Below are positions 1 through 64,000 of a stretch of 64,000 nucleotides of DNA, one piece after another (the first letter of the stretch is position 1; the number at the start of each line of letters is the position of its first letter). A program made the position numbers and the translations under genes. The stretch comes from Rhodospirillaceae bacterium (GTDB lineage: Bacteria; Pseudomonadota; Alphaproteobacteria; Bin65), in NCBI GenBank assembly GCA_028819475.1, contig JAPPLJ010000039.1, positions 1 through 64,000 of the forward strand, given 5' to 3'. The notes under the pieces were generated by a model, which worked only from the letters and a program-made list of their open reading frames with translations, made no database searches and was not told the origin of the DNA.

Positions 1-709
1 CCCCCCCCCCCCCCCCCCGTTGGCGTCGCCGCAGACCTTGAACCCGACATCGGCGCGGCGGCGGACGACCCCTCCCCTTGCCCCTCCCCCAAGGGGAGGG
101 GGATTCGAGCGGCGCCTTCGGGGAATGTGCGGCGATGTCATGAAATGTCATGTTTCGTCATGGACGGGGATTGCGGCGGCGCGCGATCCGCTGCCGGGCG
201 GGCCGGGGTATGTTCATATAATGTTCTATTCGCGGATGTCAAGCCCTGTTGTGGCGGTGAGTCGGTTTGACATTGCCGTGCGCGCAGCGGCCTGAAATCG
301 CCCTGCCGTCCAACGCCCCTCCCTTGTCACCCCGGACGCTGCTTGGCAGCGATCCTGGGTCCAGGGCCACATACAAAGACCCGTCGGCGAAGACCTGTCG
401 GATCGGCCCCTTCGACTTCGCGCAGAGCCTGCCCTGAGCTTGTCGAAGGGGCAGGCCCTGGACCCCGGATTTCCGCTTCGCTCCATCCGGGGTGACAAGA
501 GAAGGGATTCGGAGAAAATTACGGGCTTTGTCGGGCACCGAAAGTCAAACTGACTCACTAGCCCTGTTGTGCACGGGCCGGTTCCGGCGGCTTGCGGGAC
601 GCCGCACTTCCTTCGCGCCGGTCTTGGAGCGGAGGCCGGCGTTACGCAGGCGGGCCCATTCCGGCCGGCAAAGCGGATTTCGCCGACGGGGCCCCGCCCG
701 CCCCCGCGC
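1..709. other. Non-coding left edge with C run and palindromes
   Basis: No convincing gene was found here. Bases 1-18 are a pure C run, probably a contig-edge or sequencing artefact. A hairpin at 69-101 has 12-bp arms and a 9-nt loop. A larger nested palindrome occupies 323-499 and is listed separately. The open frames crossing this stretch are rich in Arg, Pro and Gly with no recognisable motif, so they were not called. Confidence 0.7.
323..499. repeat. Nested intergenic palindromic element (about 177 bp)
   Basis: The outer arms at 323-336 and 486-499 are perfect 14-bp inverted repeats. Inside them, 357-368 pairs perfectly with 454-465 (12 bp) and 406-416 with 442-452 (11 bp). The inner arm carries the GAGCTTGTCGAAGG-type motif often seen in intergenic repeats of alphaproteobacteria. 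It has no coding capacity. It is most likely a mobile non-coding repeat, folding as a long hairpin if transcribed. Confidence 0.7.
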
Positions 710-2338
710 CTACAGGTCCTTCAGCACCTTCCGTGTCTCTTCCAGCGTCAGTTGCTCGCGCCGGGCGTCGTCGAGATAGGGGACGCCGATGCCGTATTCG
801 CGCCAGCGGGCGGCGACCTTGCGCTCCAGGTCCGGGTCGATGGTGTTGACCGGCGGCCAGCGGTTGCCGTCCCAGTCCGGGTTCGGCGCGTGCTCCCAGC
901 TCCGGGTCGCGTCGATCAGGGTGCGGGTCCACTTGCCGGTGCCGTAGGCGCGCACGTCCCGGTCCTCGCGCAGGGTCGACGGGTCGAGCACCGAGCCGTA
1001 GGTCGGCCCGACCAGCCAGACGTCGCCGCGGCCGGCGTTGACCCGGAAGGCATACGCCCATTCCAGCGCCTCGGGATCGCGGATGTCGATATCCTCCTCG
1101 ACCACCGTGACATTCTTGAAGAACCACTGGCCGGCGCTGGTGCCCCACAGGGCCATGCCGATCTGCTGGGCGTGGCCGCGATACTGCTTGCGCACCTGCA
1201 CGACGATGTTGCAGCCCGTCACGACCGGCGGCATCCAGACGTCGGTAATCCCGCTGACGCCGGCGTCCTCCAGCATGTTCCAGGCGATCGCCGACCAGGA
1301 ATAGGCGCAGAGCAGCGAATCCTCCGACGGGAAGCCGGGCCGCGCCCCCTCCAGCGCGCCGCGCATGATCGGGTCGTGGCGGTGGGTGACGCAGGAGACC
1401 TCGACGACCGGCTTGGGCGACGGCTTGCCGCCGAGATAGCCGGGATAGTCGGCGAACGGCCCTTCCATCTCCCACGTCGACGGGTCCGGGTCGATCCAGC
1501 CCTCGACGACGATCTCCGAGCTCGCGGGAACCTGGAGCGGCACCGTCTCACAGTCGATCAGCTCGACCGGCCGGCCGAGGATCGCGCCCATCATGTCCCA
1601 TTCGCAGACATGCTTGGGGAAGGGCGAGCCGGCGCAGAAGGGCATGACGTCGTGCCAGCCGTAGGACACCGCGACCGGCATCCGGCCCTTGGCGTCGCGG
1701 TATTTCAGGAAATGGTCGCCCCAGCCCTGGGTCGGGACCAGCAGCTTGCCGATCTTCGCCGGCCCGAGAACCTGGCCGCGGTAGAGGCCGATATTGGGCC
1801 GGTCGGTTACCGGATCGTGGGTGATGACGCCGCAGAATGTGTCGATGAACTTGCCGCCGTCGGTCGCGTGCCAGCGCGGCGCCGGGAACTGTTCCAGGTC
1901 GATGGCCTCGCCGGTCAGGATATTCTCCTTGCACGGCCCGTGATCGACGGCCACCGGGCGGACCGGGTTGCGGTAGGCGTCCTTGAGATGGCGCACCATG
2001 TCCCTGTCGCCGGCATCCTCCGGCAGGCCGAGCATCAGGCGCACCTGGGCCTTGTTCGATATCCCGCAGGTGACGAACTTGGTGCTCGTCGTCTCCCGGT
2101 AGTCGCGGATGTTGCGGAAGAACAGGCCGGGGCCCTGGAGCGCGATGTTGACCCGGGCGATGGCGCCGATCTCCTCGTCCCAGTCGACCGGCACGTCGAT
2201 CCGGCGCAGCTGGTTGTGCGCTTCCAGGGTCTCGAGCCAGGAGCGCAGCGACGGCCCGGCCTCGCGCGCCGGCCCGGAACCGCGGGCGGACGCCGCTACG
2301 GCTAGGCCGGCGACGGCAGGATCGACGGGTTTGTTCAT
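710..2338 (-). CDS. UbiD family decarboxylase
   Basis: This 542-aa protein matches the UbiD family of prenylated-FMN-dependent reversible (de)carboxylases acting on aromatic or alpha,beta-unsaturated acids. The NIGLYRGQV segment corresponds to the family's Arg-containing active-site strand. The EMEGPFADYPGY segment carries the paired acidic residues of the R-E-E catalytic network. Length is slightly above the usual 490-500 aa because of an Ala-rich N-terminal extension, so the true start could lie a little inside. No UbiX partner (needed for the cofactor) is seen nearby. It lies 109 bp downstream of a 2Fe-2S reductase on the same strand. The substrate cannot be read from the sequence; aromatic acid breakdown is an inference. 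Confidence 0.9.
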   Translation of the reverse strand: MNKPVDPAVAGLAVAASARGSGPAREAGPSLRSWLETLEAHNQLRRIDVPVDWDEEIGAIARVNIALQGPGLFFRNIRDYRETTSTKFVTCGISNKAQVRLMLGLPEDAGDRDMVRHLKDAYRNPVRPVAVDHGPCKENILTGEAIDLEQFPAPRWHATDGGKFIDTFCGVITHDPVTDRPNIGLYRGQVLGPAKIGKLLVPTQGWGDHFLKYRDAKGRMPVAVSYGWHDVMPFCAGSPFPKHVCEWDMMGAILGRPVELIDCETVPLQVPASSEIVVEGWIDPDPSTWEMEGPFADYPGYLGGKPSPKPVVEVSCVTHRHDPIMRGALEGARPGFPSEDSLLCAYSWSAIAWNMLEDAGVSGITDVWMPPVVTGCNIVVQVRKQYRGHAQQIGMALWGTSAGQWFFKNVTVVEEDIDIRDPEALEWAYAFRVNAGRGDVWLVGPTYGSVLDPSTLREDRDVRAYGTGKWTRTLIDATRSWEHAPNPDWDGNRWPPVNTIDPDLERKVAARWREYGIGVPYLDDARREQLTLEETRKVLKDL

Positions 2339-2447
2339 CGGATCGGCCTCCGGGCTGTGAGGCGGGCGTTATAGCACGGACGTTCGGCGATTTGCCTAAT
2401 GCCGCGACAGGGCCCGCAACAGGCCCGGCGTATCGCGCAGCCGGCCG

Positions 2448-3473
2448 TCAGGCGTCGCAATCGACCCAGACGTCGTCCGACTGCGGCACCGCCTGGCACA
2501 GCAGGATGTAGCCCCGCTCCTTGTCGCGCTTCGACAGCACGGTGCTCTTGCGCATCGCGACCTCGCCGGATTTCCGGATCACCATGCAGGAGCCGCAATG
2601 GGCGTCCTCGCAGGAAAAGACGGGATCGAGACCCTTGGACAGCATGGATCGCAGCAGGGTTTCGCCGGCCAGGTAGGGAACCTCATGTTCGGCGCCGTCG
2701 ATCGTGGCGCGGAAGGATTCGACCGCGCCGGCGCCGGCCGCCGGAACCTCCGCGTCCGCATCGCCGTCGCCGTCTTCCGGCATCGTGAAACGCTCGATGA
2801 AAACGTGGCGGTCGCCGACGCCGAGGCCGCCCAGGACGTCCTCCGTCAGGTCCATGAACGGCGCCGGCCCGCAAATGAAGAAGTCGCAGTCCAGCCGGCC
2901 GCCGATGAAATCCCGGATCGCGCCGGCATCGGCCAGTCCGGACTGCGCGTCGATGTGATGATGGCAGTCCAGCCGGCCGGGGAAGCGGGCGCAGAGTTCG
3001 TCGAGCTCGCGCCGGAAGATGATCTGGTCGGTATCCGTATTGGCGTAGAACAGGCGCGGCGAAAGCGCGGTCTCGTGCAGCGCCTGCTTGATCAGCGAGA
3101 TGACCGGCGTGATGCCGCTGCCGCCGGCGAACAGGACGGGCTGCCGGTCCCGGCTGCGCAGGACGAAGCGCCCGCTCGGCGGCGCGACCTCGATCGCGTC
3201 GCCCGGTTTCGGGACGTCGTTGAACCAGTTGGAGCCGAACCCATCCGTGACCCGCTTGACCGTGACTTTCAGCTCGGCGTCGCTGGACGGCGCGCTCGAC
3301 AGCGAGTAGCAGCGCTCGATATGGCCGTCGCCCTGCGGAATGCGGAACGTCAGGAACTGGCCGGGCTTGTAGCCGAACAGATGCGCGTGCTCGCCGGCCG
3401 GCCGCAGCCGGAACGACCGGGCCTGCACGGTCTCGTCGATGACCTCGCGCACTGTAAGCGGATAGAATTTCAC
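2448..3473 (-). CDS. Flavin/NAD(P)H reductase with C-terminal 2Fe-2S domain
   Basis: 341 aa with the ferredoxin-reductase order of domains: an FAD/FMN-binding barrel with the RCYSLSS motif near residue 55, an NAD(P)-binding domain with FAGGSGITP near 115, and a C-terminal plant-type 2Fe-2S domain. Three cluster cysteines lie in CEDAHCGSC and the fourth in LLCQA close to the end. This layout is that of PaaE/Hcr-type reductases that pass electrons from NAD(P)H to an oxygenase or hydroxylase. No obvious terminal oxygenase component sits beside it. The UbiD-like gene follows, with azoreductase and MOSC genes upstream on the same strand, so all four could be one transcript. Confidence 0.9.
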   Translation of the reverse strand: MKFYPLTVREVIDETVQARSFRLRPAGEHAHLFGYKPGQFLTFRIPQGDGHIERCYSLSSAPSSDAELKVTVKRVTDGFGSNWFNDVPKPGDAIEVAPPSGRFVLRSRDRQPVLFAGGSGITPVISLIKQALHETALSPRLFYANTDTDQIIFRRELDELCARFPGRLDCHHHIDAQSGLADAGAIRDFIGGRLDCDFFICGPAPFMDLTEDVLGGLGVGDRHVFIERFTMPEDGDGDADAEVPAAGAGAVESFRATIDGAEHEVPYLAGETLLRSMLSKGLDPVFSCEDAHCGSCMVIRKSGEVAMRKSTVLSKRDKERGYILLCQAVPQSDDVWVDCDA

Positions 3474-3558
3474 CGGCGCATCAATGCGACAGGCATGCCT
3501 CGCTTACAAGGGACCTTACAAGGGACAGGGTCCGCGCAGGTCGCAGGCACGCGACGGC

Positions 3559-4185
3559 CTAGAACTCGGCGGCAGCGGCCCTGGCTTCCTCGATCAGCTT
3601 GGCCCGGGTCGCAGCCTGGTCCTCCGGCGGCGACAGCATGGGCTCGACGACCAGCGAACGGATATCCTCGAACCCGATAAAACTGAGCAGGAAGTCGATA
3701 TACCGCTTCTGGAAATCGACCTCGAAGAAATCCGAGGGCGGCAGATAGGCGGCGCCGCGCGCGACGATCACCATCGCCCGTTTGCCCTTGACCAGCCCTT
3801 CGTAACCGCCCTCCACGACGGCGAAGGCCAGGTCCGGCTGGATGATGATGTCGATCAGATGCTTCAGCTTGTAGGGAACGTTGAAGTTCCACATCGGCGT
3901 GCTGAGCACGATCTTGTCGGCCGAGTTCACCCGGTTGAAGACCGCTTCGACATCCTTCCAGGCGTTCGCTTCCCGCTCGTCGAGCGTGTCGAGGTCCAGC
4001 AGCCGGTACTTGGCGTCGATCATGGCCATGTTGAGCTCGGGCAGCGCGGTATCCCACAGATCCATCTTGTCGATCTCGTGGTCGGGATTGGCCGCCCGGT
4101 AGGCCTCCAGGAAGGCTTCCGCCACGGCGATCGAGTGCGACCGCTCCTTGCGGGGAGAAACTTCGATATAGATGAGTTTGGTCAT
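3559..4185 (-). CDS. FMN-dependent NADH-azoreductase (AzoR-like)
   Basis: 208 aa, the normal size for the flavodoxin-like quinone/azo reductase family. The N-terminus MTKLIYIEVSPRKERSHS has the phosphate-binding loop form (SPR-x-SxS) that holds FMN. The mid segment STPMWNFNVPYKLKHLID is the characteristic AzoR/NQO signature (PMWNFxxPxxLKxxID). It probably performs two-electron reduction of quinones or azo compounds with NADH in the cytoplasm. The start ATG at 4185 lies 47 bp beyond the stop of the MOSC gene, consistent with co-transcription. Confidence 0.9.
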   Translation of the reverse strand: MTKLIYIEVSPRKERSHSIAVAEAFLEAYRAANPDHEIDKMDLWDTALPELNMAMIDAKYRLLDLDTLDEREANAWKDVEAVFNRVNSADKIVLSTPMWNFNVPYKLKHLIDIIIQPDLAFAVVEGGYEGLVKGKRAMVIVARGAAYLPPSDFFEVDFQKRYIDFLLSFIGFEDIRSLVVEPMLSPPEDQAATRAKLIEEARAAAAEF

Positions 4186-4232
4186 GGCCCGTCACGTCCC
4201 TTCGTTGTTTTGCATGGAGGCCTGCCGGACCG

Positions 4233-5015
4233 TCAGTTGGCGAGCGCGATGGCGTCTCCCTTCCTGACGGGGCCTTCCTTGATGACCGCTGCGTAGACAC
4301 CGGCAAACCCCTCGTGCTCCTTGGTGACATGCCGCAGCAAGGCGGGGTCCGTCTCAGCGGTTTCCGGATGGATGGTGATGAACTTGCAGCGCGGGTCGCG
4401 CTCCACGACCATGATCTCGACCGTGTCGCCGATCTTGACCGTCTTGCCGACCAGCTCGTCCTCGTAGAAGCCGCCCTTGTCGCTCCAGTCGACATAGAAG
4501 TTGGCGCGGAACTGCAGCTTGTGGATATCGGTGCCGGTCTCTTCGCTGAGCTGGCCGACCGTCTGCATCGAGAACAGCGTCACCGGCCGGCAGTCGACGA
4601 TGCTGCGCTGGGTATGGTGCAGCGCCAGCTCGCCCTCGGACTTGTCCTTGAGGCCGTCCAGGAAGGCCGGATCCTCGATGTCGACCACCGCGCCGTCCGG
4701 CGTCTCGACCTCGACCCCGAAGGCACCCGGATCGGTCGGGAAGGGCGCATGGATATTGGCCGGGTGGCCCATCGCCTCTGCCATATTGTCGGGCTTCAGC
4801 GTTCCGTCGCGCTGCTTGAAGCGCGCCTGGTAGAGCACATAATCTTCCTGCTCGCGGGCCGTGTGCCAGGGAAAGGCCTTGTCGGCCGCGGTCGAAGAAA
4901 CCGCGTAGACCCGGTCGCCCATCAGGCCGGTAAAGGCGACGAATATCTCGTCGACCTCTTCTCCGCGCATGCTCTTCACAGGATAGCGCCAAATGCTTTC
5001 CACGTTACCCAACAT
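4233..5015 (-). CDS. MOSC domain-containing protein
   Basis: 260 aa. The N-terminal part (VESIWRYPVKSMRGEEV, then GDRVYAV) is the MOSC_N barrel. The C-terminal MOSC domain has the conserved cysteine in ERDPRCKFITI and the VYAAVIKEGPVRKGD end. MOSC proteins are related to the molybdenum-cofactor sulfurase C-terminus and often bind a sulfurated pterin cofactor or act as N-hydroxylated-compound reductases. The frame is open upstream to 5192, but ATG 5015 is preferred. It is preceded by a GAGGG box 8 bases upstream and begins directly with the conserved domain. First gene of the likely 5015-to-710 reverse-strand run. Confidence 0.88.
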   Translation of the reverse strand: MLGNVESIWRYPVKSMRGEEVDEIFVAFTGLMGDRVYAVSSTAADKAFPWHTAREQEDYVLYQARFKQRDGTLKPDNMAEAMGHPANIHAPFPTDPGAFGVEVETPDGAVVDIEDPAFLDGLKDKSEGELALHHTQRSIVDCRPVTLFSMQTVGQLSEETGTDIHKLQFRANFYVDWSDKGGFYEDELVGKTVKIGDTVEIMVVERDPRCKFITIHPETAETDPALLRHVTKEHEGFAGVYAAVIKEGPVRKGDAIALAN

Positions 5016-5411
5016 CGATCCGCCCTCGCAGTTACAGGGATAATATTCGCCCCCGCCCGCGGACGACGCCGCCCGCGTTCGGAGAAACCCGCGGTGATCC
5101 GCTATCTGATTTTCGTGTCGTCCCGGCCGGACTCGGCAGCGACGGACTCGGCAGCGCTTCGACCGCCCGCAGGCAATCGAACTGCCAGTCACCCGACCTG
5201 GCTGGTCGCATCATTTGCCTACCAAACGCCGGCCCCGCGATATCGGACGATGCCGTGGGCCGGCTTGTGCGATTCCGGAACTGCCGGGATTCAGCGATTG
5301 CGGAACCTTACGCGACACGCGCAGGAAACCTAGCACCGAACCGTTGGGGAGTCCAGCAACCGCGCCGATTCCCCGCCGATTCCCCACCGGCTTGGGGGCG
5401 TTCGGACGGGC
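5016..5411. other. Intergenic region between MOSC and PhyH genes
   Basis: This 396-bp gap must hold the promoter for the reverse-strand MOSC-azoreductase-reductase run. I see a short direct repeat (GGACTCGGCAGCG twice, around 5129-5156) and a GATTCCCC pair near 5367-5386, but no gene, RNA or obvious operator. Confidence 0.5.
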
Positions 5412-6308
5412 TCAGGCCGCCTGGTCTTCTTCCTGCTGCAGGGCGAAGATCGAGGTATAGCCCCTCGACCAGTCCGGCGGGATCAGGCAGGGCCGGGGAT
5501 CGAACTCGGCCCAGCGCGCGGCCTCGCCGCGGATGACGCTGTTGGACAGCGCGATATTGTCGACAATGCCGGGGAACAAGGTAATGGCGTCGGCCGCGGC
5601 ATAGGTGTGCAACAGGAGCGGGCGCGAGCGGCTCGAATTGTTCGGCATCGAGCCGTGGACCATCCGGCAATTGTGGACGGTCACCGAACCCCGCGGACCC
5701 TTCAGCCAGACGACGTCGCCGAGCCGCACCCTGGGCAGGTCGCGGTCGTGGATCGCGCCGACCCACTGGCCGTCGTCGCCGTAGAGGTCGAACAGGTCTT
5801 CCTCATGGCTGCCGGGAACGACGCCCATCGGCCCCATCTCGTCGTCGACATCGGCCATGTAGACGCCGATGGTGAGCGGCGAATAGTTGGAATGGGGCCA
5901 GAACTGGATGTCCTGGTGCCATTTCACCTCCTCGCCGCCGCCGGACCATTTGAAGTTCAGCTTGGAGTGGTGGAACTTGACGTCGGGGCCGAGCAGGTCC
6001 TCGGCGAGATCGACAATCGGCCCGCGCAGGCCGAATTCCTCCAGCACCGGTTCCTGCGTCACCGGATGGTTGAGCCGGCGTAGCCGCGGATTGTCCGCCG
6101 AATGGGCCGGTTCGAGGTCGAACACGTCGTTCGACGCCGTGCAGCGGCGGCTGTCGTCGATGAACCGGTCCGTCACCGCCCACAGCCGGTCGAGCCACGC
6201 GTCGGAGACGAAGCCGTCCAGATGCAGATAGCCGTGCTCGAAATAGAAGCGGCGCTGGTCGTCGCTCAGCACCTTCGCCGGATGTTCGAGAACCTTCTCG
6301 GGGGTCAT
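5412..6308 (-). CDS. Phytanoyl-CoA dioxygenase (PhyH) family protein
   Basis: 298 aa, Fe(II)/2-oxoglutarate-dependent oxygenase of the PhyH family. The iron-binding H-x-D lies in WHQDIQFWPHS in mid protein. The distal histidine is in HNCRMVHGSMPNNSS, followed by the 2-oxoglutarate-binding arginine in RSRPLLL. A GGGAGGG box precedes the ATG. The family hydroxylates diverse small molecules, and numerous copies are common in marine and sponge-associated alphaproteobacteria, so the substrate is open. It lies downstream of a HicB-like gene and an FAD-linked dehydrogenase on the same strand. Confidence 0.9.
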   Translation of the reverse strand: MTPEKVLEHPAKVLSDDQRRFYFEHGYLHLDGFVSDAWLDRLWAVTDRFIDDSRRCTASNDVFDLEPAHSADNPRLRRLNHPVTQEPVLEEFGLRGPIVDLAEDLLGPDVKFHHSKLNFKWSGGGEEVKWHQDIQFWPHSNYSPLTIGVYMADVDDEMGPMGVVPGSHEEDLFDLYGDDGQWVGAIHDRDLPRVRLGDVVWLKGPRGSVTVHNCRMVHGSMPNNSSRSRPLLLHTYAAADAITLFPGIVDNIALSNSVIRGEAARWAEFDPRPCLIPPDWSRGYTSIFALQQEEDQAA

Positions 6309-6363
6309 GGCCTTGCCCTCCCTGGGGCGGTGTCGGAGGCTTCTTCGTGGTGCGGCGGTGCGA

Positions 6364-6576
6364 CTACGCGAGCATCAGGCGCTCGCCTTTCGGCTCCGGC
6401 ACCCGGTCGCCGAGTTCCCGGGCCGTATCGATCCAGAAATCCATCGCCTCGTTTACATTCCGGAGCGCGGCTTCCTGCGTGTCGCCATGCGCCATGCATC
6501 CCGGCAATTCCGGGACTTCGGCGATGAACGCCCGGTCTTCGTTGCTCCAATAGAGAATGATTTCGTACTTGTGCAT
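6364..6576 (-). CDS. HicB-like antitoxin-type small protein, no HicA partner seen
   Basis: 70 aa with the HicB antitoxin N-terminal fold: a short strand with YEIILYWSNEDRAFIAEVPEL, then PGCMAHGDTQEAALRNVNEAM, the usual G-C-x-A-x-G-D-T turn and helix. It lacks a C-terminal DNA-binding extension. No HicA-like toxin reading frame was recognised next to it. It may be an orphan regulator or a chromosomal HicB-like protein of unknown partner. A GTG at 6579 directly precedes the chosen ATG. The stop of the dehydrogenase gene lies 12 bp upstream, suggesting co-transcription. Confidence 0.75.
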   Translation of the reverse strand: MHKYEIILYWSNEDRAFIAEVPELPGCMAHGDTQEAALRNVNEAMDFWIDTARELGDRVPEPKGERLMLA

Positions 6577-6588
6577 CACGCGCGCGCC

Positions 6589-8001
6589 CTACACCCGCAA
6601 AATCTTGCCCGGGTTCATGATGTCGTCCGGGTCGAGGGCCTTCTTGATCATGCGCATGAGCGAGACCGCCTCGCCGTGCTCGGCGATCAGGAAGTCCATC
6701 TTGCCCATGCCGATGCCGTGCTCGCCGGTGCAGGTGCCTTCCATGGCGATGGCGCGGTGGACCAGGCGCTCGTTGACCGCGTTGGCCCGGGCCATCTCGT
6801 CCGCGTCTTCCTTGTCGGCGATCAGGACCAGATGGAAGTTGCCGTCGCCGACATGGCCGACGATGGGCGCGATCAGGTCGTTCTCGCGGATGTCGTTCTG
6901 GGTCTCGACGATGCATTCGGCGAGCCGGCTGATCGGCACGCAGACGTCGGTCGCCCACACTTCCGCGCCCTTGCGGATATTCTTGGCGGCGTAGGCGGCG
7001 TCGTGGCGCGCCTGCCACAGCTTCGCCCGCTCCTCGGCGCTCGCCGTCCACTGGAAATCGCCGCCGCCCCACTCGTCGGAGATCGCCTTGACCATCTCGG
7101 CCTGCTCGGCCGTGCCCGCCTCGGTGCCGTGGAATTCGAACCACAGCATCGGCGCGACCGGCAGGTCGGTGCCCGAATAGTCGTTGGTCGCCTTCATCTG
7201 CACTTCGTCGGCGATCTCGATGCGCGCGACCGGGATGCCGAGCTGGATGGTCTCGATCACCGTGTTGACCGCCGCCTCCAGCGAGGGATAGGCGCACAGG
7301 GCCGAGACGATGGATTCGGGGATGCCGTAGAGCCTCAGCGTGATCTCGGTAATCACGCCCAGCGTGCCCTCGGAGCCGACGAACAGGCGGGTCAGGTCGT
7401 AGCCGGCCGAGGATTTGCGCGCGCGCTGCGCCGTCCTGACGACCCGGCCGTCGGCGGTGACGACGGTGAGGCCGAGGACGTTCTCGCGCATGGTGCCGTA
7501 GCGCACCGCGTTGGTGCCGCTGGCGCGGGTCGCCGTCATGCCGCCGATCGAGGCGTCGGCGCCCGGATCGATCGGGAAGAACAGGCCGGTGTCGCGCAGA
7601 TATTCGTTGAGCTGCTTGCGGGTGACGCCGGGCTGGACGCGGCAGTCCAGGTCTTCGGCGTTGACCTCCAGCACCGCGTCCATGCGCGTCAGGTCGATGC
7701 ACAGGCCGCCGTTGAGCGCCGCGACATGGCCTTCCAGCGACGTGCCGGTGCCGAAGGGGATCACGGGCACCCGGTATTCGGCGCAGACCCCGACCGCCTC
7801 GGCGACCTCCTCGGTCGATTCGGCGTAGAACACGGCGTCCGGCGGCACGACCGGGTGATGGTCCTCGCCCTTGCCGTGCTGCTCGCGCACCGATTCGGAG
7901 GTTGAAAGCCGGTCGCCGAACCGCTGTTTGAGGATACCGACCGCCTCGTCGATCCGCGACTCCGGCCGGTGCTCGACCGTGCGGTGTATCTGCAGGGCCA
8001 T
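6589..8001 (-). CDS. FAD-linked oxidase, D-lactate/glycolate dehydrogenase type
   Basis: 470 aa. The N-terminal FAD-binding type 4 domain shows PVIPFGTGTSLEGH and FPIDPGADASIGGM. The C-terminal FAD-oxidase domain shows GHVGDGNFH and the EGTCTGEHGIGMGK motif holding metal/substrate histidines. This pattern is typical of D-2-hydroxyacid dehydrogenases (LDHD/GlcD group). The same frame stays open upstream to 9777 on the reverse strand, but that part is antisense to the acyl-CoA synthetase. ATG 8001 with GGGAGGG about seven bases upstream is clearly the start. It faces the synthetase gene divergently and leads the HicB-PhyH run. Confidence 0.92.
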   Translation of the reverse strand: MALQIHRTVEHRPESRIDEAVGILKQRFGDRLSTSESVREQHGKGEDHHPVVPPDAVFYAESTEEVAEAVGVCAEYRVPVIPFGTGTSLEGHVAALNGGLCIDLTRMDAVLEVNAEDLDCRVQPGVTRKQLNEYLRDTGLFFPIDPGADASIGGMTATRASGTNAVRYGTMRENVLGLTVVTADGRVVRTAQRARKSSAGYDLTRLFVGSEGTLGVITEITLRLYGIPESIVSALCAYPSLEAAVNTVIETIQLGIPVARIEIADEVQMKATNDYSGTDLPVAPMLWFEFHGTEAGTAEQAEMVKAISDEWGGGDFQWTASAEERAKLWQARHDAAYAAKNIRKGAEVWATDVCVPISRLAECIVETQNDIRENDLIAPIVGHVGDGNFHLVLIADKEDADEMARANAVNERLVHRAIAMEGTCTGEHGIGMGKMDFLIAEHGEAVSLMRMIKKALDPDDIMNPGKILRV

Positions 8002-8211
8002 GCCGGCACCCTCCCCGTTTCCTCCGGGTTGCGGCGAACCCGTTTCCGTTCCCCTCCTGCTTACGCCACCGCCGGCCCTGCGGCAAGACGGAGCGGCAAG
8101 GCACAGGGCCGCGCCGCGGCTGTCTACGGGGTTTTCCATCGGGCGGGCCTTGCCGTAAGAAACTGCCCGCCGAGCGCGATGCCGGATTTCCGACCCCCTG
8201 ATGGCCCGACC

Positions 8212-9756
8212 ATGCCGACCCTGCCCGATTTCGCCGAACGGACGCCCGACAAGCCCGCGCTGATCATGGCCGGCAGCGGCGAGATTGTGACCTATGCGGA
8301 CCTGGAGGCGCGCTCCAACCAGTTCGCCCACCTGCTGCGCGCGCTCGGCATCCGGGCCGGCGACCACATCGCCTTCTTCGTCGAGAACCATCCGCGCTTC
8401 TTCGAGCTGTGCTGGGGCGCCAAGCGGGCCGGGCTCTACTATACGGCGATCAGCTCGTACCTCACCGCCGGCGAGGTCGCCTACATCGTCAACGACTGCG
8501 GCGCCCGGCTGTTCGTCTCGACGAACTACAAGCGCGACGCGGCGATTGCCGTGCCGCCGCTGTGCCCGAAGTTGGAGCATTGCCTGATGATCGGCGGCGC
8601 AGCGGACGGCTTCGCCTCTTACGAGGATGCCGTCGCCGCCCAGCCGGAAAGCCGGATCGCCGACGAAGTCGAAGGCACGGACATGCTCTATTCGTCCGGC
8701 ACCACCGGCCGGCCCAAGGCGGTCAAGCGGCCGCTCCAGGGCATGGCGTTCGGCGAGCACGACGGGGCGCTCGCCATGCTGGCCGACGCGGTCGGTCTGC
8801 ACCGCGACATGGTCTACCTGTCGCCGGCGCCGCTCTATCACGCCGCGCCGCTGCGCTACAACATGGCCTCGGTTGCGCGCGGCGCGACCAGCGTGGTCAT
8901 GGAGCGATTCGACGCCGCGCACAGCCTGGCGCTGATCGAACGCCACCGGGTCACCCACAGCCAGTGGGTGCCGAGCATGTTCGTGCGCATGCTGAAATTG
9001 CCGGAGGCCGAGCGGACAAGGCACGACCTGTCGAGCCACGTCACGGCGATCCACGCCGCCGCGCCCTGCCCGATTCCGGTCAAGGAAGCGATGATCGACT
9101 GGTGGGGGCCGATCCTGCTCGAATATTACGGCGGCACGGAGAGCAACGGGCTGACGCTGATAAACACCGAAGAGTGGCTGCAGCACCGCGGCTCGGTCGG
9201 CCGGCCGGTCGTCGGCGTGCTCCACATCGTCGGCGAGGACGGCGCGGACCTCCCGGCCGGCGAGACCGGCACGGTCTATTTCTCGGACGGGCCGCCCTTC
9301 GAATATTTCAACGATCCGGCGCGCACCGCCGAGGCCTACAACGAGCGCGGCTGGTCGACTCTCGGCGACATCGGCTACCTGGACGGAGACGGCTATCTCT
9401 ATCTCACCGACCGGCGTGCCTTCACCATCATCTCCGGCGGCGTGAATATCTATCCGCAGGAGATCGAGAACCTGCTGATTACCCATCCGACGGTCGCCGA
9501 CGTGGCGGTGATCGGCGTGCCCAGCGAGGAATTCGGCGAAGAGGTAAAGGCGGTGGTCCAGCCGCTGGCGATGACGGACGCCGGCGACGCGCTGGCCGGC
9601 GACCTCATCGCCTTCGCGCGCGCCGCCCTGGGCGCGATCAAGGTCCCGCGCAGCGTCGACTTCATGGACGCCCTGCCCCGCCACCCGACCGGCAAACTCT
9701 ACAAGCGCCTCCTCAAGGACCGCTACTGGGGCAAGCGAGACAGCCGGATCGTTTAG
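8212..9756 (+). CDS. Acyl-CoA synthetase (AMP-dependent ligase)
   Basis: About 514 aa, ANL superfamily. The AMP-binding P-loop YSSGTTGRPKAVKRP is near residue 155 and the EYYGGTES adenylate motif in the middle. GWSTLGDIGYLDGDGYLYLTD leads to the hinge, and the C-terminal catalytic lysine is in HPTGKLYKR. It would activate a carboxylic acid to acyl-CoA through an acyl-adenylate. Two in-frame ATGs are possible, 8179 and 8212. Neither has a strong ribosome-binding site, and the downstream one is chosen because LPDFAERTPDKPA is the normal family N-terminus. Divergent from the FAD-linked oxidase. The substrate class cannot be deduced. Confidence 0.9.
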   Translation: MPTLPDFAERTPDKPALIMAGSGEIVTYADLEARSNQFAHLLRALGIRAGDHIAFFVENHPRFFELCWGAKRAGLYYTAISSYLTAGEVAYIVNDCGARLFVSTNYKRDAAIAVPPLCPKLEHCLMIGGAADGFASYEDAVAAQPESRIADEVEGTDMLYSSGTTGRPKAVKRPLQGMAFGEHDGALAMLADAVGLHRDMVYLSPAPLYHAAPLRYNMASVARGATSVVMERFDAAHSLALIERHRVTHSQWVPSMFVRMLKLPEAERTRHDLSSHVTAIHAAAPCPIPVKEAMIDWWGPILLEYYGGTESNGLTLINTEEWLQHRGSVGRPVVGVLHIVGEDGADLPAGETGTVYFSDGPPFEYFNDPARTAEAYNERGWSTLGDIGYLDGDGYLYLTDRRAFTIISGGVNIYPQEIENLLITHPTVADVAVIGVPSEEFGEEVKAVVQPLAMTDAGDALAGDLIAFARAALGAIKVPRSVDFMDALPRHPTGKLYKRLLKDRYWGKRDSRIV

Positions 9757-9930
9757 CGCGTATTCCGTTGCCTTCATATCGACCGGAGCCGCCCGAAGGG
9801 CGGCGGAGCGGAGATATCTTTCAGGTAAAGCGCCTCGGGACGGACTCCGCGGGTGAAAGATTACTCCACTTCGCGGCTAATGCCGCTTCGGTCGAAATGA
9901 CGGTCAGGTTTTGGCGCGACCGGCCCGCCA

Positions 9931-10764
9931 TCACCCGCCCATCGGCACGATCTTGTTCGCCGCGTCGTGGCCGATATCGGCGCGGCCGAGATACGGAACG
10001 CCGGCGGCGGCGCAGCGCTCCCGCGCCATTTCCACTTCGGTGAGGACATAATCGGGATCGTTCTCCGGGATCTCGCCGCAGCGGCCGAGGCGCAGGCCGG
10101 CGATCCGGTCCATGCCCGGGGCGGACAGGACCTGCCAGAGCGCCCGGTCGAGCCGGTACATGTATTCGTCGATATCCTCGACCATCACGACCCGCCCGGC
10201 GAGGTCGGGCTGCCAGGGCGTGCCGATCAGGTGGCCGAGCACCGTCAGGTTGAAGGCCACGGCCGGCGCGCCGTTTCGCGCCGAGGGCTCGACGGTCTCC
10301 GGATCGAGATCGACCAGCCAGGAGAGCGCGCGGCGCAAGGCCGCCTCCCCGTCGTTGCGCCTGATGTCCGTCGGCATCGGCCCGTGCGCCAGATCGGCGA
10401 CGCCGGCTTTCATCAGCAGCGCCAGCATGTTGCCGGCGTCGCTGTAGCCCAGATAGGTCTTCTCCAGCGCCGGCGGAGCAAGCGCGCCCTCGATATGCGG
10501 CAGGAGCCGACCGGCGCCGTAGCCGCCGCGGGCGAACCAGACGGCGTCGACCGCGGGATCGTTGGCGACTTCCAGGAAGGCCGCGGCGCGCTCCCGATCG
10601 GTTCCGGCGAAATGGCCCGACGACAGGAAGCATTGCGGGTGGAACGACAACTCCGGCCGCTGGGCGAACGGCCGGTCGGCGAACTGTGCCGCAGCAATGG
10701 CCTTGACCCATTCGACCAGGGACTGGTCTATGCGGTTGCTCGGCGCGACGATGGCTATTTTCAT
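9931..10764 (-). CDS. LD-carboxypeptidase (peptidase S66, LdcA/MccF family)
   Basis: 277 aa. The Ser-Glu-His triad of S66 peptidases is visible: Ser108 in GYSDAGNM, Glu197 in VMVEDIDEY and His266 in ADIGHDAANKIVPMG. LdcA removes the terminal D-alanine from murein tetrapeptides in the cytoplasm, giving tripeptide for recycling. The ATG at 10764 is only six bases from the divergent ATG of the Mur ligase at 10771, a pairing that makes sense because that ligase class uses the tripeptide product. An upstream TTG at 10779 would overlap the neighbour and is less likely. MccF-type self-immunity is an alternative role for this family. Confidence 0.88.
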   Translation of the reverse strand: MKIAIVAPSNRIDQSLVEWVKAIAAAQFADRPFAQRPELSFHPQCFLSSGHFAGTDRERAAAFLEVANDPAVDAVWFARGGYGAGRLLPHIEGALAPPALEKTYLGYSDAGNMLALLMKAGVADLAHGPMPTDIRRNDGEAALRRALSWLVDLDPETVEPSARNGAPAVAFNLTVLGHLIGTPWQPDLAGRVVMVEDIDEYMYRLDRALWQVLSAPGMDRIAGLRLGRCGEIPENDPDYVLTEVEMARERCAAAGVPYLGRADIGHDAANKIVPMGG

Positions 10765-10770
10765 ACCCAA

Positions 10771-12198
10771 ATGACCCAAAAAACCAGCGGGCCCCGATCC
10801 TATTTCCTGTGCGGCATCGGCGGCAGCGGAATGCTGCCGCTGGCCCTGATCCTACAGGCGCAGGGCCATCGGGTGGAAGGGTCAGACCGCGCGCTCGACG
10901 CAACACCCGATGGCGCGCGCACCGGGGCCAAGTTCGATTACCTGCGCCGCCGTGGCATCCGTCTGCATCCGCAGGACGGCAGCGGCATCCGCCGGGCCGG
11001 CCAGATCCTCGTCGCCTCCGCCGCGGTCGAGGACAGCGTGCCCGATGTCGCTGCGGCGCAGAAGATCGGCGCCCGGCGCATGAGCCGGCCGGAGGCGCTT
11101 GCCGGACTGTTCAACGCCATGCCGCAACGCATCGGCGTTGCCGGGACCAGCGGCAAGTCCACCGTCACCGGCATGATCGCCTGGATTCTCCACTGCGCCG
11201 GGCGCGACCCGACCGTCGTCAACGGCGCGGTGATGAAGAACTTTGCCGGGCCGGACGACCCCTTCGCCAGCGCGCTGGCGGGATCGGGCGATACCGTCGT
11301 CAGCGAGATCGACGAAAGCGACGGTTCGATCGCCCTGTTCGATCCGTCGATCGCTGTGCTGACCAACGTTTCGGAAGACCACAAGACGATGGACGAACTG
11401 CGGCAGCTGTTCGGCGATTTCGTAAATGCTGCCGGCCGGTCTGTCCTCAATTTTGACGATCCGGAAGTCCGGTCCATCGGCGGAAGCCTGACTATGGGCC
11501 GGCAAACGCGTTTCAGCCTGCATGACGGAAGCGCCGACCTTTTCGCCGACCGGCTTGAACCGGCGCCGGATGGCATCGGCTTCCGCCTGTTCGCCGAAGG
11601 GTTGCCGGACGGGCAGCAGGTCGGGCTGCAGGTTCCCGGCGTCCACAATGTTGCCAACGCGCTTGCGGCAATCGGCGCGGCGACGGCGTGCGGCGTTCCC
11701 GCAGCGGAGGCGGCCGGGCACCTGAACGGATTTGCCGGCCTGCGCCGCCGCCTCGAGACCGTGGGCAGAGCCGGCGGCGTGACCGTGATCGACGATTTCG
11801 GCCACAACCCGGACAAGATCGCCGCCACCCTGGACACGCTGCACGACTTTCCCGGCCGGCTGCTCATCCTGTTCCAGCCCCACGGCTTCGGCCCGCTGCG
11901 CAAAATGCGTGCAGGCTTCATCGACATGTTCGCCGGGAAACTCGGCGCGGAGGACGTGCTGCTCATGCCGGAACCGGTCTATTTCGGCGGTACCGTGACC
12001 CGGGACATTTCGAGCCGCGAGATCGTCGTGGCCGTCGCTGCGGCCGGGCGGCAGGCCGAAGCGCATCAGCGACGTTCGGATTGCGGGGACCGGCTGCTCG
12101 AACTGGCCGAACCGGGCGACCGGATCGTCGTCATGGGCGCGCGGGACGATACGTTGACGGAATTCGCCCGCGGGCTTCTGAAGCGGCTGGAACGGTGA
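10771..12198 (+). CDS. Mur ligase family protein (Mpl/MurC-like)
   Basis: 475 aa with the three Mur-ligase domains: N-terminal GIGGSGM UDP-binding loop, the ATP-binding loop GTSGKST near residue 128 followed by SEIDESDGS, and a C-terminal domain with DDFGHNPDKI and LFQPHGFGPLRKM. It resembles MurC and the recycling ligase Mpl, which joins murein tripeptide to UDP-MurNAc. Divergence from the LD-carboxypeptidase favours the recycling role. Two positions differ from the common pattern: GTSGKS in place of GTHGKT, and Asn in place of the second His of the GHHP segment. It may therefore be a specialised branch. The stop overlaps the GTG start of the next gene. Confidence 0.8.
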   Translation: MTQKTSGPRSYFLCGIGGSGMLPLALILQAQGHRVEGSDRALDATPDGARTGAKFDYLRRRGIRLHPQDGSGIRRAGQILVASAAVEDSVPDVAAAQKIGARRMSRPEALAGLFNAMPQRIGVAGTSGKSTVTGMIAWILHCAGRDPTVVNGAVMKNFAGPDDPFASALAGSGDTVVSEIDESDGSIALFDPSIAVLTNVSEDHKTMDELRQLFGDFVNAAGRSVLNFDDPEVRSIGGSLTMGRQTRFSLHDGSADLFADRLEPAPDGIGFRLFAEGLPDGQQVGLQVPGVHNVANALAAIGAATACGVPAAEAAGHLNGFAGLRRRLETVGRAGGVTVIDDFGHNPDKIAATLDTLHDFPGRLLILFQPHGFGPLRKMRAGFIDMFAGKLGAEDVLLMPEPVYFGGTVTRDISSREIVVAVAAAGRQAEAHQRRSDCGDRLLELAEPGDRIVVMGARDDTLTEFARGLLKRLER

Positions 12199-13394
12199 CC
12201 GCCGGGGACCGAACGATATTGATTGCCGGCGCCGGCCTGGGCGGGCTGACCGCGGCGCTCGCCCTGATCCGGCGCGGCTTTCGGGTGACCGTGCTCGAAC
12301 AGGCGCCGGCGCTGGGCGAGGTCGGCGCCGGCGTCCAGATCGGCGCCAACGGCATGTGCGTGCTCGATCATCTCGGCCTGTGGCCGGCGCTGGAACCGCT
12401 GGCGTGGCAGCCGGAAGGCAAGCGCATCTACCACTACCGCACCGGCGAAAGCTGGCCGCTCTACGATCTCGGCGCGGAATCCGTGGAGCGCTACGGCTTC
12501 CCCTATTGCATGTTCCACCGGGCGGACCTGCACGCGGTGCTGGCCGGGGCCGTCGCCGAGGCCCAGCCCGATGCCGTACGCCTGGACGCGAAACTCGCCG
12601 ACGTCGAGCAGGACGGCATCCGCGCTACGGCGGTGCTGGAGGGCGGCGAGCGGGTATCCGGCGCAGCGCTGGTCGGCGCGGACGGCATCCATTCGGTCGT
12701 CCGCCGGGCCCTGTTCGGCCCCGACGATCCGCAGTTCACCGGCATCGTCGCCTGGCGCGGCGTGGTTCCGACCGCCGATCTGCCGGCGCGGCTGCTTGAG
12801 CCGCAGAGCGCCATCTGGATCGGGCCGGGCGGCCATTGCGTGCATTACCAGCTGCGCAACGGCGCGCTGATGAATTTCGTCGGCGCCATCGAGCGCAGCG
12901 ACTGGCGGATCGAAAGCTGGAACACGCCGGGCGCCGTCGCGGAATGCCTGCGCGATTTCGACGGTTGGAGCGATACGCTGCGCAGCCTGATCCGCGCGCT
13001 TCCGGCGCCCTACAAATGGGCCCTGCATGTCCGCGAGTCGATGGAGGCCTGGTCGAAGGGCAGGATCACCCTGCTCGGCGACGCCTGCCACGCCACCCTG
13101 CCCTTCCTCGCCCAGGGCGCCAACCATGCCATCGAGGACGGGCTGGTCCTGGCCCGCGCGCTGGACGCGTTCGTGGATGTCGAAACCGCGTTCAGGCGCT
13201 ACGAGGCGGCGCGGCTCGAGCGCACGACGCGGATGGTGCGCGGCTCGGCGGCCAACACGGCGCGCTTCCACAATCAGAAACTGGCCGATCCGGCCGAGAC
13301 AGCGCGTATCGCCCGCGAGGAGTTCGACCCGGCCGCCGTCGCCGCCCGCCACGACTGGCTGTTCGAATACAATGCGGTGACGGCGGCGATATAG
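12195..13394 (+). CDS. FAD-dependent monooxygenase (salicylate hydroxylase-like)
   Basis: 399 aa, class A flavoprotein aromatic hydroxylase. GAGLGGLTAALAL at the N-terminus is the dinucleotide-binding GxGxxG. VGADGIHSVVRRAL is the DG motif. ITLLGDACHATLPF is the GD motif that contacts the FAD ribose. It starts with GTG at 12195, which overlaps the TGA of the Mur ligase gene in a GTGA, so the two are probably translationally coupled although functionally unrelated by family. Likely reaction: NAD(P)H- and O2-dependent hydroxylation of an aromatic acid; the substrate is not determinable. Confidence 0.88.
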   Translation: MTAGDRTILIAGAGLGGLTAALALIRRGFRVTVLEQAPALGEVGAGVQIGANGMCVLDHLGLWPALEPLAWQPEGKRIYHYRTGESWPLYDLGAESVERYGFPYCMFHRADLHAVLAGAVAEAQPDAVRLDAKLADVEQDGIRATAVLEGGERVSGAALVGADGIHSVVRRALFGPDDPQFTGIVAWRGVVPTADLPARLLEPQSAIWIGPGGHCVHYQLRNGALMNFVGAIERSDWRIESWNTPGAVAECLRDFDGWSDTLRSLIRALPAPYKWALHVRESMEAWSKGRITLLGDACHATLPFLAQGANHAIEDGLVLARALDAFVDVETAFRRYEAARLERTTRMVRGSAANTARFHNQKLADPAETARIAREEFDPAAVAARHDWLFEYNAVTAAI

Positions 13395-13471
13395 GGCCGG
13401 CCGCGGAGTGTCGGCGGCACGGCCGGTCCAAGGATGTGGACAGCAGAAATTTAATGGGTTAAGCAAAGTGC

Positions 13472-13819
13472 ATGGATGCCAATCTCGCCGGTTTCGTTGC
13501 GCTCGGGGTGCTGATTATCGGCCTGTTCGCCTGGCTGCGGCAGGACATCCGCACTTTGCGCGATGAGATGCGCAGCGAAATCGGTACGCTGCGCGACGAA
13601 ACGCAGGGTGAATTCGGCACACTGCGCGGTGAAATCGGCACGCTGCGCGACGAAATGCGGGGCGAAATTGGCACGCTGCGCGGTGAGATGAACGAATTGC
13701 GCGACCGCGTGGCGCGCATCGAGGGCCTGCTGGAAGCCGTGTTCATGCGCCGGGACCTGACGCCTCTGCCCGATCCGCCGTTGCCCGGCGGTCCGTCGCC
13801 GACACCCGAGGCCGCTTGA
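13472..13819 (+). CDS. Small membrane-anchored coiled-coil repeat protein
   Basis: 115 aa. One N-terminal transmembrane helix (FVALGVLIIGLFAWL) is followed by a long coiled coil built from near-identical units of the form (D/G)E(M/T)(R/Q)xE(I/F)GTLR, about 11 residues each with one 7-residue unit. It ends in a Pro-rich tail. The DNA is correspondingly repetitive. It looks like a trimeric or dimeric periplasmic or cytoplasmic spacer protein; no enzymatic motif. The reverse-strand frame over the same bases is Ser/Arg-rich with the same periodicity and is taken as a shadow. No strong ribosome-binding site precedes the ATG. Function unknown. Confidence 0.65.
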   Translation: MDANLAGFVALGVLIIGLFAWLRQDIRTLRDEMRSEIGTLRDETQGEFGTLRGEIGTLRDEMRGEIGTLRGEMNELRDRVARIEGLLEAVFMRRDLTPLPDPPLPGGPSPTPEAA

Positions 13820-13891
13820 ACCCGCCGGTCGCCCGATAACCGCCCCGCCGCCGGCCATAGTCCCGAAGCGGCGCAGCGAAATGGCCGGCGT

Positions 13892-15343
13892 CTACTCGAA
13901 CCCGGCGCCCGGCGCCGGCGTCGCAGCCGGGGCGCCGAGCTTGCGGGCCTCTTGCCAGCCGCCGTAGCGCTCGATCAGGGCGCGCTGGTCCGCCCTGGCG
14001 CGGCGGTCGGCATCCTCGGGATCGACGATTTCCCGCAACAGGGCCTCGCATTCGGCGAGCGTTGCGGCATGGGCCGGGTCGGACGCGAGATCGTTCAGTT
14101 CTTCGGGATCGGCTTCGAGGTCGAACAGTTCCGGCGGGTGGCCGATATAGTAATGGTACTTGTACCGGCCCTTGCGCAGCATGAAGCCGCCGCTGTTCGA
14201 ACCGACGGCGTGATATTCGGAGAAGGCGATCCGGCCGGGGTCGTCTTCCTCGTCCAGAATGGCGAACAGGGATCGGCCGGGCAACCCTGCCTCGTCTTCG
14301 GCCGGATCGAGGCCGACGGCGTCGATCACCGTGGGATAGAGGTCGATCAGTGACACCGGCGTCGCCACGGTCCGGCCCGCCGGCACGTCCGGCCCGGCGA
14401 CGATCATCGGGATCCGGCTCGCCTCCTCGTAGAGCACCGATTTGCCCCACAGGCCGCGCGCGCCGACATTGTCGCCGTGATCGCTGGTGTAGATCACCCG
14501 CGTCCGGTCGCTCAGGCCGGTTTCGTCCAGCGTATTCAGCACCACGCCGATCCGTTCGTCCACGAAGGTGCAGAGCGCGTGATAGGCGGCGATCGCCAGC
14601 AGCCGCTCGTCCTCGCTTTCGAACTGGCTGTCCGTCTGCGAAAACTGCGCGTGCTCCTCGACCCAGGGATGGCGCTTGTAGCCGTTGCGCGGATGCAGCT
14701 TCGGGAACGGCATGCCCTCGATCGGATAAGGATCGAAATACCGCTGCGGCGCGACCAGGGGAAAGTGCGGCGCAACGAACCCGATATAGAGCACCCACGG
14801 GCGCGGATAATCGTGCTTCGCGGCTTCGCGCAGCCAGGCCGCCGCATGGTCGGCGATCCGCATGTCGTAGCGATTGTAGCCGCTTTCTCCGGGGCCGATC
14901 GTCTTGAGCATCCGGAATCTGCCGCGCGTGTCCGGCAGCGGGTCGCGCTGCGAGCCCCAGACCATGCCGATGCCGTTGTAGATGTGCATCGGCTCGATCT
15001 GCCGGTCGATGCCGTAGGGATCCGCTTCGCGGCGGTAGTGCAGCTTGCCGATGGTGGCGTTGTACAACCCCTCTTCCTGCAGCCGGTTCGGCCAGCCCTT
15101 GACGCGGCCCTCCCAGGCAATGGCGTTGTCCCAATAGCCGATCTCGTGGACGTAGCGGCCGGTTGCGAAGCTCGCCCGCGCCGGCACGCAGATCGGGCTG
15201 TTGGTGTAAGCCGCGCTGAAGGCCGTGCCGCGCGCCGCCAGCCGGTCCAGGTTCGGCGTCCGGACCCGCGGATGGCCCATATGCCCCATGAAGCGGGGAT
15301 CGTGTTCGTCCGACATGACGATGACGAGATTGTGCGGCTTCAT
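13892..15343 (-). CDS. Sulfatase (arylsulfatase/choline-sulfatase type)
   Basis: 483 aa, alkaline-phosphatase superfamily sulfatase. The formylglycine site is Cys52 in ICVPARASFATGR (C-x-P-x-R). Metal ligands begin at MSDEH (Asp12/Glu13) and continue with TSDHGDNVG in the second half. No signal peptide is visible, so a cytoplasmic location is likely. Cys-type sulfatases need oxidation by a formylglycine-generating enzyme or anaerobic maturase. None is intact in this window. A second sulfatase and a MarR regulator lie just upstream in divergent arrangement. Confidence 0.9.
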   Translation of the reverse strand: MKPHNLVIVMSDEHDPRFMGHMGHPRVRTPNLDRLAARGTAFSAAYTNSPICVPARASFATGRYVHEIGYWDNAIAWEGRVKGWPNRLQEEGLYNATIGKLHYRREADPYGIDRQIEPMHIYNGIGMVWGSQRDPLPDTRGRFRMLKTIGPGESGYNRYDMRIADHAAAWLREAAKHDYPRPWVLYIGFVAPHFPLVAPQRYFDPYPIEGMPFPKLHPRNGYKRHPWVEEHAQFSQTDSQFESEDERLLAIAAYHALCTFVDERIGVVLNTLDETGLSDRTRVIYTSDHGDNVGARGLWGKSVLYEEASRIPMIVAGPDVPAGRTVATPVSLIDLYPTVIDAVGLDPAEDEAGLPGRSLFAILDEEDDPGRIAFSEYHAVGSNSGGFMLRKGRYKYHYYIGHPPELFDLEADPEELNDLASDPAHAATLAECEALLREIVDPEDADRRARADQRALIERYGGWQEARKLGAPAATPAPGAGFE

Positions 15344-15411
15344 CGGGTCGCTGCTCCTGCCGTGTCACCTGCGCCGGCCGGGCGGTCGCGCCCTGCGCCG
15401 ACGCGACCGGA

Positions 15412-15990
15412 TCACTCCGATTTCTTCCTGCGCGCGAACGGCCCGGCCGGTTCGGTTTCTATCCGCGCCAGGAGCCGGTCGAGACAGCCGACCAGCATGG
15501 CCCGCTCCTCGCCCGTCAATTCTTCGACCAGCCAGGCCTGGCGCTGCCGGCCGACGATCCGGATTTCCTCGTAAAGCTTCCGGCCTGCATCGGTCAGACG
15601 CAGCGAGGCGCGCCGCCGGTCGGTGGGATCGGGGTCGCGGACAACATCACCGCGATCGATCAGGCCCGGCAACAGGCGCGAAACTTGCGCCTTGTCGATG
15701 GCGCCGCGGCGCGAAACGTCGCGCAGCGACAGCGGACCGAATTCGCCCAGCACCGCAATGGTTCGCCACTCAGCGAGCCCGAGCCGGTAGCGCGCCTTCA
15801 GTTCGTCGTGCATCTGGCGGCTCAGCAACGTCGACAGCTTGTGCAGGCGATAGGTGTAGAACTGGCTGATGAGAACCGGTCCGTCGCCGCCCGGCCCGGT
15901 TTCGTGCTCAACGGCGCCCGCCTGCCGATTTTCAGCGGCGTCCCGTTTGTCCTCCGGCGCATGGGCGCCCGGTCTTGCCCGTTCCGTCAC
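15412..15990 (-). CDS. MarR family transcriptional regulator
   Basis: 192 aa. A winged helix-turn-helix of MarR type covers residues about 45-150: LAEWRTIAVLGEFGPLSLRDVSRRGAIDKAQVSRLLPGLIDRG, then the wing RDPDPTDRRRASLRLTDAG. It has an unusually long, charged N-terminal extension of about 35 residues. It sits between two sulfatase genes: one follows it on the same strand 68 bp away, the other is divergent. A perfect dyad in the divergent gap (16031-16044) is a likely operator. A role as repressor of one or both sulfatases is inferred from position. Confidence 0.88.
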   Translation of the reverse strand: MTERARPGAHAPEDKRDAAENRQAGAVEHETGPGGDGPVLISQFYTYRLHKLSTLLSRQMHDELKARYRLGLAEWRTIAVLGEFGPLSLRDVSRRGAIDKAQVSRLLPGLIDRGDVVRDPDPTDRRRASLRLTDAGRKLYEEIRIVGRQRQAWLVEELTGEERAMLVGCLDRLLARIETEPAGPFARRKKSE

Positions 15991-16030
15991 GTTGCGGCCC
16001 CGCCCGTTCGATTTCAGCTTGACTCAAATA

Positions 16031-16044
16031 GTTGATAAATCAAC
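16031..16044. promoter_or_regulatory. Probable MarR operator dyad
   Basis: GTTGATAAATCAAC is a perfect inverted repeat (6-bp arms, 2-bp spacer). It is AT-rich within a GC-rich background, in the gap between the divergent MarR gene (start 15990) and sulfatase gene (start 16214). Size and symmetry suit a MarR dimer. The assignment rests on position only. Confidence 0.55.
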
Positions 16045-16213
16045 GATATGACCAAATCCTCTTCGATTCGGCTGATCCCGTCAGAGAATCATGGCGCGGC
16101 CGCCGAAATTCGCGGCGCCGATTGCCGCGGCTGTCGCCGCCGTGCCCCTTTTCCGTCCCGCGCGCCCCGATCGTCGTCCGGCGCCGCGGCTTCGCGAATA
16201 TTGAGACAACCGC

Positions 16214-17788
16214 ATGACCGAAACCGCCGACCGCCGCCCCAACATCCTGTTCATCACGTCGGACCAGCAGCGCGGCGATTGCTACGGTTTCGAGGGGCGC
16301 CGGATCAAGACTCCGCACCTCGACCGGCTGGCCGCCGAGGGCACGCGTTTTGGCGCCTGCATCACGCCGAACGTGGTCTGCCAGCCATCGCGCGCGTCGA
16401 TCCTGACCGGGCTGCTGCCGATGACCCACGGCGTGCACGACAACGGCATCTCCCTCGACCCTGAGATCGGCGAGGCGGGTTTCGCCGGCGCTCTTTCCGC
16501 CGCCGGCTATCGCACGGGTTTCGTCGGCAAGGCGCATTTTGCGACCTACAGCACCTTCGCGCCGACCGGCAGGCCGGAATGCATCGAGAGTTCGAAGGAC
16601 TACGGCCCCGACTGGACCGGCCCCTATATGGGCTTCGAGCATGTCGAGCTGATGCTCGTGGGCCACAACTGGTTTCCCGTCCGCAAGCCGCCCCAGGGGC
16701 TGCACTACGAGCGCTGGTACCACGCCGACGGACGGGGCGACGAGAAAACCGACCTGTACTGGGGCGATTTCCGGGAGACCGGCGGGCTCGCCGCCCAGAC
16801 CTGGAATTCGAAACTGCCCGAGGCCTGGCACAACAGCGCCTGGGTCGGCGACCGCACCATTGACTTTATCCGGCAGGGAAACGAAACGCCCTGGTGCGTC
16901 TGGGCCAGTTTCCCGGACCCGCACCATCCGTTCGACGCACCGGAGCCCTGGTGCACCCTGCACCACCCCGACGACGTGGACCTGCCGGCGCACCGGACCC
17001 GCGATTTCGACCGGCGGCCCTGGTGGCACCGGGAAATCGTCGAGAAGAAGATCGAGGGCGAATTCGCGGAGCTCCGCGCGCAGTACAGCCGGATCCCGTT
17101 CCAGAGCGACCGGCAGCTCCGCCATCTGATCGCCAACTATTACGGCCAGATCTCCCTGATCGACCATCATGTCGGCCGCATCCTGATCGCCCTTGCCGAG
17201 AGCGGCCAGGCGGACAACACCATCGTCGTCTACTCGTCGGACCACGGCGACTGGCTGGGCGACCACGGACTGATCCTGAAAGGCCCGATGCACTACGAAG
17301 GATTGCTGCGCGTCGGGCTGATCCTGCGCGGCCCGGGCGTCCCGGCCGGCCGAGTCGTCGGCGACCCGGTCTCGACCATCGATCTGCCTGCCACATTCCT
17401 GGACTGGGCAGGCGCGGACTGGGCGGGCGCGACCGGCCTCAACGCCCGCCACTCGACAAGCCTGCGCCCATTGATCGAGGTCGCCGGGGAGAACGGCGGG
17501 CGCACCGGTGCGGGCCGGGACTATGCCTATAACGAATGGGAACTGCATCCGAACCGGGCCGGCGTGCAGCTTTCCCTGCGCTGCGTCCGCACGAAGACCC
17601 ACAAGCTGACCTGGGAGGCCCTGTCCGATTCTGGCGAACTCTACGACCTGGCGAACGATCCGCAGGAAATGGACAACCGCTGGAACGACCCGGGCGCCGA
17701 AAAGGTCCAGCGCGAGCTCATGGACATGATCCGCGCAAGGCCCGACGACATGATACCCGCGCTAAACGAGCCGGACGGGGCGGCGTGA
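16214..17788 (+). CDS. Sulfatase
   Basis: 524 aa, second sulfatase of the pair. The modified cysteine is Cys56 in VVCQPSRASILTG (C-x-P-S-R). Metal-binding segments are FITSDQQRGD at the N-terminus and SSDHGDWLGDHG in the second half. No signal peptide. Sequence resemblance to the neighbour at 13892 is limited to the core motifs, so the two probably have different substrates. It is convergent with the TRAP large permease gene, the stop codons being 12 bp apart with no visible terminator between them. Confidence 0.9.
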   Translation: MTETADRRPNILFITSDQQRGDCYGFEGRRIKTPHLDRLAAEGTRFGACITPNVVCQPSRASILTGLLPMTHGVHDNGISLDPEIGEAGFAGALSAAGYRTGFVGKAHFATYSTFAPTGRPECIESSKDYGPDWTGPYMGFEHVELMLVGHNWFPVRKPPQGLHYERWYHADGRGDEKTDLYWGDFRETGGLAAQTWNSKLPEAWHNSAWVGDRTIDFIRQGNETPWCVWASFPDPHHPFDAPEPWCTLHHPDDVDLPAHRTRDFDRRPWWHREIVEKKIEGEFAELRAQYSRIPFQSDRQLRHLIANYYGQISLIDHHVGRILIALAESGQADNTIVVYSSDHGDWLGDHGLILKGPMHYEGLLRVGLILRGPGVPAGRVVGDPVSTIDLPATFLDWAGADWAGATGLNARHSTSLRPLIEVAGENGGRTGAGRDYAYNEWELHPNRAGVQLSLRCVRTKTHKLTWEALSDSGELYDLANDPQEMDNRWNDPGAEKVQRELMDMIRARPDDMIPALNEPDGAA

Positions 17789-17800
17789 GGGGACCGCCCC

Positions 17801-19207
17801 CTACCCTCCCAGCCAGGGCAGCCACACCGCGAGCGCGGGGAAGATCACGATCAGCAGGGTGAGCAGCAGGGCGCAGCCCATGAAGGGCAGCGCGGCGAGG
17901 CAGATTTCGCCGAAGCGGGTGCCGGGCGGCGCGACGCCCTGCATGACGAACAGCAAGAGGCCGAAGGGCGGCGTCGTGAAGCTGATCTCCATCGCCAGCA
18001 GCATGATGACCCCGAACCAGATCAGCTTGACTTCCGGCGCCAGCCCGAATTCCAGCCCCTGCACGATCGGGAAGAAGATCGGCACCGTCAGCAGCATCAT
18101 GGCAAGCTGGTCCATGAACATGCCGAGCAGCAGCAGGATGCCGAACATCATCAGCAGCATGACATAGGGCGAGACGTCGAAACCCGCGACCCACTCGATC
18201 AGCGCCGCGCTCGAGCCCGAGGCCGCCAGCACGTTGGAGAACAGGGACGAGCCGAACAGGATCATCAGCGCAATCACCGTCACCCGCCCGGCGCCCCAGA
18301 GCGATTTCCACATCGCCACCGCGAAGTGCGGCCCGAAGGCGAGCGCCTGCCGAAAATCTCCGCGCAGCAACGGCACCGCGAACAGGTAGCCGACCGCCAG
18401 CAGGATGACGCCGACCGAGCCGTAGGCGGCCGCCTCAGACGGCGTCGCCACCCCGCCCATGATCAGGACGATGACGAAACCGATGATCGAGATCATCGGC
18501 AGCACATCCAGCAGAAAGAGCAGGATGCGCTGGCTGACCGGCACCGTCTCGACATCGTAGAACGGCGCGGCTTCGGGATCGAGCGTCGCCCGGATGAAGA
18601 TCAGGATCGCATAGAACACGGCGAGCAGGAGGCCGGGCACGACGCCGGCGATCAGCAGCTTGCCGATATCGATCTCCGCCAGCGTGCCAAGCAGCACCGC
18701 GAGCGCCGACGGCGGGATCAGCATGGCGAGGCCGCCGGTGCCCAGGATCGGGCCGATCGACATGCTCTTCTTGTAGCCGCGCCGGGCCATCTCCGGCACC
18801 ATCAGCGTGCCGAGCAGGGCGGTCGAGCCCATCGATGAGCCGGAAAGCGTGGCGAAGGCCGTGCCGCCCGCCACGGTGACGTAGGACAGGCGCGCCGGCA
18901 CCCGGCCCATCAGCTTCTCGACGGCGTTGAACATCCGGTTGGCTAGGCCGGTATGGAAGAACAGCTCGCCCATGAGCAGAAACATCGGAATCGGCACGAT
19001 GGCGAAAATCGCCATATTGCCGAACGCGTTGTCGACATGCTGGCCGATGGCCGACTGGACCCGGGTATCGAAATCGCCGAACCGGCCGAAGATGAAGAAG
19101 GCGGCAACCGTATTGACCGCGATGAAGGCGATACCGACCGGCAGGCCGGCGAACATCAGGAACAGGATGGAGCCGAACAGCGCCAGAAGGATCCAGTACC
19201 ACTCCAT
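17801..19207 (-). CDS. TRAP transporter large permease (DctM)
   Basis: 468 aa, strongly hydrophobic along its length with about 12 or more membrane segments, including the family blocks GLPVGIAF and IPMFLLMGELFFHTG. It forms the ion-coupled transport channel together with the small permease. Its ATG (19207) immediately follows the TAG stop of the small permease with no gap, so the two are surely translated together. Part of the reverse-strand TRAP operon dctP-dctQ-dctM under a GntR-type regulator gene. Confidence 0.93.
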   Translation of the reverse strand: MEWYWILLALFGSILFLMFAGLPVGIAFIAVNTVAAFFIFGRFGDFDTRVQSAIGQHVDNAFGNMAIFAIVPIPMFLLMGELFFHTGLANRMFNAVEKLMGRVPARLSYVTVAGGTAFATLSGSSMGSTALLGTLMVPEMARRGYKKSMSIGPILGTGGLAMLIPPSALAVLLGTLAEIDIGKLLIAGVVPGLLLAVFYAILIFIRATLDPEAAPFYDVETVPVSQRILLFLLDVLPMISIIGFVIVLIMGGVATPSEAAAYGSVGVILLAVGYLFAVPLLRGDFRQALAFGPHFAVAMWKSLWGAGRVTVIALMILFGSSLFSNVLAASGSSAALIEWVAGFDVSPYVMLLMMFGILLLLGMFMDQLAMMLLTVPIFFPIVQGLEFGLAPEVKLIWFGVIMLLAMEISFTTPPFGLLLFVMQGVAPPGTRFGEICLAALPFMGCALLLTLLIVIFPALAVWLPWLGG

Positions 19208-19780
19208 CTAGCGGGCTTCCGTCAGGCCGCGCCGGGTTTCCTCGAGCTCCACCCGGTCGCTGCCGACGCCGGCTTCGCCGCTGTGCATGGTGTTCCGGCC
19301 GAAGACGAAGCGGACAAACTCGACCGCCATGAACAGGAAGCCGACCGGATAGGCGACGGTAACCGTCCACAGCCGCATACCGCGATCGTCGCGGAGTTCG
19401 TCGAAGGCGAGCGGGTCTTCGACATGCTCGATGAAAATGCCCCAGGTGTACCAGACCCAGACGAGGCAGATCGCAGCGCACAGGGCGGCGATGCCGCGGG
19501 ACAGGACCTTTCGGCTGCGCTCGGGGACGGCCGCGGTCAGCAGTTCGATATAGACATGGCCCCGGGTCCGAACGAGCCAGGGAGACCCCAGAAAAAGGAT
19601 GTAAAGAAATCCGTACTCGATCAGCGTGAAGACGAACTGGTTGTAGGCCCAGCCCGCAGTGCGGAAGATCGTCATGTAGACGATCGCCAGCATGATGAAG
19701 CCGATGTAGAGCGCGGCCAGCGCCATCATGGACCACAGCAGGCCGGCCCAGGCTCTATCGACGGCGCGCAGGAAGGTCAT
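19208..19780 (-). CDS. TRAP transporter small permease (DctQ)
   Basis: 190 aa with four predicted membrane helices and the family segment VRTRGHVYIELL. Met at 19780 (MTFLRAVDRAWAG) is chosen over the upstream in-frame position 19822, which adds a hydrophilic non-conserved stretch. It works with DctM as the membrane part of a tripartite ATP-independent periplasmic transporter. The gap of about 170 bp to the binding-protein gene upstream shows no clear terminator. Confidence 0.9.
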   Translation of the reverse strand: MTFLRAVDRAWAGLLWSMMALAALYIGFIMLAIVYMTIFRTAGWAYNQFVFTLIEYGFLYILFLGSPWLVRTRGHVYIELLTAAVPERSRKVLSRGIAALCAAICLVWVWYTWGIFIEHVEDPLAFDELRDDRGMRLWTVTVAYPVGFLFMAVEFVRFVFGRNTMHSGEAGVGSDRVELEETRRGLTEAR

Positions 19781-19952
19781 CGGGTTCCCACAGCGCGAAA
19801 GGTGGCGGCCGGCGCCGCACACACGGGCGGGAAGACTGCCGCGCAGCGGCGGCGCAGCGGCAAGGAAGCGGCGGCGGTCCGATTGCCGGCGCCGCCGTCC
19901 CCTGCCATCGGACAGTGCCCCCTAATTCGGGGAATCGGTTATCCGGGCCGGT

Positions 19953-20963
19953 CTATTGCTGCTGCCAGAGCTTTCGCAGCTTTGCGACATGGCCGGTCGG
20001 GCGCTTCGCCTTCTTCAGGCGATCGACCATGCGCGCATAGGCCGAATCGATCGCCAGCTTCGAATAGACCGCGGCCGCCGGTACGGCGTGGAACTTCATG
20101 CCTTCGTTGGCAAGCGTCGCCCGCTCCTTCTTCGCTTCCTCGAGAAGAACCTTGCGCACCGCCAGCTCGTTGGCGATCACCATGTCCTGGATCAGCTTTT
20201 GGAGGCCGGCGTCAAGGCTGGTCCACTTCTTCAGGTTCATGAACCAACCCATATCGGTGTGATAGAATTCCGGCTCCACCGCATGGCGCAGGAACTTGTC
20301 CCATTTCATGCCTTTCAGGCCGATGGTGGCCCAGGCGGCGGCGTTCACCACGCCTTTCTCCAATGCGGAGTAGACCTGCGTTGCCGGCAACGGATGGGTC
20401 GTCGCGTCCATGGCGCGGAAAAACGCGCCGTAGATCGGGTTGTCGCGCAGCTTCACGCCGGCAAGGTCCAGCATGCCCTTGTTGTCGAATTTGGGTGCTT
20501 TCTCCATGTAAATGCGAAAGCGCCCGCCCGAAGACGTCCAGCCGAGATTCTTCACGCCGAAATACTTTTGCTGAATCTCGTCCAGCATGGCGAGGCCGCC
20601 ATTGGCGCGAACGGTCGCCGGGTCGGAGGCGGACGTCGACACCGCCTCGTTCTCCGGCACCGCGCGGGCGAAGAAGGCGTAGGGCGTGCACATCAGATCG
20701 ACCCGGCCCTTGCGGACGGCGGGCGGCTGCTGGAACATCTTGATCGAGTTGAACGGCAGCGCATTGATCGCAAGCTTGCCTTTGGCCGCCTTGGTGATGT
20801 CGGCGGCGAGTTGCTTGCACTGCTTGGTGTAGATAAGGAAATCCGGGAACGGATAGACCAGATTCAGTTTCACCTGGGCAGACGCTCCGGTCGCGCCGGC
20901 TGAAAGCATGGCCGTCATTCCGGCAACGGCCAGAAGCGCTCCGGTGGAGTTGGTTCTCGGCAT
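19953..20963 (-). CDS. TRAP transporter solute-binding protein (DctP)
   Basis: 336 aa with an N-terminal Sec signal peptide (hydrophobic core TGALLAVAGMTAMLSAGATG, cleavage after ASA). The DctP fold core includes GRFRIYMEKAP and LRDNPIYGAFFRAM, which correspond to the ligand-contacting region of the family. The ATG at 20963 has GGGAGGAG upstream. The longer open frame to 21017 is not needed. The ligand is probably a carboxylate, as for most of the family, but is not identifiable. Confidence 0.92.
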   Translation of the reverse strand: MPRTNSTGALLAVAGMTAMLSAGATGASAQVKLNLVYPFPDFLIYTKQCKQLAADITKAAKGKLAINALPFNSIKMFQQPPAVRKGRVDLMCTPYAFFARAVPENEAVSTSASDPATVRANGGLAMLDEIQQKYFGVKNLGWTSSGGRFRIYMEKAPKFDNKGMLDLAGVKLRDNPIYGAFFRAMDATTHPLPATQVYSALEKGVVNAAAWATIGLKGMKWDKFLRHAVEPEFYHTDMGWFMNLKKWTSLDAGLQKLIQDMVIANELAVRKVLLEEAKKERATLANEGMKFHAVPAAAVYSKLAIDSAYARMVDRLKKAKRPTGHVAKLRKLWQQQ

Positions 20964-21124
20964 GATCGGACTCCTCCCTTTCCGGTTGGTGCCCGCAATC
21001 ATCCCACAGCAAGACAATGCGGAACAAGGCGCTTCGGCAACGAAGGCGCATAGCGGAAACGGCGCCGCGGCCCTCGGGAGTCTGTCAGCGAATCTGGAAG
21101 AAGAGCAGTAGTACTGGAAGAAGA

Positions 21125-21817
21125 TCAGTAGTAGACGTCCGGCGCGTCGTCGACCTTGTATTGCTGCATCGCAGCCAGCAGCGTGTTCTTGGTCGTCGTG
21201 AGCAGCGCGCGCATCGCCTTGGCGGCCGCCTCGGCGTCGCGCAGCCGCACCGCCTCCAGGATCTGCTCCTGCGCCGAAATCAGGACCGTGCGGGTCTTCC
21301 AGTCGTCGAAGGTCTCGCTGCGGACGAACTGGACATGGCCTTCAACCTGGGAAATCGCCGCGGCCAGGCGGCGGTTTCCGGCCATCGCAAACAGCCGGCT
21401 GCGGAAATCCTGGCTCGCCTGCACGAAGGCGATGTTGTCGGAATCGATCAGGCACTGCTTCTCGGTCTGGATCGCGACATGCATGCCCGTTACGCCCTCG
21501 TGATAGGCGTTGCGGGCCGCCAGGCCGGCGGCATAGGGCTCGAGCAGATAGCGCAGTTCGAAGATGTCGTTGAGATCGTCGACCTGCAGATCGGGCACCT
21601 TGAACCCGCCGTGCGGCATCGACGACAGCAAGCCCTCCCGGCTGAGCAGGCCCAGCGCCTCGCGCACCGGGGTTCGCGATACGCCCAGCGCCTCGGCAAT
21701 GCCGATCTCGGTCAGGCGCTGGTTCGGGCGGTATTCGCCGGCGCGCAGCGCCGTCCGCAGGCGCTCGTACACCTGCTGGCGCAATGATTGCGGTCGTTGC
21801 AGAGCTTCGATCGACAT
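21125..21817 (-). CDS. GntR family transcriptional regulator (FCD type)
   Basis: 230 aa. N-terminal winged helix: LRQQVYERLRTALRAGEYRPNQRLTEIGIAEALGVSRTPVREAL, the classic GntR/FadR helix-turn-helix. The C-terminal all-helical FCD ligand-binding domain is recognised from its helix pattern. It lies just upstream of the TRAP operon on the same strand and divergent from an MFS gene, so it could control either. A candidate operator overlaps the bases upstream of its start. Confidence 0.9.
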   Translation of the reverse strand: MSIEALQRPQSLRQQVYERLRTALRAGEYRPNQRLTEIGIAEALGVSRTPVREALGLLSREGLLSSMPHGGFKVPDLQVDDLNDIFELRYLLEPYAAGLAARNAYHEGVTGMHVAIQTEKQCLIDSDNIAFVQASQDFRSRLFAMAGNRRLAAAISQVEGHVQFVRSETFDDWKTRTVLISAQEQILEAVRLRDAEAAAKAMRALLTTTKNTLLAAMQQYKVDDAPDVYY

Positions 21818-21822
21818 CTATT

Positions 21823-21835
21823 GAATACAGTATCC
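21823..21835. promoter_or_regulatory. Candidate GntR-type operator
   Basis: GAATACAGTATCC is an imperfect dyad centred on CAG, directly upstream of the GntR gene start and within the divergent gap to the MFS gene. FCD-type GntR proteins commonly bind short ATAC/GTAT dyads, which is the only reason for the call. Confidence 0.35.
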
Positions 21836-22103
21836 TTAACGTCGATTCGTCAACGGGTAATTTGATTTTTCCCTTTTTGTTCATGATTTATTGCCAAAAT
21901 TGCCCACCATGTGGATGAAACTGGGGAAAAACAAAACCGATTAAGCGGCCGAGCCGGGCCGCTTCCGGGCGACCATGCGCCGACAGGGACAGGACCATGC
22001 GCCCGCCGGGACAACACGGAGAATTGTCCGCTGCCGGTTCGCAGCTATGTAGCGCGCAGGCGGCCGACATCCGCGGCGGCGTTGCGTATCGAGTGGAGAT
22101 ATC

Positions 22104-23327
22104 TTGCCGAAATTCGCCCCCCTTACCGTTCCGCTGTGGCTGCTGATCACCTGCGGCTGCCTGATCGGCGCGATCAGCTTCGGTTCGCGCGCCGGCATGG
22201 GCCTGTACATGAACGACATCAGCGTGTCGTTCTTCGACAACCAGACCGCGATCCTCAGCCTGTCGCTGGCGATTCAGCACCTGGTCTGGGGCGCCGCGGC
22301 GCCGTTTGCGGGAACCTTCGCCGACAAGTACGGCGCCGGAAAATCGCTTGCGCTCGGCACGATCGTCTACGCCGCAGGCCTGGCGCTGATTCCGCATTCC
22401 ACGGCGCCGATCGCGATGCATGTCACGGCTGGCGTGCTGATCGGCGTCGGCGTCGCCTTCGCCTCCTTCACCATCGTCGTTGCCACATTCGGACGCAAGG
22501 TTACCCCTGAAAGACGCTCGCTCGCCTTCGGCGTCGGCATCGCCTCGGGTTCGGTCGGCCAGCTCGTGCTGGTTCCGCTCGCCGCCTATCTGATCGACGC
22601 CTATGGCTGGCAGACTTCGCTCTACATCCTGGCATGCCTTCTGCTGGCCATCGTGCCCTTGACCCTCGCCGTGACCGGCAAGGGCGCGCCGGAAGCCGGC
22701 CAGCCGGACCAGACCGCCCGCGAGGCGTTTGCCGAAGCCTTGGGCTATCGCAGCTATCTGCTGCTGTGCGCCGGGTTCTTCGTCTGCGGATTTCACGTCG
22801 CGTTCATACAGTCCCACCTGCCCAAGCATCTCCAGGATGCCGACCTGCCCCTGTGGGTGGGCGGCGTGTCCCTGAGCCTGATCGCCGCCTTCAACCTGAT
22901 CGGAACCTTCGGCGCCGGATGGCTGGGCGGCAAGTTCAGCAAGCGCGGTACGCTCTCCGCCATCTATTTCCTGCGCGCCGCCGTGATCGCCGTCTTTATC
23001 CTGACGCCGCTTTCGGTCTGGTCGGTCTATATTTTCTCCGCCTTCCTCGGCCTGCTCTGGCTGTCGACCGTGCCGCTGACCACGGGCCTGGTCGCGCAGT
23101 TCTTCGGCATGCAATACATGTCCGGGCTGTTCGGAGTCGTGTTCTTCGGCCACCAGATCGGCGGATTCCTGGGCGTTTACCTGGGCGGCATCCTCTACGA
23201 TGCCTCCGGCAGCTATGAGGTCGTCTGGTGGATGGGTGTGGCGCTCGGCGTTCTCGCCGCCCTGATCCACCTGCCGATCAAGGAGGCGCCGGTGCCGCGA
23301 CCGACCGTGGCGACCGCTGCTTCCTAG
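22104..23327 (+). CDS. MFS transporter
   Basis: 407 aa with about 12 hydrophobic helices. The loop after the second helix carries the MFS signature (GTFADKYGAGKSLALG), and the halves are linked by a hydrophilic loop around residues 195-215. The start is a TTG at 22104, with GTGGAGA about six bases upstream. There is no in-frame ATG before residue 32, so the TTG is the only start that keeps helix 1 complete. The family resembles the oxalate/formate and monocarboxylate carriers, substrate unknown. Divergent from the GntR regulator, which may control it. Confidence 0.88.
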   Translation: MPKFAPLTVPLWLLITCGCLIGAISFGSRAGMGLYMNDISVSFFDNQTAILSLSLAIQHLVWGAAAPFAGTFADKYGAGKSLALGTIVYAAGLALIPHSTAPIAMHVTAGVLIGVGVAFASFTIVVATFGRKVTPERRSLAFGVGIASGSVGQLVLVPLAAYLIDAYGWQTSLYILACLLLAIVPLTLAVTGKGAPEAGQPDQTAREAFAEALGYRSYLLLCAGFFVCGFHVAFIQSHLPKHLQDADLPLWVGGVSLSLIAAFNLIGTFGAGWLGGKFSKRGTLSAIYFLRAAVIAVFILTPLSVWSVYIFSAFLGLLWLSTVPLTTGLVAQFFGMQYMSGLFGVVFFGHQIGGFLGVYLGGILYDASGSYEVVWWMGVALGVLAALIHLPIKEAPVPRPTVATAAS

Positions 23328-23365
23328 CTAGCACGACGACCGCAACGAGACCGCGACACCGAAAG

Positions 23366-23392
23366 AAAAACCCCGGTTCCGAAGAACCGGGG
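23366..23392 (-). terminator. Rho-independent terminator with UUCG tetraloop
   Basis: On the reverse strand, CCCCGGTTC pairs with GAACCGGGG across a TTCG loop (stem 23371-23392) and is followed by TTTTTCTTTC. It lies 27 bp after the stop of the Liv-type binding-protein gene and also serves as the boundary to the convergent MFS gene. Confidence 0.9.
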
Positions 23393-23418
23393 CTCGATAA
23401 TTCCGGGTGGGCTGGCAG

Positions 23419-24630
23419 CTACTTCGCCGGTCCGAGATCGACGGCCTTTCCGCCCTTGACCTCCCACTGGTTGTACGAGCCGGCGACGTCGCCGTCCTTG
23501 TCGAAATCGATGTCGCCAGTGGCGCCGGCATAATCGATGTCCTTGCCGGCCTTGATGGCCGCGAGCGCTTCCTTCCACTGGCCGGGCAGGATCTTCATGC
23601 CCTTGCCGTTGCCGACGGCGCGCAGGGCGTCGCGCACCTTGGTGCCGTCGGTCGAGCCGGCCTTGGCGATTGCAAGCGCGAGAACGAAGGCTGCGTCATA
23701 GGTCTGCGGCACGAACAGCCCGCCAGCGCTCTTGGGATACGCTTTCTTCATCGCGGCGTTGAATGCGTCGAGCGCCGGGCCGGACGGCGAAGACGGGCGC
23801 GTGTAGAACAGGCCCTCGAGATTCTTGATCCCGACGGTCTTCCACATTTTCGCGTCATAGATCGCTTCCGGGCCGATGAACTTGCCGAACAGGCCGCCTT
23901 CCAGGGACTGGCGGATGATGACCGGGGCCGAGGATTGCGGATAGCCCACCAGCACGAGATGCTTGGCCCCGCCCTTGCTCAGCGTCGCCAGTTCGGACCG
24001 GTAGGAGCTCTTCTTGTCCTCATGCGCCTGATCGCCGGCAATCGTTCCGCCGCCCTTCTTGAATTCGCTGCGGAAATTGTCGGCCAGCCCCTTGCCGTAG
24101 TCGTTCTTCACATAGGTAAGAGCGACCTTCTTGATGCCGCGGGCCAGGACGGCGCGCGCCAGGACCTTGCCCTGGAAGCTGTCCGACGGCGCGACGCGGA
24201 AGATGAAGTCCTTGTCCTTCAGCGTGGTGATCGCCGGCGAGGTCGAGGCCGGCGAGATCATCACGACGCCGGCAGGAACCGCCGCGGCATTGGCTGCGCC
24301 GATGGTCGCGCCGGAGCACAGGGCGCCGACGATGCCGGCGACATTTTCGACATTCACCAGCTTGTTGGCGGCGCCGACCGAGCTCTGCGGATCGCATTTC
24401 GAGTCGCCGAGCACCATGCTCAGCTTGCCGCCCAGGATGCCGCCCTGGTCGTTGACATGTTTCACCGCCAGGCGTGCGGCGTCGATGATCGGCGGGACCG
24501 CGCCCTGGATCGGGCCGGTGATGCCGCCGAGAAAGCCGATCTTGGCGCCGGCCGCCATTGCCGGAGCCGCGAGGACTGCCGCTGCGACGCCTGCCAGCAC
24601 CAGGCTCCGGCCTGTCTGCTTGATCGTCAT
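23419..24630 (-). CDS. Branched-chain amino acid-type ABC substrate-binding protein
   Basis: 403 aa, periplasmic binding protein of the LivJ/type-I fold. The Sec signal peptide (SLVLAGVAAAVLAAPAMA) is followed by KIGFLGGITGPIQGAVPPIIDAARLAVKHVN, the usual N-lobe start. ATG 24630 has GGGAGGA upstream. No permease or ATPase genes are adjacent, so it is an orphan receptor that must share a membrane complex encoded elsewhere. It ends at a strong terminator. Ligand unknown. Confidence 0.9.
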   Translation of the reverse strand: MTIKQTGRSLVLAGVAAAVLAAPAMAAGAKIGFLGGITGPIQGAVPPIIDAARLAVKHVNDQGGILGGKLSMVLGDSKCDPQSSVGAANKLVNVENVAGIVGALCSGATIGAANAAAVPAGVVMISPASTSPAITTLKDKDFIFRVAPSDSFQGKVLARAVLARGIKKVALTYVKNDYGKGLADNFRSEFKKGGGTIAGDQAHEDKKSSYRSELATLSKGGAKHLVLVGYPQSSAPVIIRQSLEGGLFGKFIGPEAIYDAKMWKTVGIKNLEGLFYTRPSSPSGPALDAFNAAMKKAYPKSAGGLFVPQTYDAAFVLALAIAKAGSTDGTKVRDALRAVGNGKGMKILPGQWKEALAAIKAGKDIDYAGATGDIDFDKDGDVAGSYNQWEVKGGKAVDLGPAK

Positions 24631-24874
24631 ATCGTTTCCTCCCATTCGGAGATTTTCTCTAAGGATCCGCACGGCGGACCCGACCGGGCCTTGCGCCGGC
24701 CGCCGCCGCACCTGCCGGCACTCTTACCGGGAATGGCGCGCGCACGCAATTGCATGTCCGCATTGGATGTCCGCTCCTGGGCGTCCGTAAATTGCCGGAG
24801 TCGCGCCGGCTGCGGATCAGGCGGAATCGGTCTGCCGGTTTGCCGCAGCGCAACGGCGCGAAACCGTCCGGGAC

Positions 24875-25240
24875 CTACAGTCGGCGGGAAGCTTGCTCCT
24901 GCAGGTTCAAAGAGGCAAACGCGTCGTTCTTCGTTGCGAAAAACGTCCCGATCTTGTCCATCCCGGTCAACTCGAAGACGCCGCGGATATGATCCGCGAC
25001 ACAGCAGAAAACCAGCCTGGCGTCGCGTTCCTGAAGAAACCTGGCCGTCACCAGATGGGCGCGCAGGCCCTCGCTGCCTATGTAGACCAGCCGCTCCATG
25101 TTGACGATGACCGCGCGGTCGCTCTCTTCGATCCCGGATTTCATCGCGTCCAGAAACCGGCCGAAATTTGCGCTGTCGATGCGTCCTTCGACGTGGACGG
25201 CAAGAACATTGCCGAACCGCTCGGTCGTGACGTTCAACAT
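24875..25240 (-). CDS. STAS domain protein (anti-sigma factor antagonist-like)
   Basis: 121 aa, a single STAS domain. The phospho-acceptor region reads VNMERLVYIGSEGLRAHL. The serine of the GSxGL motif is kept, while the usual aspartate three to four residues ahead is Asn/Glu. Such proteins are phosphorylated by a HPK-type anti-sigma kinase and act in partner-switching. No kinase or sigma factor gene is nearby, so the pathway is open. It stands alone, 244 bp upstream of the Liv-type gene on the same strand. Confidence 0.85.
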   Translation of the reverse strand: MLNVTTERFGNVLAVHVEGRIDSANFGRFLDAMKSGIEESDRAVIVNMERLVYIGSEGLRAHLVTARFLQERDARLVFCCVADHIRGVFELTGMDKIGTFFATKNDAFASLNLQEQASRRL

Positions 25241-25512
25241 CCTTCCGCTATCCCGATGACTTCTGCGCGCTTCATCGGACGTAAGGCTCGCGGCTTAGGA
25301 CAGAGGCGCTCCGCAACCGGCCGGCTGCGGCGTGGCGAATCTCCTGTACGTTTCGCGATTTCGTCCGGCTCTTCCGGCCGGACGCCATGCCCGTTGTCAC
25401 CCACCAATCCTATCAAGGAGCCGGGATCGAAACAATGGCTTGCCCCGGCCGGATTCATTCCGGGCGGCGAAACGGCGAGGGGCCGGATCTCGGGAAGGCG
25501 AAGGGCGGCGGA

Positions 25513-25971
25513 TCAATCTTTCAGCGGCGAGGCCGTTCGCGCCAGGGCCGACGACAGATCGTCCAGGTCCAGTTCGGCAAAGCGCGCGGTCAGCAGTTGT
25601 TGCATGTCCGCGACAACCTCGGCCGCCTCGGCGGCGCAGGCCGCGCCGGTATCGGTAAGGTGCAGCCTGACCCGGCGCCGGTCGTGCGGGTCCGGCGCGC
25701 GATAGACCAGATTCTCGCTGACCAGCCGGTCCGCTATCCGGGTGAGAGTCGGCCCGCCGATGACCAGGGCCTCCGACAGTTCGGTCATGCTCAGCCCGCC
25801 GGCGGCGCTCCCGGTCGCGTTCAGGGCGTGCAGGACCCGCATTTCATCGACCTGAACCCCCAGGGGCTTCAGCCGAATCCCGAGGGTGCTGCTGACCTGG
25901 GCGCTGGCCCGCAGGATCAGTTCCGTCAGGGTCTCCGGAGCCGGATTGGCGCTGTCGGGCGGGCGGTCCAT
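25513..25971 (-). CDS. MarR family transcriptional regulator
   Basis: 152 aa, normal MarR length. The helix-turn-helix is in GGLSMTELSEALVIGGPTLTRIADRLVSENLV and the wing in RAPDPHDRRRVRLHLTDTG. It is divergent from the AmiC-like gene that opens the amide/urea-type operon, so it is the obvious candidate regulator of that operon. An AT-rich dyad (25993-26017) lies in the shared upstream region. Confidence 0.88.
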   Translation of the reverse strand: MDRPPDSANPAPETLTELILRASAQVSSTLGIRLKPLGVQVDEMRVLHALNATGSAAGGLSMTELSEALVIGGPTLTRIADRLVSENLVYRAPDPHDRRRVRLHLTDTGAACAAEAAEVVADMQQLLTARFAELDLDDLSSALARTASPLKD

Positions 25972-25992
25972 GCGTAAATCGTTGCCTTTTTA

Positions 25993-26017
25993 ATATTTTA
26001 CATTTCAAGGAAAATAT
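25993..26017. promoter_or_regulatory. AT-rich dyad, candidate MarR operator
   Basis: ATATTTT (25993-25999) and AAAATAT (26011-26017) are 7-bp inverted arms with an 11-bp spacer. They lie in a conspicuously AT-rich island between the divergent MarR gene and the AmiC-like gene. Position and symmetry suggest an operator or promoter region. Confidence 0.4.
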
Positions 26018-26127
26018 GGTTGCATCGCGAAGAGATCAAGCAAAAAGGCCCGACGGGTTTTCGCCGAGGCGGCCGGGCGCGCCGACATGGCGGACAGGGC
26101 CGAAAGCTGCAGGGAGGAACGCACGCC

Positions 26128-27336
26128 TTGGACCGGTCGGTCGGCATACTGGACAGGCCGATTGTCGACAGCGCGGCGCATGACGGGGCGTCGGGGCGTC
26201 TTGCCGACCGGCGGGGCCGGCGCGCGCCGTCGGGCACGGCCGCCTCGGCGCACGAACAGCGGCTCATTCGAGTCGGCCTGCTGCTGCCGATCAGCGGTTC
26301 GAGCGGCCTGCACGGGCCGTCGGGCCGGTATTGCGCCCAGTTGGCCGCCGAGGAGATCAACGCGCACGGCGGACTGCTCGGCCGGCGCGTCCAGGTCGTC
26401 GTCGGCGACGGCGGCATGTCGTTCGCCGCGTCGGCCCGGGAAGGCGAGCGGCTGATCGAGGAAGACGGCGTCGCCGCCCTGATCGGCACCCACCCGAGCG
26501 GCGTGCGCGAAATTCTCGGACCGCGAATCGGCCGCCGGCTGCCCTATGTCTACACGCCGATCTTCGAAGGAGACGCCTATGAGCCGGGCGTCTTCTTTCT
26601 CGGCGAGACTGCCTATCAGCAGCTGGCGCCGGTACTGCCCTGGATGAAATCGCATCTCGGCGCCCGCCGCTGGTACCTGATCGGAAACGACTACCGCTGG
26701 CCGCGCGACGTGCATCGCATGGCGCACCGGCTGCTTGCCGGGCAGGAGGCGGAGATCGCCGGCGAGACGATGGTGCCGCTCGAGACCGAGGATTTCGACG
26801 CCGTCATCGGCGAAATCAGCAGGCTGCGGCCCGACGCGCTGATCGTGACGCTGATCGGCAGCGACGCCGTGATTTTCCACCGGGCCTTCACCCGCGCCGG
26901 CCTCGACGAGCGGATCTGGCGGCTGGGCCTTCTGACGGAAGAAAACACGGTTCTCGGTATCGGCCCCGAATGCAGCCGGCGGCTGCTGTCCAGCGCCGCC
27001 TATTTCGCGAACCTGCCCTACCCCGAGAACGAGGCGTTCGTGCGCCGCTACCGGAGCCGGTTCGGCCCGCACGCGCCGGTGCTGAACTCGATCGGCCAGT
27101 CATGCTACGAGGGGCTGATGTTCCTGCACCGGATCGTGTCCGCCGCCGGCAGCCTCGACGTCGAAAAACTGGGCCGGGTTGCCGACGGCCTGGAGATGAC
27201 CGGGCCGCGCGGCCGGATGCGCATGGTCGGCCGGCATTTCGTCAAGGACATGCACCTTGCCGAAGCCGACGGCGTCGAATTCACCATCCGGCAGACCTTT
27301 CCGCAGGTCGAACCGAACAAGGGGACCCCAACGTGA
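26128..27336 (+). CDS. AmiC/FmdD-like amide- or urea-binding protein
   Basis: About 402 aa. From residue about 45 it matches type-I periplasmic-binding proteins of the short-chain amide/urea group (RVGLLLPISGSSGLHGPSGRYCAQLAAEEINAHGG, RLPYVYTPIFEGDAYEPGVF). It has no signal peptide. Instead there is a hydrophilic Arg-rich leader, so it may be cytoplasmic like AmiC of Pseudomonas, which senses amides and controls an amidase operon. The start is uncertain. TTG 26128 follows GGGAGGA by about ten bases, and a further TTG at 26020 is possible. The next gene is the amidase, whose GTG start (27333) overlaps this stop. Confidence 0.8.
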   Translation: MDRSVGILDRPIVDSAAHDGASGRLADRRGRRAPSGTAASAHEQRLIRVGLLLPISGSSGLHGPSGRYCAQLAAEEINAHGGLLGRRVQVVVGDGGMSFAASAREGERLIEEDGVAALIGTHPSGVREILGPRIGRRLPYVYTPIFEGDAYEPGVFFLGETAYQQLAPVLPWMKSHLGARRWYLIGNDYRWPRDVHRMAHRLLAGQEAEIAGETMVPLETEDFDAVIGEISRLRPDALIVTLIGSDAVIFHRAFTRAGLDERIWRLGLLTEENTVLGIGPECSRRLLSSAAYFANLPYPENEAFVRRYRSRFGPHAPVLNSIGQSCYEGLMFLHRIVSAAGSLDVEKLGRVADGLEMTGPRGRMRMVGRHFVKDMHLAEADGVEFTIRQTFPQVEPNKGTPT

Positions 27337-27666
27337 GCAATCCGACGGACTGGACGGCATCGGAAGCGCTGCGCGAAATAGGCGCCGGACGCATTTCGCC
27401 GCGCGAATATGCCGAAGCCCTGCTCGCGCAATGCGAAGCCGCGGCCGGGCTCAATGCCTTCATCCATCTCGATCCCGAACAAGTGCTGGAAGAGGCGGAG
27501 CGCGCGGCCCAGCAGTCGGGCGGCCGGCTGCGCGGGCTGCCGGTGCCGGTGAAGGACAATTTCGATACGGACGGCATGCCGACGACCGGCGGTACGCCCG
27601 GGCTGCGCGACCACCGGCCGGCACGCAATGCGCCCGTGGTCCAGCGGCTGATCGACGAAGGCGCCA

Positions 27667-27674
27667 TAATCATG
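27667..27674 (+). repeat. Target-site duplication, left copy (TAATCATG)
   Basis: Eight bases TAATCATG immediately before the left end of the element are repeated exactly at 31840-31847 after its right end. An 8-bp duplication is typical for IS1595-family transposition. Confidence 0.95.
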
Positions 27675-27697
27675 GGGAATTATATACGAAAGTCACT
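27675..27697 (+). repeat. Left terminal inverted repeat, element 1
   Basis: It starts GGGAATTATATACGA and matches the reverse complement of 31817-31839 at 22 of 23 positions; the mismatch is at base 16. Confidence 0.93.
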
Positions 27698-27753
27698 AGC
27701 CGCTTGACGCGCTAGATGTGGCGACTATCTCTGCCCCAGCCCCAAAATGCGTG

Positions 27754-27779
27754 ACGCCGCGCTTGCCAGAGCGCGGCGT
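27754..27779. other. GC-rich hairpin near left end of element 1
   Basis: ACGCCGCGCT and AGCGCGGCGT form a perfect 10-bp stem with a 6-nt loop. A TTTT follows eight bases later on the reverse strand. It could end reverse-strand transcripts leaving the element, or block forward transcripts entering from the amidase promoter. Confidence 0.5.
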
Positions 27780-27899
27780 TCACAGTGGGGTCAGTCCTGC
27801 ATGAAACAGGGCGAAACTTGATGGATCAATCGCACCGGGGAAATAGGACGATTCCCCTGAACCGTCAAGTGCGCCCTCCGCATGAAGGAGGTGACCGCA

Positions 27900-28226
27900 A
27901 TGACGGTGACTCAACAGCCCGAACCTGTCCGCCTTTCCGCCCGCACCTCTATCACCGGACTCGGCGGCACCGCTGCACTTGCCGAAGCTGTCCGCGCCGC
28001 GCGACGGGATCGGCAGGCGATACTGGAAGCCGGGCGGCGCGCCTTGGAGGGACAGCGCAAGCTGACAGCCGAGGCGAAGCGCGCTGTAGCGGCAGCGACC
28101 TACGAAATGGCGCGGTTCCCGCAAGAGATGGTCCGCGTCCCGGCCAAGCCGAAAGCCGCGCCGGAACCGGAATCGCAGAAGGAATTTCGGGAGCGGATGG
28201 CCGAACGCCATCTGTGGTACGTCTAG
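27900..28226 (+). CDS. Hypothetical protein, element 1 cargo
   Basis: 108 aa, mostly helical and Ala/Arg/Glu-rich (AALAEAVRAARRDRQAILEAGRRALEGQRKLTAEAKRAV), ending EFRERMAERHLWYV. The start is firm: AAGGAGGTG lies six bases before ATG 27900, although the frame is open to an earlier ATG at 27882. No domain recognised. It is a forward-strand gene inside the mobile element, opposite in direction to the transposase operon. A regulatory or accessory role is possible but unsupported. Confidence 0.6.
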   Translation: MTVTQQPEPVRLSARTSITGLGGTAALAEAVRAARRDRQAILEAGRRALEGQRKLTAEAKRAVAAATYEMARFPQEMVRVPAKPKAAPEPESQKEFRERMAERHLWYV

Positions 28227-28362
28227 GCGTCCGGGTCCAGCACCGGGCTGCGCTGGCCTCCGAACTCGCGCAGTCCGCAGGGGCGGCGGCTTCGCTGAAA
28301 TGGCCGCCGCCCCGACCCGACGGCCGGGCGATTGACCCGCCAATCTCGCCGCCCTAGAACGC

Positions 28363-28398
28363 CAACGCCCCCAAGGATGGGAGTCCCCAGGGGCGTTG
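28363..28398. other. Stem-loop between forward cargo genes of element 1
   Basis: CAACGCCCC pairs with GGGGCGTTG (9 bp) around an 18-nt loop, between the 108-aa and 95-aa forward genes. There is no U-run. It may be an attenuator-like or processing structure. Confidence 0.4.
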
Positions 28399-28499
28399 TG
28401 GAAACCTTGCGAGCCGAGGCCGGCCGCGCCCCGTCTATGCTCCATGTAGCGTAAGACGCGCCGCGCCGTCAACGGCCCGCCAAGCATGGAGAGTCAGCC

Positions 28500-28787
28500 G
28501 TGAAGACAGTGCCTAATCCCCTCGATTCGCGTAACTTGCCTGAATCCGACGATTCAGGTCATCCCATTCGTCCTGTGTCGGCCTTGGAAGCGGAACTGGA
28601 CGCAGAGGGCGAAATGATCGTCGTGCAATTCCTTGACCCCGGGAATGAGTGGCCATTTCCGTTTGCTCTGTCTCCGCCGGCGGCGAAGCAGCTTGCAGAA
28701 CTTCTTGAGCAGGCGGTTGAGGATTATCTGCATCCGACTCCGCAGCGTCAGCCCTCACCGGCTCCGATGGTTGGACGAAGGGTATAA
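28500..28787 (+). CDS. Hypothetical protein, element 1 cargo
   Basis: 95 aa starting at GTG 28500 with GGAG about ten bases upstream. The central segment EGEMIVVQFLDPGNEWPFPFALSPPAAKQLAELLEQAVED alternates strand and helix and reads like a small globular domain. A reverse-strand frame (28513-28803, MTSAEIIPF start with a GGGAG box) covers the same bases and is also plausible. The forward call is preferred because a forward-oriented terminator follows at 28869. Function unknown. Confidence 0.45.
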   Translation: MKTVPNPLDSRNLPESDDSGHPIRPVSALEAELDAEGEMIVVQFLDPGNEWPFPFALSPPAAKQLAELLEQAVEDYLHPTPQRQPSPAPMVGRRV

Positions 28788-28868
28788 TCTCGGCGCTGGT
28801 CATGTCGCACACTCCCTGCTAGAAGGGTTGCGCGTGGATTCTCCTCCCTGAGATAACGCATCGTCTTC

Positions 28869-28905
28869 GCCCCGTGCCGGTCCCGCAACCGCACGGGGCT
28901 TTTCT
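28869..28905 (+). terminator. Terminator between convergent units of element 1
   Basis: GCCCCGTGCCGGT and ACCGCACGGGGC form a long stem with one bulged base and a 6-nt loop, followed on the forward strand by TTTTCTGTC. It lies six bases beyond the end of the reverse-strand operon (28907) and 81 bp after the forward gene, so it can serve both directions. Confidence 0.8.
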
Positions 28906-28906
28906 G

Positions 28907-29128
28907 TCAGGCGTCCTTGTCCGTCACGATCCGCACGGGCCGCAGGATCGCCGCCGCTAGTTCGTCCGGCGTTGCGTCGATCCTGACAGGCTCTTCCAGT
29001 TCCGCCTTTGTCGGATAGATCGAGGCCGGGCGCAACCGCACCGTGCGCGGCTCCGGCAGTTCGACCGGCGGCGGGATCGGCGGTTTCTTGCGCTTCGGTT
29101 TCGGCTTGCGCTTCCGCTTTGCGGTCAT
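28907..29128 (-). CDS. Small basic protein coupled to the methyltransferase-HNH gene
   Basis: 73 aa. The first 16 residues are mostly Lys/Arg (MTAKRKRKPKPKRKK), followed by a Pro-rich linker and an acidic-helical end (KAELEEPVRIDATPDELAAAILRP). Its ATG at 29128 overlaps the TGA of the methyltransferase gene as ATGA, so it is translated as the last cistron of the transposase operon. The basic head suggests nucleic-acid binding. No known family was recognised. Confidence 0.65.
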   Translation of the reverse strand: MTAKRKRKPKPKRKKPPIPPPVELPEPRTVRLRPASIYPTKAELEEPVRIDATPDELAAAILRPVRIVTDKDA

Positions 29129-30357
29129 GTCCTGATTCCTTCCGCCTTGAGTCTGGCGACAAATTCCTCCTGCGAGCGCGCGCCCTTCATGGAGTTGCAC
29201 GCCGCACACAGCAGTTGGAGATTGTCGAAGTTGTCCTGCCCGCCCTTGGCCCGCGGCACGACGTGATCCACCGTCATGTTGCGGAACGGGAACAGCACGC
29301 GGCAGCCCGCGCAGATGCCTTCCTGCCGCCCGAACAGCGTGTGCTTGTGCGTTCGATAGTTCGGCAGGTCGCCGAGGTCCGTCCGGGCCGGCACGTCTTC
29401 CCGATGGTGCACGTCGTCGAACAGCGGGCCTCTGTCGTCCCGGAGGCGCTTCAGGACCAGCCGGGCCGCCAGCGGCGACAGGTCGATCCCGGCCCATTCC
29501 CGGTCGAGCCTGTCGGCGGCTACCAGCGCCGTAGCGCAGCCGCAAAACGGGTCAAGCACCATGTCGCCCGGATTGGAGCTGGCCCGAATGATCCGGTCGA
29601 GTAGCACCAGCGGTTTCTGCGTCGGATAGCCGACGCGCTCGGCAGACGGGCCGACGATTTGCTTGATCTCCCAAACATCCCGCATGGGAACGCCCTTCGA
29701 TTTTTCGCCAGTCGCGCGAATGCGTTTTTTCCCGGTTTCCTCATCGTGAAATGTCACGATCTTCTTGCCGCCCTTGATCCTCTTGAGCGTTTCATCGCTC
29801 AACGGGTCGAATAGCTGGTTCCAAATGACATCATCGCCCTTCGCGTATCGCAGAACGATGTCATGCATCCGCTGAAAATTCTTCTGTTTGGAAGGCCAAC
29901 GTCTGTAGAACCAAACGATCTCGTTCCTGAACCGCCCCCCCCCGAAGATCGAGTCCATCAGCATCTTGAGATAGTGGGACGCCGTGGGGTCGCAGTGCAG
30001 ATAGATGCTGCCCGTCTCCTTCAGCAGCCGCTTCATTTCCAGCAACCGCACCGCCATCATGATCAGGTAGGACTTCATGCCCTTGCCGTGCGCGACGCCG
30101 GCGGCGTCAATGATGGCGTACAGCGCGGGCGCCCGGTCGGCTATCTCGCCGTGCCAGGCTTGGTCAACGTCCGAAAGCGTCCAGGTATCCTTGAACGCCG
30201 CCCCGGCGGCTTCCGAGCCTATCGGCGCGGCATAGTCCCGGTTGCTGTTGAACGGCGGATCGAGGTACAGCAGGTCCACCGACTCGCTGTTCATCCCTCG
30301 CATTATATCGAGGTTATCGCCGGTCCAGAGCGTCCGGTTGCGCCAGTTGGCGGGCAT
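29125..30357 (-). CDS. DNA methyltransferase fused to C-terminal HNH nuclease
   Basis: 410 aa. The N-terminal part is an amino-DNA methyltransferase (N4-C or N6-A, beta-class order). The catalytic motif DPPF (residues 33-36, in YLDPPFNSNRDY) comes first and the AdoMet-binding motif DPFCGCATAL (269-278) last, with GYPTQKP before it and HCDPTASHYLK at 121-131. From about residue 335 an HNH domain follows: Cys349 and Cys352, DHVVPRAKGG (364-373), and LLCAACNSMKG with Cys384 and Cys387. Both activities thus sit on one chain, encoded inside an IS1595-family element behind the transposase. ATG 30357 is one base after the preceding stop. Recognition sequence unknown. Confidence 0.9.
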   Translation of the reverse strand: MPANWRNRTLWTGDNLDIMRGMNSESVDLLYLDPPFNSNRDYAAPIGSEAAGAAFKDTWTLSDVDQAWHGEIADRAPALYAIIDAAGVAHGKGMKSYLIMMAVRLLEMKRLLKETGSIYLHCDPTASHYLKMLMDSIFGGGRFRNEIVWFYRRWPSKQKNFQRMHDIVLRYAKGDDVIWNQLFDPLSDETLKRIKGGKKIVTFHDEETGKKRIRATGEKSKGVPMRDVWEIKQIVGPSAERVGYPTQKPLVLLDRIIRASSNPGDMVLDPFCGCATALVAADRLDREWAGIDLSPLAARLVLKRLRDDRGPLFDDVHHREDVPARTDLGDLPNYRTHKHTLFGRQEGICAGCRVLFPFRNMTVDHVVPRAKGGQDNFDNLQLLCAACNSMKGARSQEEFVARLKAEGIRT

Positions 30358-30358
30358 A

Positions 30359-30784
30359 TCAGGACTCGAACAGAAACTCGCCGAGGATCAACTCGCTGAC
30401 GCGCCAGACGGGGAGAGGCTTGCCGTCGATCTTGAGGTCGCACGCCTGCGTTTCCGGGTTCCAGTCCGGGACGATCTCAACATGCGCCTTGTCGGCCCGG
30501 CAGGCGGTGATTGTGGCGTCGTCGCGCCGCACCCGGATAACATCGCCGATATAGTCCTCGTCCTCGACGACGTAGTGCCCGCCGGTATTCACCGGTGACT
30601 CGACCATTCGCCGGATGACCAGCTCGCCGTTCTCGAGATCGGCCTTGAACTGGCGCTTGCCCCGCTTGTCCGAAGATAAGCCGTTGTAGGACCGGATATC
30701 CTTTTTCAGCCGCTTCACCAGTTCGGTCATGTTGTCAGCGGGCGTGCAGTTGGCTCGCGCGACCACCCAATTCTGGGCGCTCAT
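30359..30784 (-). CDS. Hypothetical protein between transposase and methyltransferase
   Basis: 141 aa, no recognised family. A helical start (MTELVKRLKKDIRSYNGLSSDKRGKRQF) is followed by beta-rich sequence (GELVIRRMVESPVNTGGHYVVEDEDYIGDVIRVRRDDATITACRADKAHVEIV). Its ATG overlaps the transposase stop in an ATGA at 30781-30784, and its own stop is one base before the methyltransferase start. Translation of the three proteins is therefore linked. It might be a partner or control subunit of the methyltransferase-nuclease, a guess from position alone. Confidence 0.7.
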   Translation of the reverse strand: MSAQNWVVARANCTPADNMTELVKRLKKDIRSYNGLSSDKRGKRQFKADLENGELVIRRMVESPVNTGGHYVVEDEDYIGDVIRVRRDDATITACRADKAHVEIVPDWNPETQACDLKIDGKPLPVWRVSELILGEFLFES

Positions 30785-31755
30785 GACCGGGCCCCCGATC
30801 CCAGCCCGTTATCGGCGATCAGTTCGCGATACCGGAGCCTTTTGCCGACCCCGCCCGCGGCGATCGCCGACATCATGTCGATTGTGTCGAGATCGCGCAG
30901 ATTGTGGCGGGTCGCGAACTCTCCGACGTACCGGGGCAGGTGCTTGGGCGAAAAGTGGTGGAACACGCCGTCATGGCTGCGGCTGATCGTGGCCCAGAAG
31001 GATTCCAGCCCATTCGTGCTCGCCATGCCCTTGACGTATTCCCCGGCACTGTGGCGGACGGTTTCGTGCGTCCGGTTCGGCAGCCCGCGATAGGCGACCG
31101 CCTCATCCGTGTAGACAGTCGAGCCTTCCGCCGTGTGCTCGGTCACGAAGCGGTGCAGCGTCTCCCGCGTCGTGTCGGGAACGACCTGCGCTTTGACCTT
31201 GCCCGTGGCCCGGTCCCGCAGCCCGGCGACCGGAACCTTCCCGACCGTGCCGCGGCCTGCGTTCAGCTTCTTGGCGGCGTGCTTGTTGCCTTCCTTGCCG
31301 CCGGCATAGAATTCATCCGCCTCGGTCGGCCCGGCGAACAGCGGCTTGCCGCTTTCCATGGCCTTGCGCAGCCGGTGCGACAGGAACCACGCTGATTTCT
31401 GCGTGATTTCCAGATCCCGATGCAGCTTCATGCTCGATACGCCTTTCAGGTTCACCGTGACCAGATAGACGGCGATGGCCCAAGTCTGAAAGCCGAGCTT
31501 CGACCCTTCCATGATGTTGCCCGTCTTGAGCGAAAACATCGGCTGGCCTTTGCAGTCCCGGCAACGGTGCGTCATCGTCTTGTGCTTGATGTTCGACTGC
31601 ACGTTGAACGATCCACAGCGCGGGCAGTACGGGCCTTGCGGCCAGAGCTTCGACTCGAACCACTTGCGGGCCGCGTCGTCGTTCGGGAACATGCCGATCA
31701 GCTTCTTGAGGCTGATGCCTTCGCGATGATGCTTGCCGGGTGCGTTGTGAGCCAT
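30781..31755 (-). CDS. IS1595-family (ISXO2-like) transposase
   Basis: 324 aa. N-terminal zinc ribbon with Cys44/Cys47 (CPRCGS) and Cys65/Cys68 (CRDC). DDE-type catalytic core with Asp147 in TEADEFYAGG, Asp217 in TVYTDEAVAY and Glu251 in NGLESFWA. This is the ISXO2-like layout. It is intact and preceded by a consensus-like promoter in the right end of the element and a GAGGGAC box, so the element may still be mobile. The stop overlaps the start of the 141-aa gene. Confidence 0.95.
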   Translation of the reverse strand: MAHNAPGKHHREGISLKKLIGMFPNDDAARKWFESKLWPQGPYCPRCGSFNVQSNIKHKTMTHRCRDCKGQPMFSLKTGNIMEGSKLGFQTWAIAVYLVTVNLKGVSSMKLHRDLEITQKSAWFLSHRLRKAMESGKPLFAGPTEADEFYAGGKEGNKHAAKKLNAGRGTVGKVPVAGLRDRATGKVKAQVVPDTTRETLHRFVTEHTAEGSTVYTDEAVAYRGLPNRTHETVRHSAGEYVKGMASTNGLESFWATISRSHDGVFHHFSPKHLPRYVGEFATRHNLRDLDTIDMMSAIAAGGVGKRLRYRELIADNGLGSGARS

Positions 31756-31784
31756 TGTCCGTCCCTCTGTTTCGTGATTATAAT
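31755..31784 (+). promoter_or_regulatory. Outward-facing promoter candidate, right end of element 1
   Basis: TTGTCC (31755-31760) and a perfect TATAAT (31779-31784) are 18 bp apart on the forward strand and point out of the element toward the amidase 3' fragment and the ABC transport genes. It overlaps the inward transposase promoter on the other strand. Confidence 0.5.
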
Positions 31785-31796
31785 ATAGGGACGGAC
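31757..31796. promoter_or_regulatory. Inverted repeat covering the transposase ribosome-binding site
   Basis: GTCCGTCCC (31757-31765) and GGGACGGAC (31788-31796) are perfect 9-bp inverted arms. On the reverse strand the distal arm lies in the promoter spacer and the proximal arm contains the GGGAC of the transposase ribosome-binding site. The hairpin would form only in transcripts begun outside the element. It could alternatively be a repressor operator. Confidence 0.6.
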
Positions 31797-31810
31797 GGCG
31801 GCATGTTCAA
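31782..31810 (-). promoter_or_regulatory. Transposase operon promoter, element 1
   Basis: On the reverse strand TTGAAC (31810-31805) and TATATT (31787-31782) are separated by 17 bp, close to the sigma-70 consensus, 27 bp before the transposase start. The CCCTATATT string is shared with the corresponding site of element 2. Confidence 0.65.
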
Positions 31811-31816
31811 GGAAAA

Positions 31817-31839
31817 AGTGACTGTCGTATATAATTCCC
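31817..31839 (-). repeat. Right terminal inverted repeat, element 1
   Basis: It is the reverse complement of the left repeat at 22 of 23 positions and ends ATAATTCCC at the junction with the duplicated TAATCATG. Confidence 0.93.
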
Positions 31840-31847
31840 TAATCATG
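31840..31847 (+). repeat. Target-site duplication, right copy (TAATCATG)
   Basis: Identical to 27667-27674. Its last three bases are the Met codon at which the amidase frame resumes. Confidence 0.95.
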
Positions 31848-32921
31848 GGCAAGCTCAACATGCACGAGCTGGCCTTCGGCATTACCTCGAACAACAGCGC
31901 TTTCGGTCCCGCGCGCAACCCGTACGGTCCCGACCGGATTCCCGGCGGCAGCAGCGGCGGCTCAGGCGCCGCGGTCGGGGCGCGCATGGCGCCGGTCGCC
32001 CTGGGCTCGGACACCGGCGGCTCCGTGCGCATCCCGGCTGCCCTGTGCGGCGTGGCGGGCCTGCGTCCGACCACCGGCCGCTACAGCCAGGCCGGTATTG
32101 TGCCGATCTCCCGCACCCGCGATACGGCCGGCCCGCTGGCCCGTTCGGTCGAGGATCTCGCCCTGTTCGACAGCGTCGTCACGAACGAACCGGACGGCCT
32201 TGCGGCGACCGCTCTGGCGGGCGCAAGGATCGGCGTTCCCCGCGGCCATTTCTTCGAGAACCTGCATCCCGAAACCGCCCGCGTGGCCGAAGAAGCGCTG
32301 GCTGCCCTCACCGCGGCCGGCACCGTGCTGGTCGAGGCGGATATGCCGGACGTGCCGAAACTCGACGAGGCGGCGGGCTTCCCGATCGCGCTCTACGAAA
32401 CAGTCGTCGACCTGAACCGCTACCTGTCGGGCCACGGGCTGCCGATCGATTACCCCGCCCTGGCGGGCGCCGCCGCCAGCCCGGACGTCGCCGGCCTGTT
32501 GCAGAGCCTGACGACGCCGGAGGGCGCGATCCCGGAGACGGTCTATCGCGAGGCGCTCGACGCGACGCGGCCGGCGCTCCAGGCCGCCTACGCCGACTGG
32601 TTCGCGGCGAACGACGTTCTGGCGGCGATCTTCCCGACGACGCCCTTGCCCGCTGCCCAGATCGGCGAGGACGAGACCGTCGAGCTGAACGGCGAGCCGG
32701 TACCGACCTTCCTCACCTTCATCCGCAACACCAGCCCGTCGAGCGTCGCCGGCATCCCCGGCGTCACCCTGCCGGCCGGCCTGTCCGCCGACGGCCTGCC
32801 CATCGGCATGGAACTCGACGGCCCGGCGGGCAGCGACCGCGCCCTGCTGGCGTTGAGCGCCGCGGTCGAAGAAATCCTGCCGGCTACGCCGGCACCGGCT
32901 TCAAGCGGGACCGGCGAATGA
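31845..32921 (+). pseudogene. Amidase, 3' fragment
   Basis: 359 codons continuing the amidase-signature enzyme: MGKLNMHELAFGITSNNS, the Gly/Ser-rich signature IPGGSSGGSGAAV with the cis-serine, and GSDTGGSVRIPAALCG with the nucleophilic serine. It lacks the lysine of the triad, which is in the 5' fragment. The frame is open back through the element end, and an ATG at 31803 within the element would give an 18-residue foreign leader. The remainder of the gene shows no other damage. In the uninterrupted state it would hydrolyse an amide delivered by the adjoining transporter. Confidence 0.9.
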
Positions 32922-32973
32922 ACCGCCGGTCCCCCCAGGTGGCAATCGAACCTATCAACAGGGAGTGAACGTC

Positions 32974-34161
32974 ATGACCAAAATCCTCAATCCGATTTCG
33001 CGCCGCCGCTTCGTCGCCGGCGCGGTGGGCACAGGCGCGGCCGTCGCCGCACCGGCCGTCCTGACCGGCGCACGGGCTGCCGGTGAATTCAAGATGGCCA
33101 CTTTTCTGGCGTTGAGCGGTCCGGCCTCGCTGTTCGGGCCGACGCAAACCGCCTGCGCCAAGCTGGCCATAGACCAGATCAACGCCGGCGGCGGCATCGG
33201 CGGCCGCAAGGTGACGGTCATCCCGGCCGACGGCGGCGCAACCCCGGCCGAGGCCGCCAAGGCGGCGATCCGGCTGATGCTGCGCGACAAGGTCGATCTC
33301 GTGCTCGGCTCGCACAACAGTGCGGTGCGCGAGGCGATCGTCGCGGCGCTCAAGGGCCGGGTGCCCTACGTCTACACGCCGCTCTACGAAGGCGGGGAAT
33401 GCAACCCCAACGTCTATGTGACGGCGGATACGCCCCAGCAGCAGGTCCAGCCCTCGATCTCCTGGCTGGCGAAAACCCTGGGCGCGAAGAGCTACTATCT
33501 GATCGGCAACGACTATGTCTGGCCGCACAAGACCAACGAGCAGGCGAAGAAATACATCGCGGCGGCCGGCGGCAAGGTGGTCGGCGAGGAATATCTCCCG
33601 CTTGGCGCGCCGAACAAGTTCGAGGATGCGGTGACACGGATCAAGGCGAAGAAGCCCGATCTCGTGGTCATCACCCTGGTCGGCGGCGACAATGTCAACT
33701 TCAACCGGACCTTCGCCGGCTTCGGCCTGGACAAGTCGATCAAGCGCGTCTCCTACCTGCTGGAGGAGCTGACCCTGTTCGGCATCGGCGCCGAGAACAG
33801 CGCCGGCCTGTACAGCGCGATGTCCTATTTCGTGAACGAGAAGAGCGAGCCCAACGCCAAGTTCAAGGCAGGCTTCGCCAAGGCCTTCGCGCCCAAGCCG
33901 CCGCCGCTCAGCATGCTCGGTGCAGACGTCTATTCCGGCGTCTACTGCGCCAAGGCGCTGGTCGAGAAGGCGGGCGGCACGAAGGATGCCGGCAAGCTGA
34001 TGGCAGCGGCGAATAACCTGCAATACAGGACCGCGACCGGGTCGGGCGTGATGACCAACCGGCACGTCGTCAAGGACATGTACCTTGCCGAGTGCAAGGG
34101 CACGAGCTTCGACATCGTCGAGAGCTTCAAGGCGGTGGCGCACGGCCAGACCTGCAGCTGA
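32974..34161 (+). CDS. ABC transporter substrate-binding protein, amide/urea type, Tat-exported
   Basis: 395 aa. The N-terminus NPISRRRFVAGAVGTGAAVAAPAVLTGARA is a twin-arginine signal (SRRRFV). The mature protein is a type-I binding protein closely similar in motifs to the AmiC-like protein upstream (RVPYVYTPLYEGGECNPNVY here, RLPYVYTPIFEGDAYEPGVF there). It should deliver an amide or urea-like ligand to the LivH/LivM-type permeases that follow. ATG 32974 has GGGAG eight bases upstream; an in-frame GTG at 32965 is less suitable. Confidence 0.9.
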   Translation: MTKILNPISRRRFVAGAVGTGAAVAAPAVLTGARAAGEFKMATFLALSGPASLFGPTQTACAKLAIDQINAGGGIGGRKVTVIPADGGATPAEAAKAAIRLMLRDKVDLVLGSHNSAVREAIVAALKGRVPYVYTPLYEGGECNPNVYVTADTPQQQVQPSISWLAKTLGAKSYYLIGNDYVWPHKTNEQAKKYIAAAGGKVVGEEYLPLGAPNKFEDAVTRIKAKKPDLVVITLVGGDNVNFNRTFAGFGLDKSIKRVSYLLEELTLFGIGAENSAGLYSAMSYFVNEKSEPNAKFKAGFAKAFAPKPPPLSMLGADVYSGVYCAKALVEKAGGTKDAGKLMAAANNLQYRTATGSGVMTNRHVVKDMYLAECKGTSFDIVESFKAVAHGQTCS

Positions 34162-34407
34162 TCCCGTTTCCGGTCTCGTCCGCGCCGGCACAGGCCGCCG
34201 GCGCGGGCGGGTGCCGGGATAACGGTCCTGCCCGAAAGGCCGGCGCCTTCCGCGTTTCCGGCTGTTTTGCCGTGACCGGCTCATGACAGGGCCGGTCCCG
34301 ATGCGGTAAGGAATGTCAGGCAGGGCGCCTGTTCGATCCATCGGTATGCCCGCCCGGAATGGCCGGGACGGCGACGATAGCGCCCCCAGCGCTGGAGGCC
34401 GTTTGAC

Positions 34408-35067
34408 ATGACCGAATTACCCGCCATCGGCCTTCCGGCGACCGATTCCGCGGTGATCGTCGTCGATATGCAGAATTCCTACCTGCACCCGGAAGGCGCC
34501 TTTGCACGGCTCTGGCCGGAAATGAATACGCCGCCCGAGTACGATCCGCAGCGCATGCGCCGGGCGATTCCCGGCTGCCGCCGGCTGATCGACGCTGCGC
34601 ATCGGGAGCAGGTTCCGGTCATCTATCTCAAATATGTCTACCGTCCGGACTATCGCGACGGCGGCGTTCTGATCCGGGAGGTCTGGCCGGCGCTCAAGGA
34701 CGCCAACTATGTGGCTGCCGGCACCTGGGAAGCCGAGATCGTCGAGGAGCTGACGCCGGCCGAAGGGGATTTCGTCGTCGAGAAATCCCGCTACAGCGGT
34801 TTCTACGCCACCCGCCTGGAAACCGTGCTCCGCAGTCTCGGCGCCTCGACCTTGTACATGTGCGGCGTCGGCACCAGGCACTGCGTCGAGAGCACGGCGC
34901 GCGACGCGCATATGCGCGACTACCGGGTGTTCGTCGTTTCGGATGCCACGGCGGATGTGGGCGAGGACATGGAGCAAAGCGTCTTCGCCAGTTTCTCGAT
35001 CGGGTTCGGCTGGGTCGTGAGCGGCGACGCGGTCATCAATTCCTGGCAGGCCGGCGGAAGTTCGTAG
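34408..35067 (+). CDS. Cysteine hydrolase, isochorismatase family
   Basis: 219 aa. The Asp-Lys-Cys triad of the family is present: Asp in VIVVDMQNSYL, Lys in VVEKSRYSGFYAT and Cys in GVGTRHCVESTARDA. It is most like the amidohydrolase branch (N-carbamoyl, biuret or ureidoacrylate hydrolases), which fits an operon dealing with amides. It may partly replace the disrupted amidase or act on a different amide in the same pathway; neither can be shown from sequence. A 246-bp gap without recognisable features separates it from the binding-protein gene. Confidence 0.88.
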   Translation: MTELPAIGLPATDSAVIVVDMQNSYLHPEGAFARLWPEMNTPPEYDPQRMRRAIPGCRRLIDAAHREQVPVIYLKYVYRPDYRDGGVLIREVWPALKDANYVAAGTWEAEIVEELTPAEGDFVVEKSRYSGFYATRLETVLRSLGASTLYMCGVGTRHCVESTARDAHMRDYRVFVVSDATADVGEDMEQSVFASFSIGFGWVVSGDAVINSWQAGGSS

Positions 35068-35142
35068 CGGCGGCCCGACCGGTCGCCGGCTGCCGCCGCC
35101 GCTTCTCTCGCAACCGCACCCGCGCCGGGAGCCCTGACGCCG

Positions 35143-35997
35143 ATGGATCCGATCCTCACCACCAACATCCTGAATGTGGTGTACGAGGTCTCCACCCTGG
35201 CCGTCGTCGTTCTCGGCCTCGCCGTCGTGTTCGGCCTGCTCGGGGTGATGAACCTCGCCCATGGCGAGTTCGTCATGATCGGCGCCTATTGCGCCTTCTT
35301 CGTCCAGGCCCAGAACCTGCCCTTCCTCGCCGCCGTGCCCCTGGCGCTCCTTGTCTGCGCCGTTCTCGGGCTGGTTGTCGAGCGGCTGCTCGTGCGGCCG
35401 CTCTACGCCCGTCCGTTCGATACGCTGCTGGCGACCTGGGGGCTGAGCATGCTGCTGCGCGAGGCCGTCGAGGCGGTCTACGGCCGGGGCTTCCGCAGCG
35501 TCGCCACGCCGCTGACCGGCAGCGTCGACGTGATCGGCGCGGACTATCCGTCCTACCGGTTGCTGCTCACGGTCGTCTCGATCGCGCTGGTCGCCGGGCT
35601 GGTCTGGTGGTTCGTACGCAGCGCCACCGGCCGGCGCATCCGCGCGGTGGTCAACAATCCGGAACTCGCCGGCTCGGTCGGCATCCCGGTCACGGGGCTG
35701 GCGCGCAACACCTTCGTGTTCGGCTGCTGTCTCGCCGCGCTCGCCGGCGTCATGCTGGCGCCGCTCCTGCCGGTCAATCCGACCCTGGGCCTGGACTTCA
35801 TCCTCAAATCCTTCTTCGTGCTCGTGGTCGGCGGGCTCGGCAGCCTGGTTGGCCTGATCTCCGGCTCCCGCGTCATCGGCGGCGTCGAGAGCGTCGTCAG
35901 CGCCTTCCTGGACCGGACCTACGGCTATACGACCGTGCTCATCATCGCGATCCTCTTCCTCTGGCTGCGCCCGAATGGCCTCTTTCCTCGGACATAG
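35143..35997 (+). CDS. ABC transporter permease, LivH/UrtB type
   Basis: 284 aa with eight or so hydrophobic helices and the family segments GVMNLAHGEFVMIGAY near the N-terminus and VVGGLGSLVGLISGSRVIGG near the C-terminus. It forms half of the membrane channel of the branched-chain amino acid/amide/urea uptake ABC family. Its end overlaps the start of the permease-ATPase fusion by 23 bp, so the two are translationally linked. Confidence 0.92.
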   Translation: MDPILTTNILNVVYEVSTLAVVVLGLAVVFGLLGVMNLAHGEFVMIGAYCAFFVQAQNLPFLAAVPLALLVCAVLGLVVERLLVRPLYARPFDTLLATWGLSMLLREAVEAVYGRGFRSVATPLTGSVDVIGADYPSYRLLLTVVSIALVAGLVWWFVRSATGRRIRAVVNNPELAGSVGIPVTGLARNTFVFGCCLAALAGVMLAPLLPVNPTLGLDFILKSFFVLVVGGLGSLVGLISGSRVIGGVESVVSAFLDRTYGYTTVLIIAILFLWLRPNGLFPRT

Positions 35998-37720
35998 CGC
36001 GGCCCTGGTCGCGGCGCTCGCCGTGCTGCCCCAGTTGGTCGGGGAATTCTGGGCCTACACGCTGGCGCTGTACTTTCTCTACGCCATCGCGTCGCTCGGC
36101 ATCGGCCTGTGCTGGGGCCAGGCCGGTTTCCTGCCGCTCGGCCAGGCCATGTTCTTCGGGCTGGCGGCCTATCTCTCCGGCCTCTCGCTGATCCATTTCA
36201 AGGACAGCTGGCTGCTCCTGCTCCTGCTGCCGGGAGCGGCGCTGGCGCCGGGCCTGCTGGCCTACGGCATCGGCCTGCTGGTGTTCCGCGGGCGGACGCT
36301 GAGCGGCCCGTTCTTTGCCATGATCACGCTGGCGCTCACCCTGCTCGCCTTCCAGATCGCGAACAGCTGGAACGACGTCACCGGCGGCTTCAACGGACTC
36401 AAGAACATCCCCGGCCTCCCCGGGTTGAGCGATTTTACCGACCTCTACTACATTTCGGCAGTTGCGCTGGCAGTCTGTCTCCTCGGCGTCGCCTGGCTGC
36501 GCCGCGCGCCGGCCGGGGTCGTCTGGCGGGCGGTCGCCCAGAACGAGCAGCGGGTGCGCTTCTGCGGCTTCGCGGTGCAGAACGTGAAGGCCGCCGTGTT
36601 CGGCCTGAGCGGTGTGCTCGCCGGCATCGGCGGCGCCCTCTATGCGCCCCAGCAAAACCTGGTTACGCCGCAGCTTTGCGGTTTTCTCCTGTCCGCCGAT
36701 CTGGTGATCTGGGCGGCGGTCGGCGGGCGGGCGACGCTCTACGGTCCGGTCGTCGGCGCCGTCCTGATCGGCATCCTGACCGCCGACCTGCGCGACGAGA
36801 TCAGCTATTGGGAGGTCATCCTCGCCACCATCTTCATTATCGTCGTACTGTATTTCCGGCAGGGTCTCATGGGCTTCGTCGAGCCGCGGTTCGAGCGGCT
36901 CCGGCGCCGCCGCACCGACCGCACTCTCGACAGCCCGGCCCGCCCCGAAGCCTCCGGCGATACTAGGTTTGCCGACACGGGGTTTGCCCTCGACGAGGTC
37001 CGCGTCCGCATGGGTTCGGTGAACATCCTGGAAGGGCTGGACCTGGAAATCGACCGCGCCGGCATCTATTGCCTGATCGGACCGAACGGCGCGGGCAAGA
37101 CATCCTGCTTCAACGCGATGACCGGAGAATTGCCGGTGCGCAGCGGTCATATCCGCATCTTCGGCAAGGCGCGCACCGGAACGGCGGCCGACCTGCTGAG
37201 CCGCATCGGCGTCGGGCGCAAGTTCCAGGCCCCCAGCCTGTTCCCCGACCTGACCGTGGCGGAGAATTTCAATATCGGCCTGTGGGGTGGACGGGCGCGG
37301 CGGCGCGACCTGGTCCGCATGGGCAGCCACCGCTGGTCCAGCGCCATCCTGCGCGAGGCGCAGAGCCGCTTTCCGTTCCTCGCCGAAGAGGACCGCCGGG
37401 CCGGCGACCTCTCCCACGGCCAGCGCCAGATCCTGGAACTGGTCATGGTCCTGATCGCGGAGCCGCGGCTTCTCCTGCTCGACGAGCCGTCGGCCGGCCT
37501 CTCGCCGACCGAGACCCAGGACGTGATCGAAGCCGTCCGCTGGGTCAGCGGGCGGTTGAACGCCTGCACGGTGATCGTCGAACACGACATGACGTTCGTG
37601 CGCGAACTGGCCGACCGGATATTCGTTCTGCACCAGGGCCGGCTGCTGGCGTCGGGCACGGTCGCGGAAATCCAGGCGGACGAGCGGGTCCGTGCCGTAT
37701 ATGTCGGGGCTTCGGCATGA
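35975..37720 (+). CDS. Fused ABC permease (LivM-like) and ATPase (LivG-like)
   Basis: 581 aa. Residues 1 to about 315 are a LivM/UrtC-type permease (GLCWGQAGFLPLGQAMFFGL, GLSGVLAGIGGALYAP). Residues about 335-581 are an ABC ATPase with Walker A GPNGAGKT (369-376), signature DLSHGQRQ and Walker B LLLLDEPSAGL. In most operons of this type these are two genes (livM and livG, or urtC and urtD). The sequence runs through without a stop, joined by a charged linker (RLRRRRTDRTLDSPARPEAS). Energises uptake together with the LivF-like ATPase next to it. Confidence 0.93.
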   Translation: MASFLGHSAALVAALAVLPQLVGEFWAYTLALYFLYAIASLGIGLCWGQAGFLPLGQAMFFGLAAYLSGLSLIHFKDSWLLLLLLPGAALAPGLLAYGIGLLVFRGRTLSGPFFAMITLALTLLAFQIANSWNDVTGGFNGLKNIPGLPGLSDFTDLYYISAVALAVCLLGVAWLRRAPAGVVWRAVAQNEQRVRFCGFAVQNVKAAVFGLSGVLAGIGGALYAPQQNLVTPQLCGFLLSADLVIWAAVGGRATLYGPVVGAVLIGILTADLRDEISYWEVILATIFIIVVLYFRQGLMGFVEPRFERLRRRRTDRTLDSPARPEASGDTRFADTGFALDEVRVRMGSVNILEGLDLEIDRAGIYCLIGPNGAGKTSCFNAMTGELPVRSGHIRIFGKARTGTAADLLSRIGVGRKFQAPSLFPDLTVAENFNIGLWGGRARRRDLVRMGSHRWSSAILREAQSRFPFLAEEDRRAGDLSHGQRQILELVMVLIAEPRLLLLDEPSAGLSPTETQDVIEAVRWVSGRLNACTVIVEHDMTFVRELADRIFVLHQGRLLASGTVAEIQADERVRAVYVGASA

Positions 37721-38424
37721 CCGGGGATTCGGGCGGGCCGTTGTTTTCTTTCTCCGGCGTGACCGGCGGCTACGGCGCGACGACCGTCGTCCGGTCGGTC
37801 GGCGGCGCGGTCTCGGCAGGCGAGGCCTGCTGCGTGCTCGGCCGCAACGGCGTCGGCAAGACGACGCTGATGCGCCTGCTCACCGGGCACCTGCCGCTTC
37901 AGTCAGGCTCGGTATCGTTCGACGGGCAACCGCTGGACGGGCTGGCGCCCGACCGGCGCCACGATCTGGGCCTGATCTATTGCCCTCAAGAGCGGCCGGT
38001 GTTCGACAATCTGTCGGTCCGGGAGAACCTGACGCTGATGTCTTCGGCCGAAGTCGAAGGCCGCTACGCTCCCTACTTTGCCGCCTTTCCGATCCTCGAA
38101 GCCCGTATGACCCAGTCGGCTGGGACATTGAGCGGCGGCGAACGGAAAATCCTGTCTTTCGTGCGCGGCGTCGCCGAACCCGGGCGGCTGCTTCTGCTCG
38201 ACGAGCCGAGCGAAGGCGTGCAACAGGAAAATGTCGAACGCATGGCCGGCTTCCTGCTCGAGGCCAAGGCCGAGGGCCGGGGGTTGCTGATCGTCGAACA
38301 GAATCTCGCCTTCGCGCTCGACATCGCCGACCGGGTGATCGTTATGGACCACGGCGAGGTCGTGCTCGCCGGCGCCGCGGCCGACATGACTGAGGCGACC
38401 CTGGCGGCGCATATGCATGTGTGA
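37717..38424 (+). CDS. ABC transporter ATPase, LivF/UrtE type
   Basis: 235 aa. Walker A GRNGVGKTT, ABC signature TLSGGERK, Walker B LLLLDEPSEG and a terminal VEQNLAFALDIADR with the switch region. It is the second ATPase of the transporter. The ATG overlaps the TGA of the preceding fusion gene (ATGA, 37717-37720). Last gene of the amide/urea-type operon; it is convergent with the KamA-like gene, with a long palindrome between them. Confidence 0.93.
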   Translation: MTGDSGGPLFSFSGVTGGYGATTVVRSVGGAVSAGEACCVLGRNGVGKTTLMRLLTGHLPLQSGSVSFDGQPLDGLAPDRRHDLGLIYCPQERPVFDNLSVRENLTLMSSAEVEGRYAPYFAAFPILEARMTQSAGTLSGGERKILSFVRGVAEPGRLLLLDEPSEGVQQENVERMAGFLLEAKAEGRGLLIVEQNLAFALDIADRVIVMDHGEVVLAGAAADMTEATLAAHMHV

Positions 38425-38495
38425 TGCGGGCCAATGGCGACCGGGCCGGAACTGAGATCCGCCCTCCGGGAAGCATCGGGCCATCGACCGGCATT

Positions 38496-38524
38496 GTAGG
38501 GGAGGGTTTGAAACCCTCCCCTAC
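38496..38524. terminator. Perfect palindrome between convergent genes
   Basis: GTAGGGGAGGGTTT and AAACCCTCCCCTAC are perfect 14-bp arms around a single G. It lies between the 3' ends of the LivF-like and KamA-like genes. There is no U-run on either side, so termination would be by structure; the same type of palindrome is a common intergenic repeat in alphaproteobacteria. Confidence 0.55.
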
Positions 38525-38605
38525 GCCCCGGTGGCGGTCCGGGACCGAATCAGGGCCGCAGCTCGGGGCGAAACCCGGTTGTCGGGCTTCTGAATTGCCG
38601 CGAAC

Positions 38606-40003
38606 CTACCCCGTCATCGCGCGCAGGCCGTCCTCGAAGAAGAAGGAATCCTCGCCGAAGGCCGGCTTCAGGCCGTCGAGCCAGGTTGCCTGCGGGTCGA
38701 ATTTCGCGAAGAAGGGCCGGCCGACCCAGTCGGGATCGCGGCCCTGCAGGAAGCGCAGCACGAAGACCTTCTCGCCGCCGACCTCCTGGACGCCCAGAAC
38801 CTCGACCTTGCCCGGCGTCGCGCTCATGCTCGGGCCGCGCACGGTGCGGGCGAGGCCTGAGACCTGCTCCACCGCGCCCCGGAAGACCTCCCAGCAGCGC
38901 ACCAGCGGCACCTCGAAATACCGTTTCGCGCCGGTGTCGCGCTCCACGAACATGTAATAGGGGATGATGCCGAGGCGGACCTGCTCGCGCCACAAGCGCG
39001 CCCAGATGTCGGGATCGTTGTTGATATGGGCGAGCAAGGGCGCCTGGCCGCGGATGACCGCGCCGGTATCGCGGATCCGGCGGATCGCTTCGCGCACCAC
39101 GTTGGTCTGCAACTCCTGCCAGTGGTTGAAATGCGCCATGATCGCGACATGGCGGCCCGACCGCACGATATCCTCGAGCAGCCGCAGCATGCCGTCCGCA
39201 TCCTCGTCGTGGACGAAGCGGTGCGGCCAGAAAGTGAGCGCCTTGGTGCCGATCCGGATGTTCTGGACATGCTCCAGCGCCGGATCGTCGATGAAGGGCC
39301 GGAGATAGCCTTCCATCACCCGGGTCTTCATGATCATGGGATCGCCGCCGGTCATCAGCAGGTCCGAGACGTCCGGGTGGGCGGCGAGATAGCGGTGCAG
39401 GCCTTCGGCGTCCTTGGACGAGATTTTCAGCTCCTTGTCGCCGACGAACTGGGCCCAGCGGAAACAGAAGGTGCAATAGGCGTGGCAGGTCTGCCCCTGG
39501 CTCGGGAAGAACAGCACGGTCTCGCGGTATTTGTGCTGCAGTCCCTCGAAGACCTCGTCCTCCTCGCTGGGAATGTTGAACTCCCTCTGGCCGGCCGGAT
39601 GGGGATTGAGGCCGCCGCGAATCTCGGCCGCCGCCAGATCGATCTCATGCTTCGACGCCCCGCGCAGCTGAAGGTCGGCGATCCGGCGGAATTCCGCCTC
39701 GCCCAGCATCTCCCGTTGCGGAAATACCAGCTGGTAGATCGGGTCGTCGGGAATCCTGTCCCAGTCGATCAGGTGTTCGATGACATAGCGGTTGGTGCGG
39801 AACGGGAGCACCGAACTGACGACGCGCATGGCGAACAGGTCGTCATCCGACACATTGCCGAATTGGGTGACGGAATCGAGGTCCCTTGCAGTCAATGCCC
39901 GAAACTTGCCGGGCGGCGGCTCGATGACCCCGGCCGCAAGCGAAGGGCCGAATTTCGCCAATGCTGGATCCTGGGCCGGACTTGGAATTGTCTGAACATT
40001 CAT
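38606..40003 (-). CDS. KamA family radical SAM protein (lysine 2,3-aminomutase-like)
   Basis: 465 aa. The radical-SAM cluster motif is Cys173, Cys177 and Cys180 in TCHAYCTFCFRW. DLLMTGGDPMIM matches the SAM-contacting GGDP of the family. A lysine in SATPGKVEVLG lies where KamA enzymes hold PLP, but the usual Gly-rich loop (PGGGGK) is shortened. It is slightly longer than typical KamA, with an extended N-terminus. The start is chosen at 40003 because AGGAG lies nine bases upstream; ATG 40009 would have only three. Substrate may be lysine or another amino acid. Confidence 0.85.
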   Translation of the reverse strand: MNVQTIPSPAQDPALAKFGPSLAAGVIEPPPGKFRALTARDLDSVTQFGNVSDDDLFAMRVVSSVLPFRTNRYVIEHLIDWDRIPDDPIYQLVFPQREMLGEAEFRRIADLQLRGASKHEIDLAAAEIRGGLNPHPAGQREFNIPSEEDEVFEGLQHKYRETVLFFPSQGQTCHAYCTFCFRWAQFVGDKELKISSKDAEGLHRYLAAHPDVSDLLMTGGDPMIMKTRVMEGYLRPFIDDPALEHVQNIRIGTKALTFWPHRFVHDEDADGMLRLLEDIVRSGRHVAIMAHFNHWQELQTNVVREAIRRIRDTGAVIRGQAPLLAHINNDPDIWARLWREQVRLGIIPYYMFVERDTGAKRYFEVPLVRCWEVFRGAVEQVSGLARTVRGPSMSATPGKVEVLGVQEVGGEKVFVLRFLQGRDPDWVGRPFFAKFDPQATWLDGLKPAFGEDSFFFEDGLRAMTG

Positions 40004-40326
40004 TCCCATTGTCTCCTTCGTCAAACAACGTGCGCCTGCGAACCCGCGCGAGCGCGAGCGGCCGAGAGCCGTGTCCGGCTCCGACGAGTCGGACCGATTG
40101 CAATCTCATCAGCCGCCCGGAAATTTGCCGCCCCCACGGCGCTCGTCCGTTCCGTGGCGTCGGCTACGGAACGGACGGGCCGGTAGAGTATCGGGGGCTA
40201 CCGGGCCCGTATGCCGGCGGACGACCGAATATGGCCGCGTTTGCGTCGCGGTCGCCGTCCGCTTTTGCCTGCACCGCCGGCGTCCAACCGGAACGCCGGG
40301 ATGCAGGCCCCATTATAGTCCCAAAA
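40004..40326. other. Intergenic region with hairpin, KamA-like upstream region
   Basis: A 323-bp gap on the 5' side of the KamA-like gene and the 3' side of the orphan TRAP binding-protein gene. It contains a perfect 12-bp inverted repeat with a 10-nt loop at 40144-40177 (CGTCCGTTCCGT and ACGGAACGGACG), with no U-run. I see no open reading frame of quality and no riboswitch that I can recognise. Confidence 0.5.
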
Positions 40327-41385
40327 TTACTTTTTCGCCAATTGCTTCAGCACTTCGGCATCGACGGCCGTCGTTTGCGATTTATAGAACGCCATCGCGG
40401 CCTTGCCGTCGACGCCCATCGCGTTGATCGACTTGATCCAGTCGGCGAACAGCGGCGCCCAGGCCTTGCGGAACTTCGCCATTTCCGCTTCAGGCATTGT
40501 GTGAACCTTGCGCGTGGTCAGGAAGCTCTTGAGCGTTTTCGCTTTCGATGCATCCCACGACAAGCTGCGCCGGCCCAGATTTTCGCCGGACAGGCTCCAG
40601 ATGATCTTCTGGTCCTGCTCGGGGATCGTGTCCCACTTCTTCTTGTTCCAGAAGGTCGAGAAGGTGGCGCCGAACCAGCCTTCCGGAATTTCGGTGGCGG
40701 ACTTGGCGTATTTGTCGATCTTGAAGGCGAGCAGGTCGTCGGGGGTCAGGCCGACGAAGGCGTCGACCACGCCCTTCGAGACGATCGGGTAGATGCGCAC
40801 CGCCGGGCCGGGCACGATGTTGGCGCCGGACAGTTTCAGCGCCTGCGCCGGGATCGACGGCAGGGTCCAGACTTTGATCGTCTTCAGCGACGCCACCGAC
40901 ACAAGCGGCGTGTCGGACATCGAATACCACAGGCCGTCGGGCGCGCCGAAATATCCGACCATTTCGAGGTCTTTGTAGTTCGCCTTGTCCTTGAAGAATT
41001 TCTGGTACATCCGCCACAAGGCGACCGCGCGACCGACGCCGGTGACGGCCATCTGCGGATGGATGCTGATCTGGGTCGACGGCACCAGCTTGCGCAGGAA
41101 CGCGTTGAATACGAAGGCGCCGTCGGCGGTGCCCTTCTGCACCATCACCATCTGGAGCGGCGGCGGTGCCAGCCGGCAGGCCGGCACGAAGCGGATCGAG
41201 ACCCGGCCTTCCGTCGCTTTCTCGATTTCCTTGGTCCAGGGCTGAAGTATGCCGTGGCTGATCACATGCTTCGGCGTCACGAAGCTGCAGAACAACAATT
41301 TGGTCTTGGCCTGCGCCGGCGCGGCCGCAAGGCCGAATGCAGCAGCGGCCGCCGCCAGAACGCCGGCCCGCACGAAATTCTTCAT
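40327..41385 (-). CDS. TRAP transporter solute-binding protein, orphan
   Basis: 352 aa with a Sec signal peptide (GVLAAAAAAFGLAAAPAQA). The DctP-type fold is seen in FVTPKHVISHGILQPWTKEIEKATEGRV, and VPGPAVRIYPIVSKGVVDAFVG is the ligand-contact region. No permease genes are adjacent, so it must pair with a membrane component elsewhere. ATG 41385 is preceded by AAGGAAG at short spacing; the longer open frame adds only charged residues. Confidence 0.9.
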   Translation of the reverse strand: MKNFVRAGVLAAAAAAFGLAAAPAQAKTKLLFCSFVTPKHVISHGILQPWTKEIEKATEGRVSIRFVPACRLAPPPLQMVMVQKGTADGAFVFNAFLRKLVPSTQISIHPQMAVTGVGRAVALWRMYQKFFKDKANYKDLEMVGYFGAPDGLWYSMSDTPLVSVASLKTIKVWTLPSIPAQALKLSGANIVPGPAVRIYPIVSKGVVDAFVGLTPDDLLAFKIDKYAKSATEIPEGWFGATFSTFWNKKKWDTIPEQDQKIIWSLSGENLGRRSLSWDASKAKTLKSFLTTRKVHTMPEAEMAKFRKAWAPLFADWIKSINAMGVDGKAAMAFYKSQTTAVDAEVLKQLAKK

Positions 41386-41508
41386 GGGTCTTCCTTTCCG
41401 TCTTGTCTCGATCATCCGTCGAGAATTCCCGCCCTATGTTCGCCGCTGGATGCGCATCCGTCAACCGAACGTTGATTTGACAACGATACCGGTTTCGCGG
41501 CGCCAACG

Positions 41509-41534
41509 CTTGATCCGCGGCGGTTCGCCCGGCA
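41509..41534 (+). repeat. 26-bp direct repeat, copy A
   Basis: The 26 bases starting CTTGATCCGCGGCGGTTC are repeated exactly and in the same orientation at 50623-50648. The two copies bracket the caspase-like/OmpA/protease cluster and element 2. Probably an intergenic repeat family, possibly the scar of an insertion. Confidence 0.7.
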
Positions 41535-41549
41535 CTTTGCTTGGACGAT

Positions 41550-41640
41550 GTTCGGCCCGACCCACTGCCCGACGGCGCGTCATGGTACCAGTCGTGCCAA
41601 CAGTCCTTCACCCATTCATGAACATTGCCTGAGGAGGTGA
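41550..41640 (-). pseudogene. Relic of a formylglycine-generating-enzyme (SUMF1) type domain
   Basis: Read on the reverse strand, this stretch encodes SGNVHEWVKDCWHDWYHDAP, unmistakably the GNVWEWxxDCWHxxYxxAP block of the FGE-sulfatase domain family. No complete domain or start surrounds it, and the frame differs from that of the caspase-like gene ending at 41670. It is taken as the remains of a gene or of the lost C-terminal part of the neighbouring protein. Extent is approximate. Confidence 0.7.
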
Positions 41641-41669
41641 GATTCTCGATGGGGCCACAGCCGAGATTC

Positions 41670-43241
41670 TTAGCAAGATGGTCGTTTCCCTTCCCGCCAC
41701 ATACCTTCGCAGCGATTACCTGACGGCCAGGTGTAGATTCCGTGACCGTGCATTTTGCCTTCCCGCCATTCCCCTTCGTAGCGATCGCCTCTAGCCCAAC
41801 GGTAGGTGCCGCGACCATGGTACTTGCCGCCGCGCAATTCGCCCGTGTAGATGTCCTGCCCGAAGCTTCCCCGCCAGACCAACCGACCGCTCCCCGAGGC
41901 TTTGCTGTCCACGCAACCGCCCGTCCAAGTGGCGGTTGAGCCCGGATGCGGCGCCTGATTCCACACCTTGCAGGGCCGGTTCCGCAGTTTCTGCCAGATC
42001 GAACCGGAATGGTTGGGCGCCGCTGCACGCAACGTCCTTGCCGAAGCAGCGTCCAGAAACCCCGTCGCCGGCCTGCTTCGGAATTCCTGCCACTCTCTGA
42101 TCGCCTTGCGCGTGCGGTCTCCAAACACGCCGTCCGGCACGCCCGGATCGAAGCCCAGGACCCACAGGCCGGTCTGGACCTTCTTTCGGTCCCGCGCCGT
42201 CAGGTTCAGGGCCGCCTCCGCCGCTTCGGACGCGAACGCGTTCCGGGCGTCGGTCAGGTCCTTCAGGCGATTGCGCGCCAACGCGGCGAAGGTGCCCTGC
42301 GGGTAACGGTCGAGATAGGCCCGGAGATCCGCCGGCCGATCCCGGTCCCTGACCGATTCCCAGAATAGGCGCTCCGCAGCGAGCTGTTCCGCGGTCAGCC
42401 GGTGCGCCGCCGCGCCGCCGCCCTTGGGCGGAACGGCCGGTTTCGCCTGTGTCGGCGCCGGCGGCTTCGGCCGGGCGCCCAGATACGCGCCCTTGCTCGA
42501 CAGGGAGCCGTAGACGAAGGGCTCCTGCTTGTTGCCGGTCGTCTTCAGCACCGCGTCGCGCACCTTGCGGAACATCAGCCCGACCTCAAGGCCCGGCTCC
42601 TCCAGATGGGCCAGCAGGGCCCGGGTGTAGGGGCTGTTGCGGCCCGCGCCGTCCGAGGCCAGCGTGCCTTCCTTCGCGGCATAGGCCACCAGCATCTCGC
42701 CCGACGGCTCGACCCGCGCCAGGCCCCGGCCGATCGAGCGTTTCGCGCCGGCGCGCCGCATCGAGGCCGCAAAGGGATTGTCCCGGCAGGCGTCCAGGAT
42801 GACCAGGCCGAGGCCCGAAGCGCCCTCGACGGCCCGGCCGACTAGGTCGAGCGGCACCGTCTCGAACTCGACCTCCCGGTCGCTCAGCAGGCGAGCGTCG
42901 ACCGGCACCAGGAAGTTGCGCTTGTCGACCTCGATGCCGTGGCCGGCATAGAACACCACGGCGGTTTCGGCGGTCGAGGCGGCGCGCGAGAAGTGCAGCA
43001 GCCCGCGCTCCAGGGCGACCTTGCCGGCATTCTCCAGCTTCGTGACCGCGAACCCCAGCCGGCCGAGCGCGGCGCCGATGTCGCCGGCATCGTTGAGCGG
43101 GTTGGCCAGCTGCGGCGCATGGGCGTAGACCGCGTTGCCGATCACCAGCGCGACCCGCTTGGCGGCTTGCGCCGGGGCTGAAAGCGCCAGCGCCGGCAGC
43201 AGAAGGGCGGCGAACAGTGAGGGAAAGGGTCTCATCGTCAT
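41670..43241 (-). CDS. Caspase-fold protease with peptidoglycan-binding-like and MORN segments
   Basis: 523 aa. Signal peptide (PSLFAALLLPALALSAPAQA), then a caspase-like (peptidase C14) domain: KRVALVIGNAVYAHAPQLANPLNDAGDI, His101 in FYAGHGIEVD and Cys152 in LDACRDNPF. From about residue 360 a helical region ends in a peptidoglycan-binding_1-like block (VQTGLWVLGFDPGVPDGVFGDRTRKAIREWQ), followed by two to three MORN repeats (YHGRGTYRWARGDRYEGEWREG). The end after KRPSC is abrupt, so C-terminal repeats may have been lost. ATG 43241 follows GAGGAGG by nine bases. Paralogue of the next gene upstream. Confidence 0.88.
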   Translation of the reverse strand: MTMRPFPSLFAALLLPALALSAPAQAAKRVALVIGNAVYAHAPQLANPLNDAGDIGAALGRLGFAVTKLENAGKVALERGLLHFSRAASTAETAVVFYAGHGIEVDKRNFLVPVDARLLSDREVEFETVPLDLVGRAVEGASGLGLVILDACRDNPFAASMRRAGAKRSIGRGLARVEPSGEMLVAYAAKEGTLASDGAGRNSPYTRALLAHLEEPGLEVGLMFRKVRDAVLKTTGNKQEPFVYGSLSSKGAYLGARPKPPAPTQAKPAVPPKGGGAAAHRLTAEQLAAERLFWESVRDRDRPADLRAYLDRYPQGTFAALARNRLKDLTDARNAFASEAAEAALNLTARDRKKVQTGLWVLGFDPGVPDGVFGDRTRKAIREWQEFRSRPATGFLDAASARTLRAAAPNHSGSIWQKLRNRPCKVWNQAPHPGSTATWTGGCVDSKASGSGRLVWRGSFGQDIYTGELRGGKYHGRGTYRWARGDRYEGEWREGKMHGHGIYTWPSGNRCEGMWREGKRPSC

Positions 43242-43309
43242 CGTTTTCAGCCTCCTCTCCGTCCCGCAGTGCCGCAGGCCGTCGCCATTTTTCCCGGCAC
43301 TACCGTCGC

Positions 43310-45616
43310 CTATTTGAACCCGCAGGCTTTCTTCGAATTGCCCCAGGTAAACCACCCACGATATCCTCCCGTATTGTAGCTGTAACAGCCGTTAATCGCC
43401 CTGCCCGTGGCTCTTCTCTTGCCGGACTTGTCGAAATAAACTCCCCTGCCGTGGGCCTTTCCGTCTTTGAATTCGCCTTGATATCGCGCGCCATCGGAAA
43501 AATAACCTGTCCCTCGGCCGTGTTCTTTATTGTCCTTCCACCCGCCTTCGTAGCGGCTACCGCTCTTCCATGTATTGGTGCCCCGACCGTGCCGATTGCC
43601 GTCTAGAAATTCACCTTCGTAGCGGTCGCCATTCTTCCATATGTACGTACCGCGGCCGGTTAGCTTTCCCTTCCGGAATTCACCCTCGTAGCGGTCGCCG
43701 TCCTTCCATGTGAAAGTCCCGCGGCCGTGCATCTGGCCGTCCTTCCAGCCTCCCTCGTAACGGTTGCCGGCCGGCCAGGTACGGGTGCCGCGGCCATGTT
43801 TCTTGCCGTTCAGATATTCGCCTTCGTAACGATTGTTGTTAGAAAAAACTTCGACTCCGTGACCGCGAACAAATCCGCCGCCCCGCCATTCGCCCTCGAA
43901 ACGCGTGCCGTTAGGCCAGATCTTTTTTCCCCGGCCGTGCGGCTCTCCATCCTGCCATTCACCGTCGTACCGTACGCCGGCCGGCGATTTGATGATGCCG
44001 CGATCCGGCATTCTGCCGTTGACCCATTCGGCCTCGTAGCGGCGGCCGTCGTGCGAGATGTGAGCGCCTTTTCCGTGCCGCTTGCCGTCCTTCCACTCGC
44101 CTTCGTACCTGGTCCCGTCGGCCGATCTGGCGGTGCCCTGTCCGTGCTGCGCTCCGTCGCGCCACTCGCCCTCATAGCTGGCGCCATCGGCCCAGAAGGC
44201 CTTGCCAGTGCCGTGCTTCCGGCCGGCGCGATACTGGCCGTCGTAAGTCTCCTCGCTCTGCCCGGTCTTCCAGACGGTGCGGCCCTCGCCTGAAGCCCTG
44301 CCGCCCTCGCAGGCGCCCGACCAGGTCACCGTCTCGCCCGGCTGCGGGCCGGGGTTCCACAATTTGCAGGGAGCGTTCGTGGCGGTCGCCCAGACGCCGC
44401 CGGACAGGTCCGGCGCAATGCCGAGCAGGGTCTTCGCGTCCTCGATACCGAGATAGCCGGTCGAGGGCCGGCCCAGCGCGGCCTGCCACTTGCCGATCGC
44501 CGCCCGCGTCGTCTTGTCGAAGAACAGCCCGCCTCGGTCGCCCGGATCGAAGCCGGAGGCCCACAGGGCGGTCTGGATGCGCTGGCGCTCGCCGCGTTTG
44601 AGGCCGAGCGCCGCTTCGGCCGCCGCCGGATCGTCAACGTCCCGCGCCTGCGGGTCCCTGAGCCGCGCGATCCGGTTGCGCGCCAGGGACGCGAACACGC
44701 CGTCGGGATATTGCTCCAGGTAGGCTTCGAGGTCCGCCGGGTCGCGGCTGCCCTTGACCGAGTGCCAGAACAGCGATTCCTTGTCCTTGACGACGATCCC
44801 GCTCCCGCCGCCGGGCGCCACGGTCCCCGGCCCCGGCGCGGACCTTGCCGCCAGGTAGAATCCCTTGCTCGACAGGGAGCCGTAGACGAACGGCTCCTGT
44901 TGTCCGCCGGTGGTTCTGAGCACCGCGTCGCGCACCTTGCGGAACATCAGGCCGACCTCGAGCCCCGGCTGCTCCAGATGGGCCAGCAGGGCCGTGCTGT
45001 AGGGGCTGTTGCGGCCCGCGCCGTCGGCCGCCACCGAGCCGCCCTTGGCGGCATAGGCGACCAGGGTCTCGCCCGCCGGTTCGACCCGCGCCAGGCCGCG
45101 CCCGATCGAGCGCGTCGCGCCGGCGCGCGTCATTGCCTTGGCGAACGGATTGTCCCGGCAGGCGTCGAGCACGATCAGGCGCAATTCCGAGGCCCGGTCG
45201 ACCGAGCGGGAAACCAGGTCGAGCGGCACCGCCTCGAATTCCACGTCCTGGTCGCTCGCCAGGCGCGCATCGACCGGGATCAGGTAGTTGCGCCCGTCGA
45301 CCTCGATGCCGTGGCCGGCGTAGAAGACCATGGCGATCTCGGACATTGCCGCGGCCCGGGTGAAGGCCCGCAGGCCCTTGCGCATCGCATCGTAGCCGGC
45401 ATTGTCGAGCCGGGTGACCGCGAAACCGAGCCGGCCCAGCGCAGCGCCGATATCGGCCGCGTCGTTGAGCGGATTGGCGAGCCGCGACGCATGTTTGTAT
45501 TCGGCATTGCCGATCACCAGCGCAACGCGCTTTGCGGCCTGCGCAGGGCTGACTAAGGCTAGCGACAGCAACAGCGCAGCCGCGCACTGCCCGGCAATCT
45601 GTTTGCGGACGTTCAT
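43310..45616 (-). CDS. Caspase-fold protease with about a dozen MORN repeats
   Basis: 768 aa, paralogue of the neighbour at 41670. Signal peptide ending SPAQA, then a C14 caspase-like domain with His102 (FYAGHGIEVDGRNYLIP) and Cys153 (LDACRDNPF). A peptidoglycan-binding-like block comes next (IQTALWASGFDPGDRGGLFFDKTTRAAIGKWQ), then about twelve MORN repeats of the form GRGTxTWxxGxRYEGEWxxGxxH. A Cys-containing tail (NGCYSYNTGGYRGWF) ends the protein. ATG 45616 has a GGAGGAGGAG box directly upstream. Exported caspase-fold proteins of bacteria are generally of unknown role; MORN arrays usually bind membranes or other proteins. Confidence 0.9.
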   Translation of the reverse strand: MNVRKQIAGQCAAALLLSLALVSPAQAAKRVALVIGNAEYKHASRLANPLNDAADIGAALGRLGFAVTRLDNAGYDAMRKGLRAFTRAAAMSEIAMVFYAGHGIEVDGRNYLIPVDARLASDQDVEFEAVPLDLVSRSVDRASELRLIVLDACRDNPFAKAMTRAGATRSIGRGLARVEPAGETLVAYAAKGGSVAADGAGRNSPYSTALLAHLEQPGLEVGLMFRKVRDAVLRTTGGQQEPFVYGSLSSKGFYLAARSAPGPGTVAPGGGSGIVVKDKESLFWHSVKGSRDPADLEAYLEQYPDGVFASLARNRIARLRDPQARDVDDPAAAEAALGLKRGERQRIQTALWASGFDPGDRGGLFFDKTTRAAIGKWQAALGRPSTGYLGIEDAKTLLGIAPDLSGGVWATATNAPCKLWNPGPQPGETVTWSGACEGGRASGEGRTVWKTGQSEETYDGQYRAGRKHGTGKAFWADGASYEGEWRDGAQHGQGTARSADGTRYEGEWKDGKRHGKGAHISHDGRRYEAEWVNGRMPDRGIIKSPAGVRYDGEWQDGEPHGRGKKIWPNGTRFEGEWRGGGFVRGHGVEVFSNNNRYEGEYLNGKKHGRGTRTWPAGNRYEGGWKDGQMHGRGTFTWKDGDRYEGEFRKGKLTGRGTYIWKNGDRYEGEFLDGNRHGRGTNTWKSGSRYEGGWKDNKEHGRGTGYFSDGARYQGEFKDGKAHGRGVYFDKSGKRRATGRAINGCYSYNTGGYRGWFTWGNSKKACGFK

Positions 45617-45706
45617 CTCCTCCTCCTCTCCGCGGCCCCAGCGCCCTTTTCGACGGGCGTTTCTCGCACCGCGTTACCCGGTTCGGCGCGCCGGATCGGC
45701 CGGCCG

Positions 45707-46264
45707 TCACGGCGTGTGCGTGACGTTGCGGATCTCGACGCGCCGGTTGATCGCGGCTTCGGGGTCGTTCGGGTCCAGCAGCTGGCGCTCGCCCATGCCC
45801 TTCCAGCTGATCAGCGAACTGTCGAGCGCGAATTTGCGCACGATGTAGCCGACCACGGCGGCGGCCCGCCGGTCGGACAGGGCGTCGTTGTATTCCAGCG
45901 TGCCTTTCGCGTCTGTATGGCCGACGATCTCGATGGCCTGGCCCTTCAGCGCCTCGTTGGAGAGCGCCCGACCGAGCACGTCGAGGGTCAGCATGGAGTC
46001 GTTGTCGAGCCGGGCCGAATCGAAGGCGAAGGTCACCTTGAGGTCGATCGACGGCACCGGGCGTTTCTCCTCGCCGGTGACGGTCACGCCCCGCTTGCCG
46101 AAGCTGCGCGTCGTGCTGAAGCTGCGGGCCTTGGCCGGCCGCTTGGTCAGCGCCTCGATGATCTCCGTTTCGGTCCGCCGCGACTGGCTCTCGGCAGCGG
46201 GGGCGAGTGCGGCGCCCGTTATCGCCGTAAGAGCGACGGATAAGGCGATGCAGGATGTCTTCAT
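45707..46264 (-). CDS. OmpA family protein
   Basis: 185 aa. Signal peptide (LSVALTAITGAALAPAAES), a short linker, then an OmpA C-terminal peptidoglycan-associating domain: VTFAFDSARLD, IEIVGHTDAKGTLEYNDALSDRRAAAVVGYIV and INRRVEIRNV. The histidine-aspartate-arginine pattern for diaminopimelate binding is intact. It sits between the caspase-like genes and the papain-like protease gene, all on the reverse strand with short gaps, pointing to a common periplasmic system. Confidence 0.9.
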   Translation of the reverse strand: MKTSCIALSVALTAITGAALAPAAESQSRRTETEIIEALTKRPAKARSFSTTRSFGKRGVTVTGEEKRPVPSIDLKVTFAFDSARLDNDSMLTLDVLGRALSNEALKGQAIEIVGHTDAKGTLEYNDALSDRRAAAVVGYIVRKFALDSSLISWKGMGERQLLDPNDPEAAINRRVEIRNVTHTP

Positions 46265-46268
46265 GGGT

Positions 46269-47825
46269 CTACTCTCCCTGTTTCGTCTCCAGGGCGACGA
46301 AGGCGGCGCCGACGACCCGCTCCGGCCGGGTCGGGTCGGGCCGGGCGACGATGGCGCGGCGCAGCGCGGTCAGGAATTCGCGCTCGGTCTCGATCAGCGG
46401 CCGCTTGCCGGCGAACAGCGGGCTGCGCGACGCAATGGCCACAACCATTTCCTTGCCAAAAGGCGCGGAGACAGTGAATTTCGGCCTTCCCTCCCGCCCG
46501 TCGCCGAAGGCCAGTGCGGTCCGGGCCGGCCAGGTCCTGAGCGTCACCGGATCGGAGCGGACCAGGTTGACCACCTTGCCGTCGGCCTGGACATAGGCGA
46601 CGTGCAGATAGCCCTGGAAGCCGGCCATCCTGACTCCGAAGCTCAGGGTCTCGCCGGCCCGGTAGGCGCGCTTCGGCAGGGCGATGATCGGCCGGCTCGT
46701 GTGGGCCAGCGGCTTCGCCAGGGTCATCAGGGTCTCGCATTGCGGCCACGGCCGCAGCGCAACGGCGACCTGCGCGTTGGCCTGTGCCGCCGCCCGGCGC
46801 ACCTTGGCGAGATCGTCCTTCGCGCCGACGAAGCCGATGACGGCCGGCTTGCCGTTCCTCGTCGCGACCCTGAGCCGGCCGCAGGAAACCGCCGGCAACC
46901 GGATTGTCTGCACGGCCGGCGGCGGCTTGGGTTTGGGCGGCGCGGGTTTTGCCGCGAGGCGCATGGCGAAGCCGTATTTCACCCGCCGCCGGAAGGTATC
47001 GTAGCCGATCCGGCCGAAACCGCGCTCGCCCCAGCGCCGGCCCCAGGAGTTGACGACCTTGAAATAGCGGCCGCGTTCCGAGTAACCGACGACGGTCACG
47101 GCATGGCCGTCCTGCCGGAGATCGACCGGACCGGCGCGCCAGACGCGCCGGCCGCGCAGCCGGTGGAACGCCCGGTCCGGCACCATGCCGATCACCACCG
47201 GATGGCCCTTGGCCAGTTCGGCCTTGACCTGGTCGGGGCGGCCGGTATCGACCCGCAGCCAGCCGGCGATGCGGAACCGGGTGGCGCGCGCGACGGTCCC
47301 CGGCCCCGGCCGGCGGCAGCGCCGCGGACCGTAGGGATAGGTGGCCCAGGAGACCGCGCCGTTCTTCAGCAGGTTGAGGGCGTCGCTGATCCGGCTGCCG
47401 GTATCGCAGCCGGCGCCCGGCCGGCGGATCGTATCGTAGATGAAGGCTGGGCTGGGAATCCGGTCGGCGCCCAGGCGCCCGCCGCCGCCGGGCGTGCTGT
47501 TATAGTAGGAGCGGGCGGCATAGCCGACCGCCCAGCCGACGCAGGAGCCCTGTCTGCCCTGGTGGCCCGCGGGCGGAAAGCGGTGGCTCAGATCGATCCG
47601 TTCGGGCAGGAACGCCCGGAACGTCCGGGTCTGCGGCCGTTTCGCCAGCGCCGCCGGGTCTTCCGGCAATGCGCCGGTGGCATAGACTGTGTCTTCCGGG
47701 TCCGGCTGCTCCTGGGCTCGCGCGGTCTGTGTCACGGCGGCGAGAGCCAGCGCAATCGCTCCCGTCAGGACAACGCCGAAGGGAGCAATCGCAAACCCGC
47801 CAATTTTATCGCAGTGGGGCCTCAT
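46269..47825 (-). CDS. Papain-like (C1 family) cysteine protease, exported
   Basis: 518 aa. Hydrophobic N-terminal signal (GVVLTGAIALALAAVTQTARA). The catalytic Cys95 lies in RQGSCVGWAVGYAARSYY, His241 in DGHAVTVVGY and Asn259 in KVVNSWGRRWGERGF, so the papain triad is complete. The C-terminal 170 residues contain a segment (KRAYRAGETLSFGVRMAGFQGYLHVAYVQADGKVVNLV) that looks like the DUF4384 domain often found with bacterial caspase-like proteins. ATG 47825 is chosen as the last good start before element 2, which inserted only 42 bp upstream and must have replaced the native promoter region. Stop is 4 bp from the OmpA-like gene start. Confidence 0.88.
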   Translation of the reverse strand: MRPHCDKIGGFAIAPFGVVLTGAIALALAAVTQTARAQEQPDPEDTVYATGALPEDPAALAKRPQTRTFRAFLPERIDLSHRFPPAGHQGRQGSCVGWAVGYAARSYYNSTPGGGGRLGADRIPSPAFIYDTIRRPGAGCDTGSRISDALNLLKNGAVSWATYPYGPRRCRRPGPGTVARATRFRIAGWLRVDTGRPDQVKAELAKGHPVVIGMVPDRAFHRLRGRRVWRAGPVDLRQDGHAVTVVGYSERGRYFKVVNSWGRRWGERGFGRIGYDTFRRRVKYGFAMRLAAKPAPPKPKPPPAVQTIRLPAVSCGRLRVATRNGKPAVIGFVGAKDDLAKVRRAAAQANAQVAVALRPWPQCETLMTLAKPLAHTSRPIIALPKRAYRAGETLSFGVRMAGFQGYLHVAYVQADGKVVNLVRSDPVTLRTWPARTALAFGDGREGRPKFTVSAPFGKEMVVAIASRSPLFAGKRPLIETEREFLTALRRAIVARPDPTRPERVVGAAFVALETKQGE

Positions 47826-47859
47826 ATTGACAGAATATTGCTGAATCACCGATTTATAA

Positions 47860-47867
47860 ATTTTTTT
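47860..47867 (+). repeat. Target-site duplication, left copy (ATTTTTTT)
   Basis: Eight bases ATTTTTTT before the left end of element 2 recur at 50524-50531 after the right end. Confidence 0.9.
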
Positions 47868-47889
47868 CGGAATAAGTAGATAGGGGCTT
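47868..47889 (+). repeat. Left terminal inverted repeat, element 2
   Basis: Starts CGGAATAAGTAGATAGGG and is identical to the reverse complement of 50502-50523 over 22 bp. Confidence 0.93.
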
Positions 47890-47915
47890 GAAATATCCCC
47901 GTCAATCCCTATATT
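47888..47915 (+). promoter_or_regulatory. Transposase promoter, element 2
   Basis: TTGAAA (47888-47893) and TATATT (47910-47915) are 16 bp apart, the first box overlapping the inner end of the terminal repeat. The CCCTATATT string matches the promoter of element 1. TCCCT just ahead of the -10 box can pair with AGGGA of the ribosome-binding site at 47923-47927. Confidence 0.6.
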
Positions 47916-47936
47916 CAGAGTACAGGGAGAGACGCC

Positions 47937-48815
47937 ATGAACCTCATCACCATCTTCCAACGCTACCCGGATCAGGAAGCTTGCATTGAGCATATGGAGC
48001 GCGTGCGCTGGGGCGACGAAGCCCATTGCCCGCACTGCGGTTCCGTCAAGGTCGCCCGCAAGGCGGAGCGGTACAGGGTAGGCCGCTGGAATTGCCACGA
48101 TTGCAAGGCCAGCTTCAACGTCCTGTCCGGGACCATCTTCGAAAAGACGAAAATCCCGCTGCAAAAGTGGTTCATGGCTATCGGGATCATGGTCAACGCC
48201 AAAAAGAGCGTTTCCAGTTTCCAGTTGTCCCGCGATCTCGACATGAACCAAAAATCGGCATGGTACATGCAACAGCGTATCCGGGCCGCGATGGCCGCGG
48301 ATCAAGGCCCGCTGCTTCAAGGGATTGTCGAGGCGGATGAAACCTACGTCGGCGGCAAGCCCCGGAAGCCGAACCGCCGCGACGACGACGGGCCGGGCAA
48401 GCCGCGCGGTCGCGGAACATCCAAGACTCCGGTTGTCGGCGCTGTAGAGCGCGGCGGCCGGGCCGTTGCCCGCATTGCCGATGGGCTGGACGGCAAAAGC
48501 CTTCTGCGGTTCCTGAAACAGAATGTCGATCCGGTCGGAACGCTCCTGATTACCGACGAATGGAAGGGCTACAAGCCGGTCCGTAAAGCCTACCAGCACG
48601 CCGTTATCAAGCACTCCGAAGCCTACGCCGACGGCGACACGCACACGAACACCATTGAAGGCGTTTGGGCGCTCCTGAAGCGGGCGCGGTACGGGCAGCA
48701 CCATCATTACACCCGCCACTGGATGCCTCTGTTCATTGCCGAAGCGGTCTGGAAATACAATCACCGAAAGACGGACAGGGGCTTCGATATGTTCATGCGG
48801 AGTTGCTTCGCATGA
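47937..48815 (+). CDS. IS1595-family (ISXO2-like) transposase
   Basis: 292 aa. Zinc ribbon with Cys31/Cys34 (CPHCGS) and Cys53/Cys56 (CHDC). Catalytic triad positions are Asp134 in VEADETYVGG, Asp207 in LLITDEWKGY and Glu241 in TNTIEGVWALLKR. It is closer to the common ISXO2 form than the transposase of element 1. Intact, with AGGGAGA about nine bases before ATG 47937. TGA overlaps the methyltransferase start. Confidence 0.95.
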   Translation: MNLITIFQRYPDQEACIEHMERVRWGDEAHCPHCGSVKVARKAERYRVGRWNCHDCKASFNVLSGTIFEKTKIPLQKWFMAIGIMVNAKKSVSSFQLSRDLDMNQKSAWYMQQRIRAAMAADQGPLLQGIVEADETYVGGKPRKPNRRDDDGPGKPRGRGTSKTPVVGAVERGGRAVARIADGLDGKSLLRFLKQNVDPVGTLLITDEWKGYKPVRKAYQHAVIKHSEAYADGDTHTNTIEGVWALLKRARYGQHHHYTRHWMPLFIAEAVWKYNHRKTDRGFDMFMRSCFA

Positions 48816-50497
48816 ACCGCCTCTATTACGGCGACTGCCTCACCGTCATGCAGGAAATGTCGCTCGGCAGTGTGGATCTGATCTATCTCGATCCGCCGTT
48901 CCAATCGAACCGCGATTACAACGCCATCTATCAGGACGAAACCGGCCGTCCTCTGCCCGATCAAATCGAAGCGTTTTGCGATACATGGACTCTGGATGCA
49001 GACCGGGAGCGCGCCATCCGCGCCATGCCGGTGCTGATGCGCGAACATGGGATCGAAGACGAAATCGCGGAGTTCTGGCGCTTGTGGATGAACGCGCTAC
49101 GCAAGACGAACCCGCGGCTTCTGGCGTATCTGTCCTACATGGTGCAGCGGCTATTACCCATGCGCGGCCTGTTGAAGCCGACCGGAAGCCTGTACCTTCA
49201 CTGCGATCCGACCGCCAGTCACTACATCAAAGTGATGCTTGACGGGCTGTTCGGGCATGAGAATTTTCGGAATGAAATTGTCTGGCGGCGCACCGGCGCG
49301 CATGGCCGCGCGAAAAGATGGGGACCAATTCACGATACGCTTTTGTTTTACAGCCGAGGAAAAAAGTACACATGGAATCGCGTTTTTGAAGCCTATGATC
49401 CCGAATACATTGAGAACTTTTACCGCTTCAAAGATGACCATGACCGCTATCGTCTTGTGACGCTTGATGGCCCTGGGACCAGGAAAGGCGATTCCGGGCA
49501 ACCGTGGCGAGGGGTAAATCCGACCGATAAGGGGCGGCATTGGGAATTGCCGCCGGATCGCGCATTGCCAGACTGGTTCGATTTTCCCGAAGGCTATTCC
49601 GGCATGACAATTCAAGAGCGTCTTGATGTTCTTGATGCAGCCGGCCTGATTTACTGGCCGCCGCGTGGGTCCGTTCCGCAGTACAAACGCTATCTGTCCG
49701 TGTCTGCGGGCAACCCGGTTCAAGATATTGTCTCGGATATTAGGCCCATAGGATCGCAGGCCAAAGAGCGGCTCGGCTACAACACACAAAAGCCGATAGA
49801 ACTTCTAGAGCGGATCATCGCGGCCAGCTCGAATCCCGGCGACGTGGTATTCGATCCGTTCTGCGGGTGCGCCACGACGCTTGAAGCGGCGCACCGCCTC
49901 GGCCGGCGCTGGATCGGAATCGACATTGCCATTCACGCCATAAAGCGCGTGGCCAAAATACGGCTGGAAGAGCGGTTGAAGCTGGTCGAGGGAACCGACT
50001 TCACGATTGACGGTGTCCCGCGCAACCTCGAAGGCGCGCGCGACCTGTGGACCCGCGACAAGTACCATTTCCAGAAATGGGCAGTCGAGGAAGTGGACGG
50101 CTTCGTTACGACCCGCCGCGGCAGCGACGGCGGTATCGACGGGCGGCTCTACTTCGCCATGCCGCAGACCAGCCCCACGGCGCGCGATCCGCTCCGCTCA
50201 ATGGTGATTGAAGTGAAAGGCGGCAAGAACGTCGGTATCGGCGTTGTGCGCGACCTGCGCGGCGTCCTGGAGCGTGAGGAAGCCGAGATGGCAGGGCTGA
50301 TAGTCATGGACGATCCCGGCCCGCGCAAGCGCGCCAATTTCGAGCGGGAGATGGCCGCGGCTGGCGATCTCGACGTGTTCGGAACGCTCTATCCCCGGAT
50401 GCAGCTTTTGACGGTCGAGGAAATTATCGGCGGCGCACGCTTCAACACGCCGGGAGCGGTCGGAAAAGGTGCTGGACAAGCCGCCCTTGCTGTGTGA
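48812..50497 (+). CDS. DNA methyltransferase fused to PD-(D/E)XK (Mrr-like) nuclease
   Basis: 561 aa. The methyltransferase part has catalytic DPPF at 27-30 (YLDPPFQSNRDYN), HCDPTASHYIK at 130-140, YNTQKP, and the AdoMet motif DPFCGCATT at 348-356: an amino-methyltransferase of the same beta-type as that of element 1. From about residue 410 there is a separate domain: KYHFQKWAVEEVDGF, then SDGGIDGRLYF with Asp443, and MVIEVKGGKN with Glu467 and Lys469. This is the D-x(n)-E-x-K core of an Mrr-like restriction nuclease. Methylation and cleavage would reside in one polypeptide, carried by an insertion sequence and coupled to its transposase by ATGA at 48812. Confidence 0.9.
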   Translation: MNRLYYGDCLTVMQEMSLGSVDLIYLDPPFQSNRDYNAIYQDETGRPLPDQIEAFCDTWTLDADRERAIRAMPVLMREHGIEDEIAEFWRLWMNALRKTNPRLLAYLSYMVQRLLPMRGLLKPTGSLYLHCDPTASHYIKVMLDGLFGHENFRNEIVWRRTGAHGRAKRWGPIHDTLLFYSRGKKYTWNRVFEAYDPEYIENFYRFKDDHDRYRLVTLDGPGTRKGDSGQPWRGVNPTDKGRHWELPPDRALPDWFDFPEGYSGMTIQERLDVLDAAGLIYWPPRGSVPQYKRYLSVSAGNPVQDIVSDIRPIGSQAKERLGYNTQKPIELLERIIAASSNPGDVVFDPFCGCATTLEAAHRLGRRWIGIDIAIHAIKRVAKIRLEERLKLVEGTDFTIDGVPRNLEGARDLWTRDKYHFQKWAVEEVDGFVTTRRGSDGGIDGRLYFAMPQTSPTARDPLRSMVIEVKGGKNVGIGVVRDLRGVLEREEAEMAGLIVMDDPGPRKRANFEREMAAAGDLDVFGTLYPRMQLLTVEEIIGGARFNTPGAVGKGAGQAALAV

Positions 50498-50501
50498 TAT
50501 T

Positions 50502-50523
50502 AAGCCCCTATCTACTTATTCCG
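50502..50523 (-). repeat. Right terminal inverted repeat, element 2
   Basis: Exact inverted copy of 47868-47889, ending CTTATTCCG before the duplicated ATTTTTTT at 50524-50531. Confidence 0.93.
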
Positions 50524-50531
50524 ATTTTTTT
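50524..50531 (+). repeat. Target-site duplication, right copy (ATTTTTTT)
   Basis: Matches 47860-47867. The tract continues as a longer T run, so insertion was into an AT-rich spot upstream of the protease gene. Confidence 0.9.
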
Positions 50532-50622
50532 TTATAATTAGGAAACATTATGGCACTAGCAAGATTTTGGTGTGGCGGCCGGTCCCTCCGGGACCAAGAC
50601 CCGCAGCGTTCGCCCGGCACGT

Positions 50623-50648
50623 CTTGATCCGCGGCGGTTCGCCCGGCA
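50623..50648 (+). repeat. 26-bp direct repeat, copy B
   Basis: Exact copy of 41509-41534 in the same orientation. It lies in the 283-bp gene-free gap after element 2, which otherwise shows only a small GGTCCC/GGGACC hairpin at 50581-50595. Confidence 0.7.
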
Positions 50649-50806
50649 TTCTTCGCTGCGACGGGCCGGACGATGCCCTGCCTGTCCCTGCCCCGTGCCG
50701 GAAGTTCCGTCCGGCATGACGCAGGATTGATCGCCAGACGGGTTGGCTTTACCCGGCCGGCGCGGGAAGATGGCCGCATGAACGACGCCGGTTCCAGGAC
50801 GGCTGC

Positions 50807-52000
50807 ATGACCGACGACCGCCAGACGGACGGTGCTGCACCGGCGGGTGGACCCGGCGCCGGCGCGGACGAAACAGCCGGCGCCGGCGTGCGCGCGCGTC
50901 GGATGCTCATTGCCGACGCGCCGGCGCGGCTGCGCTTTCTCAATATCGCGGCCGCCCTCGGCCTGGTCGCGCTGCTGTTCTTCGTTCTCGTCGTCGGCCG
51001 GGACTTCCTGGTGCCGTTCGTGGTCGCCATCGCGATCTGGTACCTGATGATCGCGCTGAAGGAGTCCTTCAAGCAGAGCACGAAATACACCCGTATTCCG
51101 GTGCCGGATGCGATCGCCATGGTCCTCGCCATCGCGGCGACCGTTCTGGTGATCACCTTGATCGTGGTGTTGATCAACTCAAGCATAAACGGGGTCGTTG
51201 CCTCGATCCCGAAATATCAGGACCGGTTCAACGACATTATCGGCAACACGCTGAAGCTGACCGGCTACGAGGGCGAGAACCCCCTGCGCGAGTTCATCGC
51301 CAACCTGCGGCCGCAGGAATATGTCTCGCGCGCCGCCGGCGCGATCGGCGGCCTGGTCCAGGACATGGGCCTGATCATCGTCTATGTGCTGTTCCTGCTG
51401 CTCGAGACCTGGACCTTCCGGCGCAAGCTGAACGCGCTGGCGCGGACCGATACGCACCGGGAGAACCTGCGCACGACGATCCGCGAGATCGGCGAGGACA
51501 TCAACACCTACATGCGGATCAAGACCTGGCTGTCCGCGGCGGTGGCGGTGTTGTGCTACGCGGCGATGAAGCTGGCCGGTGTTGATTTCGCCGAGTTCTG
51601 GGCCGTCCTGTTCTTCCTGCTCAATTACATCCCGACCATCGGCGCGATCCTCGCCGTGTTCTTCCCGGCCGTGCTGATGATCGTCCAGTTCACCAGCATC
51701 CCGCTGATCGTTTCGGTGATCGTCGTGCTGATCGCGATTCCGACCGTGATCAACAATTTCGTCGAGCCGCGCATGATGGGCCGGTCGCTGAACCTGAGCT
51801 CGCTGGTCATCATCATGTCGCTGATCCTGTGGGGCAGCATCTGGGGCATCATCGGCATGTTCCTGTGCGTGCCGATCATGGTGATCCTGAACATCGTGCT
51901 GGCCAAGTTCGACTCGACCCGGCCCCTCGCCGTCATGCTGTCGGCCAACGGCAGGATCGATTCGAACCGCGCCGTGACGGCATCGCAACCGGCGGAATAG
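50807..52000 (+). CDS. AI-2E family transporter (PerM-like membrane protein)
   Basis: 397 aa. Several hydrophobic helices in pairs, with the family pattern FVVAIAIWYLMIALK early, LFFLLNYIPTIGAILAVFFP, and the C-terminal block NNFVEPRMMGRSLNLSSLVIIMSLILWGSIWG typical of UPF0118/AI-2E exporters. The first 40 residues are hydrophilic and Ala/Gly-rich. The family was named for autoinducer-2 export but includes ion antiporters, so the substrate is open. Its stop is 2 bp from the following ATPase gene start. Confidence 0.9.
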   Translation: MTDDRQTDGAAPAGGPGAGADETAGAGVRARRMLIADAPARLRFLNIAAALGLVALLFFVLVVGRDFLVPFVVAIAIWYLMIALKESFKQSTKYTRIPVPDAIAMVLAIAATVLVITLIVVLINSSINGVVASIPKYQDRFNDIIGNTLKLTGYEGENPLREFIANLRPQEYVSRAAGAIGGLVQDMGLIIVYVLFLLLETWTFRRKLNALARTDTHRENLRTTIREIGEDINTYMRIKTWLSAAVAVLCYAAMKLAGVDFAEFWAVLFFLLNYIPTIGAILAVFFPAVLMIVQFTSIPLIVSVIVVLIAIPTVINNFVEPRMMGRSLNLSSLVIIMSLILWGSIWGIIGMFLCVPIMVILNIVLAKFDSTRPLAVMLSANGRIDSNRAVTASQPAE

Positions 52001-52002
52001 CG

Positions 52003-52803
52003 ATGGCCGGAGCCAGCGCCGCTGCGCCGGTCGTGCGTTTCGACGACGTGAGCGTGCGCTTCGGCGACGAAACGATCTACGACGGGCTCTCCTTTGCCGT
52101 CGAGGCCGGCGAATTCCTGTGCATCCTAGGGCCGAGCGGCTGCGGCAAGTCGACATCGCTCAGGCTGATGGGCGATCTTCTGGCGATCCAGGGCGGGCGG
52201 GTCGAGATCGAAGGCCGGACTCCGGCCGAAGCCTGGGACCGGCTCGCCTACGTCTTCCAGTCGCCGCGCCTGGTACCCTGGCGCACCGCGCTCGGCAACG
52301 TCATGCTGGGGATGGACCTGCGCTTCGACGGCATGGCCAAGGCCGAAAAGGCGGACCGGGCCGGACAGTTGCTGGACCTTGTCGGCCTTGCCGCCGACAC
52401 CGGCAAGTTTCCGGCGATGCTCTCCGGCGGCGAGCGCCAGCGCGTGGCGATCGCCCGGGCGCTTTCGGTCGAGCCCGACATCATTCTGATGGACGAGCCG
52501 TTTTCCGCCCTCGACCTCAACACGCGGCGGCGCATGCGGCAGGAGATCATCCGCATCTGGCGCGAAACCGGCAAGACCATCGTGTTCGTAACCCACGACA
52601 TCGACGAAGCCTTGGTACTTGCCGACCGCATCCTGTTATTGTCCAACAAGCCGACATCGGTTCTGGATATACTCGCGATCGACGAACCGCGTCCGCGCGA
52701 TATCGGCGAGACGCCCAGCCTGCGCGAGCGGCGGGACGAATTGGTGCGCCTGTTCCGCCGTCTGGAACCGGGCGAAGTCAATCTGGAGGGAGAAACAGTA
52801 TGA
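52003..52803 (+). CDS. ABC transporter ATPase (NitT/TauT/SsuB type)
   Basis: 266 aa. Walker A GPSGCGKST, Q-loop YVFQSPRLVPWRT, signature MLSGGERQR, Walker B IILMDEPFSAL and switch VTHDIDEAL. The PRLxPWRT segment is characteristic of the nitrate/sulfonate/taurine/pyrimidine uptake group. It forms an operon with the binding protein and two permeases that follow; its stop overlaps the binding-protein ATG (ATGA, 52800-52803). Confidence 0.93.
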   Translation: MAGASAAAPVVRFDDVSVRFGDETIYDGLSFAVEAGEFLCILGPSGCGKSTSLRLMGDLLAIQGGRVEIEGRTPAEAWDRLAYVFQSPRLVPWRTALGNVMLGMDLRFDGMAKAEKADRAGQLLDLVGLAADTGKFPAMLSGGERQRVAIARALSVEPDIILMDEPFSALDLNTRRRMRQEIIRIWRETGKTIVFVTHDIDEALVLADRILLLSNKPTSVLDILAIDEPRPRDIGETPSLRERRDELVRLFRRLEPGEVNLEGETV

Positions 52804-53828
52804 TCGAACGTAATATTTTGCCGGATCGCCGGCGGGTTTTCGCCGGCCTGTGCGCCGGGGCCCTTGCATTGAGTATGGGGGCTCTTGGGCTCGGGGCCGC
52901 GCCGGCCGCCGCCAAGGAGAAGGTCACCTACGGCTATCTGATCGACCCGGCGCTCGAAGGCGTGCTCTACGCCATCAAGCAGGGCATCGTGAAATCCGAC
53001 AAGATCGAGATCGACGGCAAGGCGCTGGCCATCCCGGCGCTGATCCAGTCCACCCCCACCAAGCGGTTCGACGTGCTGATGAACGCCGTCATGGCGATTC
53101 CGCTCGCCGCCAAGCGCGGGCTCAAACTGGTCGTCCTGTCCAGCGCCTTGCGCGCCGGCAAGGGCGGGCTCGGCGCCGGCATCTGGGTCAAGAAGGACAG
53201 CCCCTACAAGACGATGGCCGACCTCAAGGGCAAGACCATCGGCAACTATGCCCTGCGCGCGACCGGTACGACCTGGATCCGCCTGGCCCTGCTCAAGAAA
53301 TACAAGCTGAACGTGTCCTACAAGGGCGGCGACATGAACTGGGTGCAAATCCCCGCGCCGGCGCTCCTGACCGCGCTGGAGACCGGCCGGGTCGACGCCG
53401 CGACGCTGATCCACTCCCAGGCCTACAGGGCGCGCGGCTCCGGCAACTACCGGGTGCTCGCCTGGACCAACAAGGACATCCGGGAACTCTACGGCGTCGA
53501 TACCGTGGCCGCCGTCAACGTGACCTATCCGGAGAAGCTCGCCAAGCGGCCGGAGGCGTTCCGGGAATTCAACCGGATGCTGTACGAATCGGTGCAGTAT
53601 GCCGTGAAGAATCCCGGCGAGGTCGGCGCGGCGATCGCCAAGGGCGGCAAGATCAGTGCGGCCTATTTCAAGGCCTGGCTGACGGATTATTCCTACTTCC
53701 CGGGCGCGGTTTCCGACGCCGACATGAAGGCGATGGAAACGATCTGGTCCGGCGCGAAGGAGATGGGCATCCTCAAGTCGGTGCCGAAGGCCGCCGACGT
53801 GGTGTGGGAGCACGCCATCCGCGAATAG
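52800..53828 (+). CDS. ABC transporter substrate-binding protein (NitT/TauT type)
   Basis: 342 aa. An N-terminal signal with paired arginines (LPDRRRVFAGLCAGALALSM) could be Tat or Sec. The mature part has the SsuA/THI5-like fold pattern: DLKGKTIGNYALRATGTTWIRLALLKKY and PALLTALETGRVDAATLI. It delivers a small, probably anionic or heterocyclic solute to the permease pair. Ligand not predictable; the hydrolases downstream hint at an ester or amide. Confidence 0.9.
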   Translation: MIERNILPDRRRVFAGLCAGALALSMGALGLGAAPAAAKEKVTYGYLIDPALEGVLYAIKQGIVKSDKIEIDGKALAIPALIQSTPTKRFDVLMNAVMAIPLAAKRGLKLVVLSSALRAGKGGLGAGIWVKKDSPYKTMADLKGKTIGNYALRATGTTWIRLALLKKYKLNVSYKGGDMNWVQIPAPALLTALETGRVDAATLIHSQAYRARGSGNYRVLAWTNKDIRELYGVDTVAAVNVTYPEKLAKRPEAFREFNRMLYESVQYAVKNPGEVGAAIAKGGKISAAYFKAWLTDYSYFPGAVSDADMKAMETIWSGAKEMGILKSVPKAADVVWEHAIRE

Positions 53829-53853
53829 GCGCCGGCCAGTCTGAGCCGGATCG

Positions 53854-54666
53854 TTGGACGCTCCGGCAGCCGTAACGGCCCCGGCCGCCGCCCCTGTCGC
53901 TAAAGGGGCCGCCGCAGGGCGCAAATCGCGCCTTGCGGCGCACCTTTTCACGCTCGGCGTGCTCGCCGCCTGGGCGGCCTGGGGCGCCTCGGTGGAGAGC
54001 TACCAGATGCCGGGGCCCCTGGCGGTCGCCGAGCGCCTCGGCCTGTTCTTCACCGACGCGCACGAGATCGGCCACATGTTCTGGTCGTTCGGGCATATCA
54101 TTGCCGCGGTCGTCATCTCCTTCTTCATCGGCTTCGCGCTGGCGCTGCTGCCCTGGTATCTGGGCGCCACGCGACGGATGATGCACGGCCGGCTCACGCC
54201 CTTCCTGAACTCCTATCCCGGCATCGGCTGGACCATGCTGGCGATCATCTGGTTCGGCGTGAACGATTTCACCGTCGTCTTCGTCATCAGCATGGTGCTG
54301 ATCCCCTTCGCCATCATCAACATGCGCGAGGGGCTGGAGGCGCTCGACCCGGAACTGCTGGAGATGGTGCGCAGCTTCTCGCGCCGCCGGGTGCGCGCGC
54401 TGCTGCTGCTCGTCCTGCCGGCGCTGTTCCCCTTCATGTTCGCGACGCTGCGCATCAGCTTCGGCGTCTCGTGGAAGGTGGCGCTGACCGCCGAGCTGTT
54501 CGGCGGCAACAGCGGGCTGGGCTACATGCTCAACCTGGCGCGCAACGATTTCGATACGCCGCTGATCTTCGGCATCATCCTGATCATCATCGCCTTCGTC
54601 TACAGCGTGGAACGGTTCGTTTTCGATCCGGTCCAGAAGCGCCTGGCGCGCCACCATGCCGCCTGA
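53854..54666 (+). CDS. ABC transporter permease (NitT/TauT type)
   Basis: 270 aa with about six helices and the EAA-like cytoplasmic loop EGLEALDPELLEMVRSFSRRRVRALLLLVLPALFPF. The start is a TTG at 53854 (DAPAAVTAPAAA leader) with no good ribosome-binding site. A later start within the Ala-rich leader cannot be excluded. It overlaps the next permease gene by 11 bp. Confidence 0.88.
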   Translation: MDAPAAVTAPAAAPVAKGAAAGRKSRLAAHLFTLGVLAAWAAWGASVESYQMPGPLAVAERLGLFFTDAHEIGHMFWSFGHIIAAVVISFFIGFALALLPWYLGATRRMMHGRLTPFLNSYPGIGWTMLAIIWFGVNDFTVVFVISMVLIPFAIINMREGLEALDPELLEMVRSFSRRRVRALLLLVLPALFPFMFATLRISFGVSWKVALTAELFGGNSGLGYMLNLARNDFDTPLIFGIILIIIAFVYSVERFVFDPVQKRLARHHAA

Positions 54667-55444
54667 CGCGCCCGCCGCCCGTCTCGCAGCCACCGGCGGA
54701 ATCCGGCCGCTGCCGGTCGCGCTGGCCGAAGGGCTGATCGTTGCCGCAGTGGTCGGCTGGTGGGCAATCGCGCGCGACCTGTCCGACGCCGTGATGCCCG
54801 GCCCCTGGACGGTCGCGGTGACGACCGCGGAACTGTTCACCGAACCGGACCAGCTTGCCCACACGCTGACCAGCATGCTGCGCGTCGTCATTTCCGTCAT
54901 CGCCGCCGTCCTGCTCGGCACGCTGCTCGCCTTCCTGCCCCGGCGCTATCCGGCGCTCGACGTCATCGTCTACGGCCGGATCCAGCCTTTCCTGAACGCC
55001 TTCCCTTCCGTCGGCTGGGCGATCGTCGCCAGCATCTGGTTCGGCCCGTCCCACGAAACCATCGTTTTTGTCGAGGTCGCGATCCTCACCCCCTTCTGCC
55101 TGGTCAACGTCGCCCAGGGCCTGCGCGAGCTCGATGCCGAGGCGATGGAGATGGCGCACAGCTTCACCCGAACCCGGCGCAGGGTGTTCTTCCTGGTCAC
55201 GATCCCGCTGCTCATGCCCTACATCGTGGCGGCCCTGCGCATCGCCTACGGCGTCGGCTGGAAGATCGCGCTGGTCGCCGAACTGTTCGGCACCGAGAGC
55301 GGCCTCGGCTTCCTGATGCTGCGGGCGCAGACCCTGTCCGACGCCGCCACCGTGTTCGCCGCCTGCTTCGCCGTCGTGATCCTGTTCATCGCCGGCGAAA
55401 AGCTGGTAATCGATCCGTTGGCCCGGCGGGTCCGATATAATTGA
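54656..55444 (+). CDS. ABC transporter permease (NitT/TauT type), second subunit
   Basis: 262 aa, related to the preceding permease: QGLRELDAEAMEMAHSFTRTRRRVFFLVTIPLLMPY is its coupling loop, and VALTAELFGG of the first corresponds to ALVAELFGTESGLGFLM here. Two different permease genes imply a heterodimeric channel. ATG 54656 lies inside the previous gene, so translation is coupled. Confidence 0.9.
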   Translation: MPPDAPAARLAATGGIRPLPVALAEGLIVAAVVGWWAIARDLSDAVMPGPWTVAVTTAELFTEPDQLAHTLTSMLRVVISVIAAVLLGTLLAFLPRRYPALDVIVYGRIQPFLNAFPSVGWAIVASIWFGPSHETIVFVEVAILTPFCLVNVAQGLRELDAEAMEMAHSFTRTRRRVFFLVTIPLLMPYIVAALRIAYGVGWKIALVAELFGTESGLGFLMLRAQTLSDAATVFAACFAVVILFIAGEKLVIDPLARRVRYN

Positions 55445-55478
55445 CGCGCAAGAGACAGGTTCGAGAGAGGTTCGACCG

Positions 55479-56303
55479 ATGACCGCCATCCGGTTCAGGA
55501 AAATTCCCGGTCCGCCGGACATCGCCGTCGACGAGGCCGGCGAAGGCCCGCTGCTCGTCTTCATGCACGGCATCGGCGGCAACCGGACCAACTGGACCGA
55601 ACAGGTCGAGGCCTTCGCCGCCCGCGGCTTCCGCGCAGTTTCCTGGGACGCCCGCGGCTACGGCGACAGCGACGATTACGAGGGACCGCTGGATTTCAGC
55701 GACTTCTCGCACGATCTGGCCCGGCTGCTCGACCATTACGGCGTCGAAAGGGCCCATCTGTGCGGCCTGTCGATGGGCGGCCGGATCGCCCAGGATTTCC
55801 ACGCCCTCTATCCCGAGCGGATCGCGACGCTCGCCCTGGTCGCCACCTTCGCCGGCCAGAGCAATTTCTTGCCGGCAGAGCGCGAACGCTTCGTGGCCCT
55901 GCGCCTCAAGCCGCTCGCCGAGGAGGGCAAGGAGCCGAGGGACATCGCCCCGGTCGTCGCCTCGACCCTGCGCGGCCCGGACGCGACCGAGGCGCAGTAT
56001 GAGCGGCTGGTCGCCAGCATGGCGGCGCTGCACAAGGAAAGCTACATGAAGACGGTGCGCGCGACCTCGATGTTCGAGCGTACCGCCGAGCTCGAATCGA
56101 TCCGCGTGCCGACGCTGCTGATCTACGGCGACGGCGATTCCCTGACCACGCCGGAGATCGGCCGCGGCCTCCACGAGCGGATCGCCGGATCGGAATTCGT
56201 CGTCGTGCCGCGCGCCGGCCACCTGATCAATCTGGAAAAGCCGGTCGAGTTCGATGCGGCCCTGCTGCCGTTCCTGACGAAGCACCGCGACCTGGCCTGC
56301 TGA
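55479..56303 (+). CDS. Alpha/beta hydrolase
   Basis: 274 aa. Oxyanion region FMHGIGGNRTNW, nucleophile Ser98 in CGLSMGGR, and C-terminal histidine in VPRAGHLINLEKP. The acid is probably in IYGDGDSLTTP. Resembles enol-lactonase and C-C or ester hydrolases of catabolic operons. It follows the permease genes by 34 bp and is probably in the same transcript, suggesting that the imported compound is hydrolysed. Confidence 0.88.
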   Translation: MTAIRFRKIPGPPDIAVDEAGEGPLLVFMHGIGGNRTNWTEQVEAFAARGFRAVSWDARGYGDSDDYEGPLDFSDFSHDLARLLDHYGVERAHLCGLSMGGRIAQDFHALYPERIATLALVATFAGQSNFLPAERERFVALRLKPLAEEGKEPRDIAPVVASTLRGPDATEAQYERLVASMAALHKESYMKTVRATSMFERTAELESIRVPTLLIYGDGDSLTTPEIGRGLHERIAGSEFVVVPRAGHLINLEKPVEFDAALLPFLTKHRDLAC

Positions 56304-56309
56304 TCCGCC

Positions 56310-57224
56310 ATGCCGCCTGACACCCCGTCCGAAACTCCGGGTTCGCCCGCCCCCGAGGTCAAGATCTATCGCGGCTACAGCCAGGCGGAACTGGACGCGC
56401 AGTACAACCAGGCGACGCTGGTGCCCGATATCGGCGGCTATCTCGACGCCTGGGACGGCGAGAGCGCGCGGGTGCGCGACAGCCAGCCCTGCCGGCTCTC
56501 GGTGCCCTACGGCGAGGGGCCGGCCGAGACCCTCGACATCTTTCCGGCGGAGAACGGCGCGGACGGCGTGCCCGTCATGCTGTTCATCCACGGCGGCGCG
56601 TGGCGGGCGCTGTCCAAGGACAGTTTCAGCTACCCGGCCGCGCCGTTCGCCGCGGCGGGCGCGGCGTGGGTGGTTGCCGATTTCTCCCTGCTGCCGGAGG
56701 TCAGCCTCGACGAACAGGTGCGCCAGAACCGGGCGGCGCTGGTCTGGCTCTGGCGCAACGCACGCAGCTTCGGCGGCGATCCCGGCCGGCTCTTCGTCTG
56801 CGGCCATTCCTCCGGCGCCCATGTCGGCGGCACGCTGATCCAGGACGGCTGGCGCGCCCGGGCCGGCCTGCCGGAAGACGTCATCAAGGGCGCGGTGCTG
56901 GTCAGCGGCATGTACGACCTGGAGCCGGTGCGCCGGTCGTCGCGCAACGAGTATGTCCGCCTGGACGAGGTCGCGGCGCGGCGGCTGAGCCCGGTCCACA
57001 ACATTCCGGACCGCCTGCCCGCCCTGGCGCTGTTCTGGGGCAGCGGGGAACTGGACGAATTCCGCCGCCAGTCGCGCGGCTTCGCCGAGGTCCTGTGGGC
57101 GCGGGGCCACCGGGCCGAAGCGATGGAGATCGCCGGCGCCAATCATTTCGACATGGCCGACGGCTTTGCCGACAGCCGCAGCGCGATCCTGCGCAGCTGT
57201 CTCGGCATGATGGACCTGCTGTAG
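56310..57224 (+). CDS. Alpha/beta hydrolase, arylformamidase/esterase type
   Basis: 304 aa. The N-terminal YSQAELDAQYNQ stretch is typical of kynurenine-formamidase-like esterases. Then LFIHGGAWRALSK (HGGxW oxyanion motif) and CGHSSGAHVGG (nucleophile Ser). The histidine is in ANHFDMADGF near the end. Could hydrolyse a formamide, carbamate or ester. Starts 6 bp after the preceding hydrolase. Confidence 0.88.
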   Translation: MPPDTPSETPGSPAPEVKIYRGYSQAELDAQYNQATLVPDIGGYLDAWDGESARVRDSQPCRLSVPYGEGPAETLDIFPAENGADGVPVMLFIHGGAWRALSKDSFSYPAAPFAAAGAAWVVADFSLLPEVSLDEQVRQNRAALVWLWRNARSFGGDPGRLFVCGHSSGAHVGGTLIQDGWRARAGLPEDVIKGAVLVSGMYDLEPVRRSSRNEYVRLDEVAARRLSPVHNIPDRLPALALFWGSGELDEFRRQSRGFAEVLWARGHRAEAMEIAGANHFDMADGFADSRSAILRSCLGMMDLL

Positions 57225-57228
57225 GCCG

Positions 57229-57915
57229 ATGCCCGGCGAAACCGGCTCCGAGGCCGCCCCCGGTCCCGAACCTGACGATATCCCCTGGCCCGCCGGCCGG
57301 GCGGAGCCGCTCGATGCAACCGCCCTCGCCGCCAGCCGCGCCGCCGCGATGGCGCGGCGCCCGGCCGGGCCGGTCTGGGTGTTCGGCTACGGCTCGCTGA
57401 TCTGGAACCCGGCGTTCGAACCGGCCGAACGCCGCCGCGCCGTGCTGCACGGCTATCGCCGCGCCTTCTGCTTCTGGACCGTGTCGGCCCGCGGCACGCC
57501 GGAGCGCCCCGGCCTCGGCTTGGGGCTGGAAGCCGCACCGGGCGCGCGCTGCGGCGGAGTCGCCCTCAGGATCGCCGGCGCGACCGAGGCGGCGGACATC
57601 GAAAGGCTGTGGGCGCGGGAAATGTATACCGCCGTCTACCGGCCGGCCTGGGTGCCGCTGCATACCGCCGGAGCGACGGACGGGCCGGACCCGGTGCCCT
57701 TCACCGCCCTCGCCTTCGTCATCGACCCGGCCCATCCGCAATATTGCCCGCCGCTCGGCGCGGACCGGCAGGCGCGCATCATCGCCGGCGCTGCGGGAAA
57801 GTTCGGCCCCTGCGCGGACTATCTGGCGGACATGGTGGTCCATCTTGCCGAAGCCGGCGAACCGGATGCCGAGCTGGAGGCGCTGCTCGAAAGGGTGCAG
57901 CGACTGCGGGACTAG
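57229..57915 (+). CDS. Gamma-glutamylcyclotransferase (ChaC-like)
   Basis: 228 aa. The ChaC start WVFGYGSLIWNPAFEPAERRRAVLHGYRRAFCFW is clear, followed by RGTPERPGLGLGLE and AREMYTAVYRPAWV. The family cleaves the gamma-glutamyl bond of glutathione to 5-oxoproline and Cys-Gly. An N-terminal extension of about 45 Pro/Ala-rich residues precedes the domain, so a later start is possible. It follows the hydrolase gene by 4 bp. The link to the transporter is unclear. Confidence 0.88.
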   Translation: MPGETGSEAAPGPEPDDIPWPAGRAEPLDATALAASRAAAMARRPAGPVWVFGYGSLIWNPAFEPAERRRAVLHGYRRAFCFWTVSARGTPERPGLGLGLEAAPGARCGGVALRIAGATEAADIERLWAREMYTAVYRPAWVPLHTAGATDGPDPVPFTALAFVIDPAHPQYCPPLGADRQARIIAGAAGKFGPCADYLADMVVHLAEAGEPDAELEALLERVQRLRD

Positions 57916-58111
57916 ATGTGACTTCTCAATAGGTTGTCCATCCGGGATCTGCCGAGTCACCTTCGCCGATGCGGACGGGGTCTCGGCGGCGGATTGCGCC
58001 GGGGTCATCCGGCGGGCGACCGCAGCAATCCGGTCGATCTGAATTTGGACTCGCGGTTTGTGCAATTGCGCCGCATCTTGGGCGAGTTCGCCACGCTTGG
58101 CTGGAAACGAT

Positions 58112-59005
58112 ATGACCATGTTCGAAGGCTTCACGAAGACCCGGATCGAGGTCTCGTCCATCGCCATCAATCTCGTACAGGGCGGCGACGGCCCGCCGCT
58201 GCTGCTGCTGCACGGCTACCCGCAGACCCACGCGATGTGGCACAAGGTGGCGCCGCGGTTCGCCGGGCATTACACGGTGGTCGCGCCCGACCTGCGCGGC
58301 TACGGCGACAGCGGCAAGCCGGCCTCGGACGACCTCAACGACTTTTGCAAGCGCACGTCGGCGCAGGACCAGGTCGAGGTCATGGCCGCGCTGGGGTTCG
58401 AGCGTTTCCATGTCGTCGGCCACGACCGCGGCGCCCGGGTCGGCCATCGCATGGCCCTCGATCATCCGGAGCGGGTCCGCAGTTTCACGTCGCTCGACGT
58501 GGTGGCGTCCCAGGCCGCCTTCGACAACATGAACCGCGATCTCGCCTACTCATGGTTCCATTGGCACCTGATGCGCCAGCCTTCCCCGTTCCCGGAGACG
58601 CTGATCGGCAACAGCGCCAAATTCTATCTGGATTTCCTGCTCGGCCAGTGGACGGCGGTGGACGGCGCGGTTACCGACGAGGCCTACGCGGAATATCTCC
58701 GCTGCTTCAGCAACCCCGAAACGATCCGTACGACCTGCATGGACTATCGCGCCATCGCGGTCGACCTGGTCCACGACGAGGCCGACCGGGGCCGAAAAAT
58801 CGCCTGCCCGATGCTGGTGCTGTGGGCCGGCAACATGGCCCGGCGCCCCGGCTGGCAGACCGGCGGCACCCTGGACATGATCGGGAGCTGGCAGGAGCGG
58901 GCCGGGGATGTCCGCGGCCGCGCCCTCGACTGCGGCCATTTCCTGGCTGAGGAGTCGCCCGACGAGACCGCGCGGGAAATCCTCGCCTTTCTGGCCGGCT
59001 GCTGA
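58112..59005 (+). CDS. Alpha/beta hydrolase, fluoroacetate dehalogenase-like
   Basis: 297 aa. LLLLHGYPQTHAMWHKVAP is the oxyanion region. The nucleophile is Asp105 in VVGHDRGARVGHRMALDHP. Asp followed by Arg106 and Arg109 is the DRxxR arrangement that binds the carboxylate of haloacetates in fluoroacetate dehalogenases. The base is the histidine in DCGHFLAEESPDE. Epoxide hydrolases of the same fold lack the arginine pair. The start could be ATG 58112 or 58118. The frame opens earlier, but upstream residues are not family-like. Monocistronic, convergent with the amidohydrolase gene. Confidence 0.85.
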   Translation: MTMFEGFTKTRIEVSSIAINLVQGGDGPPLLLLHGYPQTHAMWHKVAPRFAGHYTVVAPDLRGYGDSGKPASDDLNDFCKRTSAQDQVEVMAALGFERFHVVGHDRGARVGHRMALDHPERVRSFTSLDVVASQAAFDNMNRDLAYSWFHWHLMRQPSPFPETLIGNSAKFYLDFLLGQWTAVDGAVTDEAYAEYLRCFSNPETIRTTCMDYRAIAVDLVHDEADRGRKIACPMLVLWAGNMARRPGWQTGGTLDMIGSWQERAGDVRGRALDCGHFLAEESPDETAREILAFLAGC

Positions 59006-59062
59006 ATCCGCCGCCGGCCTGACCCGTCGGGCTTGGCGGCGGCTTCGAGTCCCCGGAACGGG

Positions 59063-60424
59063 TCAGGCGCTGAGCCGCATGCCGACCCGGTTCATGTCGG
59101 GTTCCTTGTGGAACTTGCCGTCCTGCATGATCGCGACGAGTCGGGACTGATCCTGCAGCACCTTGATATTCGTCAGCGGGTCGCCGTCGACCAGCAGGAG
59201 ATCGGCCAGACAGCCCTCCCGGATCGTACCCAGTTCGTCGCCCATGCCCATGATCTGACCGCCATACATCGTACCGGCCTTGATCGCCTCCATCGGCGAG
59301 AAGCCGACCATGTCGACGAAATACTCGAAGTCCTTGGCGTTGGTGCCGTGCGGCGTCCAGGCGAAGCCGTAGTCGCCGCCGACCAGGACCCGGATGCCGC
59401 GCTTGTGCATCGCCAGCATGGTCGCGCAGGCATGCTCCAGCTCGCGCTCGTAGCGATCCGTGATCGGCGTGCCGGGCACGATGCCCCATTCCGCCGCGTT
59501 TCGCGCCACGTTGATCAGCCAGGCCAGGCCGGGCGCCACGAAATGCTTGTCCTTGTTGGCTTCCAGCAGGTCCAGCGTCTCCTCGTCGGAGAAGGAGGCG
59601 TGGTAGATGATCTCGATGCCGTGTTTCACGCAGCGCTGGATCGATTCCTTCGAGCGCGCATGGGCGGCGAGGCGGCGGCCGCGGCCCCTGGCCTCGGCGA
59701 CGGCGACGGCGACCTCCTCGTCGGTGAACTGGTTCTCCTCGGCGGCGAACTGGGTGATCTCTTCGCCGGACAGGTTGATCTTGATCGTATCGACGCCCCA
59801 TTTCATGAGCGTGCGAACTTCGCGCCGCATCTCTTCCACGCCGGAGACGACGATGCCGAGATTGAGCGCCTTGTGGTCGATATGCGGCAACGTGGCGTCG
59901 CCGAGGCCGCCGACTGCCGTCAGTTCAGGCCCCGCCGCGGTATAGCGCGGGCCGGGCACCTTGCCCTCCTTGATGGCGTCGCGGATCACCACGTCCAGCC
60001 GCGGTTTGGCCGCCGCCGCGCCGTAGCCCGCGGTGAAGCCGGCGTCGATCAGCAGCTTCGCCATGTAGACGCAGTTGAGCGTGTGCTCTTCGAGCGGCAT
60101 GAGCTGGATCGGGTCGATGCCCGGCGCGTTGTTCCAGCTCAGATGCAGGTGGGCATCGACCATGCCGGGCATCAGCGTCATGCCCCGCCCGTCGATCCTG
60201 TAGCTGCCGTTCTGCGGGCCCCACCCGCCGTTACCGATCCCGCCGCCATATCCGCCGCCGGCGCGGAAGATCGACTTGATCCGGTTGCCGGCAACGGTGA
60301 CATCGCCGCTGTAGGGCGCTTCGCCCGTACCGTCGAGGATGCGGACATTGGAGAACACGATCTCCGGGTCCGGGCGCCCGTTGCCGTTGGTGCCGGCCCA
60401 GCCGCCGTATGCGATTTCCGCCAT
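59063..60424 (-). CDS. Amidohydrolase family protein (imidazolonepropionase-like)
   Basis: 453 aa. GMTLMPGMVDAHLHLSW holds the metal HxH, with further histidines in RRLAAHARSKESI and EIIYHASFSDEE. The late aspartate is probably in VGGDYGFAW. This is the metal-dependent amidohydrolase barrel of the prolidase/imidazolonepropionase type. A Gly-rich insert near residues 57-72 (GGGYGGGIGNGGWG) is unusual. Last gene of the reverse-strand catabolic run; the gap to the upstream alpha/beta hydrolase gene is 24 bp. Confidence 0.88.
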   Translation of the reverse strand: MAEIAYGGWAGTNGNGRPDPEIVFSNVRILDGTGEAPYSGDVTVAGNRIKSIFRAGGGYGGGIGNGGWGPQNGSYRIDGRGMTLMPGMVDAHLHLSWNNAPGIDPIQLMPLEEHTLNCVYMAKLLIDAGFTAGYGAAAAKPRLDVVIRDAIKEGKVPGPRYTAAGPELTAVGGLGDATLPHIDHKALNLGIVVSGVEEMRREVRTLMKWGVDTIKINLSGEEITQFAAEENQFTDEEVAVAVAEARGRGRRLAAHARSKESIQRCVKHGIEIIYHASFSDEETLDLLEANKDKHFVAPGLAWLINVARNAAEWGIVPGTPITDRYERELEHACATMLAMHKRGIRVLVGGDYGFAWTPHGTNAKDFEYFVDMVGFSPMEAIKAGTMYGGQIMGMGDELGTIREGCLADLLLVDGDPLTNIKVLQDQSRLVAIMQDGKFHKEPDMNRVGMRLSA

Positions 60425-60448
60425 GGTCCCTCTCCCTGTCTCGCCGCT

Positions 60449-61231
60449 CTAGCCTGCGGCTCTGTCCAGATGCGCCCTGAGCAATTCCGCCGACCGCGCG
60501 GGCGCCTCGATCGTCATCCAGTGGCCCGTATCGGGCAGAATCTCGAGTTCCGCTCCTGAAATACGGTTTTTCAACGCTTCGGCCATAGCCACCGGCGCGA
60601 CCGGATCCCTTTCGCCCGCGATCAGCAGCGTCGGGCAGCGGATCGCCGTATGGTCCGCCGCAGCCGCCGTCGCCAGCGCCCTGCAATGCGCGGCGTATCC
60701 GGCCGGATCCTGGCGCATCAGGCTCTCCCGGACGAAGGCCGGCGCGACCGGATTGTTCCTGCGCGACGCCTCCGCGATGCTCGCGGTCGAAACACTGTCT
60801 GCGATTCCGGCCATGCCTTCGCGCCGGGCCGTTTCGGCCCGTTCCTTGAGCGCCTGGCGCGCCGCCGGCGCCGGTTCCAGAATGGGTCCGAACAGCGCAA
60901 GACTCAAGACAGCATCGGGCAGATCGGCGGCGAGATGCTGGCAGATCAGCGTGCCCATGGAATGGCCGGCGAAATGGGCGCGCTCGATCCCGGCGGCCCG
61001 GACCGCATCGCAGACCGCCGCCGCCAGCCCTTTCAGTCCGGGCCGGCCGGGGCGCAGGGCGGAACGGCCGGCGCCGGGCAGATCGGGGCGCAGTACCCTG
61101 AACCCGTCGAGGGCGCCCATCAGAGGCGTGAACGTATTCGAATCGCCGCCCAGGCCGTGGATCAGGACGACGGCCGGCCCGGAACCGCCGCTGTCTTCCG
61201 TCACCATGCTGCCGAGGCGCAGGTCGGCCAT
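60449..61231 (-). CDS. Alpha/beta hydrolase, 3-oxoadipate enol-lactonase-like
   Basis: 260 aa. LIHGLGGDSNTF (oxyanion), nucleophile Ser in FAGHSMGTLICQHLA, acid in LLIAGERDPVAPV and His in PDTGHWMTIEAP. Size and motifs match enol-lactonase and meta-cleavage-product hydrolases. It starts 3 bp after the stop of the FAH-family gene, so they are co-translated neighbours in a pathway that probably opens and breaks down a ring compound. Confidence 0.88.
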   Translation of the reverse strand: MADLRLGSMVTEDSGGSGPAVVLIHGLGGDSNTFTPLMGALDGFRVLRPDLPGAGRSALRPGRPGLKGLAAAVCDAVRAAGIERAHFAGHSMGTLICQHLAADLPDAVLSLALFGPILEPAPAARQALKERAETARREGMAGIADSVSTASIAEASRRNNPVAPAFVRESLMRQDPAGYAAHCRALATAAAADHTAIRCPTLLIAGERDPVAPVAMAEALKNRISGAELEILPDTGHWMTIEAPARSAELLRAHLDRAAG

Positions 61232-61234
61232 CGC

Positions 61235-62101
61235 TCAGACCTCCGCGACCGGGTTTTCGAGGACTCCGATGCCGCCGATTTCGACGGCGACCCGGTCCCC
61301 GGCCCTGAGATATTTCGGCGGATCGAAGCCGATCCCGACACCGGCCGGCGTCCCGGTCGCGATGACGTCGCCGGGCATCAGCGTAATCCCGTTTGATATG
61401 GCGGCGATTATGGCGGGTACGTCGAAAATCATCAGCGCCGTGTTCGAATCCTGGCGGAGTTCGCCGTTGACCCGGCACCGGACGGGTGTGTCAACCAGAT
61501 CGACCTCGTCCGCCGTCACGGCGACCGGCCCCATCGGGCAGAAGCTGTCCTGGGACTTGCCGATCAGCCACTGGCTGTGCCGGCTCTGCAGATCGCGCGC
61601 GGTGACGTCGTTGACGATGGTGTAGCCCCAGACGTGGCGCATCGCTTCTCGCGCAGAAATGTTCCGGCCGGCCGTCCCGATGATGACCGCCAGTTCCGCC
61701 TCGTAGTCCACGGCTTCGGTGACATCGGGATCGAGACGGATTTCCGCGCCGTGGGGAATGACCGATTCCGGCAGCTTGGAAAAGACGATGGGGGCGTCCG
61801 GCACGACACCCTTCGCAGCGGAACTGTCGAAGCCGGACTGCGCAAATTCTTTCGCATGCTCGTGGTAGTTCTTGCCGACGCAGAAGACGTTGCGCCGCGG
61901 CCGGGGAATCGGCGCCTGGACGGATATTTCGCCCACGGCAATCGCCCGGTCCGTCGCCGGCATTTCCCGGCCGATCAGCGCCGCAACGCCGTCGCTGTCG
62001 GCTGCGCCGCCGGGCAGGACGAACCGCTCGACGGTATCGCCGCCCTCGGCGATCCGGCCGACATGACGGCCGCCCTGCCAGTCGAACGCGACGAGCTTCA
62101 G
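61235..62101 (-). CDS. Fumarylacetoacetate hydrolase family protein, CTG start
   Basis: 288 aa. CVGKNYHEHAKEF, the metal-binding E-x-E in AVDYEAELAVIIG, and the acidic residue in YTIVNDVTARDLQ are the FAH signature; hydratase or C-C hydrolase activity is likely. The natural family N-terminus (M)KLVAFDW begins at a CTG, 62101-62099, with GGAGG twelve bases before. No ATG or GTG occurs in frame until far into the protein. CTG overlaps the stop of the upstream gene as CTGA, mirroring the usual ATGA coupling. Confidence 0.88.
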   Translation of the reverse strand: MKLVAFDWQGGRHVGRIAEGGDTVERFVLPGGAADSDGVAALIGREMPATDRAIAVGEISVQAPIPRPRRNVFCVGKNYHEHAKEFAQSGFDSSAAKGVVPDAPIVFSKLPESVIPHGAEIRLDPDVTEAVDYEAELAVIIGTAGRNISAREAMRHVWGYTIVNDVTARDLQSRHSQWLIGKSQDSFCPMGPVAVTADEVDLVDTPVRCRVNGELRQDSNTALMIFDVPAIIAAISNGITLMPGDVIATGTPAGVGIGFDPPKYLRAGDRVAVEIGGIGVLENPVAEV

Positions 62102-63603
62102 GTTTCCGCCTCCCCTTGCTCCGCCGGGATCAGGACGGTCGAGCCGGTCGTCGCCCGGCTTTCCAGCGCGCGGTGCGCTTCGGCGGCATTCTCCAGAGCG
62201 AACCGCTGCCCGATCTCGACGGTCACGATGCGCCGCTCGATGGCGTCGAACAGCCGTTCCGCGGCGGCGCCGAATTTTTCGGGCGTATCCGTGTAGTGGA
62301 CGTAATTCGGCCGCGACAGGGTGGCCGAGCAGCCGGCGAGCATAGAGATATCCTGCGGCCCGATATCGCCGGAGGCCTGGCCGAAACTGACCAGATGCCC
62401 GCGCACGGCGAGCGCGGCGACGGAATGGGCGAAGCTGTCCCGGCCGACCGCATCGTAGATCACGTCGGCGCCGCGGTCGTCTGTCAGGTCGCGGACCTGC
62501 TCTTCGAGGCTCTTCTCGCCCGGCACGATGACATGATGGGCGCCGGCCGCGCGCGCAACCCGGGCCTTCTCGTCGGTCGAGGTCGCGCCGATCACCGTGG
62601 CGCCGAGGCGGTTCGCCCACTGGCACAGAATCCGCCCGACACCGCCCGCGGGCGCGTAGACCAGCACGGTTTCGCCCGGCGCGACGGCATGGACGCGATG
62701 GAGCAGGAACTCAGCCGTCACACCCTTGAGCAGTCCGGCGGCAGCGGTCTCGTCGTCGATATGGTCCGGCAACGGAATCACAAGGCCGGCGTCCATGGTC
62801 CGGACGGTCGTGTAGGCGCCGAGCGGCGGGCAGGCGTAGGCGACCCGTTGCCCCGGCGCCAGATGGCCGACATTCGCGCCGACATCGACGACGACGCCGG
62901 CCGCCTCCAGGCCCGGCACGCCCGGCGGCTCGAGCAGATCGAAATAGCCGGTCCGGCAATAGACATCGATGTAGTTGACACCGATCGCAGTCTGCCGCAG
63001 GCGGACCTGCCCCGGCCCCGGCGGCGGCGCCTCGGCCGGTTGCGGGCGGAGTTCCTCCGCGCCGCCGTGGCGGCCTATAACGATGGCGGTGCCGGCGATG
63101 GCCGCGCCTCGCACTATGGCGGGCCCAGCCGGGGCGGCGTCCCAGGTCCGCCGCTCCCTGTCGCCTGCGCGTTCCACCCGCTCGCGAACCGCGGTGAAGC
63201 CGGCTTCGTAGACCTCCGTCGCAACCAGCGCGGCCAGCTCCCGTTCCTGGCCCGGTGGCGTGTTGAAGGTCGACGACCAGCGCCAGAACGTCCGGTCGCC
63301 GTCGGTCACCGGCTTCAGCTCGACCTCGGCGACATAGTCGTGCAGCGGGATATCCGCGCCGACGATGGTATAGCGGAAACGGCGGTCCCGGTCGGACAGG
63401 GTGAGCAGACGCTCGCGGACATTGGCGCCGTCCTGCAGGTCGAAGTTGCGCACGCAGCCGACCTGGTCGGTGCGCTTCGACTCCTCGAGGAAGCTGCGCC
63501 GGACGATCGGGTGCCAGCGGTCGTGGCCGTTGAAATCGCGCAGGATTTCCCACACCGCCGCGACGGGCGCATCGATCACCGTGCTGCGGACCACCCGAAT
63601 CAT
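62098..63603 (-). CDS. SRPBCC domain fused to quinone oxidoreductase (zeta-crystallin type)
   Basis: 501 aa. Residues 1 to about 150 form an SRPBCC/polyketide-cyclase-like domain (APVAAVWEILRDFNGHDRWHP, DQVGCVRNFDLQDGANVRERLL). Residues about 175-501 are an NADPH-dependent quinone reductase: QTAIGVNYIDVYCRTGYF, PGLEAAGVVVDVG and the AGGVGRILCQWANRLGATVIG nucleotide-binding loop. Usually these are separate proteins. The joined frame has no stop or frameshift. The N-terminal domain closely resembles the separate SRPBCC protein encoded directly upstream. Confidence 0.88.
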   Translation of the reverse strand: MIRVVRSTVIDAPVAAVWEILRDFNGHDRWHPIVRRSFLEESKRTDQVGCVRNFDLQDGANVRERLLTLSDRDRRFRYTIVGADIPLHDYVAEVELKPVTDGDRTFWRWSSTFNTPPGQERELAALVATEVYEAGFTAVRERVERAGDRERRTWDAAPAGPAIVRGAAIAGTAIVIGRHGGAEELRPQPAEAPPPGPGQVRLRQTAIGVNYIDVYCRTGYFDLLEPPGVPGLEAAGVVVDVGANVGHLAPGQRVAYACPPLGAYTTVRTMDAGLVIPLPDHIDDETAAAGLLKGVTAEFLLHRVHAVAPGETVLVYAPAGGVGRILCQWANRLGATVIGATSTDEKARVARAAGAHHVIVPGEKSLEEQVRDLTDDRGADVIYDAVGRDSFAHSVAALAVRGHLVSFGQASGDIGPQDISMLAGCSATLSRPNYVHYTDTPEKFGAAAERLFDAIERRIVTVEIGQRFALENAAEAHRALESRATTGSTVLIPAEQGEAET

Positions 63604-63618
63604 GGCCGGACCATGGCG

Positions 63619-64000
63619 TCAGGCTCCGAATCGGACCTTGAGTGCGTCGAAAGCAGCCTGGAAGACGGTGTTGCCGATGTTGGCGACGAGTTCGGCCTCC
63701 GCCGCCGGATCGCAGTCGAATTCGGCCGTCCATTCGGCGAAGGTCCGGCTTCCGTCGGTGACCGGCACGAACTTCAGCGTCGCGATATAGTTTTCGACCC
63801 CCATCGGGCTTTCGAGAATCGAATAGGTGACGCTGTAGTCGTAATCCGACAGCGCCAGCAGCCGCTCGCGCAGGAAGCCGCCGTCTTCCAGCCGGAATGC
63901 CCGGACGCAACCGACCTGGTCGGAGGGCTGGCCGCCCTCGATCCGGCTTTCGCGCACCGCCGGCACCCAGTCCGGCAGGGCGTTGAAATCGCGGACGGTC
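63619..64000 (-). CDS. SRPBCC family protein, 5' end beyond window
   Basis: The visible 126 residues are TVRDFNALPDWVPAV, DQVGCVRAFRLEDGGFLRERLLALSDYDYSVTYSILE and KFVPVTDGSRTFAEWTAEFD, a lipid/ligand-binding SRPBCC fold of the MxaD type. The frame is open to the window edge, so the start lies outside. It parallels the N-terminal domain of the next gene (DQVGCVRNFDLQDG there), indicating a tandem duplication followed by fusion. 15-bp gap to that gene. Confidence 0.85.
   Translation of the reverse strand, partial: TVRDFNALPDWVPAVRESRIEGGQPSDQVGCVRAFRLEDGGFLRERLLALSDYDYSVTYSILESPMGVENYIATLKFVPVTDGSRTFAEWTAEFDCDPAAEAELVANIGNTVFQAAFDALKVRFGA

What the first reader, a model, noticed from the sequence alone, without database searches (positions are those of the whole stretch)
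31757..31796. Hairpin that would hide the transposase ribosome-binding site in outside-started transcripts
GTCCGTCCC in the promoter spacer pairs with GGGACGGAC over the transposase ribosome-binding site. A transcript from the element's own promoter starts between the arms and lacks the first one. Read-through RNA from outside has both and would mask translation. This is the logic known from IS10 and IS50. Element 2 has a weaker counterpart (TCCCT at 47906-47910 and AGGGA at 47923-47927) around the same CCCTATATT promoter core.
Basis: partly seen in the sequence, partly recalled or inferred. Interest (0 to 1): 0.6.

Follow-up and report, generated by a model that had tools for sequence, protein, structure and literature searches.

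The report
Hairpin silencing read-through transposase RNA
A jumping gene in this bacterial genome seems to carry a built-in RNA hairpin that would hide the start of its transposase gene whenever RNA enters from neighbouring DNA but not when it starts at the element's own promoter, and many related elements carry the same device in different sequences.

Summary
The hairpin is real and where stated: GTCCGTCCCT (31796-31787) pairs with AGGGACGGAC (31766-31757), minus strand, across the predicted transcription start (31775) of an IS1595-family transposase gene. Predicted cost of opening the ribosome-binding region is 2.9 kcal/mol in the element's own transcript and 21.0 in read-through RNA, the largest rise of 85 elements. 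In relatives each promoter pairs with its own leader better than with other elements' leaders: z 10.9, n=85; z 5.6 in 36 held-out elements; not significant in 31 from viral contigs (z 1.1). DNA outside the promoter does not pair (z 0.0, 0.3), nor do ordinary genes. Arms differ in sequence and register, even beside a 94%-identical transposase. Element 2's pairing is within chance and adds about 1 kcal/mol. A strand test (G.U against A.C) was uninformative. Best reading: read-through silencing as recalled for IS10/IS50, a new case in another family, without expression data. In set 1, 39% show a clear helix against 12% by chance.

The parts
27675..31839 (-). Element 1 (E1), complete IS1595-family element with passenger genes, inserted in an amidase gene
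   Evidence: 8-bp target duplication TAATCATG at 27667-27674 and 31840-31847; inverted ends GGGAATTATATACGA; amidase rest on the right flank
30781..31755 (-). E1 transposase gene, start codon ATG 31755-31753
   Evidence: PF12762 127.6 bits and PF12760; NF033547 IS1595 transposase 173.8 bits, cut-off 75
31787..31796 (-). arm 1, GTCCGTCCCT, in the promoter spacer; its last base is the first base of the -10
31757..31766 (-). arm 2, AGGGACGGAC, over the ribosome-binding site
31805..31810 (-). -35 box TTGAAC, at the inner edge of the terminal inverted repeat
   Evidence: position by the weight matrix; the part CTTGA also occurs in the other end of E1
31782..31787 (-). -10 box TATATT, spacer 17
31775..31775 (-). 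predicted transcription start (7 nt after the -10), between the arms
   Evidence: inferred from the promoter; not mapped
47868..50523 (+). Element 2 (E2), complete IS1595-family element
   Evidence: inverted ends CGGAATAAGTAGATAGGGGCTT at 47868-47889 and 50502-50523, flanked by 8-bp ATTTTTTT
47937..48815 (+). E2 transposase gene
   Evidence: PF12762, PF12760; NF033547 180.4 bits
47900..47910 (+). E2 arm 1: CGTC-AA-TCCCT
   Evidence: folds with 47924-47934; within chance (382 of 5000)
47924..47934 (+). E2 arm 2: AGGGA-GA-GACG
   Evidence: predicted effect on access about 1 kcal/mol

Best explanation
The hairpin is a read-through silencer. RNA made from the element's own inward promoter starts at about 31775, between the arms, so its ribosome-binding site is free. 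RNA that enters from neighbouring genes carries arm 1 as well, folds the 10-bp stem, and hides the ribosome-binding site, so the transposase is translated little or not at all from chance outside transcription. Many other IS1595-family elements carry the same arrangement with other arm sequences, arm lengths and loop lengths. Shown by computation: the stem, its place, and excess own-partner pairing in relatives, confined to the promoter-to-start stretch. Inferred: the start site, the folding in vivo, and lower translation.
For: Stem and place. Opening cost of -15..+3: E1 2.9 to 21.0, foreign promoter halves 6.5; all set-1 elements 4.89 to 10.76 against 7.95 foreign, read-through above foreign in 68 of 85, p 1.4e-9; held-out genomes 27 of 36, p 6.6e-6. 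Own against swapped partner: n=85 z 10.9, 0 of 2000; held-out n=36 z 5.6, 0 of 2000; own-genome copies n=9 z 4.5, 0 of 5000, and without the window's genus n=67 z 8.8. Outside-of-promoter control z 0.0 and 0.3. Ordinary genes z 0.7, -1.5, 1.3. Arm 1 excess runs from 15 nt before the -10 to the start site, none at or outside the -35. Promoters are convincing: with a flat spacing prior 58% score at least 20 against 4.3% of shuffles, spacing 17 in 47 of 72. Compensating changes in a 7-sequence subgroup: 12 double-sided cells, 0 of 500 shuffles (small, related set, alignment imperfect).
Against: 31 elements from viral contigs: z 1.1, 299 of 2000, opening cost p 0.24. E2 and several own-genome copies show little (L003 3.7 to 4.9, L012 6.2 to 5.8, L006 4.3 to 7.2; L002 rises 1.2 to 7.8, but foreign halves give 9.0). 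Only 39% of set 1 have a clear helix against 12% by chance. The promoter-by-coding control was also above chance in set 1 (z 4.3) and near it in viral contigs (z 2.0), though not in held-out genomes (z 0.8). G.U is not favoured over A.C, so RNA rather than DNA symmetry is not shown directly. At E1's present site the neighbouring genes run the other way, so read-through into the transposase there is not obvious. No expression data.
Confidence: 0.7

Rival explanations
1. The inverted repeat is a DNA palindrome, an operator for the transposase or a host repressor that overlaps the promoter; pairing in RNA is a by-product.
For: It overlaps the -10 and the spacer. A.C mismatches occur about as often as G.U inside the helices, as a DNA-level symmetry would allow.
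Against: Arms differ between E1 and the C27 copy, whose transposase is 94% identical. Loops of helices scoring 20 or more run from 1 to over 40 nt (part of these helices are chance). Arm 2 excess peaks near the ribosome-binding site and start codon.
Confidence: 0.12
2. The RNA hairpin acts in the element's own transcript (true start upstream of arm 1), damping transposase translation constitutively or as a target of an antisense RNA or Hfq, as described for ISPpu9.
For: ISPpu9 has such a 5' UTR fold (PMC8450116, abstract and passages). The fold forms in any RNA that contains both arms.
Against: A consensus-like promoter puts the start between the arms in E1 and in most relatives. Excess arm 1 pairing stops at the promoter and is absent outside it.
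Confidence: 0.1
3. Chance: a C-rich stretch before the -10 (CCCTATATT) meets a purine-rich ribosome-binding site (AGGGA).
For: It is enough for E2: 382 of 5000 shuffles as good, rank 0.15 among partners.
Against: Swapped partners have the same kinds of motif and still score lower. E1 is 23 of 5000.
Confidence: 0.06

Closest known systems
IS10 (IS4 family) transposase RNA-IN, read-through protection
   Same: Inward promoter near the end, start between arms, outside RNA would mask the ribosome-binding site (the read-through part is recalled; passages of PMC5006887, describe pIN, RNA-IN and ribosome-binding-site control but not this hairpin)
   Different: E1 is IS1595 family (NF033547, PF12762). 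An antisense RNA like RNA-OUT was not tested. No GATC in 31753-31839 (read).
IS50/Tn5 transposase (T1) read-through control
   Same: Same logic, recalled; passages of PMC4265352 name the T1 promoter and Shine-Dalgarno but not the hairpin
   Different: Different transposase family; an inhibitor transcript was not looked for here
IS200 (IS200/IS605) 5' hairpins
   Same: A stem-loop occludes the ribosome-binding site and another stops impinging transcripts (stated in a passage of PMC3196728)
   Different: No terminator-like site here. In E1 the stem needs promoter DNA upstream of the predicted own start.
ISPpu9 (Pseudomonas putida) tnp 5' UTR
   Same: 5' UTR fold hides the ribosome-binding site; weakening mutations raise expression (PMC8450116, passages)
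   Different: There the fold is in the element's own long 5' UTR; here the predicted own leader is about 20 nt and open

Membership tests
IS1595 insertion-sequence family (E1 and E2) | IS1595 transposase (DDE domain with zinc ribbon) | tested here: met
   PF12762 and PF12760; NF033547 over cut-off for both
IS1595 insertion-sequence family (E1 and E2) | terminal inverted repeats and 8-bp target duplication (8 bp as a family trait is recalled) | tested here: met
   TAATCATG for E1, ATTTTTTT for E2
IS4 family, to which IS10 and IS50 belong | DDE_Tnp_1 (PF01609) transposase (assignment recalled) | tested here: not met
   No PF01609 match to either transposase at E 0.001
Read-through-silenced transposase genes (works like IS10/IS50) | inward promoter inside the end, start between the arms | tested here: inconclusive
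   Predicted in E1 and most relatives; start not mapped
Read-through-silenced transposase genes (works like IS10/IS50) | ribosome-binding site masked only in the longer RNA | tested here: met
   By computation only: E1 2.9 against 21.0 kcal/mol. For E2 not met: 8.8 against 9.8.
Read-through-silenced transposase genes (works like IS10/IS50) | read-through RNA is translated poorly | not testable with these tools
   needs reporter fusions
Read-through-silenced transposase genes (works like IS10/IS50) | Dam methylation site (GATC) in the promoter, as in IS10/IS50 (passages of PMC5006887 and PMC4265352) | tested here: not met
   No GATC in 31753-31839, by reading; not required for the hairpin logic

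The most novel reading that the evidence does not exclude
Selection against read-through translation shapes the core promoters of a large part of the IS1595 family: the spacer, -10 and discriminator serve at once as promoter DNA and as the RNA arm that masks the transposase start. The arm pair is repeatedly re-invented in new sequence and register. Because downstream passenger genes overlap the transposase stop codon (E1 30784, E2 48812), the same hairpin could also keep the passenger methyltransferases silent in read-through RNA.
Probability: 0.4. Interest if true: 0.65.

Novelty: new member of a known kind. Interest (0 to 1): 0.5.

Why it matters
It would extend a classical safeguard, known to me mainly from IS10, IS50 and IS200, to a widespread transposon family, with strong comparative evidence that pairing and not sequence is kept. 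That gives a rule for finding such silencers: compare each element's promoter with its own leader against swapped leaders. It also offers a set of natural variants to measure how much read-through translation an element tolerates.

Tried and rejected
A fixed-window RNAduplex test gave a signal but impure controls, and fixed windows with a simple pairing score were weaker; both were replaced by a cut at the predicted start site. That cut, the thresholds and the score were settled after seeing set 1, so one search repeated them unchanged on loci not used before. The viral-contig half of that held-out set did not reach significance, and stricter promoters did not rescue it (z 1.3, n=15, post hoc).

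G.U against A.C as a test of RNA versus DNA: no difference. Single mismatches inside helices: both types exceed swaps (G.U 17 against 5.5 expected and A.C 16 against 7.6 in the loosest setting). Inconclusive.

Column-by-column compensation between E1 and its closest copy was rejected: only 4 of 10 E1 pairs remain pairs in the aligned copy. The copy has ATCCTCTC/GAGAGGAT in another register.

Other transposase families as controls, 30 loci each: PF13610 n=28 z 1.8, PF01609 n=26 z 0.6. These are too few to say that the device is peculiar to IS1595. Ordinary genes under strict filters were too few (n=22); relaxed filters gave n=106, 58 and a random 150, all from 244 ORF starts. Transposases of the window were not removed from these ordinary sets.

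Intrinsic terminator at the hairpin: none found. Rfam: no match in the window. Papers on IS1595 read-through hairpins: none seen in searches of the open-licence library (listings only, plus passages of five papers); the main subscription literature was not searchable.

Full report
What is there. The window lies in a 4.48-Mb, 72-contig assembly. The finding sits just inside one end of a complete IS1595-family element, E1 (27675-31839). It has inverted ends, an 8-bp target duplication (TAATCATG), a transposase on the minus strand and passenger genes, and it interrupts an amidase gene. A second complete element, E2 (47868-50523), is flanked by ATTTTTTT. The genome holds 11 places that match the IS1595 transposase domain.

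The hairpin. On the minus strand E1 reads -35 TTGAAC, a 17-nt spacer, -10 TATATT, then a short leader and ATG. The last nine spacer bases plus the first base of the -10 (GTCCGTCCCT) are the exact complement of AGGGACGGAC, which covers the ribosome-binding site. The 40-mer folds at -16.9 kcal/mol (z -4.63; selected stretch), and the 121-nt region at z -2.08. The predicted start, 31775, lies between the arms. RNA that starts there has an open site (2.9 kcal/mol to open -15..+3); RNA from outside needs 21.0, and with promoter halves of other elements put in front of the E1 leader the mean is 6.5.

Relatives, first set. I gathered 172 loci plus the two window elements (redundant copies included), found 169 usable transposase starts with 135 distinct upstreams and 125 non-redundant ones. 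Of these, 85 had a promoter score of at least 14 and a ribosome-binding site of -5 kcal/mol or better; the other 40 were left out. The start codon was chosen by ribosome-binding strength, codon and position, never by pairing. Splitting each at its predicted start, the promoter half pairs with its own leader at a mean score of 17.18, against 13.75 with other elements' leaders (z 10.9, 0 of 2000 permutations); 39% reach 18 against 12%. The 38 nt outside the -35 do not (13.04 against 13.05, z 0.0). Promoter against coding sequence gives z 4.3. I put that down to arms that run into the start codon and codon 2, seen by eye in three elements (L131, L168, L043), but this is an interpretation.

Held-out set. 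With nothing changed, 80 loci from genome contigs gave 64 usable new upstreams, of which 36 passed the filters: own 18.00 against 15.05 (z 5.6, 0 of 2000; controls z 0.3 and 0.8). Eighty loci from viral contigs gave 67, of which 31 passed: z 1.1 (299 of 2000), not significant. So the property is strong in chromosomal IS1595 elements and not shown for viral-contig relatives.

Own genome. Nine copies with usable promoters give z 4.5 (0 of 5000), with six of nine at 18 or more against 12% by swap. The copy on contig 27 has a transposase 94% identical to E1's, yet only 4 of E1's 10 pairs survive in the aligned columns; it has an 8-bp pairing, ATCCTCTC/GAGAGGAT, in another register. Copies on C38 (GCAATC-CCC/GGGAGATTGC) and C50 (CATTCCG../..CGGAATG) pair differently again. 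By opening cost the picture is mixed: E1, C16 (5.2 to 16.6), C50 (7.7 to 15.5) and C36 (2.2 to 9.3) rise above foreign halves; C38 rises by about 3 (4.3 to 7.2, foreign 6.3); C27 rises (1.2 to 7.8) but not above foreign halves (9.0); C5, C65 and E2 hardly change.

Where the excess lies. In 121 elements (85 plus 36; the viral 31 left out) the excess coverage by arm 1 begins about 15 nt before the -10 and grows to the start site (ratios 1.9 to 5.3; 1.4 just before that), with ratios of 0.8 to 1.2 at and outside the -35. Arm 2 excess, among well-populated bins, is highest from -10 to -1 of the start codon. Loops run from 1 to over 40 nt. Perfect runs of 7 or more pairs occur in 22 of 121 against 4.7 expected; E1's run of 10 is the longest. 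The promoters are well supported: with no preference for spacing, 58% of 125 score 20 or more against 4.3% of shuffles, and 47 of those 72 have a 17-nt spacer. Ordinary genes from 461 kb of the same genome give z 0.7, -1.5 and 1.3.

Covariation. A small alignable subgroup of seven elements with long hairpins, picked because they have them, has 12 cells with changes on both sides (0 of 500 shuffles) and 79% paired cells, against 22 to 48% when slid. Two of the seven are out of register in that alignment.

What this does not show. Neither RNA folding in cells nor lower translation was measured. The strand test that could tell RNA from DNA symmetry failed to decide. The case for RNA rests on arms changing freely while pairing stays, on variable loops, and on arm 2 lying over the ribosome-binding site. 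E2, offered as a second example, is within chance (382 of 5000) and gains about 1 kcal/mol. In its present site E1 faces neighbours transcribed the other way, so the hairpin is best seen as a travelling property of the element and not as a response to this locus.

Comparison with the known. The same logic is recalled for IS10 and IS50. The held papers that I read in passages describe control of the IS10 and IS50 transposase RNAs by Hfq and antisense RNA, the IS200 stem-loops and the ISPpu9 5' UTR. In those passages none treats IS1595, and ten searches listed no such report. E1 is not a member of the IS10/IS50 family (no PF01609). It probably works like them.

Noticed in passing
29125-30784 and 48812-50494: Both elements carry a DNA methyltransferase passenger (N6_N4_Mtase). 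In E1 it is joined to an HNH domain and preceded by a 141-aa ORF with no family match. The first gene after each transposase overlaps its stop codon (30784; 48812), which suggests translational coupling.
   Followed up: partly
31755-31784 (+): A promoter-like site TTGTCC-18-TATAAT (10 of 12) faces outward from E1 towards the truncated amidase, overlapping the inward promoter.
   Followed up: no
27675-28900: The left part of E1 holds small ORFs (114 aa at 27882-28226; 95 aa at 28500-28787) without NCBIfam matches.
   Followed up: no
L047, L148, L149, L150: Some relatives have an additional long inverted repeat between the end and the -10 (for example CTAACTAGCCA..TGGCTAGTTA), separate from the start-site hairpin.
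   Followed up: no
L131, L168, L043: In some relatives arm 2 includes the start codon or the bases just before and after it (GGGCAT with ATGCCC, ATGTCC or a like stretch) and the ribosome-binding site lies in the loop.
   Followed up: partly
31805-31810 and 27675-27712: The -35 box lies at the inner edge of the terminal inverted repeat; CTTGA is present in both ends of E1 and GGCTT in both ends of E2, so transposase binding to its end might also repress its promoter.
   Followed up: no

Follow-up and report, generated by a model that had tools for sequence, protein, structure and literature searches.

To our knowledge, nearly all of the numerous bacterial caspase homologues are without a known pathway. 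The bacterial orthocaspases or 'metacaspases' (MEROPS C14B), as described in two reports, have the same C14 fold, His-Cys dyad and acidic S1 residues as the proteins considered here, and they occur as fusions to the PG-binding, MORN, WD40, TPR or FGE domains that are also found at loci of the present type (PMC3501461, PMC6426788). Asplund-Samuelsson and co-workers counted C14 fusions to PG-binding, FGE, WD40 and TPR domains and give aggregate numbers for C14 operons, of which 14 contain OmpA and 23 contain other proteolysis domains (PMC3501461); MORN fusions of C14 are listed in PMC4933709. The consulted passages of PMC3501461 and PMC6426788 contain no unit of exported papain-DUF4384, OmpA and C14 proteins, and nothing on the conservation or mobility of one; nor does such a unit appear in those of PMC4933709 and PMC3355149. 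A secreted C14-YARHG protein of Bradyrhizobium, A5ECX2, resembles the C14 proteins described below in having a signal peptide, a C14 domain and a proposed peptidoglycan-binding C terminus, but the available text presents it as a single protein with YARHG rather than PG_binding_1 and MORN, and describes no papain or OmpA partner (PMC3355149). Alphaproteobacterial trypsin/pseudo-orthocaspase/DUF4384 proteins likewise bring together a caspase fold, a second protease and DUF4384. Their dyad is inactive (QC), their second protease is trypsin-like and everything lies on one polypeptide, whereas in the present locus the dyad is intact and the papain-like protease has its own gene (PMC6426788).

The locus lies in a 64,000-nucleotide stretch of a Rhodospirillaceae genome (contig JAPPLJ010000039.1), hereafter called the window. 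What appears to be new relative to known envelope-directed orthocaspase systems is a dedicated papain partner. Full-text searches of the open-access literature found no description of a papain-OmpA-C14 module. From the comparisons below we put at about 0.6 the probability that the cluster represents an envelope protease module that moves horizontally.

Gene content of the cluster

Four intact consecutive minus-strand ORFs span 41670-47825, as a sequence-only reading of the same DNA had proposed, and are transcribed in the order PAP, OmpA-like protein, CASP-B, CASP-A (Table 1). By their coordinates, the genes are separated by only short gaps (4 bp from PAP to OmpA, 90 bp from OmpA to CASP-B, 68 bp from CASP-B to CASP-A), suggesting that the four genes are likely to form a single operon. 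A simple heuristic based on hydrophobicity and an AxA motif found an N-terminal hydrophobic segment with an AxA-like site in all four products, in line with the signal peptides that the reading had assigned to each. A start for CASP-A at GTG 43355 was rejected, as it would overlap CASP-B and as the ribosome-binding-like GGAGAGGAGG sits before ATG 43241.

Table 1. Features of the cluster and of the insertion that carries it
Feature	Position	Strand	Basis or remark
Left 26-bp direct repeat, CTTGATCCGCGGCGGTTCGCCCGGCA	41509..41534		Bounds insertion
Inserted segment (island), absent from same site in congeners	41535..50622		blastn against L078-L083
FGE-sulfatase (SUMF1-like) domain relic	41552..41632	-	Pfam PF03781, E 0.0024, below cut-off
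CASP-A (P0001), Peptidase_C14 + PG_binding_1 + 2 MORN repeats	41670..43241	-	Pfam, alignment
CASP-B (P0002), Peptidase_C14 + PG_binding_1 + ~10 MORN repeats	43310..45616	-	Pfam, alignments, model
OmpA-like protein (P0003), C-terminal peptidoglycan-binding OmpA domain	45707..46264	-	Pfam
PAP (P0004), papain-like C1 protease + C-terminal DUF4384	46269..47825	-	Pfam, alignment, AF2 model
Signal peptide-like N terminus of PAP, residues 1-38, ending ...TARA before QEQ	47712..47825	-	Heuristic, sequence
8-bp target duplication of IS1595 element, ATTTTTTT	47860-47867 / 50524-50531
IS1595-family element	47868..50523	+	42 bp upstream of PAP; inverted ends
IS1595 transposase, ISXO2-like	47937-48815		Family assigned from transposase, inverted ends and 8-bp duplication
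DNA methyltransferase, passenger of IS1595 element	48812-50497
Right 26-bp direct repeat	50623..50648		Bounds insertion

PAP has Pfam matches to Peptidase_C1 (1.9e-12) and DUF4384 (2e-8). The complete papain triad claimed for one gene is present as C95, H241 and N259, together with the oxyanion residue Q89, and all four columns are invariant across 38 aligned papain homologues with identities down to ~20%. This Gln-Cys-His-Asn active site and the predicted papain fold place PAP in papain family C1. The best match to the AF2 model is the bacterial papain-like protease xylellain (3ois; Z 28.9, rmsd 2.4 over 233, 27% identity), which has a similar papain domain; unlike xylellain, PAP carries a two-cysteine domain and DUF4384 behind the protease. 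NCBIfam contains no equivalog for PAP. The neighboring OmpA-like protein matches Pfam OmpA (2e-18) and retains D118 and R132, the Asp and Arg that bind DAP, which groups it with the OmpA-like peptidoglycan-associated proteins and agrees with its earlier designation as a peptidoglycan anchor. By inspection of the sequence, its signal peptide-like start is of ordinary type, and no lipobox was seen.

CASP-A and CASP-B are 62% identical. Pfam matches are to Peptidase_C14 (7e-33 in CASP-A, 3.4e-35 in CASP-B), over 229 of 233 C14 positions, and to PG_binding_1 (3.2e-11 and 1.8e-5), with two and ten MORN stretches above threshold, respectively. The His-Cys dyad is H102/C153 in both proteins (numbering of P0001 for CASP-A), so that the two intact centers followed by a peptidoglycan-binding-like block and MORN repeats are where they had been read. 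A C14/p20 domain with this dyad, as found in both proteins, is one mark of the orthocaspases (Peptidase_C14B). Conservation of the caspase center in relatives had been named as a test, and H102 and C153, along with D52 and D151, are invariant in all 13 C14 domains compared from the window and related loci. Membership in the EACC1-associated caspases (NF047832) was rejected, with C14 scores of 47.8 and 52.4 bits against a curated cut-off of 140.

In a profile search with the C14 domain, human MALT1 ranked first (E 1.6e-25), with catalytic and pocket motifs aligned, and the predicted C14 structure is also best matched by MALT1 (3uo8; Z 26.1, rmsd 2.9 over 216 residues). The MALT1 paracaspase is thus the nearest solved fold, and both have the Asp residues of an Arg-type pocket. 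Unlike MALT1, the window C14 proteins are without death or Ig domains, are predicted to be exported and have PG-binding and MORN parts instead. Assignment to the paracaspase (MALT1) family was rejected; there is no N-terminal Ig domain, and C14 starts directly after the signal peptide. Asp residues in the pocket of MALT1 and orthocaspases favor a basic P1 residue. D52 and D151 occupy the positions of the two acidic S1 residues in MALT1, and the linker between p20 and p10 is rich in Arg; on these grounds we propose that the C14 proteins could cleave after Arg or Lys.

The end of CASP-A looks rearranged: the C-terminal cap (...NGCF...ACGFK) present in CASP-B and relatives is missing in the alignment, and an FGE-domain fragment sits directly behind the gene. 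This fragment is 58% identical over 26 aa to a C14-FGE protein of the papain locus of Reyranella and is probably the remnant of a third, C14-FGE gene. On the simplest reading, one deletion would have taken most of that gene together with the end of CASP-A. Pairwise dN/dS is about 0.17-0.30 for the PAP and OmpA genes and 0.18-0.39 for C14, the latter range calculated without the L105/L108 pair, for which the stretch had been taken out of frame. Values of ~0.17-0.39 for PAP and C14 pairs suggest that the protease parts are maintained, and the coding sequences of the module appear to be under purifying selection.

Insertion and distribution

In congeners, a DctP-type gene adjoins an AI-2E transporter gene, and in the window 9.1 kb lies between them. 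The 26-bp repeat that bounds this segment is perfect, has only two copies genome-wide at up to 3 mismatches, and in congeners occurs once at the empty site, in exact or nearly exact form. The cargo comprises the protease module, the FGE-domain fragment and the IS1595 element with its methyltransferase gene; no integrase was found among the ORFs of the insertion. A search of plasmid and phage collections with PAP returned protease-domain homologues only, at <60% identity and with none covering 80% of the query, and thus no carrier plasmid or phage was found. The repeats and the empty site in congeners indicate that the cluster was gained recently as one 9.1-kb block.

The distribution of PAP fits with such a gain. 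A search of six congeners and four other genomes of the family did not find the gene, and among 385 genomes of the class a full-length PAP is present in one, the window's own. A maximum-likelihood tree places the window PAP in a clade with support of 97/96 that also holds an alphaproteobacterial MAG, MAGs labelled Binatota or Myxococcota and Nitrospinota MAGs; the PAPs of Rhizobiaceae, Reyranella and Boseongicola fall outside this clade. The nearest relatives of the window cluster lie in MAGs from other phyla, and a sponge is the source of at least one: bin107 (MPNJ), a member of the clade, comes from the sponge Aplysina aerophoba (PMC5649159). Judging from isolate names, other MAGs of the clade appear to be of sponge origin as well. 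Provided that the MAGs are correctly binned, the module has likely moved between phyla.

Neighborhoods of papain and C14 genes

A PAP search of public genome contigs yielded 67 papain-homologue loci, 1.02 Mb in total. OmpA and at least one C14 gene lie beside PAP in all 11 other full-length PAP-DUF4384 loci (L098-L108; 45-66% identity), which come from MAGs or isolates carrying the labels Nitrospinota, Candidatus Binatia, Deltaproteobacteria, Alphaproteobacteria, Rhizobiaceae, Boseongicola and Reyranella. The families had to occur together in other genomes for the sequence-only reading to stand, and at loci of this type they do. Outside the module, the loci L098-L107 do not share flanking genes. 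The C14 gene of L101 looks broken. The form of the C14 partner varies, with PG_binding and MORN in sponge-type loci, SH3 and WD40 in Flavimaribacter, SH3 in Boseongicola and in the Rhizobiaceae MAGs, and FGE and TPR forms in Reyranella; a further variant has an N-terminal region with no Pfam name.

A more distant group consists of 16 loci from Bacteroidota, chiefly Saprospiraceae and Chitinophagales, in which C14 is directly adjacent to a papain gene of 20-27% identity. The partner in most of these is a protein of ~1000 aa with a signal peptide-like start and C14 at its C terminus. OmpA was not found in the Bacteroidota papain-C14 pairs, nor in L109, and papain homologues at greater distance, among them six Bacteroidota loci with long flanks (L138, L148, L150 and L159-L161), have no C14 neighbor. 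Over the whole set, C14 lies at most 2.5 kb from papain in 28 of the 67 loci, and the flanks contain only four other C14 matches, all of them in two loci where C14 also adjoins papain. Henriciella-type papain loci (L110-L116) were rejected as members, being without a C14 neighbor; in L110, the only one scanned, a pYEATS tail takes the place of DUF4384.

Viewed from the C14 side, the linkage is seldom seen: among 27 C14 loci taken from other genomes of the class, none carries a papain gene and a single locus carries OmpA, there adjoining a C14-FGE gene. This makes the papain subfamily the better marker of the module. Of the four-gene set as first proposed, papain and C14 recur together, but the set is not fixed, as OmpA is absent from the Bacteroidota pairs. 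These comparisons of gene order define a constant core of papain and C14, to which OmpA is added in proteobacterial and sponge-type loci and in which the C14 accessory domain varies.

Possible roles of the papain-C14 pair

The recurrence of an adjacent protease pair in very distant bacteria suggests that papain and C14 probably form a genuine functional unit, so far undescribed. The opposite view, that the genes travel together as coincidental cargo with no functional coupling, would suit a mobile module in which one C14 copy is partly eroded, but it is very unlikely given that the pairing recurs in Bacteroidota at such low papain identity and with different flanks, and that C14 hardly ever occurs at other places in the papain-locus flanks.

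The sequence-only reading had suggested a periplasmic proteolytic system. What stands of this is a conserved, co-transferred module, borne out by neighborhoods, invariant sites and purifying selection; the export and wall-binding domains fit an envelope location. On the purposes that the reading had named, envelope stress response, interbacterial competition or cell-death signaling, the comparisons speak neither for nor against. In such a module, the proteins would be exported to the periplasm by Sec, and the OmpA and PG_binding_1 domains could tether them at peptidoglycan. The MORN part of C14, replaced elsewhere by WD40, TPR, SH3 or FGE, might serve as an interchangeable recognition or scaffold arm. 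PAP and C14, the latter with its proposed specificity for basic residues, would act in one pathway that responds to a wall or envelope signal; one protease may activate the other, or both may process common envelope or surface substrates. More tentatively, the locus could represent an unnamed class in which papain and orthocaspase form an extracytoplasmic cascade, the sensing arm can be swapped and the whole has spread as a cassette from phylum to phylum. We know of no caspase-fold cascade that has been shown to work outside the cytoplasmic membrane.

An alternative that we consider unlikely is a housekeeping role in surface-protein maturation with no signaling, in which large exported adhesins or outer-membrane proteins would be trimmed or released by both proteases. 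Many of the 16 Bacteroidota loci do have type IX-secreted giant proteins of the SprB-repeat/CHU_C kind and/or PorP/SprF downstream of the papain-C14 pair, and in the other loci OmpA is a constant neighbor. SprB/PorP pairs are common in Bacteroidota, however, so their linkage to papain-C14 may be incidental; neither the window cluster nor its nearest relatives have such a large surface protein alongside, and a patchy, transferred distribution would be unusual for a housekeeping function.

Less likely again is a conflict module, in which envelope defense or self-killing would be directed against phage, effectors delivered by contact, or host factors, with C14 as executioner and the repeats as sensors. 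Caspase-fold proteins operate in prokaryotic conflict systems (PMC7159879), which speaks for this possibility. So do the patchy, horizontally moved character of the cassette, an insertion shared with a methyltransferase-carrying mobile element, and the interchangeable arms of C14. The defense caspases known to us, however, all act in the cytoplasm, whereas the window C14 proteins look exported, and the cluster has neither a toxin-immunity pair nor an ATPase switch. In a comparison with known anti-phage defense systems, PADLOC gave only a weak 'caspase' match for C14 (E 1e-4 to 6e-4), fold-level MotB/ZorB matches for the OmpA domain and no match for PAP.

A mobile envelope protease module would locate a protease with a caspase fold at the cell wall and not in the cytoplasm. 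The pairing with papain, whose active site is intact, would give bacterial C14 proteins a defined partner and a compartment, as well as cultured carriers such as Flavilitoribacter nigricans DSM 23189 (L126) and Flavimaribacter sediminis (L104).

An insertion element next to the papain gene

The putatively exported papain-like protease (PAP) has its start codon 42 bp downstream of the insertion of an IS1595-family element, of which a genome-wide search found no second full-length copy. The C-terminal domain of the methyltransferase carried as its passenger is a weak match to Mrr. At the element's end lies a weak promoter-like match (8/12) that is absent from the promoter scan's own output. As this match reads from the element toward PAP, the element might now drive the cluster.

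Features of the window and of loci from other genomes
Feature	Location	Strand	Content
IS1595-family element	47868-50523 (window)		passenger gene, N6/N4 DNA methyltransferase
Promoter-like match	47870-47915 (window)	minus	TTGACG-17 nt-TATCTA
Papain locus	L109:7-3340		CsgG-like, C14, papain
Kinase fusion	L060:9763-11541		Ser/Thr protein kinase domain, PAP-type C-terminal part
OmpA-C14 pair	L085:8568-11648		OmpA gene immediately before C14-FGE gene

Papain homologues with other neighbors

The three genes at L109 are consecutive and come without OmpA; the contig stops there. In Henriciella/Hyphomonadaceae (L110-L116), the papain neighborhood is conserved and the caspase-like C14 protease is absent; L110, the sole homologue scanned among these, ends in a pYEATS domain. 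In five loci of Chitinophagales/Saprospiraceae type (L128, L139, L143, L144, and L147), two small genes sit upstream of the papain in the papain-C14 pair; in L128, one codes for an ECF-type sigma factor, the other for a TPR protein.

Pairs and fusions without the papain domain

The OmpA and C14-FGE pair of L085, where papain is absent, is possibly a sibling module. What the L060 kinase fusion has in common with PAP is a two-cysteine domain (WPQC motif) plus DUF4384.
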